Source: Clavelina lepadiformis | Lineage: Eukaryota > Chordata > Ascidiacea > Aplousobranchia > Clavelinidae | Reading direction: 5' to 3' | DNA length: 64,000 nt | Assembly: GCF_947623445.1 (NCBI RefSeq) | Contig: NC_135241.1 | Location: forward strand, 23,686,501 to 23,750,500 | Shown here: positions 1 to 64,000 of the stretch, one piece after another | How positions within the stretch are numbered: the stretch's first letter is position 1 | Layout of the letters: the number at the start of each line of letters is the position of its first letter | Position numbers and translations under genes: made by a program | Notes under the pieces: model-generated | What the model was told of the DNA's origin: nothing | Database searches by the model: none | Seen by the model: only the letters and a program-made list of their open reading frames with translations

Positions 1-3000
1 CCTACCTTGACTTCACCAAACCCGAAGTCAGGTATGACTCGACTGTTGACTCTATGTGTGGTAGTGGCTACTGATTTGCTGGTTATTGAGTAATAGCAGT
101 TGTTCAGTCCAGAGAATTGTAGCTGTTCTAATATTTGAGATAATTTATTTTGATAATTTTCTCCATGAATATTATATATAAATCACAATTTGAAAATAAT
201 ATAGGTAGAAATACTAGAAATGTGAAAATACAATTCACCAATGTACAACATTTCTCTGAACTTTCTCTATTTCATTTCTTTCCAGAGAATGGTGGGCAAG
301 TCGTTTTTCTCCTGAGATTTATAAGGGATCCACGCCGAATCTTTTCACATGGAACGACATGAATGAGCCGAGTGTGTTCAACGGGCCAGAGATGACAATG
401 CACAAGGACTGCAAGCACGCTGGTGGATGGGAACACAGACACGTCCATAACTTATACGGGAGATACCAGGTACCTACACTTTCAAGTCGTGTGCTTAGTT
501 AATAGCGTAAGTGTTATTTTCTAAGACAGTCATGCGATGGATGATTTCAGCTTGGTGCCGTATAATATATTAATATGCAATTTTTTCTCTTGTCTGTAGT
601 TTTAGTTTTGAGCTCCTACTAAATGTGCACCAGTTTTTTAACAGCATGATTGCGTTAACCACCATAATAATGACATAACATGACACAATGACAATGACAA
701 CAATGGCCGCCATAACAATGTGGTTTTTGCAGGTGGTAGCCACTGTTGATGGACAGTTGGCTCGGAGTGACAACAAGGAGCGAACATTTGTCCTCACTCG
801 TGCATTCTTTGCCGGAAGCCAGCGCTACGGTAAGCACTGAAGTGAATTCTACTTCAGGAAATATCTCACAAGTAGAAGTGCTGTAATATGGTGATGTGAT
901 GTTGATTATTTCAGGGGCGATATGGACAGGGGATAATGCAGCGGAATGGGGCCATATCGAGTTTAGTGTTCCTATGATTTTGACCGTTGGTTTATGTGGA
1001 ATCGCACACGCTGGAGGTAACCATTTTCTGCTTAGAACTGAACGATCTGAACCAACTTGTAACACCTGTCCACCCTATTTTGCTTTTTAATTCCAATTAA
1101 TTTGTAGCAGAACGTACAAAATTTTAAAATAATACATTACAGTTGTTCAAACTCTCGAAGTACATAAGTTTAAGAATTCCAATCTCTTTCCCCAGCTGAC
1201 GTAGGTGGATTTTTCAAGAATGTAGACGGTGAATTGATAACGAGGTGGTACCAGGCTGGTGCGTACCAACCCTTCTTCAGAGCTCACGGCCACATAGACA
1301 CAACCAGGCGGGAGCCGTGGCTCTTCGAAGAGAAGTACAGAGACGCCATGCGAAGCGCAGTTCGGGCGAGATATGAGTTGTTGCCATACTGGTCGGTAAC
1401 TTTGCAAACTGACTTTACCTGGTCCTAATTAAATTACATATAACTAACATTGACTGAAATTGTAATAAAATGAAATATGTCAATGAAGATTTACCAGTAT
1501 CCAATTTTCTTTATGCAGAATGTATGTTAACCCGAATCCGTTATTAATTTATAATCGAGTGCATTTCCTTTTTTTTTAGGTACACCTTATTTTATCAGTC
1601 TCACACCTCTGGAGAACCTCCAATGCGACCCCTGTGGTACGAGTTCCCCAAAGACAGGTCTCTTTTTGCTCACGACAAATCTTACATGGTTGGGCGCGCA
1701 CTTCTTGTACAACCGGTTGTTGCAGCTGGCGTTACCTATTCATCCGTGTACCTTCCTGGTAGGGTAGAAATGTTTTGCATGCAGTCACGCATAATTGTGC
1801 ATGGGTATTAGCCAGCATAAAGATTTTTGGGAGTTTTGAGTAAAATTTAGTAGATATTTTCACTAGATTTATTTGTTCCATTGTGTCAAACACATAGGCC
1901 TAGCGTGTTTGTAAAAATTTAAAATCCTGTAATTTGTTTTTTCTTTTTCTATTCGTTTTTATCCACAGGTAATTCTGGTTGGTACGATACGACAACATAT
2001 CAATCATATCCCAGTCCTAACACTGTTTCTGTATCAACCCCACTGACCAATGTGAGATTTTTTATAAATATTAAGGAAGCGTCAAACGCCAAAAAATGCC
2101 ATAAAATCTTTGTTTGTTTTATTATACAGTAAATTTACTAAAAAACTGATTACTCGAAAAATCCTCCATGGGGCTCTCTGAAATTTTGCATGTTAATTTA
2201 GTAAGCCTATGTTTTAAACTACCATTCCATGAAGTGCCATCAAAAAACCATGATTCAAACTTTTTTTTTTACAGAGGCGCAAAATAAAAACTACAATATT
2301 TGGTATAAAAACCCAATTTTAGCTACTTTCATGCTAATTTTTAGCCGAATTCTGCAAGCGACCTGGGACATTGAAGCGCGCCAACTGCTAGGGTAATTCC
2401 CAGGCTTGAAAACAACACCAACCATGCTGCATTCTGATTGGTCTAAATAGTTTTTTTAAAGCCCTACGTAGGAGTACAACAAATTCATAAACATCTTAGT
2501 TCTAGGGGTTTGACGCCTCCTTAAGCTTAGGTTTGCACAAATAGTAATCAGAAGTTTATTCCAGCAGTAAAAAATGTTTCTTGTATTTTCAAATATTTCC
2601 GCCAAAACCGGAAATTTATGCAAAAAGTGGATAAGTCATGTTTTTGGGAAAAAGGATTTTCGACGTACTTCAGTTACTTGTCAATGTCCTGCTTTTTACA
2701 GATCGCAGTATTTCAGCGTGGTGGAACAATCGTCCCACGAAAACTTCGCGTTCGACGTTGCTCATCACTCATGACCCATGACCCTTACACATTTCACGTC
2801 GCTCTAGACCACCAGGCAAGTAAATGGACATCACGATAAGCTATCACAAAAGCATGACCATTGATGCAAATATGTTTTGTTACTCAGGGTCGAGCAGAGG
2901 GTGAACTTTTCATGGACGATGGACACACTTACGAGTACAAGAACGGAAAGTACAACTACAAGAAGCTTGTCTTTGAAAATAAAGTCCTTTCGTCAAGGTA

Positions 3001-3424
3001 ACTGTGTTGCGGCCGGGTCTACGTCACTATCCTGGTCCTTGCCGTATGTCTGTCCCATGTAGGTTTTGCTTGTCGTGCTGTTGTCATTGAGCGAGTTGTT
3101 GATGTCTTTGTAGATCACTGAACTCCACTGCATTGTGGGAAACGAATTCCTGGTTGGAAAGAGTTGTTATTATGGGGATTTCCAAACCTTCATCTGTTCA
3201 ATTGGAATCTGGTAAGCTATAGTTTCCACACTGAAGAATGTGTAGAAGAGATAGGTTGTTGTTTGTGTTGCAAATAACTTGTTTATTTTAGCAAGTGGTT
3301 ACATTTTCTTTTAGAGGGCAGATTAACTACACTAGGATTCACGTTTGACCCAAACAAGAGACTTTTGACAATCCGCAAGCCTGCAGTGAAAATGCAAAAA
3401 GACTGGACCATCACACTGAGTTAA
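1..3424 (+). CDS. GANAB: Glucosidase II alpha subunit (GH31), C-terminal half, 11 exons
   Basis: Catalytic subunit of ER glucosidase II, which trims the inner glucoses from N-linked glycans in the calnexin/calreticulin cycle. The gene enters the window mid-CDS. Exons: 1-31, 286-469, 733-829, 915-1016, 1196-1391, 1580-1758, 1969-2051, 2702-2815, 2888-2997, 3114-3211, 3315-3424 (TAA); all phases join. Exon 2 carries the GH31 nucleophile motif [10 protein letters not shown], exon 4 WTGDNAAEW, exon 5 the acid/base region ADVGGFF plus RAHGHIDT, exon 6 MRPLWYEFP, exon 8 [10 protein letters not shown] and exon 9 the [13 protein letters not shown] segment typical of the C-terminal beta domain. Family knowledge: these are diagnostic of GANAB/GANC. 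The junction 2815/2816 uses a GC donor (GCAAGT), and the donor at 1392 is the weak GTCGGT. The N-terminal half lies upstream of the window. Confidence 0.93.
2071..2524. mobile_element. TTAA-flanked MITE in GANAB intron
   Basis: A 454-bp block in the intron after the exon ending at 2051. TTAA lies at both ends (2071-2074 and 2521-2524). Just inside are inverted termini: GGAAGCGTCAAAC at 2075 and GTTTGACGCCTCC ending at 2520. It has no ORF. TTAA target duplications are used by piggyBac and Kolobok families; I cannot tell which applies. Confidence 0.7.
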
Positions 3425-4658
3425 AGATTGCGTAAATTTAGGAAATTAAAGAAGTGGACTTTTTTGTAGGAGTGAAACAGGTTTTAATGAATTGTATTAT
3501 CAAGTACACCACGAGTGATGGGCATTTTCAATCCGGTTTAAAATCAGTTGCTAGAAGTGATATAGTACAAAACTCGTAATCTGCATCACCGACCTGTACC
3601 AAATGTCAGTTTCTGTAAATTGAAACAATTCCAAGTTCAAGCACGGTACTTCCAATATGCAGTTTGTAGTGGACAAGCAAGTAATCCATTCACCGCATTT
3701 ATATCAATCGTGCAATTATTAAAAATACAACCAAACACTGTAATTTGGTGCTGATATTTTGTACTGTTCTGCTTTCTTTAAACAAGTGTTGCTACCAGAC
3801 CTGCTAAAAATTTTATTTCTTAACATCAAGCGCAAGTAAAAGCAATAATCCCACTCAAAGTGCTGGTGATTGTGTTAACACCGCATTAACTATATACATT
3901 ATACGCTGATGAAACATAATGCTTTGGAGAAAAGGGGTCTCATCACACTACGTAGGAATATTATTGCACTGGAATCTTAATTACCGCACATTGAAATATT
4001 TTTAAATATGACACCAGGTTACATACCTTATATATGTACAAATCCTGACAGTGGGGCACTACTTTGTAGCAGGGCTCTTGGAGTCAAATCTATTTTTTAG
4101 AACTTAAGTTGGTCAAAATAAGTAGGCTACTGGCTTAAAAATTTTATACAACTAATATTGGCTGTAATATGTATAATCGAATATCATCAAAATCATTTTA
4201 GAGTATCCGGAGCATAAGCTCTTTTTCTCTCATGGTTTTCTAATTGACAGATGCACAAACTGGTCTGATAGGGTGGAATTTATTACTAAATTTTCTTGAC
4301 ACAACTTTGTCGACTCCACAGCCCTACTTAAAACAAGAAGTAAATGTCTGGTATATATAGATAGATTCAACATAGATCGAAACTTTGGCAATAAAACAAT
4401 CACCATATTAATGCATGCACCTTAAAGCTAGGGTAATTCGTTAATAAAACACGAATCGTGTCAAAGATACCATGCCTAAGTAATTTACAATCCTCCTATA
4501 AGTAAAACAGGGAGCATGAATATAAGCTTATTTTAAATTGCAAAAATATTGACGGCTACGTCAGTGTGACTAAGTAGCTGTCTAAAAATGGCCATTATGC
4601 TATGTGTTCTGTACAAACTTCAAAATACGGAGACAAAAGCATTAATGAAAAATGTCTA
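3425..4658. other. Convergent 3' intergenic region, GANAB/STX5
   Basis: No coding signal on either strand. The two genes converge here, so this must hold both 3' UTRs. AATAAA occurs on the + strand near 4390. No repeat was recognised. Confidence 0.6.
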
Positions 4659-7184
4659 CTACGCAAAGAAAACAACAAAAATGACAAAAAACACAATTAA
4701 TACTAAAAATACTTTTATCATCAGCCATCGATTTGACGTAATTCCTTGAAAATACTTTAAAATTTCAGTATGAGCTGCTTCGATATTTAGTTCGCTCTCT
4801 TCAACATTCGAGTCGATTCTAAGAAGCGGAAGAAGATCATTAACAAGTGAAGAAGAAAACTTACTGTTCACACAACATGGCTCACTAAGAATTGCATCCA
4901 CATGATTCCTACTCAATTGAAAACCATTTTATTTTGATACCGTATTGACTTAATTGCAAGTCAAGGCCTAGTTTTTTGTATCATCATATTTGCGGTTTAC
5001 ACCCAAGGGCACCTACCATTTTTTATATGGCACTATTTTGGTAATTACTTTATCGACGTATCTCTCTTATGCTTTTTTTCTGTATCTGGAGCTCTTTGTC
5101 ACAAAATAGATCAACGCACATAAGATCAAAGTGTGACACCATACGATCATGGTGTGCGTGCATGTATGTTCTCTTTGTTGCAGAAGCTAACAGTACTTTA
5201 TGTTCAAGGACGGCTTACAGTTTAGTCAGTAGGCTAGGGTAAGTAAAAATAATTATCAGCATCGGAAGACCATATTAACAAGCAAACCAGTTAAAAAATT
5301 TTATGATGGGACGGTATACGCCCATGGGAGTACAGCTGGTCACCAAGCAACATTATCCAAATGAATAAACGGAGCAAAACATCCTGGTGTTCACTTCATA
5401 CTATGCAAGCCATTGCTACAAGTTATACTGCTTGACATGGTAAACTGACCTCATAACTTGTTCTTCCTGTTCTTTTACCATTGTTGCAAGTTGTTGGAAA
5501 ATATTTCCAAGTTCGACAATTGTGGATTCGATCGTTTCCATGGTTTCTGCACGTTCCGTGATGTAAGAATCCTGTTGATCGATGAGCTGCATAGTTTGAT
5601 GCTGTGTGGATGATCTTCCCGAGTGATCTCCTCCATCCATGCTGATAGCCACCGATCCCGATGGATTTGACGAGCGCTGTTCATCCATGAGAAGAACAGA
5701 ACCACCTGGAGGAAGGAAACATAAAATAAAAAGAAGCATTTTATATTCTTAAAAAGTTCATAGAAACAGAAGGATCATAATAGAATATTGCAAGCTAAAA
5801 ACCTTTTAAATTTTTAGCTTTTGCAGTAAACAAATGACTTACGAGTTCCCTGTGTCGCAGATGATGGCATTGATGATGACAAATTGGAACTACTGAACTG
5901 ATCCTTCCGAAGTTTCTGCTGTTTCATGTTTTCACGCCGAACTTCCAATACAGATTTGAAATTTTCGGACATGTTGGCTAATTTTGACTGCAGCAAAGAA
6001 AAGTGTTACATATATACTTCACTTTTATCACTATCATTTCACAGCAAGACCAATGAAAAGTGCTAAAATTCCTTTTCTCCTGTTATTCGATAAAAAACTG
6101 CGTATAAACGTAAATAAACTTACCCGTAAAGTCCGCACAACTGAAGTGGAATGTCTTTGTACATCTCGTTTTGTGTTTGTTTGCATAACAGTCTTATTTT
6201 CTTCAAGCTGTTGAATTTGGCGTTTCAGTGATGTGATATCTTGCTTTATAATGTAAGTCAGCTCCTGTATTTCAACTGGTCTGTCGTCAAATAAGGTCCG
6301 TTTCTTGCACACTTAGTACAAAGAACATCGTATAAATTTTCATTTTAATAAACACAAAGTGCTGATTTATTAATTCAGTGCTATCTAGTTGCTATCTTTT
6401 TCATAGAAAATTAACTTACAGACAAATTACATACATAAAGTTAACTTCTCTAGTTTTTCATAAGTTTTTGATAGATCAGTTCCAATCCGCCTGCAAACAA
6501 CAAATATCGGCTCAATGTAAATGACTGCTCACTCAACTTTTGTCCTTAATCATTCATTGTATTTGGTAGAGAATGTTGTAACAAGAAAAATGCTTACTTG
6601 GCGTATTTTGAAAATTCACTTCGTTGCAGTAGAGGAGTTTTAGCATTTGCGTGGGGTGTAACTCCATTTGGCTAAAAATATATGTAATACCGACTCATAA
6701 TGTGGAATCCACTCATCACTGACAACGTGACCAAATGGTCAAAGAAAGTGTTATTTTATATAAACTGGCGATTAAAACGGCAAACTTGTATAGAATACTA
6801 TTTTTCATTTTAAAAAGTGCTCTAACATATACCTGTCTTGTCTTAATTGACTTGAGAACTGACTGGAATTCAGTTGTACGGTCACGGTTGGCAACACTCA
6901 TTACTTCGGCTATTTGGTCGTTGAGAGAATCTTCTGGTGGATCTTTAGTCGGTGTATTGGAAAACTGTGACGCAAAGGATTGAGAAATACTCCAAGAACC
7001 TGTAAAGAAAATTAAAGTTGATGTTTCTACGCAACGTCAACAAATGTATTTCCACATAACGTTTATAATTTAATTGAAATTTGTGATCAAAAAAATTTTT
7101 GTGGCACCATAAACAAAATAAAGTAAAACAATTCGCACCAGAAGAGGAATTTTGATTACTGGAGAACCGGTGCCTTGCAGCCAT
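4659..7184 (-). CDS. STX5: Syntaxin 5 (ER-Golgi Qa-SNARE), complete, 8 exons
   Basis: Qa-SNARE for ER-to-Golgi and intra-Golgi fusion. Exons in coding order: 7184-7139, 6999-6833, 6671-6598, 6490-6435, 6311-6124, 5987-5843, 5705-5450, 4818-4659 (TAG). All phases match and give 363 aa (human about 355). Visible: the N-terminal peptide RDRTTEF (Sly1-binding region in the family), the Habc helices (KRTLFDD, ELTYIIKQDI, KLANMSENFKSVLEVR), the SNARE helix (QLIDQQDSYITERA, ESTIVELGNIFQQLA with its zero-layer Gln), then ILKYFQGITSNRWLM and a hydrophobic C-terminal anchor. ATG at 7184 gives a 48-residue extension ahead of Met49 (codon at 6901), whose context MSVANRDRT matches the human short-form start MSCRDRT. 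Both starts may be used. Confidence 0.95.
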
Positions 7185-9084
7185 CGGGTGACATTTGTAG
7201 TTATTCCGGAAATTTCAAATTATAACGCAGTTATCATAGCACTTAACTTATATTGTTAAAAGCAATATAAATACAAAATAAGGAAAATTATAATATTATT
7301 TGTACCGTTCAGTTAAAATCATCATTTAAAATCACAGGCCTGATGTTATTTAGTTTAGCCCAGTGCTGCTCATACAGCCATAAACAAGTAAACTGTCTGT
7401 TTCGGTTAAAAGGCTGAGACTGTCATAAAATTCCTATTTTAATACTTTACTGCTGGTACCATTGAGCTTCTACACGTGAACGCATTATAATATATAAGTA
7501 GGCCTAGTCTAGCTCCAGACTACTAACTTTCGAGCTTCTCCGGTGAATATCAGCTTTCTTGGAAGTATGCGTCCCTTAGCCTACAGACCACTAAGACCAG
7601 TAAACCACCATAGACAGATAAGAATCCTTTGCGCACGACTGTCTTATTCTGGAAGAAACTGATATCTGAGCTGCTTTGTGACCGAACGAAAAAGAGGCGT
7701 TTTCACGGAAATTTACACTAAGAGTCTGGATCTTGTAATGTGACTTAGCAGTCTGGGTCTAAACTTTAGACTCTAAAGCCTTACCTGGCCCTGTAAAATA
7801 TCTCCTTAACTTGTCAAGTAACAATCAATATTTACCCACGTACTTCTGCTTTCAACAATATATCTGCGTCATCACTTATCCACACAATTCATCGACATCA
7901 CATTACAAAAGACTTCATTACAAAACAACCCGATGGTTGTTTTTAAATCTTGTGGTAAAACTTTGATGAAGAAATGTTGGTTTTCATGATTGCGGCGTGT
8001 TATAGGCAAACAAAAAAACAAAAGCGAAATACACCAAAAACAAACCTTTTTACGACAAACCGTTTTCATAGCTAAAAGATGGACATACTGTATAGTATTT
8101 TTATATAAAATTTCAAGACGTTCCGACTTTTTGTCGTTCATTGTTGCTACTTTGTGTTTTATAATTTTTGAACAAGGTTAACATCATAATTTTCGCTCCC
8201 CACAATCTACATTTGAAAAAGAATGTATACGATGTCCATGAAAGTGCGTTAAAGCTGTTGTCAACATCATATAATCAAAATGAAAGTTAAAAAAGCCTTC
8301 TTGAAATTGTGAAACTTTTTTCAATATAAAGAGAATATTTACAAGGTTGCTTTGATATTAAATAATATTTTAATAAATCCAAAAATAAAAGAAAACAAAT
8401 AAAGTAAATTTCTTTAACATTGATTTGAGCAAAAGATTTAAGTTTCTTCAACGCAATTTGGTATTTCTGAAATTTTTATAAAAGATCTCTATGAGCACAT
8501 AACCTTCGTCAAGTTCCAAAGTTGTGCGATGCGATTACAAAGCAATGCAAAGTTTCTCTTTTAACATCAAGCAGGGGAGTTGTTGGGAAACACTAACGCG
8601 AAATTTAAAGAATTTTATGAGATTAATAAAAACGCTTGTTATAATTTATTTTCACCGTATTGTAGAAAGAACAAGGGAACAGGAACAGCGTTTTTTTGGT
8701 TAAATTCGGGAACTGGTTACGTTCGTAGACTAGCTACCCGACCCTACACTATTAAGATGTGTAGACTTTGCGTTTGTGATCCCTTCTAAAACTACGATGT
8801 TGTACAGGTATAGCGTCTTGCTATCGTAGGTACCATAAACGCAAAGTAGCGGCAGAATATCATATTCATATGACGTTTAAACAAACCTTTGTTTGAAGCT
8901 AGATAATATCGTCATTGACGTGGACGAATAGTAATAGTGTTAAATTGCTGACAACTAATTAATAGCTTAGGCCTAGTACGAGTATACTAAACCCACAGTT
9001 TCCACAATACAGTGATATGAAACTTGGGCAGCTTCGATATATTAGTAGCATATTCTACAATGCTGATTCATCGTCGTATGGTCT
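7185..9084. other. Gene-free stretch upstream of STX5
   Basis: No ORF here shows a recognisable motif. The part next to 7184 should include the STX5 promoter. I see nothing else I can name. Confidence 0.5.
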
Positions 9085-9445
9085 TCACACGTTCACCATC
9101 ATATTGTCAATCCAGTTTTTGAAGTTTTGGCCGCATTCATTGACGGTGCTGTAGCCTCCAGTCAACTTTGTATTGGGGCATTTTATCACGAGGTGGTCGG
9201 TATCTTGGGGGGCTTTGTTACATGCTGGGCATGTTGGGGAGTCGATTAAGCCCCATCGATATAAGTTTGAAGCTGTTCTTGCCTGTCTAGATCGTATTCT
9301 GTTTGCCGTGGACCACATTTTTCGTGTGGATGTTGGTTCGTGACAATGCTGATTGATGCTGTGCAAGTTTAGCGCCTTCTGCACTAAGAAATGAAAGAAG
9401 TCAACTTGATGCTTTGTAACAAGAAAGTCTGCTATTTTAAGCTGT
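9085..9445 (-). mobile_element. LINE fragment: C-terminal tail of a non-LTR reverse transcriptase ORF
   Basis: An open frame of about 120 codons, without its own ATG, ends at a stop at 9085. It reads RSRQARTASNLYRWGL, then CPACNKAPQDTDHLVIKCP. This is the NR-R-G...L..WG....C..C....Q...H....C zinc-binding tail that follows the reverse transcriptase domain in CR1/Jockey/I-type LINEs. The reverse transcriptase itself is absent, so this is a 5'-truncated 3' end, as LINE insertion usually leaves. Clade uncertain. Confidence 0.75.
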
Positions 9446-10168
9446 TTGCTTTAAATCTTAAGTCATGAAGTAGGTTATAGCAAAACTGGCATTTTAGCAT
9501 GTTGGTCAGGCTATGGTGAAAACGTATTAGTTTACAATAAACAATGGAAACCTGAAAATGCATTAAGACAATTTCGGTTACCAGGGTTCAAGTGGTCAGG
9601 AATCATCACCGACTAAAAAGACTTGATCTCAGTCTGTGGATAAAGATTCTATTGCCGTAACATATCTTGCTATGTGAATACTGCTTCACATGACTGTTTA
9701 CAGACCAGTGAATTGCGCTTCTGTATAACTTGGTCGAATCACACTTAATTCCATACGCAGAGAGAGTTTATTCAAAAACCATTCAAAACAAACTAAGAAG
9801 AATTATAACATAATTCTAACATGGTTGGTGTGGGACAGCAAAAAAGACCTCACAGTCATCTGCCCCAGATTCTATTGCAAAGAAAAACAATTAAAATGGA
9901 AAAAAATCTGAAACTCAATTAATTAAAACAACACAAAAATAACAATTGCCTAGTTTTAAGCTGAAGTTTGAAAAGCAGTTTCAATTATCACTATGCAGAA
10001 ATACGAAGTTACAAACTCAGTTTAAAACAGATTTACTTACAGATATATTTATTTATTTCACAATACTTTTTTCCTTCCTGTATTTATCTTTGTGGTTGTA
10101 GTAGCTTGAGTTTGATTTATATTTACATTTTACAGAAATTTGGTAATTTATTTTTGTAAACCATAGCA
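9446..10168. other. Region upstream of the 111-aa membrane protein gene
   Basis: No coding signal. A pyrimidine-rich TTTTACAG acceptor lies about 35 nt ahead of the ATG at 10169, so the 5' UTR of the next gene is probably spliced, in cis or by trans-splicing as in tunicates. Confidence 0.4.
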
Positions 10169-11103
10169 ATGGTGAAGTATACAAAATACCACCATGGTTA
10201 CCCTACTATCTGGAGCCATTGGATGTATCCTCCAAAAGATGTCTCTACCTCCAAGTATATAATGACTGCAATTCGCGGCACATGGGCTGTGCAAAAACCA
10301 AATTTTAAAAAGACCCTTCCAGTCTGGCTTAGTATGGGATTCTTCATGTGGGTCGGCTACAAAATTAGCTTTGACTGGGGCCGTGAGTCATTTCTTTTAA
10401 TAAACTAGATCTTTTCCACAAGTTTTTTCTAATTTTACGATGGGGCATGATTTTCAACCATTTTGTCAGTGAAGTCTTGTGGCTTGTTGCTCAATTTCAG
10501 AGTTTTTGAACTCTGTGTGCAGCATACTACATTCTATGCTCCTCGCTCAAGATTGCACAGAAATTAACACAAACTGTAACGCATGACATAAAATGCAGTT
10601 TTTGCAAGTTTGTTTATAAAACTAAAAAGTGTCAAACATTCTCTCACCGTGTTGAAAAAATTCAGATTTTCACCGTCGAACAATCAGCAAAAATGTTGCA
10701 GCACTTCACTGTTTATATTAAAGCGACGGGAGAATCACGACCGGCTTTTAACTCGGCACTCACTTATTATCTGATGCATATGTAGTCGTTGTTGTTACAT
10801 ACTGCATAGTCTTTGAATGTTGCATATTTAATTATGCAATTGTTTCTAGGTGATTCAAAGTTTAACGTCAGCTTGAGATCCGACACTGGAAACTGGCTGT
10901 ATGGTAAGTTACTGTTATTTTGCAACGAAATTATAGTAGTGACAGTTTCTTTGTTTATTATAGTTAAAAATTATCGATACTGGTGATGCTTGATGCTGAC
11001 CACACAACACCTTTATTTTTTGAATTTCATTGTAGGTCCACCTGACCCTAAAGCTGTCCACGACCGCCATGTTGAGCACATCATGCACGCACCACAAAAA
11101 TAA
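10169..11103 (+). CDS. Small single-pass membrane protein, 111 aa, 3 exons, not recognised
   Basis: Exons 10169-10382, 10850-10903 and 11036-11103 (TAA) join with matching phases to give 111 aa. It starts MVKYTKYHHGYPT. There is a basic stretch (AIRGTWAVQKPNFKKTLP), then one hydrophobic segment at about residues 50-67 (VWLSMGFFMWVGYKISF), and a polar tail WLYGPPDPKAVHDRH ending HAPQK. Size, aromatic-rich N-terminus and a single membrane span resemble accessory subunits of mitochondrial oxidative phosphorylation complexes, but I could not match a named family; the RG(W/Y)...KK...TM order only loosely recalls ATP synthase subunit f. Three cleanly spliced in-frame exons make it a real gene. Function unknown. 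Confidence 0.8.
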
Positions 11104-12129
11104 TTTCCACCCTAGAAACCTTCGTTTTTTGGCTTATCTTGTTTACTTGAAATGTTGTAGAAGAGTAAAATTTGTCTTGAGACTTCGAATATTACTGTGT
11201 GAGTCAAATAGCAAGAAAGGTCTTGAGAAAAGGAGTAGGCCTATATGCAATACTAACACCAAAACGAAATTCTGAGAATGGTTAAACGTTATCAAATAAA
11301 ACATGTTCATGCAATAACGATTCCTGAAATCACACTGAGTTGAAGCAAGAAAGTGGTGGGGATGACAAGCAGAAGAAAATTTTCGCTAACAACATTCATT
11401 TGCTCGATCAGATCTTTTTGAAAATAGTCGGCCCAACTTACATCCTATGTGCTTTGATTTGCTATGTATTAAATAAGTTGGGTTACATAGCATAAACCTT
11501 TTTGACAAAGGCAGACAAACGGCATGGAATTTACACTTCTGCTGTGACAGCTATTCCATGGAGAGAATGGGAATGCTAAATTGTTAAATAAATAACATCC
11601 TAAACTTAGTTTCGTAAAGTTTTGCTATAGAATGATGCTTAGTGATTTTGCCATTGCTAATTCAGGCTTAAAATTTTTTAGTGGTTGTTAGTTCAGTAAA
11701 TAATGATTTACAACTGAGTTACAGGAGTAGATACAAAACATTCAAGAAAAAGACCTATCATCCATTTTTAAAGGCGACAAAGATATTTGAAGATTCATGT
11801 CTGCTCAGTTCAGAGAACCTAAGCAAGTCATCTTACTTGGAAATTTATTTTCAAGAAAAACATTTTTAAAGAAATATAAAAAGCAGCAAAATACCAGCAC
11901 TAACTTGAGTAAAAATTGTGGTATTTTGTCGCTTGCAATTATGTTAAACTTTCAAGACACAGTAAAAAACAACGAACACCAAAAGTAAAAATATTTCACA
12001 TAATGAATAAAAACATGGACGTCCAGAAGGCATAAGCTGCTGCTTAATCACATGAGGCACATATAAACTCCATGATGAAAATGCATCAAGAACGGAAAGA
12101 CCCAACGATTAGTGCAGTCAGGAGTTTTC
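11104..12129. other. Intergenic, 3' of the small membrane protein gene and of KLHDC copy A
   Basis: No convincing ORF. It should contain the 3' UTRs of the two convergent neighbours. AATAAA-type signals occur on + (near 11294) and on the region's AT-rich flanks. Confidence 0.4.
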
Positions 12130-14718
12130 TCATCCACCCGCCAACTTCTTTAACAACTGGCATAAATAAAAGGGAAGATCCTTCCACGTGTCTCGATTCT
12201 TTGCAACTTGCTCAAGGCAAATTCTAAATCCAATTCATTTTTAATGATATTGTGCAAAATAAATCGACTCAAATATTATTTCTAAAAATTCGTAGGAGGA
12301 AAAGAACACGTGATAGCGGTAGTTAACATAACAATAGTGATTCCTACCGTAGCAGTGGTTTTGGTTGCAAATCAAATGTAATTACATTGTTCGTGTGCTT
12401 CTATAAAACACAAAAAAGTTGGCAAGATTAAACACCAAGGCTATTATGTCAATTATTAAAATTGCAACTATTCCCATGGTTCACATATAAACAATAAGCA
12501 ACACATTCAAATTTTTGAATATATTTTAATAACTAAGTTTAATTTTGAGAACCAATAAAAGTACTCGTTAGGCCAAAATCATTTACCAAATCGGTAAGAA
12601 AAATGTTGTTTTCACATCCAGCAAATACGAGAACCTGCCCAGCATATGAGCCAGTGCAGGCAGTATGCCAAAGTCGTGAGTATTCACCATCTCTAGCTTT
12701 TAACCAGGTTTTCGTGGTGATGTTATACAGCCAACCATCAGCTGGAAAATAAACAGTACAGACGTGAAGTATCAGAACCAGCTTAATCCCATGTAATTTC
12801 TAATGTCCCGTTCCATTTGCTTGTCCAAATATTTCACATATACGTAACAAAGTTTAGCGCAAAGAAAATCTTAAGTTAACAAAAATTAAGACTGATTCAA
12901 ATACATAAGACATTTCTCGTGGTGTCCAGTCCACCAAACAAGAATATCTGATCGGAAGAGATGGAAGTCAGTGTGTGCCAGGATCTTCCAATTGGTTTTT
13001 CTACTGACATGCATCTTCTGAAATAACAAAGATTTGTAATGCTGATGTTATCATTGTTGCCACATGACCATGGTGCCTACGGGTCCTTTTCTATTCTAAT
13101 CGTATTCGATAAAATCTTAGTCTTACGTCTTCACAGTGGTGGTGCTTAAACATTGATAAAATGTAAAGTGATGTTCAATTCAATAGGCAAGATGTGTAAC
13201 CATCATCACCACTTATGAACTCTTAATCTGTCTTTTTCCTATTATACTAATTCTTTTAAAAATAGAACTTTTTTTTTTGCCAATATTGGGTTAAGATTTT
13301 AATTTCGCTTTTTACAGCCACGTGTTGTAAAATATTGATAAAATGCAACTTTATGTCAAGTACAATAGGCAAGATGCAATAATCTCACATAAAAGTCCAA
13401 GTGTATGTTTCCAGACTGAGTTCATAAAAATCGTCCAATCTCTCTCCCTAAAAGCAACAACAAGCAACTTAACACAAAATATCTCATTTCATCAACACTT
13501 TACTATTTATTTCCAGATTTACAAATATCACCAATAAAAAATCAACTCACTAGATGTCTACCGCCATGCAAATAAGCTTTCCTTCCATTCTTTGCAAGAC
13601 AGTGAGCAGCTCGGCTAGATGGTCGGTCGCCCTATTTTAACGACAACAATAATTTCTAATTTTCTTAGCAATCAGCCAGTCGGGTACAGATTTTACCATT
13701 AAAGGAATACCAATTAAAGGTTTGTAAAAATATTCGAATGCAGAATAGCTCACGTCGTTAGCAAGTGGAATCCACTGATTGGTTGCTGTTTCATAAGCAA
13801 AAAGGTGGTTGTTCCACCCGCTGTGGTAGTAAGACTGTAACAACAATTAAACCCTTACCACCCCATTATATAACAAACAACATAATACTAATTATGACAT
13901 CACTAAGGATAGAGAATTAGATTAGAATAATTGTAGCAGATTACAAAAACCATTTAATGTAACGTTAACTGAAGCAATTCTAGCCATAACAAACAGCGTA
14001 GAGCGGAACGAACCAAAGTGCTGAGATCATACTCAAACTCCCCGCTCTGTAGCTGGTCTTCTTCTGGCAGTGAGCCGTACCCACCGAAAAATATCACCCT
14101 GTAAATTTTATCACCTTCAACAGCTGTTCAATACATCAACAGTAAAGAATCTACAAACGGTACCTTTCTTCAAAACCGATACAAGCGCACTTATTTCTTT
14201 CACTAGGTGGTGCACCACTTGGCTCGACGAGCTTCCACTCCAAAGTGCTGAGGTTCAATTTGTTCAAATCGTTCAAATCTTGAAAACCAAGTCCGCCAAA
14301 CACAAAGAGATTACAACCAAGCAGGGCCGCACAACTTCCAGATCGAAATTTGGGGAAATACCCATCGACAGTGTGTTTTAACCAGCTTTTTCTTAAAATG
14401 TTATATTTCCAGATTACTGCTGGATTGTGGTGGCTTTCGAAACGTCCTTTCTGTACAATATATGTGACATGAATTAGACAAAGTTAGATTATTACCTCAT
14501 AAAACCAATCCACCAGTCTTGCATGTTACAAAATATGTGATGAAAATTCCGTAGTCATTGAACAAGTTAATTTCAGCGTTTCTTCATGATAACAATTAAA
14601 CACGTAGCATATTGACATCACCGCTGCTTACAATGTTGTAACCTCCCCATACGAACATTATGTTGTTCCACACGGTGGCGACATGAGCACTTCGACACTC
14701 TGGTTCAGTTTTTTCCAT
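12130..14718 (-). CDS. KLHDC2-like kelch protein, tandem copy A
   Basis: Six-bladed kelch protein of the KLHDC1/2/3 group. Human KLHDC2 is the CUL2 ubiquitin-ligase receptor for C-terminal glycine degrons. Exons in coding order: 14718-14632, 14450-14164, 14098-14014, 13834-13754, 13631-13551, 13447-13389, 13017-12905, 12741-12587, 12210-12130; total 342 aa. Visible motifs: AHVATVWNN, FVWGGY, SGSCAALLGCNLFVFGG, VIFFGGYGSLPEEDQL, SSRAAHC, HGGRHLGERLDD, PIGRSWHTL, IFLFGG, VLSDGWLYN. Arg205 and Arg210 (GGRHLGER) and Ser239/Trp240 (GRSWH) match the degron-binding residues I recall for human KLHDC2 (R236, R241, S269, W270). The last junction is uncertain. With donor 12586 and acceptor 12211 the tail is WKDLPFYL...LKKLAGG. 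Read through without splicing, the protein stops at 12539. The junction used by copy B would leave the conserved frame. Confidence 0.85.
13329..13610. repeat. Identical block, copy A member (282 bp)
   Basis: Every base of 13329-13610 equals 16784-17065 (offset 3455). It spans an intron, the 59-bp exon and part of the next exon of the KLHDC genes, whereas DNA on both sides has diverged clearly. Confidence 0.9.
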
Positions 14719-15587
14719 ATCACGATGCAGAAGAGATCAGTTATAAAAAAATCGTCACATCCTTATAAAGCATTCTTACGAATCATTTTTTAAAAATCCT
14801 GCCCCCTGCAATGTATGAGATGCAGATCTGGAAGAAAAAATAAAAAAAAGATTATGGAGTCATACAATTCCGAAAAAGGCAAGTTACAATGGTGGTAAAG
14901 GCCACAACCGTATTTACTTGATTGTAAGATGCATGTAATTGTACAGTACACCGACACATGAGGTACAGTGAGTCTTTGTAATACAACATTGCAATATTTC
15001 TATATTACAATATCACAAACAGCAGACAAAATTTCCGTTTGAGAAAAGGGCGTTAAGTTTGCAATAAGATAACATAACATACTTCATGCAAGATTCCACA
15101 AAAAATAAATGATTGCAAAATGGTTTATAATAAGCGAAGGCAGTTGCATTGCATAATCAGGCGATGTTATGAACGTTAATCATAACGCAGCGCGGTGGCA
15201 ACAAACAGTTGTTGACAAATTTAAGAAAATTCAATCAATAACCTTTCCCTCACTTTCAAAGACAACAAAATATGAAGATCCAGATACGGTCGGTTGAAAC
15301 ACGTGAGCTTATTTGGAACTTTTTTCAAGAATAACATATTGTAAGTGCAGCATAATACTAATATATACATGAGTAAAATTTGTAGTACATTGTGCTAATT
15401 TCGTCACTTGCAAATATTTCAAGTCTTGAATACTTCGAACAACCGTTAAACAGTTATCGATAAATTTTCCAGACTCAGTAAATCGACCGCAAACACCAAA
15501 ATTCGCATCAAGAAATTGGATGGCAGGCAATCAATGACTGGTGCAGCAACCAGTCTTTCAACTTTTCACAATTTCCAGATAATTTGT
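14719..15587. other. Spacer between KLHDC copies
   Basis: Holds the putative promoter of copy A and the 3' flank of copy B. Short stretches match the flanks of the other copy (14786-14825 resembles 19050-19110), so the duplicated unit includes flanking DNA. No separate gene seen. Confidence 0.45.
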
Positions 15588-18500
15588 TTAATAACTTTTC
15601 AAATGCAACGGCAGATTCCTCCACGTCTCTCGATCCTTTGCGAGATGCTCAAGGCAAATTCTAAATTCAATTCATGTTCAACGTTTCATGTTATACAAAA
15701 TGAATCTATGTTTCAATTGTGAAAATATTTTTCTAAAATATAATTTCAAGAAATTTACAACAGGAATAATACATGATTCTAGATTGAAGTCACGAGAAAA
15801 TCTCAACGAATGCATGCAATATACAGTTATTTCAAATATGTGATAATTATAATTATTACAACAATATTGTTCCCTACCTTTGCAGTGGTTTCGGTTGGAA
15901 ATTGAATATAATTACATTGTTAGTGTGCTTCTACAAAAAAAGACAATTGTGAATCATTAAGCCCCAGTTACTACGCCAACAATTTAAATTGAAAATTTTC
16001 CAATGGTTATATATGAACAATGAGCAAACACAAGAAATTCCTGAAATTATTTTGATAATTAAATTTAATTTTCAGAACCTGTAAATATGATCGAAAACGT
16101 CGGAATGAGACAATTTTACCTCTTCGCAGAAAGTCATGTTGTTTTTACATCCAGAAAAAACAAGAACCTCTCCAGGACAAGGTCCAGAGCAGACGGTGAG
16201 TAACTGTCGTGGGTGTTCCCCATCTCTAACTTTAAGCCAGGTTTTGGTTGTGGTATTATACAGCCAACCATCAGCTGAAAACAAATGAAATAATTGTGTG
16301 ATATTCAAGTTGAGAATTTAGCCTGCTACTAGGTGTGGAATGTTGCAGTAAAATCAATCTCATCTAATTTCCAATGCCGTGCTCTTTTTTCCAACAAACA
16401 TCTAAGTCCATCTAAACAGTCACGCATATGTCACAAAATTTAACACAAAGAAAACCTTAAATTAACAACAATTGAATCTAATACATAAGACATTGTTTGA
16501 GTTGTCCACTCCACCAAACAAGAATATCTCATCGGAAGAGATGGAAGTCAGTGTGTGCCGGGTTCTTCCAATTGGCTTCTCTATTGACATGCAACTTCTG
16601 AAACAAAAAAAATTGTTATATTAAATTATCTTTATTGCCACAAAACTGTACAAACATAAATAATTATCCTACTTATGGGCCCTTTGTCTCTTTTTCAATT
16701 ACTGAATGTTTTAAAAGTGGAGCTGGTTTTTATTGTCAATCACACGTTTGAAGCCTAATCTTTCTACCTTACAGTAATGGTCAAAAATATTGATAAAATG
16801 CAACTTTATGTCAAGTACAATAGGCAAGATGCAATAATCTCACATAAAAGTCCAAGTGTATGTTTCCAGACTGAGTTCATAAAAATCGTCCAATCTCTCT
16901 CCCTAAAAGCAACAACAAGCAACTTAACACAAAATATCTCATTTCATCAACACTTTACTATTTATTTCCAGATTTACAAATATCACCAATAAAAAATCAA
17001 CTCACTAGATGTCTACCGCCATGCAAATAAGCTTTCCTTCCATTCTTTGCAAGACAGTGAGCAGCCCGGCTAGATGGTCGGTCCCCCTATTTTATCGACA
17101 ACAAAAATTTCTGAGTTTATTTGCAATAAGTCAGTTAAAGGTTTATAAACAAAATAGTCAAATGCAAAAAACCTCACGTCATTAGCAAGAGGAATCCACT
17201 GATTGGTCGCTGTTTCATAAGCAAAAAGGTGGTTGTTCCATCCTCCGTAGGAGGAACAGGTTAACTGTAACGAAACTTAAACATTCACCACCACTTTTAA
17301 AAAACACAACACTAACTATAACATCACTAACAATAGAGAATGGCCCAAATGGGAGCTACATCGTCAATTGAATTTGTTAAATTTAACTTGTGTTCTATCG
17401 CTTGGTCAAGCTTGTGGTTTATGTTCATGTTGTGAATAGTGCTGTATTCTTATGAATGCTCTTTATTGAATGTGTATTTGAGCGAGATATTATGATGATA
17501 AGCTGATCCTTGTGTTAGGTTCTATTGACCGAATGACAACCTGGTAATTAGTGCATTGCATTGTTTACAATATGTTTTATTGAAGTATATTGTAATTTTG
17601 AGAGAGAAATTATAGTTCAATAAAACTGAATTAAAGATGATTTAATAGCACACCCATGTTGGATTTTATATGATGTTATCGGATTTCACTTTGGTGAGAT
17701 TTTTGCCTAAATTTTAGTAATGACTACTATGTCATTTGAGCAACTGTTAATTTTTTTGATATTCTGTCGCTTTCAAAATTATATCCAGTTACTCCAAAGT
17801 GAAACGCAGAACATTGACTTGTCTAACTTTGCTATATCTGGTATGAATAACGTTCAGTAAGCGAGTGCTATTTCTGTTTAAGTATTTTTTTATATAATGA
17901 TTCCAGTTGTTGTTACATTTTCATGTTTTTTTGGACATTTTCATTTGAATTATTTCAATTTAAAGAATAATCCAGTAGTCTTGACACAATCTGCCACGTG
18001 ATTCTATAGAAGAGGGTTAGCAGTTGTCATCTACAAATTTAGCAAAAGCTTTGGTTTCAACAGGCAATGTGATTCCGAGATTACAACCTGTTGCGTCTGC
18101 ATGAGTTTTCAATCTTAGAATAACAAACATTGATTTATTGTGTAGTTCCTGGTACAGCCCGGGGTTTAATTTCGGGTGTTACAATGGAAATATTTGTAGC
18201 AGATAATGAAAATGATTTAGTGCAACATTAGCAAAGTGGGACAAACCGAATTATCAAATTCTCCATTCTGGAGTTGATCTTCTTCTGGTCTTGGACCAAA
18301 CCCACCAAAAAATATCAGCCTGCAAATTTTATCAACTTTACTTGCTGTTTGAAACATTGTGATAGAAAATCTGATAATAAAGACCTGTTTTCGAAGCTGA
18401 TACAAGCGCACTTCCTCCTTTTGCTAGGTGGAGCACCGCTTGGTTGGATTAGTTCCCACTCCAATGTGCTGAGATTTAATTTGTTAAGATCATTCACCTC

Positions 18501-19004
18501 AGTCAAACAAATTCCGCCAAACACAAAGTCGCTTATGTCTCGAACACTTCGAACTCCACCAAAAACAAAGAGATTACAACCAAGCAGGGCAGCGCAACTT
18601 CCAGTGCGAAATTTGGGGAAATACCCATCAACAGTGTGTTTTAACCAACTCTTTCTTAAAATATTATATTTCCAGATTACTGCTGGATTGTGGTGGTTTT
18701 CAGCGCATGTGTTCTGAACAACATCATGTGACATAAATTAGACAAAGCTATATTGTTACCTCAACACCAATACACCAGTCTTATACGTTAATAAATCTAT
18801 GATGAAAATTTCGTAGTTAATAAGCACGATAATTTCAGTGTTTCTTCTTGATAACATTTAAACATATAGCATACTAATACCACCAATACTTACAGAGACG
18901 TGATCTCCCCAGATATACATTACGTCATTCCACACGGTGGCGATATGAGCATTGCGACAATCTGGTTCATATTCTACACAAATAAGCAGTGATTCATATT
19001 CCAT
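15588..19004 (-). CDS. KLHDC2-like kelch protein, tandem copy B
   Basis: Paralogue of copy A with the same nine-exon structure. Coding order: 19004-18894, 18713-18385, 18319-18247, 17264-17178, 17086-17006, 16902-16844, 16597-16485, 16274-16079, 15660-15588 (TAA); 373 aa, all phases consistent. It keeps six kelch blades and GGRHLGER (Arg225, Arg230), but GRSWH of copy A reads GRTRH here (Thr259, Arg260), changing two positions that contact the degron in human KLHDC2. Exon 2 has an extra 14-15 residues with a second VFGG. The C-terminus retains IYRICLEHLAKDRETW followed by LPLHL, fitting an elongin BC-box (hydrophobic-x3-Cys-x3-hydrophobic) with a cullin-box-like tail. The ATG at 19004 is upstream of the position used in copy A, which is not a Met here. 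The intron between exons 3 and 4 has an 843-bp insertion. Confidence 0.87.
16784..17065. repeat. Identical block, copy B member (282 bp)
   Basis: Partner of 13329-13610. The first difference to the right is at 17066 (C against T at 13611), and similarity falls off immediately to the left. Confidence 0.9.
17341..18183 (-). mobile_element. Candidate solo LTR in an intron of KLHDC copy B
   Basis: An 843-bp block present in copy B and absent from the same intron of copy A (breakpoint near 13918). On the minus strand it begins TGTAACACCC and ends GGGCCA, i.e. TG...CA termini. A TATATAAAA lies inside on that strand and an AATAAA nearer its 3' end. There is no coding sequence and no clear target-site duplication, so the solo-LTR reading (Ty3- or BEL-type) is tentative. 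It is younger than the gene duplication. Confidence 0.4.
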
Positions 19005-19715
19005 ATTCCACAATGCGGAAGAGATCAGTTCAATAATGCATCACAACTTCATGAAACCATTCTTATAATTCGTTTCACACAAAAGTACCTACACACTGCA
19101 ATGCATGAGAAGCCTGTCAAAGGAGAAACAAATTGCAAAACAAAAATTTCATTACACGGACAAATTAAGATCAATTCAAACGGCAGGACAATAAATATTT
19201 GCAAAAATCCACTCCCAATGAAACTACTGGACCTAAAACATGTTGGTACTGACATATATATATCTGCTTATATTTTAATGAATCTATGAAGTTTAGTAAC
19301 TAGGCCATAAATCTTAAACCAAATTTTTACGGTTGTGTTGAGAAGAACATTATAGTTCTTCCATTGACGTTGTTGTTGGAACGTTTACGTTGGAGCTTAA
19401 ACACACAAAATAAGATGTTTGCATAAGAAGTAGGGTTGTATATACTTCTAGTAGGCTCATGCATACTCTAATCACAGCACCTCAATAAAGTTAACAATGA
19501 AACCTACATTTTAGAAATGAGCAAACAGTAAGTAATGTGATGTTCCACTTGAAGCATCAAATTATGCCCTGAATACACCTTTGACATAACGTAAATATAA
19601 TAATGGTTCTGTAAAAAACTCGCAATAATAATAATCCTAAAGTAACGTAAATTTCATAAGCTGGTGTAATAAGAAATGTTTGAAAACTTCATAAATATGA
19701 AATACAGTTGGCGGA
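19005..19715. other. Spacer between ABHD11 and KLHDC copy B
   Basis: Contains the upstream region of KLHDC copy B and the 3' UTR of ABHD11, both transcribed to the left. No coding signal. Confidence 0.45.
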
Positions 19716-22443
19716 TTAGGTCGTATTTTCTTCAAATAAACAAAAAGACTTCGGCGGCTTCAAGAAACTTGTTACACTCGATAAAAACTCGACTGGTTTT
19801 TCACTGTGCACCCAATGTCCACATTCCGGAACATATGAAATAACACAATTTGGAAATAGATACTTTATGTAAGGATAATCATCCATCCTGCAATAAAATA
19901 TTTCGAATTGAATTCGGTAAATGCTATGAGAAAAGTTAGCAATATGGGATTTAAGTACTGATGTATGCATGGTCTCACACACTAAATGTATGCTAATGCT
20001 GCTCTTTCACCCTTAATGTTTACAAATACTATTCCTATCATTACACACAATATGACGGGACTGGAGCCCGAGAATTTGGATTGCTCAGAAATAAATGACT
20101 CCAGATTTCAAAGAAAAACTTCTTCAGCAAATAAAATTATTAAAACTCAAACAAAAAGTGACGAAAATTTAAACCTTAAGAATTGCGACGATCCTCCACC
20201 AAGGAAGAGTGTATCGCCTGAATATGGTCTCATGTCATCAGCGAGTCTAATATGACGAGGTTTTTCGATGTGCTCATATATAGCGTCCAGGTTAACGCGC
20301 CAACCATACAAACCTGGTTCTTTTTCTTCAACGTTTGTTAAGATAAACTGACGAAGCGATGATTCCTGTTTCAACATAAATCTCATTTATAAATTTTACT
20401 TCTTGTGTGTATCCTAGTGGCCTATCCGCCGATATACAGATAAATTTTCTAGCGATAAATATTCCCTACACATTTTGTTCTTGATAAAAACAGAAAGAAA
20501 TTTCCACAATCAAAAACAATTTTACCGGAATAAATTCTTGCAGCTGTTTATCTGCATTTCTCCGTGCGTTTGAGAGAGATCCACTGCAGTCAAACACAAT
20601 AGCTCTCATTGCTTTTAAATAATGTAACGTTGTAGCACCTATAAAAGTTGGAAAAAATTATCCATACTCTGCTTTATAAATACAGCCTCCAGTATAACCA
20701 TGCAGTTATGTACATATCTAACATGCTTAGTTCACATTGAGCTATACAGCTACACATCAAGGCTGAAATACAAAACAATAGTTACCTCCACCTTTCACAT
20801 TTGACAGACGAGGCGATGAGTCAACCACTACCAGTTTGTCGATGCGACTCGGCTAAGAAATGAATAATTGATGTGAGAATTAGTCATAATGGCAGGTGTT
20901 GATTGTAGTGTATGTCACACTGCATGGCACAATTAAACAGCTTCAGGCACATAAATTTAGGGAAAAATAGTGGTCTAAAATGGACACTAGAATAATTATG
21001 TGATATTTCTATTAAAAGCATTTAATGCAGTATTTCAGAGCAAGATTATCTTCTCTTGTTGAACAACAGCGCAACAAAAGTCATAAAAACTGTAAACCTG
21101 AGTCAAAGCAGTGAACATGGCGGTCCGGGCCCCCATGCTATGGCCGACGAACACACACTTTTCAATATTTAGTAAGTCGAGCAATTTCGTAGCATCGTTG
21201 CTCATGTCCAAAAGTGTCATCTGATCAAAATGGGGGCTCTTTCCATGATTCCTCGCATCGTACGTTATCACCTAAACGACGAAGTGTTTCTTTGTTATCA
21301 TTCATACTAAACTGCGCAGTCCACAAACAAATGAAAAAAGTTGAAGATAAATGAGCATGCTACCCTACATCATATCCCAAATGTCATGTCCTCGGTTGTA
21401 TCATAAACACATTAACAGCCAATAACAATTCCGGACACTACAGGCACCAAATATGCTAGAGATGAGTAATAACAGGCCTGAAACTTGATTAACTTGTTAG
21501 AGGCTCAACAGAAAGTTAAAAACACTTCTTCAATTTTGGAATTTAAAAGGTTGCTAACTAACAGCAGATTCTCATTTAACTCTGTGGTAATCAACATGTC
21601 AAGTGCTGATATATTCCCAATGCATAAAATGATGAAGCAACAGCAAGACAGTGTATAGAATTGTGTGATTTCTAATATATGGTAAAATGGTGTTAATGTA
21701 AGTGCGTAAAGCACATAGTGAGAAAATTCTTAAACATATATTCTCTTACAGATCGTCCAGTGCTCTGAGCAAGTTTCTTAGAAACAGAATTAAAATTGTT
21801 CTTATTTCCCAGCACTCCATGCGCCATTAAAATAGGTGGATCATTTGAGGAATTTTCCAACACGCTATATGATAATCCAGAAAAGAATTTTCTGAAACAT
21901 ATGTTTTCAGATTAAATAAAATGCTAATTTTATGGGACAACATCAACATGTAAAATGTGAAGTGAGGAACTATGGAATATTGTGCAAACATTGTAATCAT
22001 TGATGCAATTTTCGGCATCAGTTGAATGATGTAAAGTAGTGTAATAAGTAGTGTATTTGCCAACACACGATGCATTCTTTGTGTCCTTTTTAAGTTTTGT
22101 AAGGAGCAATTATTAAATTTACGTTCAATAGCAACGATGTGTTATTTCAGTCACTGCAAGGATTAAAACAAGCTAAGATATTTCAAAATTCCTTACTTAA
22201 GCGGTAGGCCTACTAGGCCTATATACAGTCATTTTTCATGCGAAGTTTAAATTAGCCTAATGCTACCCAAATTAATATAATAAACTAGTCCTTAAGCCCT
22301 GCTAGGTTTGCATCATGTCATGTAATTAATATGAAGCATTGTGAAACTTTACGATACCTTGGAGCTTGTTGTAAATTGCGGCAGGCGCAAAATCTGTTTG
22401 GGATTGCATTAAGCCTTTGTAATAAACTGTTGGAAATCTTCAT
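19716..22443 (-). CDS. ABHD11: ABHD11-type mitochondrial alpha/beta hydrolase, complete, 7 exons
   Basis: Serine hydrolase of the mitochondrial matrix; human ABHD11 protects the lipoylated 2-oxoglutarate dehydrogenase complex. Exons in coding order: 22443-22358, 21891-21750, 21271-21098, 20852-20786, 20638-20526, 20365-20175, 19887-19716; 314 aa (human 315), all phases consistent. The first about 28 residues are basic and Ser/Leu-rich (MKISNSLLQRL...FCACR), like a mitochondrial presequence. The oxyanion loop is in ILMAHGVLGNKNNF, the family hallmark in YDARNHGKSP, the nucleophile Ser121 in GHSMG, and the catalytic His282 in VPECGHWVHSEKP. WRVNLDAIYEHI and GDTLFLGG match the cap and beta strands. 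Transcribed in the same direction as the KLHDC pair but not evidently in an operon. Confidence 0.94.
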
Positions 22444-22545
22444 GTTTTACTTTTAGCCAATCGCCTGAAAGATCAACGTTTACAGAACACTTAAAAGTAT
22501 AAGAAATGAACAACACGCACAATTCGCACATTTAAAACAAAACAA

Positions 22546-22723
22546 GGGTCTAGTGCAGAAGTACACAATCAAATGACGTCACAATTTGAGTAGTTGGGGT
22601 CTAGTATAGCCTACAAATGCATCCTGTGGTTGTGCACTTCTGTACTAGACCCTGCATTTGTATACTAGTCACCAGCTGCTCAAATTGTGACGTCATTTGG
22701 TTGTGCGTTTCTGCATTAGACCC
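22546..22723. mobile_element. hAT-type MITE, copy 1
   Basis: A 178-bp element with long inverted termini: GGGTCTAGTGCAGAAGT at the left, and its near-complement ending TTTCTGCATTAGACCC at the right. Both arms also carry CAAATGACGTCACAATTTG. It is flanked by a perfect 8-bp duplication CAAAACAA (22538-22545 and 22724-22731). An 8-bp duplication fits hAT transposases. No ORF. It lies just upstream of ABHD11. Confidence 0.85.
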
Positions 22724-22731
22724 CAAAACAA

Positions 22732-23936
22732 AACACAGCAATATAGCCAATACAATATTTCCCAATTCCCAATCGCTACAGACGCAGCTGAAGTAGGTCC
22801 ACATTTGCTGATGCCAAACAAAATGTTTATAAACATAAGCGCCACACCGCCCACTAGCGTCAATATATTCCAAAATAAAATCTGCCAAAAAAGTTTAGGT
22901 TACTTGGTTTAAGACACTTCAATAAACAAACATCAGAACAGTCTCACCGCACAAGAGGTAGTTGGTAAAAAAATAGAAAACTGTCGATAACTCTAAATTT
23001 TTTGTATAATTTCGAGAGTTTGGCTATTAGTATTGAGTAAAGTTGAAGAAGCTGCAAAAAACTTTAACTGGGGATTTTTATTTCGGAGTCTACATTATTC
23101 AGACGTATAGATTAAGTCTGGTACCTATTGTTTTATTTAATTTTACTATATATTTTTTACAGACAAGCAAACAGACCGTCTACCATACCGTCTACCGTGT
23201 ACCATACAAACAAAATCTAAATCCTTTAAATATTGAATGAAGGTTATCGGTGACATATCGTTTGATATATTTATGGTGGTCTTGTTTACCTAGCATAACA
23301 TTACAAATCACCTGACTTAACTCGACATAATGTTGGCAAAGACAAACAATTTGAAATTCACATTAAGCTTTATTTTATTTCATAAATTATAACGTGAAAT
23401 TTGAGTGCAATGAAGTCACAAATATGCACGTTGTGCATATTTCACATAATTTAGCCTTGTGCCTTTAGCCTTTATTTAGCCTTGTGTACCGCAAGAAAAC
23501 AGCTTACAGTTCTACTATTTTTTCAGAAGAGATTAGAATGGTTTCACAATTGTAAGATGTTGCCTGAAGCTGAGAAGGTGAAACTATTCAGTGGCAGAAG
23601 TGGCAGAAAACACAAAGAGCGTTAGAAACACATTGACTTCATTTATGAAAGTGCGAACACATCGGTGATGACACATGTCCACTTGAGTAGAGCAAGCAAC
23701 AGAGAAAGAAAGGCTTTTGGTTCGCTTAACTCACAACATTGAGTTTTATCCAAACAATAAATTCAAGCGGCGCGCAGCGTGAATATAAATATAGAGAGCT
23801 TTTATATCCAGTAACGTATCAGGCAGTGCTGGTGTAGTTTATTACTTTGCTTATTAATAGTTAACTGGTCATCTATATAAAAACATCTGTAAAGTGTGTC
23901 TGTATCTGACAAATTTTTTACTCTAAGGCTGTAGAT
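22732..23936. other. Spacer between ABHD11 and the BTB-kelch gene
   Basis: Divergent promoters of two genes should lie here. A minus-strand hydrophobic frame at about 22740-22885 follows a good acceptor, but I could not link it to a start codon or a family. Otherwise nothing recognised. Confidence 0.4.
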
Positions 23937-26900
23937 ATGGACGTAGAAAACACTCAATTTGTGGTAAGTATCTTGCAAGTTAATAAATATGAAAGAGGCC
24001 CACGCCAAAAAGGTTTTAAGTAAGTGACACATGGACATGATAAAGAAATTAAGCTTTTGGGATGCGCTGATATATGAGAGTAATTGCTTGTCTCCATAAA
24101 GCAACGGTGTTAACTGCTTAGTGCTCTCAACTTAGGTCAAGTTATACGACTGTTAGAAGCAACAGTGGAAGTTGAATTATTTCGTACGGGTATAAAGTGC
24201 CGATTAATGATTATAGATATTTGTACGAATGATTAGTACGAGTGTGCAGAAATAATATAAATTTCTCATGTTGTATTTGTCTTTTTAATTTACCGGTATT
24301 TTTCATGTGTAACCAGCCAACCGTATCTTTCATGTTTAACTTACCGGAATTAGAAGCCTTCTTTAAATATTTGAACAACTCAATTTATTTATCCACGCGT
24401 CACATTCCCAAACTAGGCAAACATGGAACTGCCTGAATAAGAAATTCTTTAAGTGAAATTTTATGGAAATGAAATTCGGCCTTTTCAAATTAAAATATAT
24501 TCGGCGCCGCGAATATAACGGCAATTATAAAACTTTTTGCCTCCTGATGTAAAGCTTAATAAAACTTACCATCTACAGCGTAGTGTGGGGTGAAATATAT
24601 TATATACTGTACTTTTATCTTTTCACACCGACTTACCGGCAAACTTAACGTTTAAAACAATCAATATTTGCGCAGTTTCCCATGCAAGGAGCAGCAACTT
24701 TGCGGGAACTAAACCTCATGCGCGAGGAAGGAATACTGACTGACGTCACAATAGTGGCAGAAGATAGACGCTTCGAGTGCCATCGAGCGGTGCTTGCGGC
24801 CAGCTGTTCCTACTTCAAGGTCGGCAGGATCATTTGTTGACAATAAATGTAGTTTTTAAAGTATGGTTCTTTATACATATATGCATGGCTGTTTAAGTAC
24901 GTATGTGCTGTGACTAAAACTGACCTTGAGAATATAATTAATATCTTGTACGACAAGAAAGTATTGAAGAAAAATAAACAAAACTGTTTTAAGTTTCAAA
25001 CACCTTACACTTGTACTTACTAACTTAGCGCATTATATTAATGTTGCGCTAAAATTAGCTCACGTTTTGAAGATTTCTATTTGCTTTTTAGGCGATGTTC
25101 TCATACGGTTTAAGAGAAAGCAGAGAAACCATCATCACTCTCCACGGTATCAAGCCCATTGTACTTGATCTCGTATTGCAATACGCTTATACAGGTGAGG
25201 GTTGTCTTAAGAAAGCTGAAATATGAAAACGTAAACTACCATCAAATTACTCGTGCAGGGATGTGCGTTCTTGCCAAATCCAGCGTCTGTGATCTTTTCA
25301 CTGCGGCCGATCTCTTCGGGCTGTTGCCTTTGAGGGAGGCGGCAGTGCGGTTTTTACACAAATGCATCGATCATTCCACGTGTCTTCAGGTGAGAATCGA
25401 ACATGTTAGCTTACACCGAGCATAAGCATCATTTTCGTTTAAAAATGCTGCTGTGTTTAACCTGAAGTTAAAATGCTATTCGTGGTTGCAGATTTACAGG
25501 CTGGCGGACCAGCACTGCTGCAAAGAGTTAATGAACGCCGCTCTTACATTTGCTCGAAAACATTTCTCAGAGATCATCATGCAGGTCGTACTTAGAGCAA
25601 AATGGCAAATAACGAAAGCTTTAAATACTCTGTTAAATTTTTGAATTAACCGAAACAGAAGACATTTACTGCTTTAAAATTTACAAAGACAGAAATGAAT
25701 GAATAACGGAAAAAGATCCAAATTTATCGGATAAAACTAACATATCTAAATTTAAACCGAAATTTGGTGAGCAGGATGGATTTCTTGAGCTTGGTGTTAG
25801 GACTTTGACCAAGTACCTCGACGATGACGACTTGAACGTCATCAGGGAGGATCTTGTTTATGACGCAGCCATGAGATGGATACGTCATGATGACGTAACA
25901 AGAAGTCAATTCGTAGAGCAGGTGTTAGGTAAACAAATGTTTCCCTGCCATATTGAAGTAGCCTAGTGATCAATTTGACTAATTAACCGACTTAATAAGG
26001 AAGTTTAGGTTAAAATTGTGGCTAGTGTTTCAATACTGCTATGGCGTTTATAAAGTGCTATTTCTGCCAGAGTCTGTCCGCTTGCCTTTTGTAAAACCAG
26101 AATATCTAAAGCTACAAGCGACGGTCGATCCGCTCATCTATCATAACAAGGCTTGCGTGAGACAGGTATAAACGTAATGACGTAATCTAACAGTGTGAGA
26201 CTAATGATGAAAAGTCAATTGACGTCTTGCATAAAGCAATACGATTTTTGCTCGCAAAGGTGCTCGAGGCTAGAACGTATCAGATTTCGGGAGAATTTCG
26301 TGACGATTTTTTCGGAAAGCAGAGGAAGCCAAGAAAATGCACCAGTAAAGAAGTGAGAAATGTGTAGAAGTGATCATCTTAATTTTGTGGTCCAAGAGTG
26401 TAAAATGGTCATTTTCGTTAAAAATATCATCTTTTTTGCCGATACAATTCTGGTCACGGCATCATAAATTAATAGCATGGCTAAAACATAGGCCTGCAGA
26501 TATTATGACGAAAATTAAAACATTTAATAAGTCAAAGTAACAGAATATTCACGGTATCAACGTCATGACGCCATCAGGTTGTCATGGTGTTTGGCGGTGA
26601 AATGCGAATCGGATCGCTGCACGAACACAACCATGACATCAGCTATTTCGACCCGTTAATGCAAAAGTGGGAAACGATGTCAAGTTTACCGGAAAGCTTA
26701 CAAGTGAAGGCATTCAGCGCTATATCTATGGGCTACGAAATCTACTTAACAGGTGAATTTACTTAGCAGAGTCGTTCTTTTGTTTTTTCCCCAATGAAAC
26801 TCCCAATCTGGTTGCTGCTAGGTGAATGTAGGCTATAGGCTACAACAACTATGACATCATTTATTTTTCATCGCTATGATCTTACACATTAACCCAGGCG

Positions 26901-28394
26901 GAACGGTGAGAAATCGTGCTGTTAGTGACGTCATGACGTACTATACCTACCTGAATAAGTGGTGCCCGCAAAGTAACATGCTCACTGCACGCTACCACCA
27001 CACATGCTGCTGCGAAAGTGGCATGATATATGCCGTGGGTAGGTGAAAATAAATCTAGTGTTTTTAGCAAGATTGTCAAAGAACTTTCTAATAACCATGA
27101 ATGATTTCATTCCAAGGCGGGACCGATGGGAGTAGGTGCATTGATGAAGTGGAAAGGTACGACCCAGTAAAGAACATCTGGGAACCGGTTCCCCCTCTCG
27201 TGCACGCAGTGAAATGTCCTGCTCTGACCGCGTACCAGGGGAAAATCTACGTTTTCGGAGGCTTCTCTGATCAATACGTGATTTGTCAGGCTATACAGGT
27301 CGGGTTTATACACAGAATTACTTTTTTCAAGAAATTTCGGTCGGTACTCGGTACTTTTCACGAGATTATTTCAAAATTTTAAAAAGTGTGTTTTCAAAAA
27401 TATAATAATATAATTTTATCATCTGTTGATCTTTTTTAATCTAGAGATGTCAAGTAAAATTCGATTAACGTCACATATGTTTTGACCTGGAATAACCTTT
27501 ACCGAGGGCATAATAGCGGCAAACATTGCATTTGTAGCAGCATCTTTTACACAATTAGTACCGGTACCGAACTACTTTTTAAAAATATTACCGAATACCG
27601 TAACCGTCGGTACAATTTTTGCCTAGTACCGGTACATTCAAAGTACCGACTTCCCACCTCTGGGGTTATGGCATTGAAACATAGGCTATAGTCTGCAGTC
27701 TAAAGAGGATTTCTGAACTAAACATTTGATTTCCTTCGAGATGCCGATACTTGTTGGAATCCTGAAGTTGTAATTTTTTCTTTGCACAAGCACATATAAG
27801 TCCGTTGTTACAAATTGGGACTAGTATCTTACAGGTCTACGAAATTGAAAGTGGTTTTTGGACTGCTCTCTCCTCTCCGCACATCGACTACACTTGCGCT
27901 CATGCGGCCTTGCTCTCATCCAAAATATACTTACTTGGCGGAAGCTCAAAAGTGGTCAAAGTCTACGATCCCGAGACAGATGAAATTAAGCGCGGTCCCG
28001 ATTTGTTGCAAGTAAGGATTAAGACATCAACAACCGTACTCTCCAGAGAAAATTTAAAGACAATTTTCCGGATTTCCTAGAAACGGGATAATTGTGGCGT
28101 GACTTCAGTCGGGAGCAAACTCTACGTCACAGGCGGTGTAGGTAAATCTTCGGGATCATCGATGGAGTCGGCCGAATCTTTTTGTCCGCTCAGAAATAAA
28201 TGGGAACTGATGCCACCCATGAGGCAGCGGCTGTACAGGTAATTTACGTATTTGACGAGTTCAGTTGATCCGTTTGTTAATTATTAAAACGACGATTCAA
28301 GTTGTCACTTCTATTCAGACACGGCTGTGTATCGATACGAATACCAATCTACCAGCGAGATCAACCTAAAAGTACTAACAGAAAACAATTCTAA
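23937..28394 (+). CDS. BTB-BACK-kelch protein (KLHL family), complete, 14 exons
   Basis: Probable substrate adaptor of a CUL3 ubiquitin ligase. Exons: 23937-23963, 24676-24819, 25092-25194, 25259-25389, 25492-25584, 25775-25928, 26071-26165, 26260-26352, 26578-26752, 26898-27038, 27117-27298, 27835-28011, 28081-28238, 28319-28394 (TAA); 582 aa, all phases match. BTB domain at about residues 20-125 (GILTDVTIVAEDRRFECHRAVLAACS, YFKAMFS, QYAYTG); BACK to about 265 (FARKHFSEII, YLDDDDLNVIREDLVYDAAMRWI, VRLPFVKPEYL); six kelch blades from residue 281, with doublets in MVFGG, YLTGG, YAVGG, YVFGG, YLLGG, YVTGG. The 9-aa first exon (MDVENTQFV) is the least certain. I cannot assign it to a specific KLHL number. 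Three donors have the unusual form GTCG. Confidence 0.9.
27500..27662. mobile_element. Possible hAT-like element end in a kelch-gene intron
   Basis: The intron 27299-27834 contains a GTACCG-rich stretch ending CCGACTTCCCACCTCTG at 27662. Read on the other strand this begins CAGAGGTGGGAAGTCGG, which resembles hAT termini (CAGAGGTGGG...). No matching opposite terminus was found, so this is a truncated or decayed end at best. Confidence 0.3.
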
Positions 28395-28549
28395 GATGTC
28401 GATGGTTCTATCTACTAAGAGCAGGAAGCTTGTCCACGGGCGTAGCCAATTATTATTCTGTCAGGACCGAGAGTTACGCACCGGCTAAACTCACATGTTG
28501 TTAATCACCATCAAATCATTTTCTTGGCCACAGCATTCAGTTGCATTTT

Positions 28550-28765
28550 TTATTTATTTAACTGAACTTTACTAAAAGCCATCTTAAGGTTCAGGACTTC
28601 ATAGTAATTTACATACGACGGCAGTTGTGATTGAAAGATTTTAATGAAGTGTTCATCAAATGCAGTGAATGAAATAAAACGTAAATCTGGATCAATGTTT
28701 CCCACTAGGCCAATTGCATATGAAAGTGCAACAATAGAAGAAAACAATAATAAATTGATAAACAT
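28550..28765 (-). CDS. Possible 71-aa secreted or membrane-anchored small protein
   Basis: A single open frame with a true ATG starts MFINLLLFSSIVALSYAIG, a good signal-peptide or signal-anchor pattern, followed by a polar region and a Lys at the C-terminus. It lies between the convergent kelch gene and HSCB. No family recognised. At 71 codons it could arise by chance in AT-rich DNA. Similarity in a related species would decide. Confidence 0.25.
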   Translation of the reverse strand: MFINLLLFSSIVALSYAIGLVGNIDPDLRFISFTAFDEHFIKIFQSQLPSYVNYYEVLNLKMAFSKVQLNK

Positions 28766-28910
28766 CTCAAGTTAAAAGTGACAAAGTACATGTGTGTTAC
28801 GTTATTTTCCTTTGATAGCGTATGTTGCATAGCTACAGTATATGTTGCTTACGTTGTGCAACCAACTTTATCGATATAATTAATACACTTTAATCAATGT
28901 GGATCACCTT

Positions 28911-30335
28911 TTAAGAGGGAGGTAATCTTTCTTTCAGTTTTTCCAAAATGTTGTCGTAATACTTAAAACTTATCAAGCAAGCTTTTGCTACGGAGATATT
29001 GTCATTGGCGAATGCATCCGAAATTTTGTCGGTAAGCGTCCCGACATAAGCGGAAACTTCATTACGAATTGCGCGCAGTGCATCCACAGATTCAGCATCA
29101 GCAACCTTTCAAAACATGCGCTTAATCATCATCAAACGTACCGGTGTCATCTACAACTTGACATTTCATTTTCAGGTGACCAGAAGTAACTTAACATTCA
29201 TAAAAAGTATTCTCAGTTTCAAACGTTTTGGACAACTTGAAGTAATCTAATAGGCGCCTTCTGTATTGATCTGATGAGCTTTAATAGTTGTCTTTCTATT
29301 GCATTTGATACTGTGGCACGTGGGAAGGTGTTAATTTATACAAAACATATCTCAGCAATGACAAAGATAAATTTACCCTTTCGTTCAGGTCCATAATCTC
29401 CATTAAAAATTCCGGGTCATCTGCACTTACGTTTTCACCCATGAAAATACCTGATGAGCAAAATTGGTTGAAACTTATATGGGTTTACAGCATAGCAAAG
29501 ATCATAACTGGGATTATAACTTTTTGCATCTTGTGAAATACCAATGCCAGTAAGAAGGCCTGAATGGTAAGACATCATGGCATAATAATCTCACAATACT
29601 CGATCCTGATGTATACAGGAAGTAAAACCAGTCTAGATCCCACTTATACAACAACTAACCAGTAATACCTTCTAACTCAAGCATGTAAATGCCTCGATTT
29701 AGTGACTTCAACAGAGTAAAATAAGCCTTATTGAGCAGTGACGAATTGTTTTCTGATATTTCTCGCTCCAGGGCAGACTTTACCGAAAATTTGTCAGGGT
29801 GGAGCAGGCGCTGCAGAAAGCAATACACAATGATAAAAATCTCTTAATGAACACTTTGTTCCTTGTAAGGAATGTTGACAGTTAATTCATAATTATTACA
29901 CGACCCATTCCAATCTATAAATGTACAATTAATGCTAATACAGTCCATTTCACATATTTTATGTATCATACAGATTGAACCTGAAAATTTATAAACTTTT
30001 TTTGTAGCTCAGACAAAGAAACTTTAAAATCTCTTTTAGTGTCAAGTAACGTGAAATAATTCTCAGAATCATTCACTGGAAGAACTGATCCACACGAAAG
30101 ACAGAAAAATTTAGATAATCCATCCACCAATTTCCTAAAAAAACACAATGCATTATGTGTATCATACTCTAAACAAGGTTTTACTGACACTAGAAACGCA
30201 TTCGACTTCGTTTTCAGCTAGATTTTTAACAAGCAATCACCCGCAATTCCAGCAGTTCCCTCCTAATCTCGCAGCCTTTGCATCATCAAAATTGGTTAAC
30301 GGTGCATCGGAAAAGTTACGATAAGAAACGTGCAT
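28911..30335 (-). CDS. HSCB: HSCB iron-sulfur cluster co-chaperone, complete, 5 exons
   Basis: J-domain co-chaperone that delivers the ISCU scaffold to mitochondrial HSPA9 in Fe-S cluster biogenesis. Exons in coding order: 30335-30241, 30134-29981, 29810-29669, 29450-29377, 29105-28911 (TAA); 219 aa (human 235), all phases match. N-terminal tetracysteine motif CWNCG (Cys28, Cys31) and CLSCG (Cys43, Cys46), as in animal HSCB. J domain with NYFTLLD, then HPDKF (His87-Pro-Asp). The C-terminal three-helix ISCU-binding domain includes FLMEIMDLNERV and ends LPPS. The ATG at 30335 is the only in-frame Met upstream of the cysteines before a stop. The upstream frame is open without ATG, so an extra 5' exon carrying the targeting peptide is possible. 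Confidence 0.93.
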
Positions 30336-30849
30336 TGGCAGATTGCATGTACAGACATTTTGCTGAGCTGAAGCCCTTTCATAAACAACAGAGATCCTTC
30401 TGCATGTGTGGGACAAGGCTCTTGCTGCCAGACAACCTTTACATTATGTTGTTCCATCATTAACCTATGGAAACTTCTACTTGTATAATAACAGAAACAC
30501 AAAACTATGAAAGTACTATGAAGATAAGTAGAGGAATCATAAGTTACGTAACTGCAACACATTATCAATAACTGTACAATAGTTTTAACTTGTTTAAAGC
30601 ATACTGACCTATTGCTGGTTGGACGGCATTGACAAGGCTTCTAATATTATTCATATTACAGAATGTTTAACCTATATGTGTTATATTTTAACTTACTAGG
30701 TAGATTCAAAATACAGTTAATAAAATAACACAATGAAGCAAAATAAAATGTCTTCTAACTTCAAGTATGATACAATAAACAGAACGTGCCGTATGACAAA
30801 TCCTACATGAAAGCGAAAACAAATTTTTTAAATATATTATGTTCTAGTT

Positions 30850-31443
30850 TCATCTACCAACAAAAATTGAAGTTACAGCAGTACTTAAATCTTGTCCAGC
30901 TTTATCGATCTTTTTTGTACGCTGCTGCTGATAATTAAGGTATCTACGATAATCTTCAACATCTGCTTCAAACTTTTCTTCTTCATCAACACTTTCTGCA
31001 GGAGACTTGCCTCGGAATTTTTGTATCATTGACGCTATCATGAACATTGTAAATACCAAACTTATCTTCAAGATATTTTTCACGTCAGTTCTTTCATAAG
31101 TTGTCGGTGGAGGATGGTTTTCTACTCCAAGCGGAGAAATGGTAAATGAGTATGGCATTCCCGATCTACTCCCATCATCTTGTTCTTCTTTCACTAAAGT
31201 CTCCATGATGGCACGATATGCATTTTGAATCTTTATAAATTTCTCTTTGGCCTCGGCATTGTCAGGATTTCTGTCAGGATGATATGTTTTAGCCAGTTTG
31301 ATGTAAGCATTTTTAATCGTTGACTCATCAGCGCTTCTACTGATGCCAAGTACGTCGTATGGGTCAAATGCATACCGACCACTGAATCTGTAACTACCAA
31401 AGATAATCCTTCGACATAAAAATTGTTTCCCGAATGACAGCAT
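30850..31443 (-). CDS. Mitochondrial-type DnaJ protein with one membrane span, intronless
   Basis: 197 aa in one exon. The open frame continues 15 codons upstream without an ATG, so Met at 31443 is the likely start; it gives a basic amphipathic N-terminus (MLSFGKQFLCRRIIFGSYRF) like a mitochondrial presequence. The J domain occupies about residues 26-85: DPYDVLGISRSADE, YIKLAKTYHPDRNP (His55-Pro-Asp57), FIKIQNAYRAI. A hydrophobic helix lies at about 124-141 (ILKISLVFTMFMIASMI), then an acidic/basic coiled segment ends FVGR. Architecture and the single exon suggest the DNAJC30/DNAJC4 type, but sequence outside the J domain is not diagnostic. Confidence 0.88.
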   Translation of the reverse strand: MLSFGKQFLCRRIIFGSYRFSGRYAFDPYDVLGISRSADESTIKNAYIKLAKTYHPDRNPDNAEAKEKFIKIQNAYRAIMETLVKEEQDDGSRSGMPYSFTISPLGVENHPPPTTYERTDVKNILKISLVFTMFMIASMIQKFRGKSPAESVDEEEKFEADVEDYRRYLNYQQQRTKKIDKAGQDLSTAVTSIFVGR

Positions 31444-32235
31444 CACCAAAACCTCCAAACTATCATTTGAACATATTGAAAATTTCACCCGCTTGAGGTT
31501 TTTGCTATAGCCTAGACTATAAGCTATGAACCTAGAGTGTATAAAATTGTATAGATTACATTTCCTAAGCTAACTTAGGCTACTTTTCACACATGTGTTT
31601 CACTATTATAGCACACCTTATAGCATAATATAATAAAAAAGAACTACACTCAAAAACAACCCATGAACAAGAGCACACTCGATATTTTGTGGCTGAAACA
31701 GTACTGCACACCTATACAAATCGACACTAAATTTTACTCTGATTTCTATTGTAAAAGGTTGCACCTTGTCTACCACAAACACCGGTCAGGTTTGGGCCAC
31801 GAGTCGAAGTGCAAATGGATTGCTTCCTCGCACACTGACAATTTTCTTCTGCACAGCCGAGATATCAGCAAAAACTACCATACTCTACATTCCAGGCAAG
31901 GAAGGCTCAAAACGTTCAAATGGTAACTATAATGCCCCAGAATACCAACCCAACACACTTGTGTGGTTAAGTTCAACAGGAGTAAAATACGCTTGGGAAA
32001 AATGTCTGAGTGTCTTAATGTGGATCCAACCTACAGACCTAAGGCCTACAAACACTTTAACAGTTGGGTTCAGCAGCAATGATAACCCTTATTCGTTTTT
32101 ATGAAGTGGGTTTTTCTATTCTTGCTCGTTTTAAGCCCATAGGTTTAGCTGCATTTTACCTCTGGTTGTTTGCTGACACGGTGGTTAACTTTATCACGCT
32201 AGGCCCCTTGTAAGGATGGTTCGCATTTTATTTTT

Positions 32236-32376
32236 GGGTCTAGTGCAGAAGTGCACAACCGCGTAATGCATTTATATACAGTACTAGAGTCTAGTATACT
32301 AATGGTCTAGTAACTAGACCATTGCTACGCAAATTGTGACGTCATTTGGTTGTGCACTTATGCACTGACAAGACAC
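32236..32376. mobile_element. hAT-type MITE, copy 2
   Basis: A 141-bp relative of the element at 22546. It begins GGGTCTAGTGCAGAAGTGCA, shares the inner motif CAAATTGTGACGTCATTTGG with copy 1, and ends in a diverged terminus ...GACAAGACAC. A perfect 8-bp duplication TTATTTTT flanks it (32228-32235 and 32377-32384). Confidence 0.85.
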
Positions 32377-32601
32377 TTATTTTTCGTTCCTCCACACCAC
32401 AGACAATGACAAAAAATAAGTTAAATGGTAAAAACAAAGGAAAAACCCATAAAAAAAAACTTGGCAAACCAAGCAAGAATAACTTCGATATGGTAGGCTG
32501 GATTCGATTTTCGGTGTGGTAAATTACGTTTGTCATTTTCCCATTACTAACAAGCGACAACAGAAAATTACTTGCAGCGTTTTCGGTCTGAAATCACCCG
32601 C

Positions 32602-32732
32602 TTCGTCAAGGATTAGCCCATAGGAAAGGGAAAAAAGAACGCACGGATTACCCATTCGTATGGGCTAAAAAGAATATTTCCATCTCTTAAAATAATTGTT
32701 GGAAGGTTAATCGTGTTGGAATGAGTAATCCA
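32602..32732. repeat. 131-bp repeat, member 1 (inverted pair with 52362-52492)
   Basis: Matches the reverse complement of 52362-52492 with two mismatches and no gaps; similarity stops abruptly at both ends. It contains an internal inverted TTAGCCCATA/TATGGGCTAA pair. Probably a non-autonomous mobile element. No target duplication identified. Confidence 0.8.
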
Positions 32733-35700
32733 ACCGAGCGATAGGTCGAATAAGTAATCCAGTCGAACTGCTGTGGCTGGTCATCGTACGGTACGATCCA
32801 AGCAAGTTCTAAAGACTGCTTAATTGTTGCACAGTGCAATGCACAATGGTGTTTGAACTGGCAATCCAGCCAACGATAGACCGGTACTCTAGTAGCCAAA
32901 AGTCACTTTTTCGGGTTTGCAGTGCTCATGCAATGTATTAAATTGAATTTTGGTAATTGCATGGTGCTTTTATTCAGCATCAGGTTGAAATAGTTTTGCA
33001 TTCAAGCTGGTGTGATTGCATCAATTATATACAGGTGGCATACCACTGCTGTGGCATAAGGTCAAAGCGTTTCACAGCAATCAACATGGTTTTCTTTATT
33101 TGGCGGCTAGGATAGAAGTATAACTTCATATGTCATTTTAGTTCGCTTCCATTAACCTTTGTGGTAATCTTTAATTGCTCCAGCCCCACTTATCTGGCTA
33201 GCTCTTAAGCAAGTTCGGAATGATACACATATGTTTTTTATTGCTTGAATTTAGGTATGTTTATCAGAAGCACTGAACTGGAGCAAGCATTGGTAATACC
33301 CCAAGGGCATAACAATGGTAGTGCTACTGGGTAGTGAACACTGCCTAATTGCCAGCTCTAACCATTCGGCTACAAAGCTGGCTACTACTCAACATTGCTG
33401 CTTTCTTACATAACGAGCTTGCAGAGTACAGTGATCTTGTGTGATTGTCAGAGAACTTCGAAATCCTGAGTGGAGTGAATGAACAACTTAACATTGTAGT
33501 ATTTCAAAAAGGAAATCCATCTGATATGCAGATCATAAGCAAAAGGCAATCATTTAATTTGTCTTGACTTTCGATAAACGAAGGTTTCAATCGTTCTCAA
33601 AGAGTGCTATTTGTCGATTATATGCATTCATGAGTTTGCAGATTATTACAAATTAAAAATGATAATAAACGGCCTCTAGAAAATAAATGTCTTGTGTAAA
33701 AATATCCCTGTTTTACCATCAGCCTGCTTCCTCTGAGCAAGATGTTATTTGGCAACACAAACTAGATGTTTGAGCTTGAGTCAAGTAACAACTGGGTAAT
33801 GCTGCCATCCAAAAATTGATGACTATGTATTCCATGGGGAACATGGGGATACAATAGCTGGATATGTTGTAATCTTTATTTTGCAATCTTCTTTGTGCTA
33901 CGTTCACAAGTTACACTGTTTGCCATTCCCTATTTTTACAGGGTTGAACAGAAACAACCATCTCCAGATAGCAGGCAATTAAGTCCCCCACGCCATCCTT
34001 AGCAGTGTAGAGCCAGTGAGCAATGGGTATCTTGATTTTATTTATCCGGCTTGCTTTTTTGCTGAGGCAAATAGTTTTGGGAGGAGCAATCAGAGTGGCT
34101 CCGATTCATAATGTGCAAGGTAAAGAGTGACTCTATCGCACTGAAGCCCAGCAGGTTCAATGCTCACAAAAACAGAAAAATTGTCATGCTGTGGGGTTCT
34201 ATAGGTCTACATCCAGTCACAGGACGCTGTTTACTATAACAGTGTAGATTTGGTGCCCAATGCCCGTTAGTCATTTTTTGACCAAAGATTTAAATTTTCT
34301 GCAAGGTGTCACAAGGTGAGCTGTTGATGTTAGCTTTAAGCTCACGTTTTGCTACCTTGGTGTTAGGGTAAATGGATGCTAACACTCATTGGTAGCTTTA
34401 TTCTCCAATTTTGGATATATGCATTGGCCAAGGGTCAGCTCACTGTTTCCCAATTTTTGGCCGAGTACCCGATCTCTTGGTGGGTCGTTATTTAAGTTCA
34501 CTCACCACTTGGCTCAACTGTGATGGGTAATTAATTATAAATTATTTATCTCCATTCATTAAGAACAATTAGTCTATTGGCAAAGATGCTGTCATTATCA
34601 CAGTCATGTGTCATGAGGCAAGGTCCATATCTGCTGGGGACTCGCTCAGCATACATAACTTGCTCTGTTGACATTGTTTGCGCTTACTCAGTCATGTGAG
34701 TCACAGCAAGAATGCTGATATACTTCAAGACCTTCTATGGTAAACAAGCCACTAAGCGATACTGTGTAGTTCGTACCGCACTACACATCAGGGATGTTTT
34801 CAAACGTACCCAAAAAGGACAGGCATCAACGCAGACATCTGGGAAGTGCTTGTTGATATGCAGATCATGCTGTTAGTAGTGGCATCAAGTGAGATTAGGA
34901 GAAAATAATTTAAAGAGAAACAACAAAACATAGTGACCAACCAGCAGTCAGAGTAAGTCAGAGCACACGCTGTGGCAAAAACTGCTGTCCGAGAATTTTT
35001 CTGCTAATCGATGTAAGATGCTGCGCTTAGCGAAATTGATTACTTTTGAATGTGCTTCATTGCTTTTTAACTTAAGACAAAAGAAGGTTTTGTTAGATTA
35101 TGCAGAGTTTTTTTGATGGTAATAATTATTGTCAACAGTAAAATATTTTGATTTGATTTCGTATTTTAAATTCTTAAATTAAAACTATTTAAATTTTTTA
35201 ATTTGTTTGGAATGCAACATTATCCACCACCAAACATTGTTTGCCAGCTGAAATCTTCTGTTTGATGCACATTGTGAATGACTGAAACTTGGTTATTTTG
35301 GGAGAAACTTCACTTGGAAGTAAATACATAATGCATGAAGTTGTTTAATTTGGAAACGTTTTTTCATGTGTACCCCTTTACTGACCTTTGTTGTTGTTGT
35401 TGTACCAACTTTACCCTAGTTTGGGACCATGAAATTCTGAAGCCTGTCTTGACTTTTTTATTATCTGTTTTACATATTCTTGTAATTATTTCAAAATATA
35501 CCACTACCTCCGACTAAAAAGTGTCAGTAAGATTTGTTCTACCTTTCCAAGAGAATGTTTAGAGTTATTACTGAAATGTGTACTTTGGCTCTAGTGCTCT
35601 TGATTTGAATCTTAGTCCATGCGAAAGCAACCATCTCAAGTGGCTGCCATCAAAATTACGACAAATAATAGGTTGTTGTTGTCTAAACGATTGCTTTTCT

Positions 35701-36677
35701 GCGAGGATTGAAAACAGCACTTCATTTTGGTGTAATGTTTTCAAAATAAAACTCAATTTCTTCCTGAAGCCACCTACTTTGTATGCTTTTCAGACCAAAC
35801 ATTTCAATTAAGAAAGTTACGATTAGCAAAGTTTTTGAAGGGCACCGGTTACTACAATATATATGATATAATGGATTTTAGTTAAAACATCCTCTTAAAA
35901 GTGCTTGTAAACAACTTGCCACCTCTTAAAAGCCATCCACTTTGAACAGTAATGCTGGCAATTTATTCTCAACTGCATTTAAGAATGGCCTATTTAAACA
36001 AAAATCTGGTCAAAGAAGTTGTGCAGATAAATGGCTATTTACTCCGAAAAACAATCGCTTATTACAAACAAATATCAAGTAAATTGATTTGGAACATTTG
36101 TCATTTCATGTCACAGCTACTATCGCTTATATTTTTACATTTTTATAGCATCAATGCCCATAACTTGGTTTTGCTGAGACAGACAATGACCTCACAGATT
36201 AAGTGTTTAATTCACATCAAAGTATGTGCATATAAGCTATTAGCCTAAAGAACATTGTGATATTGTAATACTATAGTGCTGTAGGAAAAGACTTACGTGT
36301 ACCATATACATAAAAGGGTTGGCCAAACTTCTTGATAATCTTTGAAGCCTTTATGATTTGAAAAGGAGTTGCAGTTGGAACATGGCGCTTACTGTTGATT
36401 ACCAAGCACCAAGAAAATCATATCTGTGCACAGTAAATTTTTGACATCTGTAAGACTTTAGTGTTGAGCGTTTGCTTTTAATGCAACATGTGCCCTAAGT
36501 TATATTATTTATTAGGACAACTATCTTTATGTGTGTATGTTCTATTCTTAATTCATATTGAGTGGTGATTACTTCTTACAAAACTAATTTTTATCCAAAC
36601 AGTTTAGTTTATTGCATGTTTTAATTTTTGTAAAATTGTTAAAATTTTGTCGTACTATTTGCTCTTTTCTGAGTAAC
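32733..36677. other. Long gene-free stretch
   Basis: About 3.9 kb with no ORF or splice-linked frame that I can recognise. One tRNA box-A-like motif on the minus strand (33374-33364) hints at a SINE relic. The right end should contain the promoter and 5' UTR of the gene starting at 36678. Confidence 0.4.
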
Positions 36678-39600
36678 ATGGCAAGCACTAGAAGATCTCG
36701 GTTAGTTCTTCATGTATAATAGCTAACTTATATGTATATATCTGTTGTATATTTAATTCGATCTTTGGTCATAAATAAGTAAATGTTAGTAATAGTATGG
36801 CATTTTTTTCATGTCACTCTGTTTATTTGCATGCAAGTCACTAAAAGTGTTAATAAAACGCTATTCTGAATTGCCGTCCAGATGGACGTAAGATATTTCG
36901 TGTAGATACAGACAAGCTGTGTTTTCAATTTAAAAAAAAAAATTTTTGTGTCTCACTTATTAATGATTTGATTTGCATTGTTCAGTAAGGACATTTCACA
37001 AAGCCAGCGGGATATGCTTATATCTTTGTGGGAAACAAAAGGTATGAGAACTGCAAAGTCAGAGCACCTCAATGAAGCAACCATTAATACTGGTTTAAGT
37101 AAAAACCAAATCAAGGTTATTCATCGTAGATTAAAGTTTTATTTGCCATAATTCATACTTGCTATAGTTATCAGCTCTTTCAGTATTACCGCAAGCTGTA
37201 GAACTGCACTCCCTGCTTTACAAACAAGTTACAGTTCATTACTGTAACTCTATGCTGTAATTTCCGCATGAAGTAGGCTATTATGATAGAACTCTGGTTG
37301 AAAGATGCCATTACGTACTTTAAGTTCAAAGATTGCAACAGTTGTCTTCGCCAAAATAATCTTGTTGGCTGACAAAAAGCTCTGTTCCTTGTCCGGGACA
37401 ACTCTCCAACTTAAAGTAGTTATTGCATGTTTATTGCATGATCTTACAAAATGATTAAAGTTTGTCCCTTTCTCAGATCTCTTGTATGATGGTATGTTAA
37501 ACTGCCACTACTAAATACTTTTGCCGCTTGTTTACTAGCGTTTTGACAACTGCTGTGTTTTAGCGCTGGATTTACAATTACAATGCATCAATAAGGCGAA
37601 GGGTTCAAAAAGTTAAACCTTTTCGAAAACGAAGAATCACAGGCTACAATCTATTTTGTTCTTCCATTAAGAAACAGAATATTGGTATTTTTAATACAGT
37701 TGCATGATTTCTTCCCAAATTTTCAAGGGAGAAGCTTCTAGACAGCATCACATGTGTTTCATTTAAGATATGTACAAGGTCTGATATTCTGGCTGGTTTG
37801 CTTAATTGATCGCTTGCTTCATTGAGTCATTAGCATTATGTCGTTAAATGCACAAATGTAGTTCTCACTGAAAATAATTTTCATTGTTTTTCACCCGATA
37901 AATTGCATTCATTGATTTCATGCTTACTGTGTTCGTTACTAAATTTGCATGTCGTAATTTTTTTTTCTCGGTTTGATTGTGAAACTTGTGTCACAGTGTT
38001 AGTTGGATTAGTGAAGAGCATGATACATAATGAATGATGCATGACTTGAAGTGCATGCTATTTGTGACCTCACATGATACGTGTGTAATGAATTTCCAAA
38101 AATGTGTTTACTGTTATGTTGGTTATTAGAAAGCCTTAGATATCGAAGATGTTAACATTGATTGACGCTGTTAAATCTTAAGAGGTGTAAGCTTCTACTC
38201 AACTTCAAAATTTACATAAATGAAGGTTTCACTATGTTAACAGCTGAACAATGAAAGTACTAGTTTAGACAAGTTATCAAAGTGTTTTGCATGAAGTAAG
38301 GTCTTGCCTGTTTTCAGTGTTCCTTACTTTCAATTTATGTTCATTTTTTTATAAAGCTTTCAAATGTTCTGTACTAATTTTTAATTGCTGTTTTTCAAGA
38401 TTTCAAACTCTGGGGTAGCAGGTGGAGAGAACTTCCGAAGCAAACGAAACAAGTTTGGAAAGAGAAAGCAAAGACCTTCAATTCTGAAAGTTCCATACCA
38501 CCAACTGAAATGGATGGAAATATGAAAAAAAAACTTAGACAAAATGCAATTGCTCGAATAATTCAAGCTGTATGTTGCTGTTCATATTATACTATGGTGT
38601 AACCGTGCTGTACACGAAACAAAGGTAACTTGTTCCTGTTTTAGTGTGGTGAACTTGAAGAAATTGGTGTGGCGGTTGGTGGAATGGCATTTGTTAACGA
38701 TACATTCAATGCATTTGGAAGCAGGGATGTAAGGCCATATTTCTTGGAGCCAAGTGTTCAAAGTGGCTTTATTGAGATTTTACATGGCGGAAAAGGTAAT
38801 TTTATGTAATTTACTGTGATATTTCTAAACATTTGTAAGAACATGATTAACTACAGTTACATTTACTGCAAGCATATATTAAAAGGAACTTTTATAGCAC
38901 TTATTTTTTAACTTTAACTCATTGAAGATTTTTTTTGCATATGAACCTGAATGATATTAGTGTCATTATTAATCACGTTAATCATAAAGTATGAAAAAAT
39001 TTTCATTACAAGTAACGTATGCTATATATTTGTATACAGCTTGCAGTACTTCAAGACAAAAAAACACCGAATTGCAAATGAAAGTTCGAAAAATTTTTAA
39101 TAAGAAATATTGTAAGTCTTTTTATGACAACAAATTGTCTTTCTTTAGCCTAACGGTGTGAAATAAAAAATTTTATTATTAGTGTTGCGTATTTTTCCAA
39201 GCAATAGAATGTAATACAATAGAATTGATGCTAATTGTTTTATCTTAATTATATTAAGTTGTGTTTGTGCATGCCTTGGTATCTTTGCTCTGGTGCTTTA
39301 CAGGTGAGACAATGCACAAATCCAATGGACGTATGCCGTATGCTAAAATTAACGAGTTCAGCATCACTGGAATGCCTTGTGGAATCCCCTTTCGAAATCC
39401 TGGCAGTTATGGTCCAGTCGATTGCCAGAAAATTATAGATGAGCAAGAAAATATTATAATTATGAAAAGGGGGTAAGTGATGGGATTTCTGTAATCTTTG
39501 CATGCATAAAGGGATTACATTGCAAATTTTACGCATTGCGCTTTCTGTTATTCTTGTTGCTCTTTATAGCAATTTGGAGCTGGCAGAAAACAATTTAGTT

Positions 39601-39681
39601 CTTTTGGTGACAACGGAAGAATGTGAAAATGAGGAACATTTGCACTTTGCTGAACCAACACATAGAACAGTAGATTGGTAA
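36678..39681 (+). CDS. Homeodomain-like plus HMG-box-like protein, 315 aa, 8 exons, family unknown
   Basis: Exons: 36678-36700, 36986-37115, 37564-37684, 38400-38569, 38645-38795, 39040-39111, 39304-39472, 39570-39681 (TAA). All seven junctions are in phase. Residues about 8-66 read as a homeodomain-like fold: SQSQRDMLISLWETKGM, TGLSKNQIK, then RWIYNYNASIRRR at the recognition-helix position. A basic linker (KPFRKRR) leads to a short HMG-box-like region at about 76-119: GYNLFCSS, WGSRWRELPKQTKQVWKEKA, FN. The rest (about 120-315) contains LEEIGVAVGGMAFVNDT, PYAKINEFSITGMPCGIPF and a C-terminus ending THRTVDW; I do not recognise it. This suggests a nuclear DNA-binding protein. The multi-exon structure argues for a host gene or a long-domesticated element protein, not a recent insertion. 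Confidence 0.82.
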
Positions 39682-39725
39682 TTTGTTCGTGATTCAGTGT
39701 TATATGTATAACGAGTAAAAATTCC

Positions 39726-40000
39726 CGTATTATACGGAACATAAGGCGCACTTTAAATCCTTTTTTCTCCTCATAGATTGATCGTGCGCCTTATAAGCCG
39801 GTGCGCCTAATGTATGGATCATAATGCGTATGCGCATGCTCACAACGTATTTTAATGAGCTTTATACGGTAACACATGTGCCTTATAGCCATATGCCCTT
39901 ATAGTCCGATACGCCTTATGTATGAACAAAAAACTAATCAAAGCAATTTATTGACAATGCGCCTTATAGCCCGGTGCGCCTTATGGTCCGTAAAATACAG
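39726..40000. mobile_element. MITE with CATAAGGCGCAC termini
   Basis: About 275 bp with inverted ends: CCGTATTATACGGAACATAAGGCGCAC reads inward from the left (arm starting 39726), and the reverse complement of the right end reads TGTATTTTACGGACCATAAGG, then CGCAC. Several internal GCGCCTTATA units repeat the motif. No ORF. A TA or short duplication is possible but not clear. Confidence 0.7.
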
Positions 40001-41639
40001 TACATCATTTGGCAGTTTCGTTTTGGTAATGTTTGTTATTTTTACATTGCCGTACAACGGTGCAATGATTTCTTCTGACCAACCTATTGTGCTAATATAC
40101 TGTACAGTATATAATTATATCACACACGTATTGGTGAGCGGATAGTTACTTTTCGCTAATTTTCCTTATTTGTACAGTTAGATTTGTAGTGTGCCTCTTT
40201 TATAGTCTTTTATTATTAACGTAAGTTGCGATCATTCATTCCATTTTAGCACCTCATCCTTTATTTATGTCCGCATTTTCGTCATTGTATAAAGTTAACA
40301 TTCGTTAAAATTGTTTGTTGTTTTTTTACCTATTTCACCGTCTTCAATATTTTCATAATTTTGCTTTTCACTTTTTGACTGCGCTTTCGGAAAATATACT
40401 GTGCTGAATCAAAGCATTTTTAGTGATAATGACTCACTGCTGTATTTTGGTACATTGATTTTCTATTAAGGCTTAATTTAACATTAACGTTTAACTTAAT
40501 TTAACAAAATTCCATAGTAATATGGGGGTTCAATATCACTTTTCGTGACACTTTCACTAAAAAGTAGTTGCAATATGTGCAAAACTTTGATATGTAGCCT
40601 AAACGAGTCAAACTTGTAAACGATTACGTTAAAAGTCAATGAAGTGACGAATACAAATGGACGTAACATGATAAGAGGTTTCTTTGATAAGTTGGTCGCA
40701 TGCTAATTTTGATGTGGCCACATTAAAAACAGAAGATCGTGATGTAAACTTCAAAATGTTACTCACACCTTTTTAGGAAGGTTAAATTAACCACTTTAAA
40801 AAGGACGCAACCTAACAATGAAAATTCTATGCAATATAAGTTGAAAGCTCTTATCTCTTATTGACGTGTTGGTCGAACACATTTCATCGTAATAATCTCT
40901 TCTGTCGTATGATATGATATTATGACCTGATATTATTGAAGAGGTAGGCGAGCTCAATCGCTGCAAGGCTATAAAATTCAAGTTTGTCATAAATATCTCC
41001 AACAATATCATGTCGGAATTTAAAATGCTTATTAACACTCAACATGTGTTTATAAAAGTAGCCTATAACCCTTTTGTTGTATGACATTTTGATCCTCTTT
41101 CTGGTTCACATGGTAAAACAAGATCAATAAAACGCATTTTTAGATCTTTTTGCCGGTTTTGCCAACTATTAAAATTATGAATAAGTTTAACGAAAAGAAA
41201 ATTTTCTCAAATGGTTAGTTTTTTTTTATTAAATCTGTATTTTAATAAAATATCAAAAGAGAAACCTTGGCAAGACTTACAACCTACTGTTATTATTTAT
41301 TGCATCGCTTCAGCAATTATAACTTTAAAACTTAGTGACACACCACATCACGTCCTTTACCGCCGTTCTTTTCTCTTGACGCTCTTTTCTCTTCTCTTGC
41401 AGAGACCCAATCCCAAGAAGCTAGCGCTGTGGACAGATCTATAAGCTCAATACTATCAATACTGCTCACAGTGTCTTGAACAATTTCGCTGGCCGGTCAG
41501 CTTAGTCAATACGCCCGCGCTTTTTCTCATCCAACACATTCGCCACGCAACTGACTGAATGCGGAATACACGAAAAGAGGGACCAAACTTGTTGGAAAAG
41601 AAGTGTCTGACCTTTAGAGGTTAGAAACCCCTGATGGCG
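40001..41639. other. Intergenic, AT-rich
   Basis: No coding frame recognised. The right part leads into decayed LINE sequence. Confidence 0.4.
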
Positions 41640-42340
41640 AAAACATCTCTGGCCATTTCTCTCCAAATGACTTCGCTGCTGTGCTCTATCAAACAAAGCC
41701 AAGCAAGGTTCTGGGTCACAAAATTTCAAGAGCTTTTATCATCGTGATTTAGGGCCCGAAGATTTGTTGCCCCTATCTCTTTTGTGTGTCCTCTTGAAAG
41801 TCCGCAAACGCTTGGTCTACCCCTGCGTCGAAACCATAATCGACAACTTCTCCCCTGGTTGAATTCCAGGTCACCCGTATGACCCAGAACATCGCGAAAA
41901 GCTTCGGGATTAACAAAAAGGCTGGTGCTGCACTTCATAAACTTACAGCTGCCTATGATACAGTATGGCACCGAAGCTTTGCCTACAAGCCGCTGCGTCT
42001 ACTCCCAGACGAAACAGGTACATAATCCGTATAACCATGGAGCTAGTTTACAAACGGAGCTTTACCTTCACCCCAGGTCACAATAAACGAAACAAGCTAT
42101 GACGCCTTAAAGACGGGATCCCACAAGGATCGATGGCACTCCTTCTTAAACATCTACGCGCTCTTCTGTCCAGTCCCCAAATAAGTCGGAATAACAGTTC
42201 GCTCACGTTTTGTCGAACTCGAACAGTTGGCTCACGTTTTGTCGACAACTTGAGTCACTACGCAAGAAACGAATATCCCGGATCGCCTTGAAAAGACAAA
42301 TGATAGCTTTTGCTCGGGCACTAGGCTGCTACTCTCCGTA
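41640..42340 (+). mobile_element. Decayed LINE reverse-transcriptase segment
   Basis: Across shifting frames on the + strand it reads LTAAYDTVWH (about 41940-41972; the conserved D-x-A-Y/F-D-x-V region of reverse transcriptase), then an ELVYKRSFTFTPG-like stretch and LKDGIPQGS (about 42100-42135; the GxPQGS motif). Order and wording match Jockey/CR1-type elements. Several frame changes and in-frame stops separate the motifs, so it is not functional. The YADD box was not found. Confidence 0.7.
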
Positions 42341-42503
42341 AAAAAGCTATGGTTTTATCGTTTTTGTTTATTAAGCGCTCTTAAACGATTAAGGCACACT
42401 TAATAATAAAAATTAAAAAAAATCTGCTCGTGTAAATGTCGGAAAGAAAAAAACACGGGTTTTTATCGGAGGAAAAAACACACACAAAACACATCTATAA
42501 TCT

Positions 42504-43448
42504 TTAATTTACAGTTGCATTAAGGTCTGCTGGATTGGGTTCGTAGGTGTGTTCACATTTTTCGCATTGGAATGATTTAAATCTGTTATTGATACGTATT
42601 ATCGAGAAGTTTGTACAAGTACATCTAATAAAGGCTGTTGTACAACGTTCACAGTAGATCGGTTGATGGAAATTCGGAGTTGTTTTCCGTGAGCTCTTGT
42701 TTCTTCGGATTCTAATAAGCTGTCCGCATGAGCAAGGGATCAAGCGTGATAGGTTAGGTGGTATCGAGGAAGCATCGTGTGGAATTTGTTCGTCCATAAA
42801 TCCTGGTTCTTCTTGTTGTTGTTGTTCATCCGATTCTCCGCTTATGTTTTTTCTCTTGTTTCCTCGGCTCTCGCTGTGTTCTCGCTCCGAGGATCCCTCA
42901 TAGGAGTCGGGCTCCCGGCTATTTTCTTGTGGATTCTCTGTTGTGGGTCGACTCTTTTTTGCATCCTTGGCACTCTCTCGTTCTGTTCCTCGTCGCAGTT
43001 CTTTTGTTTCGGCAGCAGCATGGTCCACTGTGCTACTTTTGTTGGGGGGTGTTGCTGGTTTTTCATCGTCTGGATCTATAGCCCGCGTAGGTGTTTTCGG
43101 AAGTTCCTGTTTAGTCGTGTTGTCGGTACTTGGTTGTATCCTGTTGGGGCATTCTTTGAATTTGTGGCCCTGTTCAGTGCAGTAAGAACATGTTGAGATT
43201 TGCCCGTTGTAACTTACCGCACATCTCAGTTTTCCCAGGTATAGGTACGATGGGTGTTGGTGCCGCTCCATCGTCTTCTTGTTGACTTTGTATATCCTTC
43301 TTCGGTCTTTGATGCCATATTTGTCGACACCCAGTCGGGCTGGGGCTTGGATTTCGAATTCTTTGAGGATTTCGTCGAGGTCTTTCCACGTTTTAGGTCG
43401 ACGTGCATTGCTCCTTTTTGCAATCATCGTACTCTTCCTTTCCGACAA
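42504..43448 (-). mobile_element. LINE ORF1-type zinc-knuckle protein, 5'-truncated
   Basis: An open frame of 314 codons with no ATG at its 5' end (a stop lies immediately upstream; first Met about 7 codons in). It contains HQHPSYLYLGKLRCAVSYNG then a CCHC knuckle CSYCTEQGHKFKEC, a long hydrophilic Glu/Ser/Arg/Gln-rich linker and a second Cys-rich segment (CSCGQL, YCERCTTAFIRCTC, QCEKCEHTY). This is the nucleic-acid-binding ORF1 layout of non-LTR elements. It runs opposite to the reverse-transcriptase remnant at 41640, so the two are separate insertions. It sits 188 bp beyond the KDZ stop codon. Confidence 0.72.
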
Positions 43449-43636
43449 TTAAAGGCGAAATATTTGATAGACTGCCTACTGCCTAGGAAACGTGTCTGAG
43501 GCAAAACAAACATATGGCAAGTATATATGTAATGAACGTTTAATAACTGAAATGCGTACAAAAAATGGAAACAAATGCAGTTGAACGTAATTTTGTGGCA
43601 TAACTGACTCAAGGACACGGGTTAAAACTAATTAGT

Positions 43637-46600
43637 TTAAGCTTCATCTTCGTTATCTGAACCTTCGCTTTCCGAGCCAAATTCAGTTAAAATGTGTTGA
43701 AGCTCAGATAAATTTATTGGTGATTCACTTTCATCATCTTCTTTCTCCATTGGGTCCAATTTTGCCATATTGGAAGTGCCTAGCTTCTCATTGAGCAGAG
43801 GTGTATTCGCTTGAAAAGGTACTGTGCCCTTAATGTCATTTATGAAAGAAAGAAGTTCGATCTCTGCTTGCAACTGATGGGTAACCACATATGGTTCCAC
43901 AACCTCACAGCCTTCTACAAGATTAGACAGTATGTTTATTTGCTTTTGATAGAAGTTCATCACACTTGTCATATCTTCTTTTAAATGACACATTTCTTCT
44001 TTGCACCTTTCCCGAATGCAATGTTGTTCCTTGATTTTTTTTTCAATAAAACCAGGTACGTTTTTAACTGGCCCAGACCCGACAACCATTTCAAAAGTTA
44101 TGCTTTTCATTTCATTTTGTGGAACATTCTGGTATTTATTATACATAGTAATCTGATGACGAATGTTGTTGTTAACCTTCCTGATGCTTCGCACTAGTCG
44201 TTGAACAATTGTTTGACCAGCTGAAAAATCATCATGTACAAACTTGAAAATAACAGAACAGTAGCTTTATCGATAATGTAACCCCATGCATAGTGCATGC
44301 ACAAATTACCTGGGTATTTTTGAATCAAAGTAGATAAAAATTTTCTTTCGATATTTAATTTATAAATGTTCTCCAAAATTTCTGCTCTTTTTTTCTTCAC
44401 AGCACTTGACAAATATTTAAGCATCATATCATCTTTTACATCCCAACGAATCAATATACCGTTTTCTACTTCAACTTTGGAAAGATGACTGTCAAGTCTA
44501 CAAAACAATGCATACAATATGTAAAATAGAAGAACATGCAATACATCGATGAAGAAAGCATATATCATGTCCTGGCAAACAATACTCTTGGCAATTGAAC
44601 TCCCATATACTGTATTTTCACCATCATTGTGTGGGTTTTAACTTTATCACAGTAAATTTGGTGGATACACTGTTGTTACTGTTTTATAAGCTTTTCTAAG
44701 GGTTTCTGATGTTGCAGCAGTGGGAAGTAACAATATTCGTTTATGTCTGGGGAATTATTGTAGTAACTCAATTTAACATTGATATGTCCTTCAGCTTACT
44801 TAGCAATTTGGTCAACTTTTCCAGAAAGTATTTCAGACGTTATTTCCTTGGTCAAATCTTCAACTTCTTCTCTACAAATTAACAAAATTATATAGTTTCC
44901 TATACAATTATACAAAATTCTATTCCTAAAGGATTCAGTACTTAAATTTGTATGTTCAACAGTTTCGCAATTTTCACTTTTGCAATACAACCCACAAACA
45001 GTAACTAGCGTGAATTTTATACACCACAAAATTGTATTGAAAAATGTATCATTCAGAAAACATTTAGTCAACTCACTTCAACCAATAGTATTCTTGAAGT
45101 TTAAGTGAGTATTCTTCTACCCAAGAAAAAGATGCCATTTCTGCAGAAGAATACGGCTCTGGTTGCAGAGCTATTGCTTTTAATTGATGTTGTGTTAATG
45201 TTCCTGTAAGGTTTATTGTATAATGTTATACTCTCATTTCTGAAAATAAATAACATGGAATATAATAATTCAAATATATGATACAAATACAAATATACAA
45301 AGACACATAATCATACATACCACCAGGGTAAGAAGCTGCCATAGCTTCTAATTCACTCTTGGCCAATTCCATTTTGCAGCTAGCTCTCTTCAGCTTGTTC
45401 ATCAATGCACAACCTTTGAAACAGAGCTTAAAGCTTGTCATATTTGTTTTAGTTATTTAGTGCATGTTTGAAAGCTGAAGAAAAAGAAAACCTAAATCAT
45501 GCAAGTTTACTTAATTGCGTGAAGATATCTTAAGTCAATCTGGACCAAATCACAAACAAGGCTTACCCAAATTTTTTTTGATTTTGCGCCCATAATGAAT
45601 CAAGCCATCGGTAAGCAAATCAGTACGATGTTCCGGTTTCATCTCTTTTGAGATTTTGTTAAATCCACGAAGGTATGCCCATAATCGCTCCACAGTTTCA
45701 CCATCCGTAAGTCCAAACCCGTCCAGGAACCTCGGGTTGAATTGTTTCTAAATTTTAAACAGAACAAAAAAACTGAGAGATAACTATCTCATTACACTTG
45801 AATACATCATTATATAAAGATTTTGTCATACAGACAACAAGTTTTTCAAAATTAGACCTTGATATTTTCGCTGAATTTCTTGTGCTCAGTGTAATAAAAC
45901 TAAAAGACTTTGACCTAACAGTTGTACAATATATAGGTATAAAATATCATGTTTACCTGACAAGAGAAAATATGGCCATATGAATGAAAAACAGGTACTG
46001 CAAATGTTATTTTATTAAGAATTGCAAAGTTTTTTCGGACCTAAATAATAAAATCATATTGGAATTCAGAAAGAAAATCACAAAATCTTAATTATTATTT
46101 AAACATAAATGCAGTATTTTATGTAAGCAAAAATGATTAACTAACTTGCACATACAGCATCGTCTGCAGTATGCACTAACATTAAGAACACTAATGACAT
46201 GCAATCAATGACCCAGGAGTAGATTGCTTACAAATAAAATATGTTTCAAAAAATGGGTTGTATACCTATAATTTAAACGTATATCAATGTTGCCATACTA
46301 ACACAATATCATGTGTAAATTCTTAAAGGTATACCTGAAGATGACCTTTCAGTTTGCAAGCTATGTCATAGAAAACTCTTATTTTATTTTCGTTTCTTTC
46401 CAGAAGTTTTTCAATAGCTAAAACTGCATATGCTAGCCTGCAACAGAATCAGTTTTAAAAACATTGTTTACAATTACTAATACACAAATTCTACATATAC
46501 CGTAGTAATACACCTTCCACAAAACAACTAAAGCAAGAATGTACACTTTACCTTTCACCATGTTTTAAGTCAAAAAACATTGTCGGAAACTCATGTTTAC

Positions 46601-49600
46601 AACAAACACCAAATACACCTTTGATAGCCAGTTTACTGCTTTTAGATTTCGATCTAATGATGCTGCCTGCTTGAAAGTCATTGCAATTTTTGGACTAAAA
46701 ATAATGATTCTAATTAATGCATAAGTATGCAGCATTTATTCTTATAAATACGCATTAAATTCCTTGAAATGTATAATAGGACCATAACAATATGATTGGA
46801 AATCAATTGTTGAAGTTATGTACTTGATTTAATATTTTTAATGCATTTTGGTACATACTGTTAAGAAATAACTTACAGCCGAGCCATATTTGTTTTCATC
46901 ATAGGTGTCTACAAAGCTGTCGACTTCATTTTGGTTTAAAAAAAAAGATTGTTTGTGGTGAGGATCACAGCTTTTACTCCCAGACAAAATTCTTCTCACC
47001 AAACCAAAATTTGCATCTAAGCAATATGTCCGCATACCTTCAGGATTCTACCAACAAAACGCAGTTAAAGCCAAGCATTTACACTCGATCAAAGAGGCCT
47101 GGGAACTTTCAATCACACTTCTTAGCTTTACCCCTTCACATGCTGGACACAGGGTACCCGTATCTATATCATCAGAAGAGACCAAACCATGCAGATGTTG
47201 CAGCTTATAGACATGGTGTCTATATGCCTCAACCACTTCTTGTAGCAAAACTCTTGACAAAGACTTTACCTAAAACAAAAAAAAACAAGAAACATCCACA
47301 GGTTGTTTCGGATTTTCTTAGAAATACAAAACACTAAAAAGTGCTAACCCCTGCTGTATATCCAGGTACTCGCAAAAATCTATTTTCAAGAGCATGGCAA
47401 AATCCTTCAGTGGAAAGATGTTTTTCGAGACACAAGGCTCGAAAGTATTCCAATAGGTCAATGGATACTGCTAGTTTAGGCTTTTTGGGCGAACAGGTCC
47501 ACAGATTTAATCTTAACAGAGTTTCAGGCTCACTCTCACAATAGCAAAATTGTACAGAAACCACATTTTCAAAACCTAAAATGCAAACTTTGCCAATGAA
47601 CAAGAAAACAATGGATGAAAGAATGGCAGAGATGATTTATAATAAATGCAAAGGAATAAAAAAAATTATACCTTTGTAATCAACCACTGTAAGGTGTCGA
47701 GTGTAACTTGACTGACATTCATGACCATCAAATCTCTTCAAAAGTCGTACCGGAGTGACCATTTTGCAAAACATGTTACCCTGTAAAGTGTAAATAATAC
47801 CATTAACAATGTGTTACAAGTAATATGTTGACTAAAATTGCAAGAGGGTGTTTGGATATTTTAACTAAGTGATATTGGTACATACACAAGAAATACAGGA
47901 ATAGTTCTGTAAAAAAACTAAGTCTGTTTTAATCAACGATTTTAACAGGGGTAGAAGCTTACCGCTTAATTTTGTTTTCCTATGTGGTCAAATACCACAA
48001 CAACACATTTTTTTGGTTTCGTGTAACATAGCTTCTACACTGAAATATTTAGGCTGTCTCAAAAAGCAATCATTTACAACCTTATCTTACTCCAACTGTC
48101 TTCTGTGATACATTGTGAGCAGAAGCAGCTAAACTTTAACGAAGAACTGCAAAACGTTTTCCCTAAATATATGCTTAACTTAAAATCTCCTTCACCACTT
48201 TAATTCTATAATTTCATCATGCCTGGATGCTTCACTTTGTTGCACAGAATTTTTTGTTCCAGATTTGTCTGAATAACTGCCTATCATTGATATAATTGAT
48301 GACATTGAGCGATTTGAAACAACTTACAGCTAAAAAAAGAACAAGCACAAACATCATTCTCCAGCTACCAGTCTTGCTATTACTGATGTGGCAGAGACCT
48401 GGAGATGTTTGAGCATTTAAAAAAGTGTTATTAGTAAGTAGTAGTGGTATAATGGAAGGGCTCTGAAAAATGTGTTGGAGGGGAATCTTTTGAAGGCCAT
48501 GAAATAAAATGTGTCATACATATGGCACCAGTATTGTCTTTTACTTTTTATACTTCAGATACATTTTTGACACATTTTGTATTTCTCAGCTGTGAAAATG
48601 TTTTCAACAATATTGTAAACAGAGATCTAAGTTCAACATTATTCGATACATTCCGGTAAAAATGTAGGAATAATTGCAAAGATACTTCGTTTACAGTATT
48701 AACCCAAACAGTTTTTACATTCTACTGCACAAAAAGCAACTATGACATTGTTGTCTAGACCAGTTTAAAGAAATGTAAGCTACTGTTTCTTTTCCTCTAA
48801 TATTCTGCCAGTGACCACTTTTTCTTGTGGTAATTAATTAAAGGTATGATAAATTATTTTATGTAGACGAATGTATTTAACTTATTATATATATACATTT
48901 GAAATAATTATTGTTGATTATCAACAGACAAATTAATAAACATTTCTTAAGACTGCCTACAGCACTAAAATGTTTACAAACATTAATGGCCTTTTATATC
49001 CAGATAAATGAGTGGTCTTTTTGTGAATAACCTTTACAAAAATAAAGATATTTGTATATAATTATTATTTACCATCCATATGTCTGGCAAATGATACCAA
49101 ACAAAAGAATGACAGTTATCCCAGCACTGACGACAGTAATATACATTTGGCCCACAATCTCCACAACGAATTATGTTGGCAACTTCTTCAAAGCATACAC
49201 AGCAAGTACGTCGCTCAGGAGAATAGAGGGTTATGGACAACTTAAACAACCTTTCTTCAACTAATCGCCAATCTGAAGACAGCTTCTCTCTTCTGATTTT
49301 GTAATTTAAATTTTCTTCCAACTCTGTGATAACATGAAAATTAAAATGCAGTATTCAATATGACTGTTAAGTGATTATTTTCAGAAAAAATGTAGCATAA
49401 AAATGTGAAATATATTGTAAATCTCCTTATATTATTTCTTTCATTCACCTCCACAAGAACTGTTAACATTACTAGTGCTTGGTATTTCAGGATTTGTAGC
49501 AGTTAGATCACCTTCCACAGAACCTCTTGTAACTATGTGACTGTTTGCATTGGGTTTCAACGCTGGACCAAATGTTTTGCCAAAGAGGTAAACGGGTCGT

Positions 49601-49653
49601 TTTCTTTTTTTGGGTTCTTTTACCCAATATCGAAACTTAGCTTTTGTAATTCC
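43637..49653 (-). CDS. KDZ (Kyakuja-Dileera-Zisupton) transposase gene, 14 coding exons recognised
   Basis: Exons in coding order: 49653-49449, 49323-49073, 47780-47672, 47575-47370, 47269-47132, 47047-46877, 46694-46552, 46437-46335, 45747-45567, 45413-45321, 45203-45077, 44871-44800, 44497-44310, 44220-43637. All joints are in phase, giving 856 codons in frame. Exon 2 has the Cys cluster CCVCFEEV, CGDCGPNVYYC, CWDNCH (CxC2-like, KDZ-associated). Then RLLKRFDGHEC, LTVVDYKG, FCYCESEPETLLRLNLW, LCPACEG, LDANFGLVRR, GVFGVCCKHEF, FYDIACKLKGH, DGFGLTDGETVERLWAYLRGF, EHRTDLLTDGLIHYGRK. Asp in DANF, Asp in YDIAC and Glu in GETVERLW fit the proposed D-D-E catalytic residues. An acidic tail ends DNEDEA. 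The 5' end is unresolved: the exon at 49653 needs a phase-0 partner, and the frame at 49985-49884 (containing MFTANGN) does not join it simply. No terminal repeats were found. Confidence 0.87.
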
Positions 49654-52361
49654 CTATGCAATGGAAAAGATATATCAATATATTGATTACTCTAACCACT
49701 ATTATTGCTGCCCCATGTAGAAAAAATAACAGGACTACCCTGATTTAGATTAACAAATTCTTGGTATTAACGCTTGAGATTGGTATGAAAAGAAACTAAT
49801 TACTATCTTATTAGCTATCCCATTTAAACAGACGTTAGATAAAAAACGTAAAAAACATAGTAAAATATAGTAAACGTACTTACTCCTTTTATTTTTCCCA
49901 TTTCTTGACACGTAGGTCAAGTTTCCATTTGCAGTAAACATACAGGCAAATTCTTGTGCTATAGATATTTTTGTCTAACAATAACAACAATAAATTCAAT
50001 CCTACAAAGAGGGAGGGGTTATGTAAGAGTATGCAATATTCATTTCAAAGTTAGATCACTACTAACTCAGTTAGATTTTGTAGTGTAATTTGAATCAGCT
50101 GGGAAGCCTATATCTGAAAATAAAGCTAAAAGGAATACATTCAAATGTATATATAAAATATACTGCATATGATTGCACAAAAGTTGAGAATAACTGGTCT
50201 CAATAGCTGTCTCAGTTAAGAAAAAATTATGATCCTATGTCATGATTCATAATTTACAATACAGTGTTGCAGATTATAATTATTATTTAATGTAACTATA
50301 TTAGCGACTTTTTCAAGTACTGTATGTATAAATTACCAAACTTACCGGTGATACGAATAAACAAGGCATTAACATGGAGGTACATACCATAGTGTAGTCT
50401 ATTGTTTATGATACCTGCATACCATGGCAGCGACTTGCTTGCCCAGACAATTTGATATGATATATGCCACAAACATAAGGTATACATATCTCAGCAATAT
50501 ATTTAATACTTGAAAGTTCTTATCAGTGAGATGTGAGTCATCCACATCTTTTTGGGTCTGTTTAGCCAGTGGCAGTAGCCTACAATATATACTCATAAAC
50601 AAGAAAACGTTTTCGTGCAAATAATTTTTGTTCATAAAAGGATTGCATAGGTTAGTAATAGCCCATTGGTTAAGATCTGCTCATGTAGACCAACAATATA
50701 TAATAAAAATTGAGTAAAATTCTATCTGCTTATGAAGTAAGTAACATGGAATTCTAACATTTTAAATTAAATTTAAGCAATTTAAAGTAAGTTAAGTCTT
50801 GCACCACACTTTCTACTACGGTAACCAGCAAATATTTACAAGGTTCATTTCATTACAATTGGGTACACAGGGCCTGGAGAATGAACTATGCAAGACTCAC
50901 AGGAGCTCAACCTGCTGACCCATGATGCTTAATCTAGCCCTTGAAATCCTGTAACGGTAACAAAAGTCTGTATGATGTGTGGAAGACCTTGATTTTCAAA
51001 CAGTCAGTACTTATAAATTAGCTCCTGCACAAAATGCCAGCTCAAAGATGTAGCAGTTAAAGCACCTGGCTCAGCTTGCTACCGCTCGTAGTTAGCTATT
51101 TCAAATTCACTATACAGTTTCAAATTCGAGAAATACAATATAAAAAATTCAAATAAAAAAGTTGAAACTTAGACAAAAACAAGTTCAGTTACTAAACTCT
51201 AGTCACGCTGCGCAAAGATAAAGGTTGTGATTCTGTAACGAAAAAGTTGATTATTCTGTCTAACGCTGTAACCGTTAAGTTGAAAAATTCCAATGCATGC
51301 AATCAATGTTATATTCACAACTACCCAACTGTGAACCGTAAATACTGAGAAGCAAACCTTCCACGTGACAGACTAGCCAAACTGCCATTTTTCATATTTG
51401 TATTTTCTTACTTCGGCTACTGGCACCTAGTGAAATAAGTGTCTATTTCAAGACCCAAGTAGACTGGCAAAATACAAATAGCGTAAGCTGCAACCGACTA
51501 GGCATGTACAGTTGTAGTTTTTTTCTGAATTTAGAATCTGACCACACTGAAATCATTGCACCTTTCAACGAGATCTTAGAAGTGCAAGATGGCTGAAACT
51601 AGAATGACTAGGTGGAGGATGAGTAGGGGTGGGGTGGGGTACACTTTGCAATTTGGTTGGCAAAATCTAGAAACTGTAGCCTGTGTTTGCAAGAGGTAGT
51701 GTTTACATGTGAAATATTCGGGTGCAGCAAGCATAGTCTTTAAAAACCTTGATTGTGTAGTTGCCACGCATTCCACAATGGGTATAACTGGCAGTCGGTG
51801 AGATAGATGTCACCCAAATTGCAAAGTTAGGCACGAAAGCACCCAATATTGTTTTTCATAAACGTTAATGTCGCATATTGGGCTTGACAGCTTTCGGTGA
51901 ATTTTCATACTTAATGATGTGGAAAAAAACTCCAAACTCAATTACTCAGCAGTTCGGGATGCTTACCACCACTAGCTGACAATCATTTACAAACATATTT
52001 AATATTCTACTGAAGTGTGTTTCAAAGTTAGTTATAGGGCATATAGGCCTTCTTGCAAACATTTTAGTGTGTCGGTGCAGTACTGGAATACTGGTAGCCT
52101 GCACTATACGGCCTACACTATATACCTATATAATCTGTAGGCATAAGTCATTTCATTACAAAGGACATTATGTAGGCTATAGGCCAATACAGGGTCCTGT
52201 ATTTCAACTACCGCCAATTGTTTTAGGCCTATGTAGGCCAAGCACCCTAGCTTATATGCGGGATGACACTATTTATTACACTGTAGATGCAATGAAGTCA
52301 CTGTAAATTCACGTATGCTGTCTGTTTTCTACACAGCTACCAGCAATGTGACGTGCCCAAA
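49654..52361. other. Region 5' of the KDZ transposase gene
   Basis: Probably contains missing 5' exons of the KDZ gene. Candidate minus-strand frames are 49985-49884 and about 50580-50510 (CHWLNRPKKMWMTH), but phases do not link unambiguously. Nothing else recognised. Confidence 0.35.
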
Positions 52362-52492
52362 TGGATTACTCATTCCAACACGATTAGCCTTCCAACAATT
52401 ATTTTAAGAGATGGAAATATTCTTTTTAGCCCATACGAATGGGTAATCCGTGCGTTCTTTTTTCCCTTTCCTATGAGCTAATCCTTGACGAA
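52362..52492. repeat. 131-bp repeat, member 2 (inverted relative to 32602-32732)
   Basis: Reverse-complement partner of 32602-32732 with two substitutions in 131 positions. The sharp limits (TGGATTACTC at one end, TTGACGAA at the other) suggest whole units of a mobile repeat family. Confidence 0.8.
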
Positions 52493-52774
52493 TGGGGTGC
52501 TGAAATTCATCAGAAAAATACCTATTGCTATCAGCTGTATCGAGTGCACGTCACAAGATGTCGCCACAGCGTGAAAAAAGCAACAATGGTTCCATTATTG
52601 CAACATAACTACACAACACAAACGAGTGCTTTATGACGTAAGAATTATTACAATAATAAAGAGTATTTTAAGTTTTAAAAATATCTTTGGTGTCCAAGAA
52701 ACAGAGGTCCAGATAGACTGATAATTTAAAAAAATATTAGGTCCAAGTGAAAAGAAAAGAGGTGATTAACTTAC

Positions 52775-52808
52775 AGAAAATCTTGCCATCATTAGGCTGG
52801 GTAGACAT
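52775..52808 (-). CDS. Possible first coding exon (11 codons)
   Basis: On the minus strand AAAATG opens MSTQPNDGKIF and runs into a perfect GTAAGT donor at 52774. It is followed upstream by a CpG-containing stretch. It could be the first exon of the KDZ gene or of another leftward gene; the phase (1) was not matched to a downstream exon. Confidence 0.25.
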
Positions 52809-55800
52809 TTTATTCGAAATGTGCGGTCATGGTTATATTAAGCGCACAACTTGTCTGGACTTGCCCTCCAAAGGGAGTTTCCCCATAGCGTAAATGCAAC
52901 TTGAAGCTTTTGTTGAAGAGAATTTGTTCTGCCTGCTGTGCATCATACTTCAAGTCAAAAGCGGTACTGTCTGACACGAGGAGGTAAGTTTTAAGTCTTT
53001 ACAGGAAGTATTTCTCAGACCTCAGTTCCGTATCTTACGTCACACTAGCCCAGCCAAACTCACAGTACTATTATTATTACTCACAGCTATTGCTAACCAA
53101 GCATAGAGTAGGCTACGATAAGATATACTGATATCTTAAAAGCAAAACAGGTCTTGTATTAGGCGCGGTATGTATTTATTATTGCATTTATCGAATTATT
53201 CGCTCTTAAATTAGGTTACCTGCGATGCATTTACGAGGAATTGGAAACGTAAACAGTGTCAAATCACAAAGATTTTTTTGCGAAAGCGTTCTCGAAGTGT
53301 AACAACGTTTAATTAGCTTTAATGTAACATGCGATAACTTTGCTCTTTAGAAGCTATCTGCTAGTTGCTACTGTTCAGAGGAAGCTGCAGTTTATCACAA
53401 ACCTGTTACGGCTTGTGAAAATAAAATTACCATGAAAGCTAGTGGGCGCTGTAGAGTAAAATATAACCTCAATCGGAGTCGGAATTTATGTAAGAGTTGG
53501 CTGAAATACAGCTACATTAAACTTGCGATAGAGATAAAACTACATTAATCGTGATGCCAAATGTGTATTTTAGATGTATATGTGTCGTGATGTAAATGTA
53601 TATACTGTATGTCGCCATATGTAGTTGCGCCACAGGATAACGATACAAACAGGATACATTTAATTGATAATTAGACTACTATGTTATACTTAAAACAGAA
53701 TATGGGCAAAACAGAACCACTATAATAAAAAGCGAACGAATCTGGATTACTCCAGAAAATGATAATCCGCAAATGATTAATATTATGAGACTTTTTTAGT
53801 CTAATAATATGGAGTTCCATGTCTTTTGTCTGTTGCAGCAAATACTTACGCAGTATAGTCGGTTTGGTTCTTGGCATCCAGTTTTGACCAATTATATTCG
53901 CTTATAAAATTTAACATCTTTAAATGTCTTATGCTTGATCAAGTAGGTCATTCTGCTTTTGACGAAAAAGTTTTCATTTAGGTTTGGTAAAGTATGACGT
54001 TTTGAAATGATAACATAGGCTACGCTACAGTCACTGCTATGATGTTAACAACTGATACAGGAACAGTAATGAAGTAATGAAGTTATTGTAGTTTTAGGTC
54101 GATTCTGTGGCTAAAAAGTGTTTTCATGGTAAGTTGTCACAACAAAATCTCTATTTGTCAGCAGCTTTCGAAGCTTAACTATAATTTTGCACAACCTGTA
54201 ACCGCAAACACTACCGGTTATTACATGCAGGTATTGCATTAGCAACCTGTTGATAATTAACCTTGATAGCGGCAGGTGACACCGAGCACAAATATTGTCG
54301 CAAATTTTATGCCATACAAATGGACTTTAACCAGCTTTTAAAGTAAACTTTAAATTGTAAAAATTCGTTGTTGACTCGCGCTACCTGTCGTTTAGTTGCC
54401 CAGTTTCCCTAATCACCTATATCCAACGATCAAGTTTTGAAAGAACGTTCCCAGAAAATTATTAACATCGCTTTCAGGGAAAAAACCCTTTCGCGACGTA
54501 AAATACAAAAAATACATTTCTTTGTGAATTGTTTTCTGTTCCCTCGCCAGAATATTTTTACATTTAATTCGATGCGCAACTAGGCAGGTAGCAGAGAACA
54601 GTTCAACTTTGCCAGCATCAATCAATGGATATCATTTACGTCAATCTGGTTAGGATTCGTTGAACTCTTCACACCAGAAATAAAACGATTCGGGGGTTTA
54701 TTACCAAAGGGCTGATTCCTAGATTTAGTGTTGTATTTGGTAATGGATGTTCCTATAAAAACAGAGTTACAGTGTGAGTACCAGCTCGCGGTTTATACGC
54801 TACCATTTAAATATCTATTTAACGAACGCGTGTTCAAACCAAACTAACGAAAGGCTACTGTTATTTATGTTGTAGTCTGATTGGGTTATCACTTATACGT
54901 TCCCTTTCCCTATAACAATGAGTGCTTAAGTTTCATTGCGTCATAAAAAGTAGGCTAAGTTAGAACGCTGTCACTTTCGTTTTGTAACCAACATAGAATA
55001 TACCAGCACAACTCAGAATCGAATCTCAACTAGTATCATTCATTGATAGGAATCATTCAAATGTCCACGCGTCTATAGCAGTATAATGTATCTTATATGG
55101 AGCGCAAAATATGTCACTCGCAACAGCGGCCGAAATCAACAGCAGAATCGCGGTTTGGAACAGCTGCTGTCGACTCCCCCCAGTATATATGGGAGTAGCC
55201 GCAGCCTTGCTGTTAACATGTCGTCGCAATCTTGGCTACAGGATGTATCTTGATGTGACAGAAGGCAGCAGTCAAATCGAATGAGGACCGATTTTTGGTC
55301 AACGCTCAAAGTTCGATACGAGGTTAAAGGTCACAGCTTATTACAGCTGAACTGTCTTGCTGAGCTTTCAATAATTTAGTAATTCTGATCACGTGTTTAT
55401 GAGTCATCACTAACATAAGCACTAAAAGTTACCGATTTTGCTTCCATGTGGCTGTTTCCTGTGTTGGCGAAGCGTAAAAAATTCCAGTGACTCTTAAAAG
55501 TGATTTCAGTTTAAACATTTCATCTTTTGTATTTCAGGCGTCATAAGGTTAGTTGAGGTGTTGGCGTAGACGCCATTGCGACCAGTTCTCAGAAGTGCGC
55601 TTAATGTAGTAGAGTAATCATGGTTAAAAAGATCATGCTCAACTTTCCACTGACAGTGAGCAGAGTTAATGAAACGAGAATTAGCTGCGCATTTGGGTGA
55701 ACATTTTGAAATCGCAAACGAGCCGAGGCAAACTCAGCAACTACATTCCAGTTGGTAAATAAAAAACATTTATTTGCTTGTCGTTTAACGACAGAGCAAG

Positions 55801-58800
55801 CGTGCGTATACTTGCCCGTGGATATCAATTCTTGGATCAACAACCATTCTAGCTTGGTCTGGACTCGCTACAAGCCGTTGGTCACGTGACTGGTGCGCCT
55901 GTTCCATGGTCTGAAATCTCAACGGAACGAACCCACGTTGATTTCATACCAACGCTAACTGCAATAACACCATAGTTGCCCTCCAAATGCGCTTTTGAGA
56001 TTATACCAGCTTTACGCCATTACGGCTTTCGTGGCACTCAACATCGAATGTACTATTTAGTTCATCAACACTGTGTTTAATGTTCTGTGTATTCGTTCGG
56101 CAAATTGCATAAGCGCGTGTTTTAGCCTCAACAAGCAAATGTATTCTCGAGAAGCCGTTTTTTCAATCGAATTTCCAACTCCCACGTGAGTCGTCATATC
56201 CAGAATGGCCCAACGCCTCCGGTTAAAAGACCGCAGAAAAAACAAACCGGTTTAAGAGAAAACGTTTTTAAAAGGGGCGTTTCCGCCTTTTGACGTTAGG
56301 AAGAGATTTCTACATTAACAAAAATTTGGGCGTTGTTAAAAAGGCCTTTGTTGTGGTTACCGGAAACCGAAAGGACTTTTACACACTTTATTATCATAAG
56401 AAAATTATATACAGGGTAAGTGGTGTGCAGTAGCCCAATGCGAAAGACTTCTCCACGCAGTGCATTGAGATAAACAGCCACATGAAATATTGATTACGTT
56501 AACATTGAAGAAACAGTTGTAGGTTATGCTTTCCTGTAACCGAGCGCTCACGCTTATAAAGTAAGTTTTTACTACTGATCACTACAGAACCGCAGCATTT
56601 CAATAAAAATGACAAAATTTCGCCAGATATTCGCATTTTTTAACCTGGAGAAATTAAAAGGGAAAATCTATCGGTTGTTCTCTAAAACAGAAGGCCAGAT
56701 GGCTGCGTTTTTGTTGAAGGTGTCATTGTCAAACCGTTGCCTGTTTCTACAGCATTCCCGGCTTTAATGACGATCAAATTAACATCTTTTGTCAGATGCG
56801 AGCCCACATGGCTCGTCAGTGGTAATCAGCCACCGGCGCTGGCTTAGAACATTTGTTGGTGATACAGTGAATGAATGCGCTATTAGAATTGAAAGGATAC
56901 GGGCGGATTGGCCTAGGCACGCAGTTAAAGGAGACGAACACAAACCGAGATAACTATTTCCAACATCTTGTAATCCCACGCATTGACACAATGGGTCCGT
57001 TTCCGCTTGCTTGGGAAACTTGGGATCGAATTAACTCTTTTTCACTTACTTTTGTGCTTGAATACACAGATAAAATCAGCTGTTTATACTCTGGTTGCAT
57101 TATCTTTATTACACTGTAAACATATTTGCTATTATGTTGTCATTTGTCAACATTTAACCATAGAAACTCTCTGTTTATTCTTTTACTGATAATGCGTGCG
57201 CAATATAAATGATTGGTCGTCATAATTTCGCTATAAAGTGCTTTACAAGACCACATGGCACACTACGTCTCATTTGCGCTCAACAGCTGTTACCGTTGTC
57301 CGTTGCCTTCAGATTCTGCTAAAGATAGCAGGCACGACATCGAAACATCTTTTCCTGACGCACCCAATAACTCGTATCCAAGTTACCTTTATTTGCAAAA
57401 TAGTACCCCACATTGTAATTCCGGTTTCGGGGTCTTTGCATTTTTGATGATTTTATTTTTAAAGTTTTCGATCTAGAGATAATTGCATCGAAAACAGCCG
57501 GTAGGGGCTGCTAGTCGGGTCAAATCTATTTTCGTCCACGACCGATACCTGCTGCGTCATGCTACGTCAATATTTTTAGAGCGAAGGTGCTTTACGTTAT
57601 GAGTTCAAGCACGGTTTGAACTTAAATGCTATTGTCGTATGCTATCTTTGCATTGGCTTGTTACCGGTGATACCGGGCTGTGTTCGGTCTCTTTTTTTTA
57701 ATGTACTGCCGGTGTTTCAGTTTAACGGATAAAGCAAATACCTTTATAAATTGTCATAACGGCAGAAGGCTGTGAAATGGCATGTCCGCATAGTTTACAT
57801 TCTCTTTCAGCGATCGCTTTTTTCACCTTGCCCAACCGTTTTCAACCGACAGTGTAGCCGGCCTATACTTGCCCTTTTTGATTCCCGGACAAAGAAACAA
57901 AGCAAATAAATCGACGCCCAGTTCACCGACAATAGAAGTCGGTTACTGGCTGCCAACATATCGGGAAGACCGGACCAAATATAAGGTCGCTCGGCAACTG
58001 AACCTTCACTTCATCGCAGTAACTGCTCAGATACGTCGGACTTAGCTAAACTACTAAATACTACGTTGGATGCATTAAGCGGAACGTTATTAGTTGGCAC
58101 GCCTCGATTTAAACCAACATGTAACAGTAACAAAGCGAGCGAGTAGTAAAAGAAATGAGTTTAATTTCCAGCAGATGCTGTTGGTAAAATCGACTGGAAA
58201 GTTTTTCGATGCGCGGCAAAAATTAGGCTGTGAGCGTAAGAAGCGTAAGATGTCAAAAGGGTAAAAGTTCACCGCAAACGTAAATGAGGGAGATTCCATT
58301 GCTGCAGGAAGATGGAGTTTGTCTTTTTTCGGGCAAAGTTTTGCGACTAGGTCAAGGCAAATGAAATTTTTAAAAAACGCGTGGAAATTTTCTTTCTTTT
58401 AATACTACTATTACACAGGTCGTCATTGTTTTGGGTGACGTCAGGCGTTTCACGTTTCGCCTCTTGTTACGTCATATGTTATTACGTGATATACGTGACA
58501 AGACAAAGGCAATTGGAGAAAGCCCGTTATTACAGTTCGTGTTTGACGACCAACAACTGATTTTAATAATTTAGTTATACGATTAACAATTAGACCGAAA
58601 CTAGACTTACTACAGTATAATGACAGTGATGCGCTGTAAATTTCCGATAGCCAAAACAAACCAATCACAAATTAAACTGATTCGTGTGTTGGAAGTATTA
58701 TGACGTACCAAAATTAGGTATGTCGTTATAATACAACCACGTGATAGGCAGCTGATATGAGTCAGCTGACCGGCGTGTTGCAACTACAACGGACCAGCCG

Positions 58801-59427
58801 GGACGAGTCAAAACTGTTATGTGACAACTTCGGGTTAAGTAAACGTTTCGTCGGCACAAAGATTACGTTTTATTTTTAACTGAGGTCGTTTACATAACTT
58901 TTTATGGGTGAAAATAGTTGTGTTAAGTTGCACCATTTTGACTCACTCGCTCTATGTGGTACACAAGTTTTTGCCATAATTAACGTGTCCTTATTTGTGG
59001 GTATATTGACGATTTTGTTTGTTGTACCTTCTCTGATAAGCTCTATTTGGCCAGATATGACTCATATATCTTACTGAGAAACCAGAACTTCACTTGGTAC
59101 TGGCTAAACGGCGAGGATCACTTATTTGATGTTGCAAAGTTAAATCAATCTTTTTTGAATGAAATAGTTTTTTAATAGTAAACTCCGAAGGATATGAACT
59201 TTCACAATCTTGATGATACAAAGAAACAGCGATTTTAAAAGCGTTCTCCTGTGACCGTTAAAACATTAAAGTTTTTCTTGCTTGGACTTGTTCGCTTAAT
59301 TAATATCGTCCGTTTCATCCGTCTTTGCTAAGATTAATGGCGACTTGCCGATATTAAACTTTTTGTTAATCTCTCTTTCTATAATGACGTCATAACGGCT
59401 TTTCAGTCGTTATTTTTTCGGCAAGCT
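52809..59427. other. Long gene-free region
   Basis: No ORF of more than about 80 codons has recognisable motifs, and I could not build a splice-linked frame. By eye it is richer in CpG and in E-box/CRE-like words than the left half of the window. TATA-like words occur near 55181 and 57970, but neither leads to a coding exon I can support. Confidence 0.4.
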
Positions 59428-59436
59428 TATAAAAGG
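59428..59436 (+). promoter_or_regulatory. TATA box of a putative rightward promoter
   Basis: TATAAAAGG, with a pyrimidine-rich initiator-like TCAACGCATTCTCTCC about 25-40 nt downstream (transcription start expected near 59460). A possible first coding exon follows at 59708. Confidence 0.45.
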
Positions 59437-59707
59437 CTCGAATCGCGTTTCGGTCAACGCATTCTCTCCTTATTTGCCAGAGGTGTGGCGCCGTGGAGTG
59501 AAGTTGGTGTTTAGCCGTCCGCTAAAGGGCTATGCTGCAAAACTGACTTAGATAGCCGAGGGTATTTAAAAACGAAAGTTGCGTAACCCCGTATTTCAAA
59601 CGCGAACTTTGATATCGTGTTAGCCAGGATTTTCGATCGGCAGTCGGCAGGCACAGCGTTCTGACAGTTTATAGCATCCCGCATTTAAGGAAGCTGTTTG
59701 CATATTA

Positions 59708-59741
59708 ATGGCGTTATCCCATGCAACGCTTGCCACAGCAG
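59708..59741 (+). CDS. Possible first coding exon, MALSHATLATA
   Basis: ATG GCG opens an 11-codon frame that ends one base before a GTATGA donor at 59742. It lies about 250 nt downstream of the TATA box. Upstream ATGs occur in the presumed 5' UTR. No second exon was found before 64000, so the intron would be longer than 4 kb. Low confidence. Confidence 0.25.
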
Positions 59742-61150
59742 GTATGACAGCTTAGTTAACACTTAACATTTTTAACCGACGTTTAAACCATATCCGTATG
59801 GTAGATTTTATAGTCGGCGTTTGTGTTTTAACAGTATTTATGACTAACCAACCCCAGTGCTAATTAATTTACATTTCTCTGCACTTTGATCAATAATCGG
59901 TAACCCCGGAAAACGGCAGGAATTGGATCTCGTGGTTATTATGACGTTGCAGCATAGATCTAGATATAAAGATGATGATCCACGACTGGTTGTCAGCGTT
60001 TTAGAATAAACGTATTTCCGCAAATAGCTCGCGTAGGCAAAGCGATGTAGGTTTAAATTATGTTAAATGATAAGCGGTTGAATTGTTAGCGCCGTTAATC
60101 GTTGTTGTTACTGTCTTATGATTCTGCTAATACGAGGCGATATGTAGGCATACAGTCTTACTGTGAGCGCATGACCACGCATATTTGAGCCGGCATAACA
60201 TGCAAATTACGTGTTCGCCGAACTTGAAGTCTCCACTGAGATAAAGATCGAGCGATGCCATACGAGCATGCATGTGATTCTGAGGCAGTGTAGTTAGCTA
60301 GTTGTCTTATTGGTGCCTTTTATGTTGGACCTTTCAGGCGACAACTGCTTGGTGCACTACCACGGAAATCACTTGAACTTTCTTCTTCAGTCTTGATGTC
60401 GTCAACTAATTGAGAACTATTAAGGCAAGTTAGGACTGGAAACCAGCAGGTGTTGAAGTATCCCATCACAGTTGGTCAACCAACGTTAGTTTTGCACGTC
60501 AGTTTAATAAGAGCTCTCCATAGCGCAAGTGTTGCTTAAAATGACTTAATGACAGGTCACGGGTTTCTCGTCTCCACGGTGACTAGAAATTAAACCACTT
60601 TAGGTTGTTGTTAAACCCGGTATAAGGCAAAGTCAATGTGCCTCTGCCCACAGACTGTGGAAATTGGGCCTAGTTACGTTACATGACGTCATAAATTACC
60701 GATTCGCAAATCAGCCTAAATATTTACTTGCTACAGGTCCACTGTTGACATAACGTCTGTCATGGGAACGCGGAGGCTTGAGGACGAGGTATAGAGTTAC
60801 TATTTTATATTCCTTTACAATAAGCAACTTGTTACAACGTATTCAGCTGTTAACTGACTTTGCGTTTTCATTTCCCAGCGAGTTTAGGCACGCCAAGCTG
60901 ATCAATTCCAAATTTGTAATCCCTTGCAGGGCTCGGTACCTTTTCGGTAAACATGGCCGTTTATGTGGAACAAATATTGTTTTATGGCGGAATGCGCGAA
61001 TTGGGTGCTCTACCGCAGCTGGTAAAGATTAATTTATTACGTTGCTGAATTTCCGTCGTAAAATATTTCTGCTTGTGAACGAAAAATCACAAATTGTATG
61101 ATGTTTCCAGGTCAAAACATTCCGCACTTAGGAGCATTTACACTAAATAG

Positions 61151-61180
61151 CTATAAATAGCTATAAATAGCTATAAATAG
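61151..61180. promoter_or_regulatory. Three tandem perfect MEF2 consensus sites
   Basis: CTATAAATAG occurs three times head to tail with no spacer, preceded by CACTAAATAG (61141-61150). Each unit fits the MEF2 consensus YTAWWWWTAR exactly, and the consensus is palindromic. It also reads as a 10-bp tandem repeat, so function is inferred. Confidence 0.55.
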
Positions 61181-62363
61181 CTTTACAGATTATGACGTAA
61201 TAATAAGATTCTGGTCAACAGAATCAACTTTTTTCTGTCATACTTCGGGTTATACAATAAGCGCCGACAACCGTTACAGAGCACAATGAAACGCGGCGAA
61301 AAGGTTCCCTAACGATATAGCGGGCGAGCTGGGGCCCGACCGGGACATGCCCTGCCCAATCCAGGCGTATGTTTTGTAGATTCGTGTCCTGGCCCTATCC
61401 CCTTACCTATTGGTAGTGGGCTACGACATGTCGACAAAAGCTGGTCCCGTGAGAACACAGACCTTTTGTCACCCCAATGAATCAGAGACGATTCCAAACG
61501 AATAGTAGCCATTGTTGGGCTTACTACGGCTCGGTCCTGGGCTGCGCCGGTCTGGTTACGACTTGCCTCATGGTGGTTCCCTTGTTTGTCATGTCGCTAG
61601 GCACCCCCACGATTCTTTGATTGCGACTTAAGAATTAGATTGACTGTTAGTGATCGCGTAATTTCGATTTCGTCCGTGTTTTGGTTGTGTAGTTGCTAGG
61701 TTACTACGGAGGGGATAAAAACCACGTGTTTCTACGTTTCGATATTATTTAGTGGATGATGGTCGCAGTTAGATTTCAGTTTAACGATTAATTAAGAGCT
61801 TGTTGGCCGTAGAAGCCGTGCAGATATAGCAGGTTGAAGCTTCAGTACTTATGGCGTCGTATCGCCTATTACCGAGTCGTAGCGCTATCTTTTTATCATA
61901 GCGTGTCAGCATGCATTGTATGAAACGGTTTAAATGTTACGTGCGACCGACTTGCACAATAAACGGAACCTGGCTACCTACGCCCGTTTCGTGCTCATTC
62001 TATTTTGTATTATTCGACCGACTATCTGCCACGTTTCTCTGTAGCCATAGTTATTCATGTAATATGATTGACGCCTGAAATGGTTGAACAATGCAAAGGG
62101 CTTTAACAGTTTGCTGTTCGTTGAATATGTCCGTATTGATGTTGTTTTAACAAATGTCGTTAGTTTGTAGACGAATCGTTGGTTTAAACTTTAAACCCTT
62201 GTTTGAGCGGGCTTAAAAGGTAATCCAGAAGCAAACACTTCAGATCTAAATAGAGATCGTTTCAGTTTCACCGTGGATTATCGTAGATATTGAAACAGTA
62301 TCAGGAGAATATGCTAATCATGCATAAAACAACTTACCACTTAATTAGATGCCGCGTCTTGGT

Positions 62364-62437
62364 ATGGCAGTGAGCTATCGTAGCAGGCTGTTTGTTACGT
62401 CATTAAGGGCGTTGTCTATGTAACAGCCGTTACCTCA
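62364..62437 (+). repeat. Direct repeat near the right end, member 1
   Basis: ATGGCAGTGAGC, then TAGCAGGCTGTTTGTTACGT, and further right AACAGCCGTTACCTCA. It corresponds to 62692-62745 with an extra about 20 bp in the middle. Confidence 0.6.
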
Positions 62438-62691
62438 CTACCCCGCTGCACGCGTGCAAAGTCATCAAATGCAGGTTTAGCGAAAATATTTCGTCAAGTA
62501 AGCGTTTATGTCGGTGCGGTGACGAAATCGTCAATGAAAGGAAATTTTTCAGCATTCAGCTGTTTTCTTGAGCAGAGTTTGGAGTTTTACGAGAATTTGT
62601 GTGTCATAATTTAAAATCTTTAATTGTTGCCGTAACTAATTAGGTTAGTTTAGTGCTGTTTATTAACCTGTTGAAGTATGTTGCTTTTAAA

Positions 62692-62745
62692 ATGGCAGTG
62701 AGCGTTATGTAGCAGGCTGTTTGTTACGTAACAGCTGCTACCTCA
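62692..62745 (+). repeat. Direct repeat near the right end, member 2
   Basis: ATGGCAGTGAGCG, TAGCAGGCTGTTTGTTACGT and AACAGCTGCTACCTCA, in the same order as member 1 and 328 bp to its right. Confidence 0.6.
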
Positions 62746-64000
62746 AGGCCATGTTTAAGGCAAAACCGTCGACGAACAGTTACTGAGACGATCGCAAGAG
62801 AGCAAACTCATAACATTTATAGTCACTGCGTGTGGATTTTGTAAAGCTGCGTAGCGTATCTACGTTACACATAAAATAATAAATAATGTCCGCCAGTTGG
62901 ACTAATTGAACGTCCGTTTGAAACTCTTTAGTAAGCGTGTGGACCAACCAGGTCTCTATAGGAAATCTACGAAGCTTTATCACAAATTGTTATCATTCTC
63001 AAAACGTGTGCACGTTTGGACAGCATATCGTAAAATAGGTTTGTTTGCGTTGGTTGCATGTACACTGTACAGGAATTGGAACCAAATAGGCTTATCAGTT
63101 GTCAGTTGGGTGATTGCATCACGTGGCACGCAGTGTTTGCTGATGGAGCGTTATTAATTCACTTGATACATCGGCGTTAAGCTAATAATTAATCGCTTGG
63201 TTGCAATTCGGGCAATTACATCGACGATTGGCCCTTTATATCGCTGGGTACATCGCTCTATCGGGTTAAATAAACTCTGGGGTCACCGTTTAATCACGCA
63301 AATGTTAACAATAAATTTCCAAAAGCTATTTCATCACTTTAGTGGCCTGAGGAAGCACAGGGCCCGGGAAGGTGGCGCTTTTAGCTGTGAACAAGCTTTT
63401 ATTTGTCGGAAAACAAACCGACAGCGACACAACCACCTATTTGTTGCTTACAATAGGCCCGCGGTCTGTCGCACGGAGCTATGACATCATGGTACTACAA
63501 GTCGGGACTTGTCAAGCATGTCTATTGGCTATGGTATGCTGGCGGTTTAAATGCCTTGCGTAAATACCAGCCTTTAAGCTTGCTTTGGGCTAACGCATTT
63601 GGGTATGTCGTAACGCTCTTTGTTTAAATAACCGTTTACTTTCGGCATACATGTATCACGTGCACTTACGTATGGCAGTATGCGCAAGTTAGGCCCTTTT
63701 ATTTAATTAAAGGGTTTGACCTGGCTGCCACATACAAGAATGCACACTGTCGTCAACACAAAGAACAATTATGCCGTCAGCATTTCTATCCTGTCCGTCA
63801 GACCATGTCGATCGTAAAGCGAGTTTTCAAAGCAAGAGTTCCCCACGCGATGGCAGTGAACGCAAGTTAGCGCCCTGTAAAACCTTTGGAACAGGGTCTA
63901 TATTGCCTGCCACAGCGTTTGGAATGAAATCGTCTCGGAAAAATCAGCTCTTTACGCATTTCAATTGTAAAATCTTCTAGACTTCAAGTTTTGCTGCGAA

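What the first reader, a model, noticed from the sequence alone, without database searches (positions are those of the whole stretch)
43637..49653. Frame-intact, 14-exon KDZ transposase gene with catalytic triad motifs
Seen: 14 exons join in phase over 6 kb with no stop, and the DANF, YDIAC and GE..ERLW motifs plus the CxC2-type zinc cluster are present. Known: KDZ transposases (Kyakuja, Dileera, Zisupton) are described mainly from fungi, algae and fish. Inference: the open frame across so many introns means either a recently active element or a domesticated host gene.
Basis: partly seen in the sequence, partly recalled or inferred. Interest (0 to 1): 0.8.

Follow-up and report, generated by a model that had tools for sequence, protein, structure and literature searches.

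The report
Active sea-squirt transposon with TFII-I-like partner
The stretch is the transposase gene of a complete, very recently moving 20,000-base DNA transposon in a sea squirt, and the same transposon carries a second gene with a protein domain best known from the human transcription factor TFII-I, which is the part worth following up.

Summary
It is not domesticated. It lies in a complete DNA transposon, window 32595-52499, with 138-bp inverted repeats and 7-bp target duplications, perfect in 15 of 16 copies read at both ends. Five copies on other chromosomes show no difference over the transposase sequence compared, so movement was very recent. Contig lengths fit the sea squirt Clavelina lepadiformis. 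It holds one GTF2I repeat (8.3e-9), the domain of TFII-I, behind weak homeodomain-like and HMG-like parts. A diverged KDZ family in the same genome has the same kind of partner (5.3e-9 for a protein joined from two copies). Of 28 KDZ loci, 24 have a partner match within 12 kb, all convergent; these are two families, not 24 events. No library paper holds both GTF2I and KDZ. Splicing, the partner's role and any link to the origin of vertebrate TFII-I are untested.

The parts
32595..52499 (.). complete KDZ DNA transposon, 19,905 bp
   Evidence: 15 of 17 matching pieces elsewhere begin exactly at 52499; inverted repeats; other end and flanks
32595..32732 (+). left terminal inverted repeat, 138 bp, starts CACCCGCTTCGTC
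   Evidence: 97% complementary to 52362-52499
52362..52499 (-). right terminal inverted repeat, 138 bp, ends GGGGTG
   Evidence: 40 matches in the genome, 40 of 143 candidates scored
32588..32594 (+). target site duplication CTGAAAT, left copy
52500..52506 (+). target site duplication CTGAAAT, right copy
43637..49901 (-). KDZ transposase gene, 16 exons, 897 aa: 49901-49884, 49653-49449, 49323-49073, 47780-47672, 47575-47349, 47269-47132, 47047-46877, 46694-46552, 46437-46335, 46040-45957, 45747-45567, 45413-45321, 45203-45077, 44871-44800 (start uncertain), 44497-44310, 44220-43637
   Evidence: model; Pfam KDZ 2.8e-45, CxC2 4.4e-12; homology to a second family over most of it
36678..39681 (+). 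partner gene, 8 exons, 315 aa: 36678-36700, 36986-37115, 37564-37684, 38400-38569, 38645-38795, 39040-39111, 39304-39472, 39570-39681; homeodomain-like, HMG-like, then one GTF2I repeat
   Evidence: model; Pfam GTF2I 8.3e-9; PDB TFII-I repeats
39040..39472 (+). two exons (39040-39111, 39304-39472) that encode the GTF2I-like repeat (residues 210-274 of the model)
42504..43448 (-). 314-aa zinc-knuckle frame nested in the element, most likely from an inserted LINE ORF1; not counted as the transposon's own machinery
   Evidence: 136 matches in the genome, many in frames of about 360-460 aa outside the element; region replaced by other DNA in another subfamily. LINE label is inference

Best explanation
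SHOWN by sequence: two convergent genes between 138-bp inverted repeats, 7-bp target duplications, many near-identical copies. INFERRED mechanism: the spliced 897-aa transposase, with a D-D-E core (DANF, YDIAC, GE..ERLW; catalytic role recalled from the family) and a CxC zinc cluster in front of it, pairs and cuts the CACCC/GGGTG ends and makes staggered cuts 7 bp apart at the target. INFERRED for the second gene: its 315-aa product, with homeodomain-like, HMG-like and GTF2I modules, is an accessory DNA-binding factor that recognises the element's ends (perhaps the GGATTA motifs clustered in the terminal 200 bp) and helps assembly, or links the element to host transcription or chromatin.
For: KDZ 2.8e-45, CxC2 4.4e-12. 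Inverted repeats. 7-bp duplication in 15 of 16 copies with both ends read. Copies: 17 pieces at 99-100% to the 10-kb query, 15 of 185 candidates scored; 40 end matches, 40 of 143 candidates scored. L009-L013 show 0 differences from the window over the transposase sequence compared: whole gene for L009-L012, 87% of the coding part and all introns for L013. Partner genes of both families pass the GTF2I cut-off, 36.1 and 36.7 bits against 27. 8 of 8 PDB matches of the window's partner up to E 5 are TFII-I family repeats. A partner match lies within 12 kb of 24 of 28 KDZ loci, convergent in 24 of 24. GGATTA: 4 in the left and 3 in the right 200 bp against 0.43 per kb outside the element.
Against: No transcript or protein evidence for either gene. 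One of 16 copies (C8:7635779-7655683) has no matching duplication. 4 of 28 KDZ loci have no partner match within 12 kb and 11 of 35 partner loci have no KDZ match. Homeodomain and HMG matches are below Pfam's cut-offs: homeodomain 21.3 bits against 22.9 in family 2, no match in the window's copy; HMG box 16.0 and 16.5 against 25.4, with an unrelated glycosyltransferase model scoring nearly as well (15.6) on the window's piece. Exon constraint in the partner is not visible inside the family: against L026, 14 of 948 exon sites differ and 28 of 2050 intron sites, dN/dS 0.29 on 13 changes; all three other copies compared (L026, L027, L028) carry premature stops. Stops also occur in the transposase of L014 and L018-L021. 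The GGATTA motif was picked after looking and the two ends share ancestry. An AlphaFold model of the single GTF2I exon was poor (mean pLDDT 47.9).
Confidence: 0.85

Rival explanations
1. The transposase is a domesticated host gene kept for a host function.
For: Long intact frame with 16 exons.
Against: Inverted repeats, 7-bp duplications in 15 of 16 copies, copies without a difference over the transposase sequence on other chromosomes.
Confidence: 0.02
2. The second gene is a host gene fragment carried as chance cargo, with no role in transposition.
For: Within the family its exons diverge as fast as its introns in the one comparison made, and three of three other copies compared carry stops.
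Against: The same order of parts, an intron at the same place in the homeodomain-like part (read by eye) and the same convergent orientation recur in a family whose partner protein is only 36% identical.
Confidence: 0.12
3. The elements captured the GTF2I repeat from a host TFII-I-type gene, so the direction was host to transposon.
For: TFII-I repeats are best known from vertebrate host genes (recalled); capture of host pieces is known, e.g. TET/JBP genes in fungal KDZ elements (passages of PMC12730594).
Against: The genome-wide GTF2I search listed 5 matches, all 5 at partner-gene positions, 4 of 5 within 6.3 kb of a KDZ match. Weak, because that search reads exon by exon and did not list the window's own repeat, so a host gene with split repeats is not excluded.
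Confidence: 0.25

Closest known systems
Kyakuja (KDZ), as described from fungi by Kojima 2025, PMC12730594 (outline and passages seen)
   Same: KDZ transposase, 7-bp target duplications, CA..TG ends
   Different: the fungal elements are said to have no inverted repeats, here 138 bp; those carry a TET/JBP gene, here a GTF2I-type gene; tree position not tested
Zisupton (KDZ) of fish and nematodes
   Same: multi-exon KDZ transposase with inverted repeats (passages of PMC9297572)
   Different: 8-bp duplications (passage of PMC12730594) against 7 bp here; fish Zisupton has a CxC7 cluster (passage of PMC12062965), here CxC2 matches best and CxC7 is not listed
TFII-I family (GTF2I, GTF2IRD1)
   Same: the partner holds one GTF2I repeat, Pfam positions 1-70 of 75
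   Different: one repeat instead of an array (array recalled); homeodomain-like and HMG-like parts in front; lies in a transposon
GTF2IRD2 / Charlie8 (hAT) fusion
   Same: a TFII-I-repeat gene tied to a transposon (passages of PMC10641963)
   Different: there a hAT element at the 3' end of a mammalian host gene; here a separate gene inside a KDZ element

Membership tests
KDZ transposase | match to the KDZ catalytic profile | tested here: met
   PF18758 155.1 bits, E 2.8e-45, cut-off 26.6
KDZ transposase | associated CxC cysteine cluster | tested here: met
   CxC2 46.6 bits, cut-off 27
KDZ transposase | mobile element with ends and target duplication | tested here: met
Kyakuja | 7-bp target duplication and CA..TG ends | tested here: met
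   15 of 16 copies for the duplication; ends CACCC..GGGTG
Kyakuja | no terminal inverted repeats, as reported for fungal families | tested here: not met
   138-bp inverted repeats; so it is not filed as Kyakuja
Kyakuja | place in the KDZ transposase tree | not testable with these tools
   no labelled eukaryotic reference proteins in the collections
Zisupton | 8-bp target duplication | tested here: not met
   7 bp
domesticated host gene | no mobile ends, immobile | tested here: not met
GTF2I-like repeat (partner gene) | match to the repeat profile over its cut-off | tested here: met
   36.1 bits for the window's protein, 36.7 for a family-2 protein joined from two copies, cut-off 27
TFII-I protein family (partner gene) | several repeats in a row (recalled) | tested here: not met
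   one matched stretch in each protein
homeodomain (partner gene) | match to the homeodomain profile over its cut-off | tested here: inconclusive
   21.3 bits against 22.9 in family 2; none in the window copy; two homeodomain chains among insignificant PDB profile hits, E 0.36 and 0.76 (that the second is a homeodomain is recalled)
HMG box (partner gene) | match to the HMG-box profile over its cut-off | tested here: inconclusive
   16.0 and 16.5 bits against 25.4, at the same place in both families

The most novel reading that the evidence does not exclude
The GTF2I repeat is an old component of a two-gene KDZ transposon system, and the vertebrate TFII-I family, which includes Williams-syndrome genes, arose when an early chordate domesticated such a partner gene.
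Probability: 0.3. Interest if true: 0.85.

Novelty: new variant of a known kind. Interest (0 to 1): 0.6.

Why it matters
It is an animal KDZ element with both ends, target duplications and near-identical copies, so it is a tractable, recently active example of the group. The recurring partner with a TFII-I repeat gives a concrete, testable lead on where a transcription-factor domain best known from vertebrates (recalled) came from: scan KDZ elements of lancelets, other tunicates and other phyla for the same partner and place the vertebrate repeats in that tree.

Tried and rejected
Domesticated gene: rejected. A blind exon chain gave false middle exons. A chain guided by peptide hints that I read from the frames (960 aa) still held a doubtful exon, 48462-48328, and a long exon 14. 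The first was dropped because the second family has its neighbouring exons close together without it. For exon 14 three acceptors keep the frame; 44871 was chosen by eye and the second family has no match there, so it stays open. The first partner model lacked exon 39040-39111 and had false pieces; corrected. That exon was chosen because it continues the GTF2I match, which favours the 8.3e-9; it has fitting splice sites and phase, the protein without it scored 6.8e-5 (23.6 bits, below the cut-off of 27), and family 2 has a like piece. The 314-aa zinc-knuckle frame was considered as cargo; 136 genome matches make a nested LINE ORF1 likelier. A tunicate test by GH6 found nothing and its controls rang nowhere, so it says nothing; host identity rests on contig lengths. 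Viral contigs: no relative of the partner. AlphaFold of one exon: poor, not used.
Full report
What was checked. The frame is there. A splice-consistent model runs from an ATG at 49901 to a stop at 43637 in 16 exons, 897 codons. Pfam gives KDZ at 2.8e-45, CxC2 at 4.4e-12 and CxC1 at 7.1e-9. Another KDZ family of the same genome aligns to the model piece by piece at 28 to 73% identity. The pieces cover most of residues 108-574 and 639-882, and 8-44 in one locus (L059); residues 45-107 and 575-638 had no match.

The element. A 10-kb query around the gene matched 17 pieces elsewhere at 99-100% (15 of 185 candidates scored), 15 of them beginning at one fixed point, window 52499. The last 138 bases before that point are an inverted copy of 32595-32732. 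The element is therefore 32595-52499, 19,905 bp. The window copy is flanked by CTGAAAT on both sides. For 15 other copies both flanks were read, 16 in all; 15 of 16 have a perfect 7-bp duplication, the exception being C8:7635779-7655683. A further copy, C1:12402063, shares its left flank with C1:12430478; its other end was not read and it is not counted. The end search gave 40 matches, 40 of 143 candidates scored, so copy number is a lower bound. The delimited copies run from 19,879 to 22,546 bp (positions).

Age. Against the window, L009 to L012 have no difference over the whole transposase gene (2,694 coding and 3,571 intron bases), and L013 none over all introns and the 87% of the coding part held. 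L014 to L017 have 1 to 4 coding changes over that 87%, one of them a stop in L014. The loci L018 to L025 differ at about 0.3 to 0.7% of coding and 0.8 to 0.9% of intron sites, dN/dS 0.17 to 0.48 on 5 to 18 changes, with a stop in 4 of these 8 loci; L022 to L025 are pieces of two copies. Movement was very recent; constraint on the transposase is suggested but rests on few changes.

The second gene. On the plus strand, facing the transposase, eight exons between 36678 and 39681 join to 315 codons. The protein matches the Pfam GTF2I-like repeat at 8.3e-9, 36.1 bits against a cut-off of 27, positions 1-70 of 75. One of its exons was chosen because it continues this match; without it the score was 23.6 bits, E 6.8e-5. 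All 8 PDB matches up to E 5 are TFII-I or GTF2IRD1 repeats, best 5.9e-6. In front lie an HMG-like and a homeodomain-like stretch, below the curated cut-offs. A second family, read in L058 (C2), L060 (C3) and L073 (C8), shows the same order, with an intron at the same place in the homeodomain-like part (by eye); its search protein, joined from two copies, is 36% identical to the window's and matches GTF2I at 5.3e-9. With a profile of the two, 10 of 14 PDB matches up to E 5 are TFII-I family; of the other 4, two are homeodomain chains aligned to the N-terminus but at E 0.36 and 0.76, and two are unrelated. Of 28 KDZ loci merged from the 31 matches, 24 have a partner match within 12 kb, all 24 convergent; 4 do not (C1:12408824, C1:25506424, C6:16970393, C7:2628120). 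Of 35 partner loci, 11 have no KDZ match nearby; two of these 11 are the C3 copies that have lost the matched transposase exon. By similarity of the partner rows, 20 of the 24 belong to the window's family and 4 to the second, so the independent evidence is two families.

GTF2I elsewhere in the genome. PF02946 gave 5 matches, all over the cut-off, all at partner positions, 4 of 5 within 6.3 kb of a KDZ match. The search reads exon by exon and did not list the window's own repeat, so host genes with split repeats could have been missed.

Host. Seven contig lengths (28.78, 26.53, 25.73, 25.07, 20.77, 20.45, 19.51 Mb) match chromosomes 1-4 and 6-8 of Clavelina lepadiformis (28.79, 26.54, 25.74, 25.07, 20.77, 20.45, 19.51 Mb) within about 0.01 Mb (Table 2 of PMC10884593, passage seen). 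This is inference from lengths; the species was guessed from recall and then checked.

How it works. Shown: ends, duplications, two genes, recent copies. Inferred from the KDZ family: a D-D-E transposase that cuts at the ends and inserts with a 7-base stagger. Inferred and less certain: the partner as an accessory end-binding or host-contact factor. GGATTA occurs 4 times in the left and 3 times in the right 200 bases, against 0.43 per kb outside the element; that TAATCC is a known homeodomain site is recalled, and the motif was chosen after looking.

What is known. Passages of Kojima 2025 (PMC12730594): Zisupton and a Dileera family make 8-bp duplications; two fungal Kyakuja families make 7-bp duplications with CA..TG ends and no inverted repeats. 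The present element shares duplication length and ends with Kyakuja but has long inverted repeats, so it is filed only as KDZ. Passages of PMC9297572 show multi-exon Zisupton genes in nematodes with lancelet relatives, so a many-exon frame is ordinary for the group. Passages of PMC10641963 concern hAT elements misread as GTF2IRD2, a different link. Library searches: GTF2I with KDZ, 0 papers; homeodomain, HMG and KDZ transposase, 0 papers; KDZ, transposon and ascidian, 0 papers. The library lacks most subscription journals, and I did not see the original KDZ papers, so this does not prove that the partner is unreported.

Verdict. The transposase belongs to a well-supported, recently active KDZ element, which by itself is ordinary. 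The surprise is the recurring TFII-I-repeat partner, which makes the origin of a transcription-factor domain testable.

Noticed in passing
window 42504-43448 (-), with 41500-42357: A LINE ORF1-like zinc-knuckle frame (314 aa) with RT-like remnants beside it (RT label by eye, recalled), nested in the window's subfamily; another subfamily has different DNA of about 906 bp in place of 42358-43373.
   Followed up: partly
C8:7635779-7655683 (L014, L030): The only delimited copy of 16 without a matching 7-bp duplication; its transposase also carries a premature stop.
   Followed up: no
L022/L024 (C3:15.13-15.15 Mb) and L023/L025 (C3:9.23-9.25 Mb): Two copies about 6 Mb apart, with different target duplications, share the same internal loss of 44962-45803, so a copy lacking transposase exons seems to have moved, presumably helped in trans.
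   Followed up: partly
C8:13636872, C8:13934343, C3:168605, C1:28119749: A third, degenerate-looking lineage: partner exons at 53-69% identity, one exon with two TGA; element ends at 95% identity lie about 5 kb from three of these four.
   Followed up: no
window 30850-31569 (-): A DnaJ-domain frame (2e-19) about 1 kb from the left end of the insertion.
   Followed up: no
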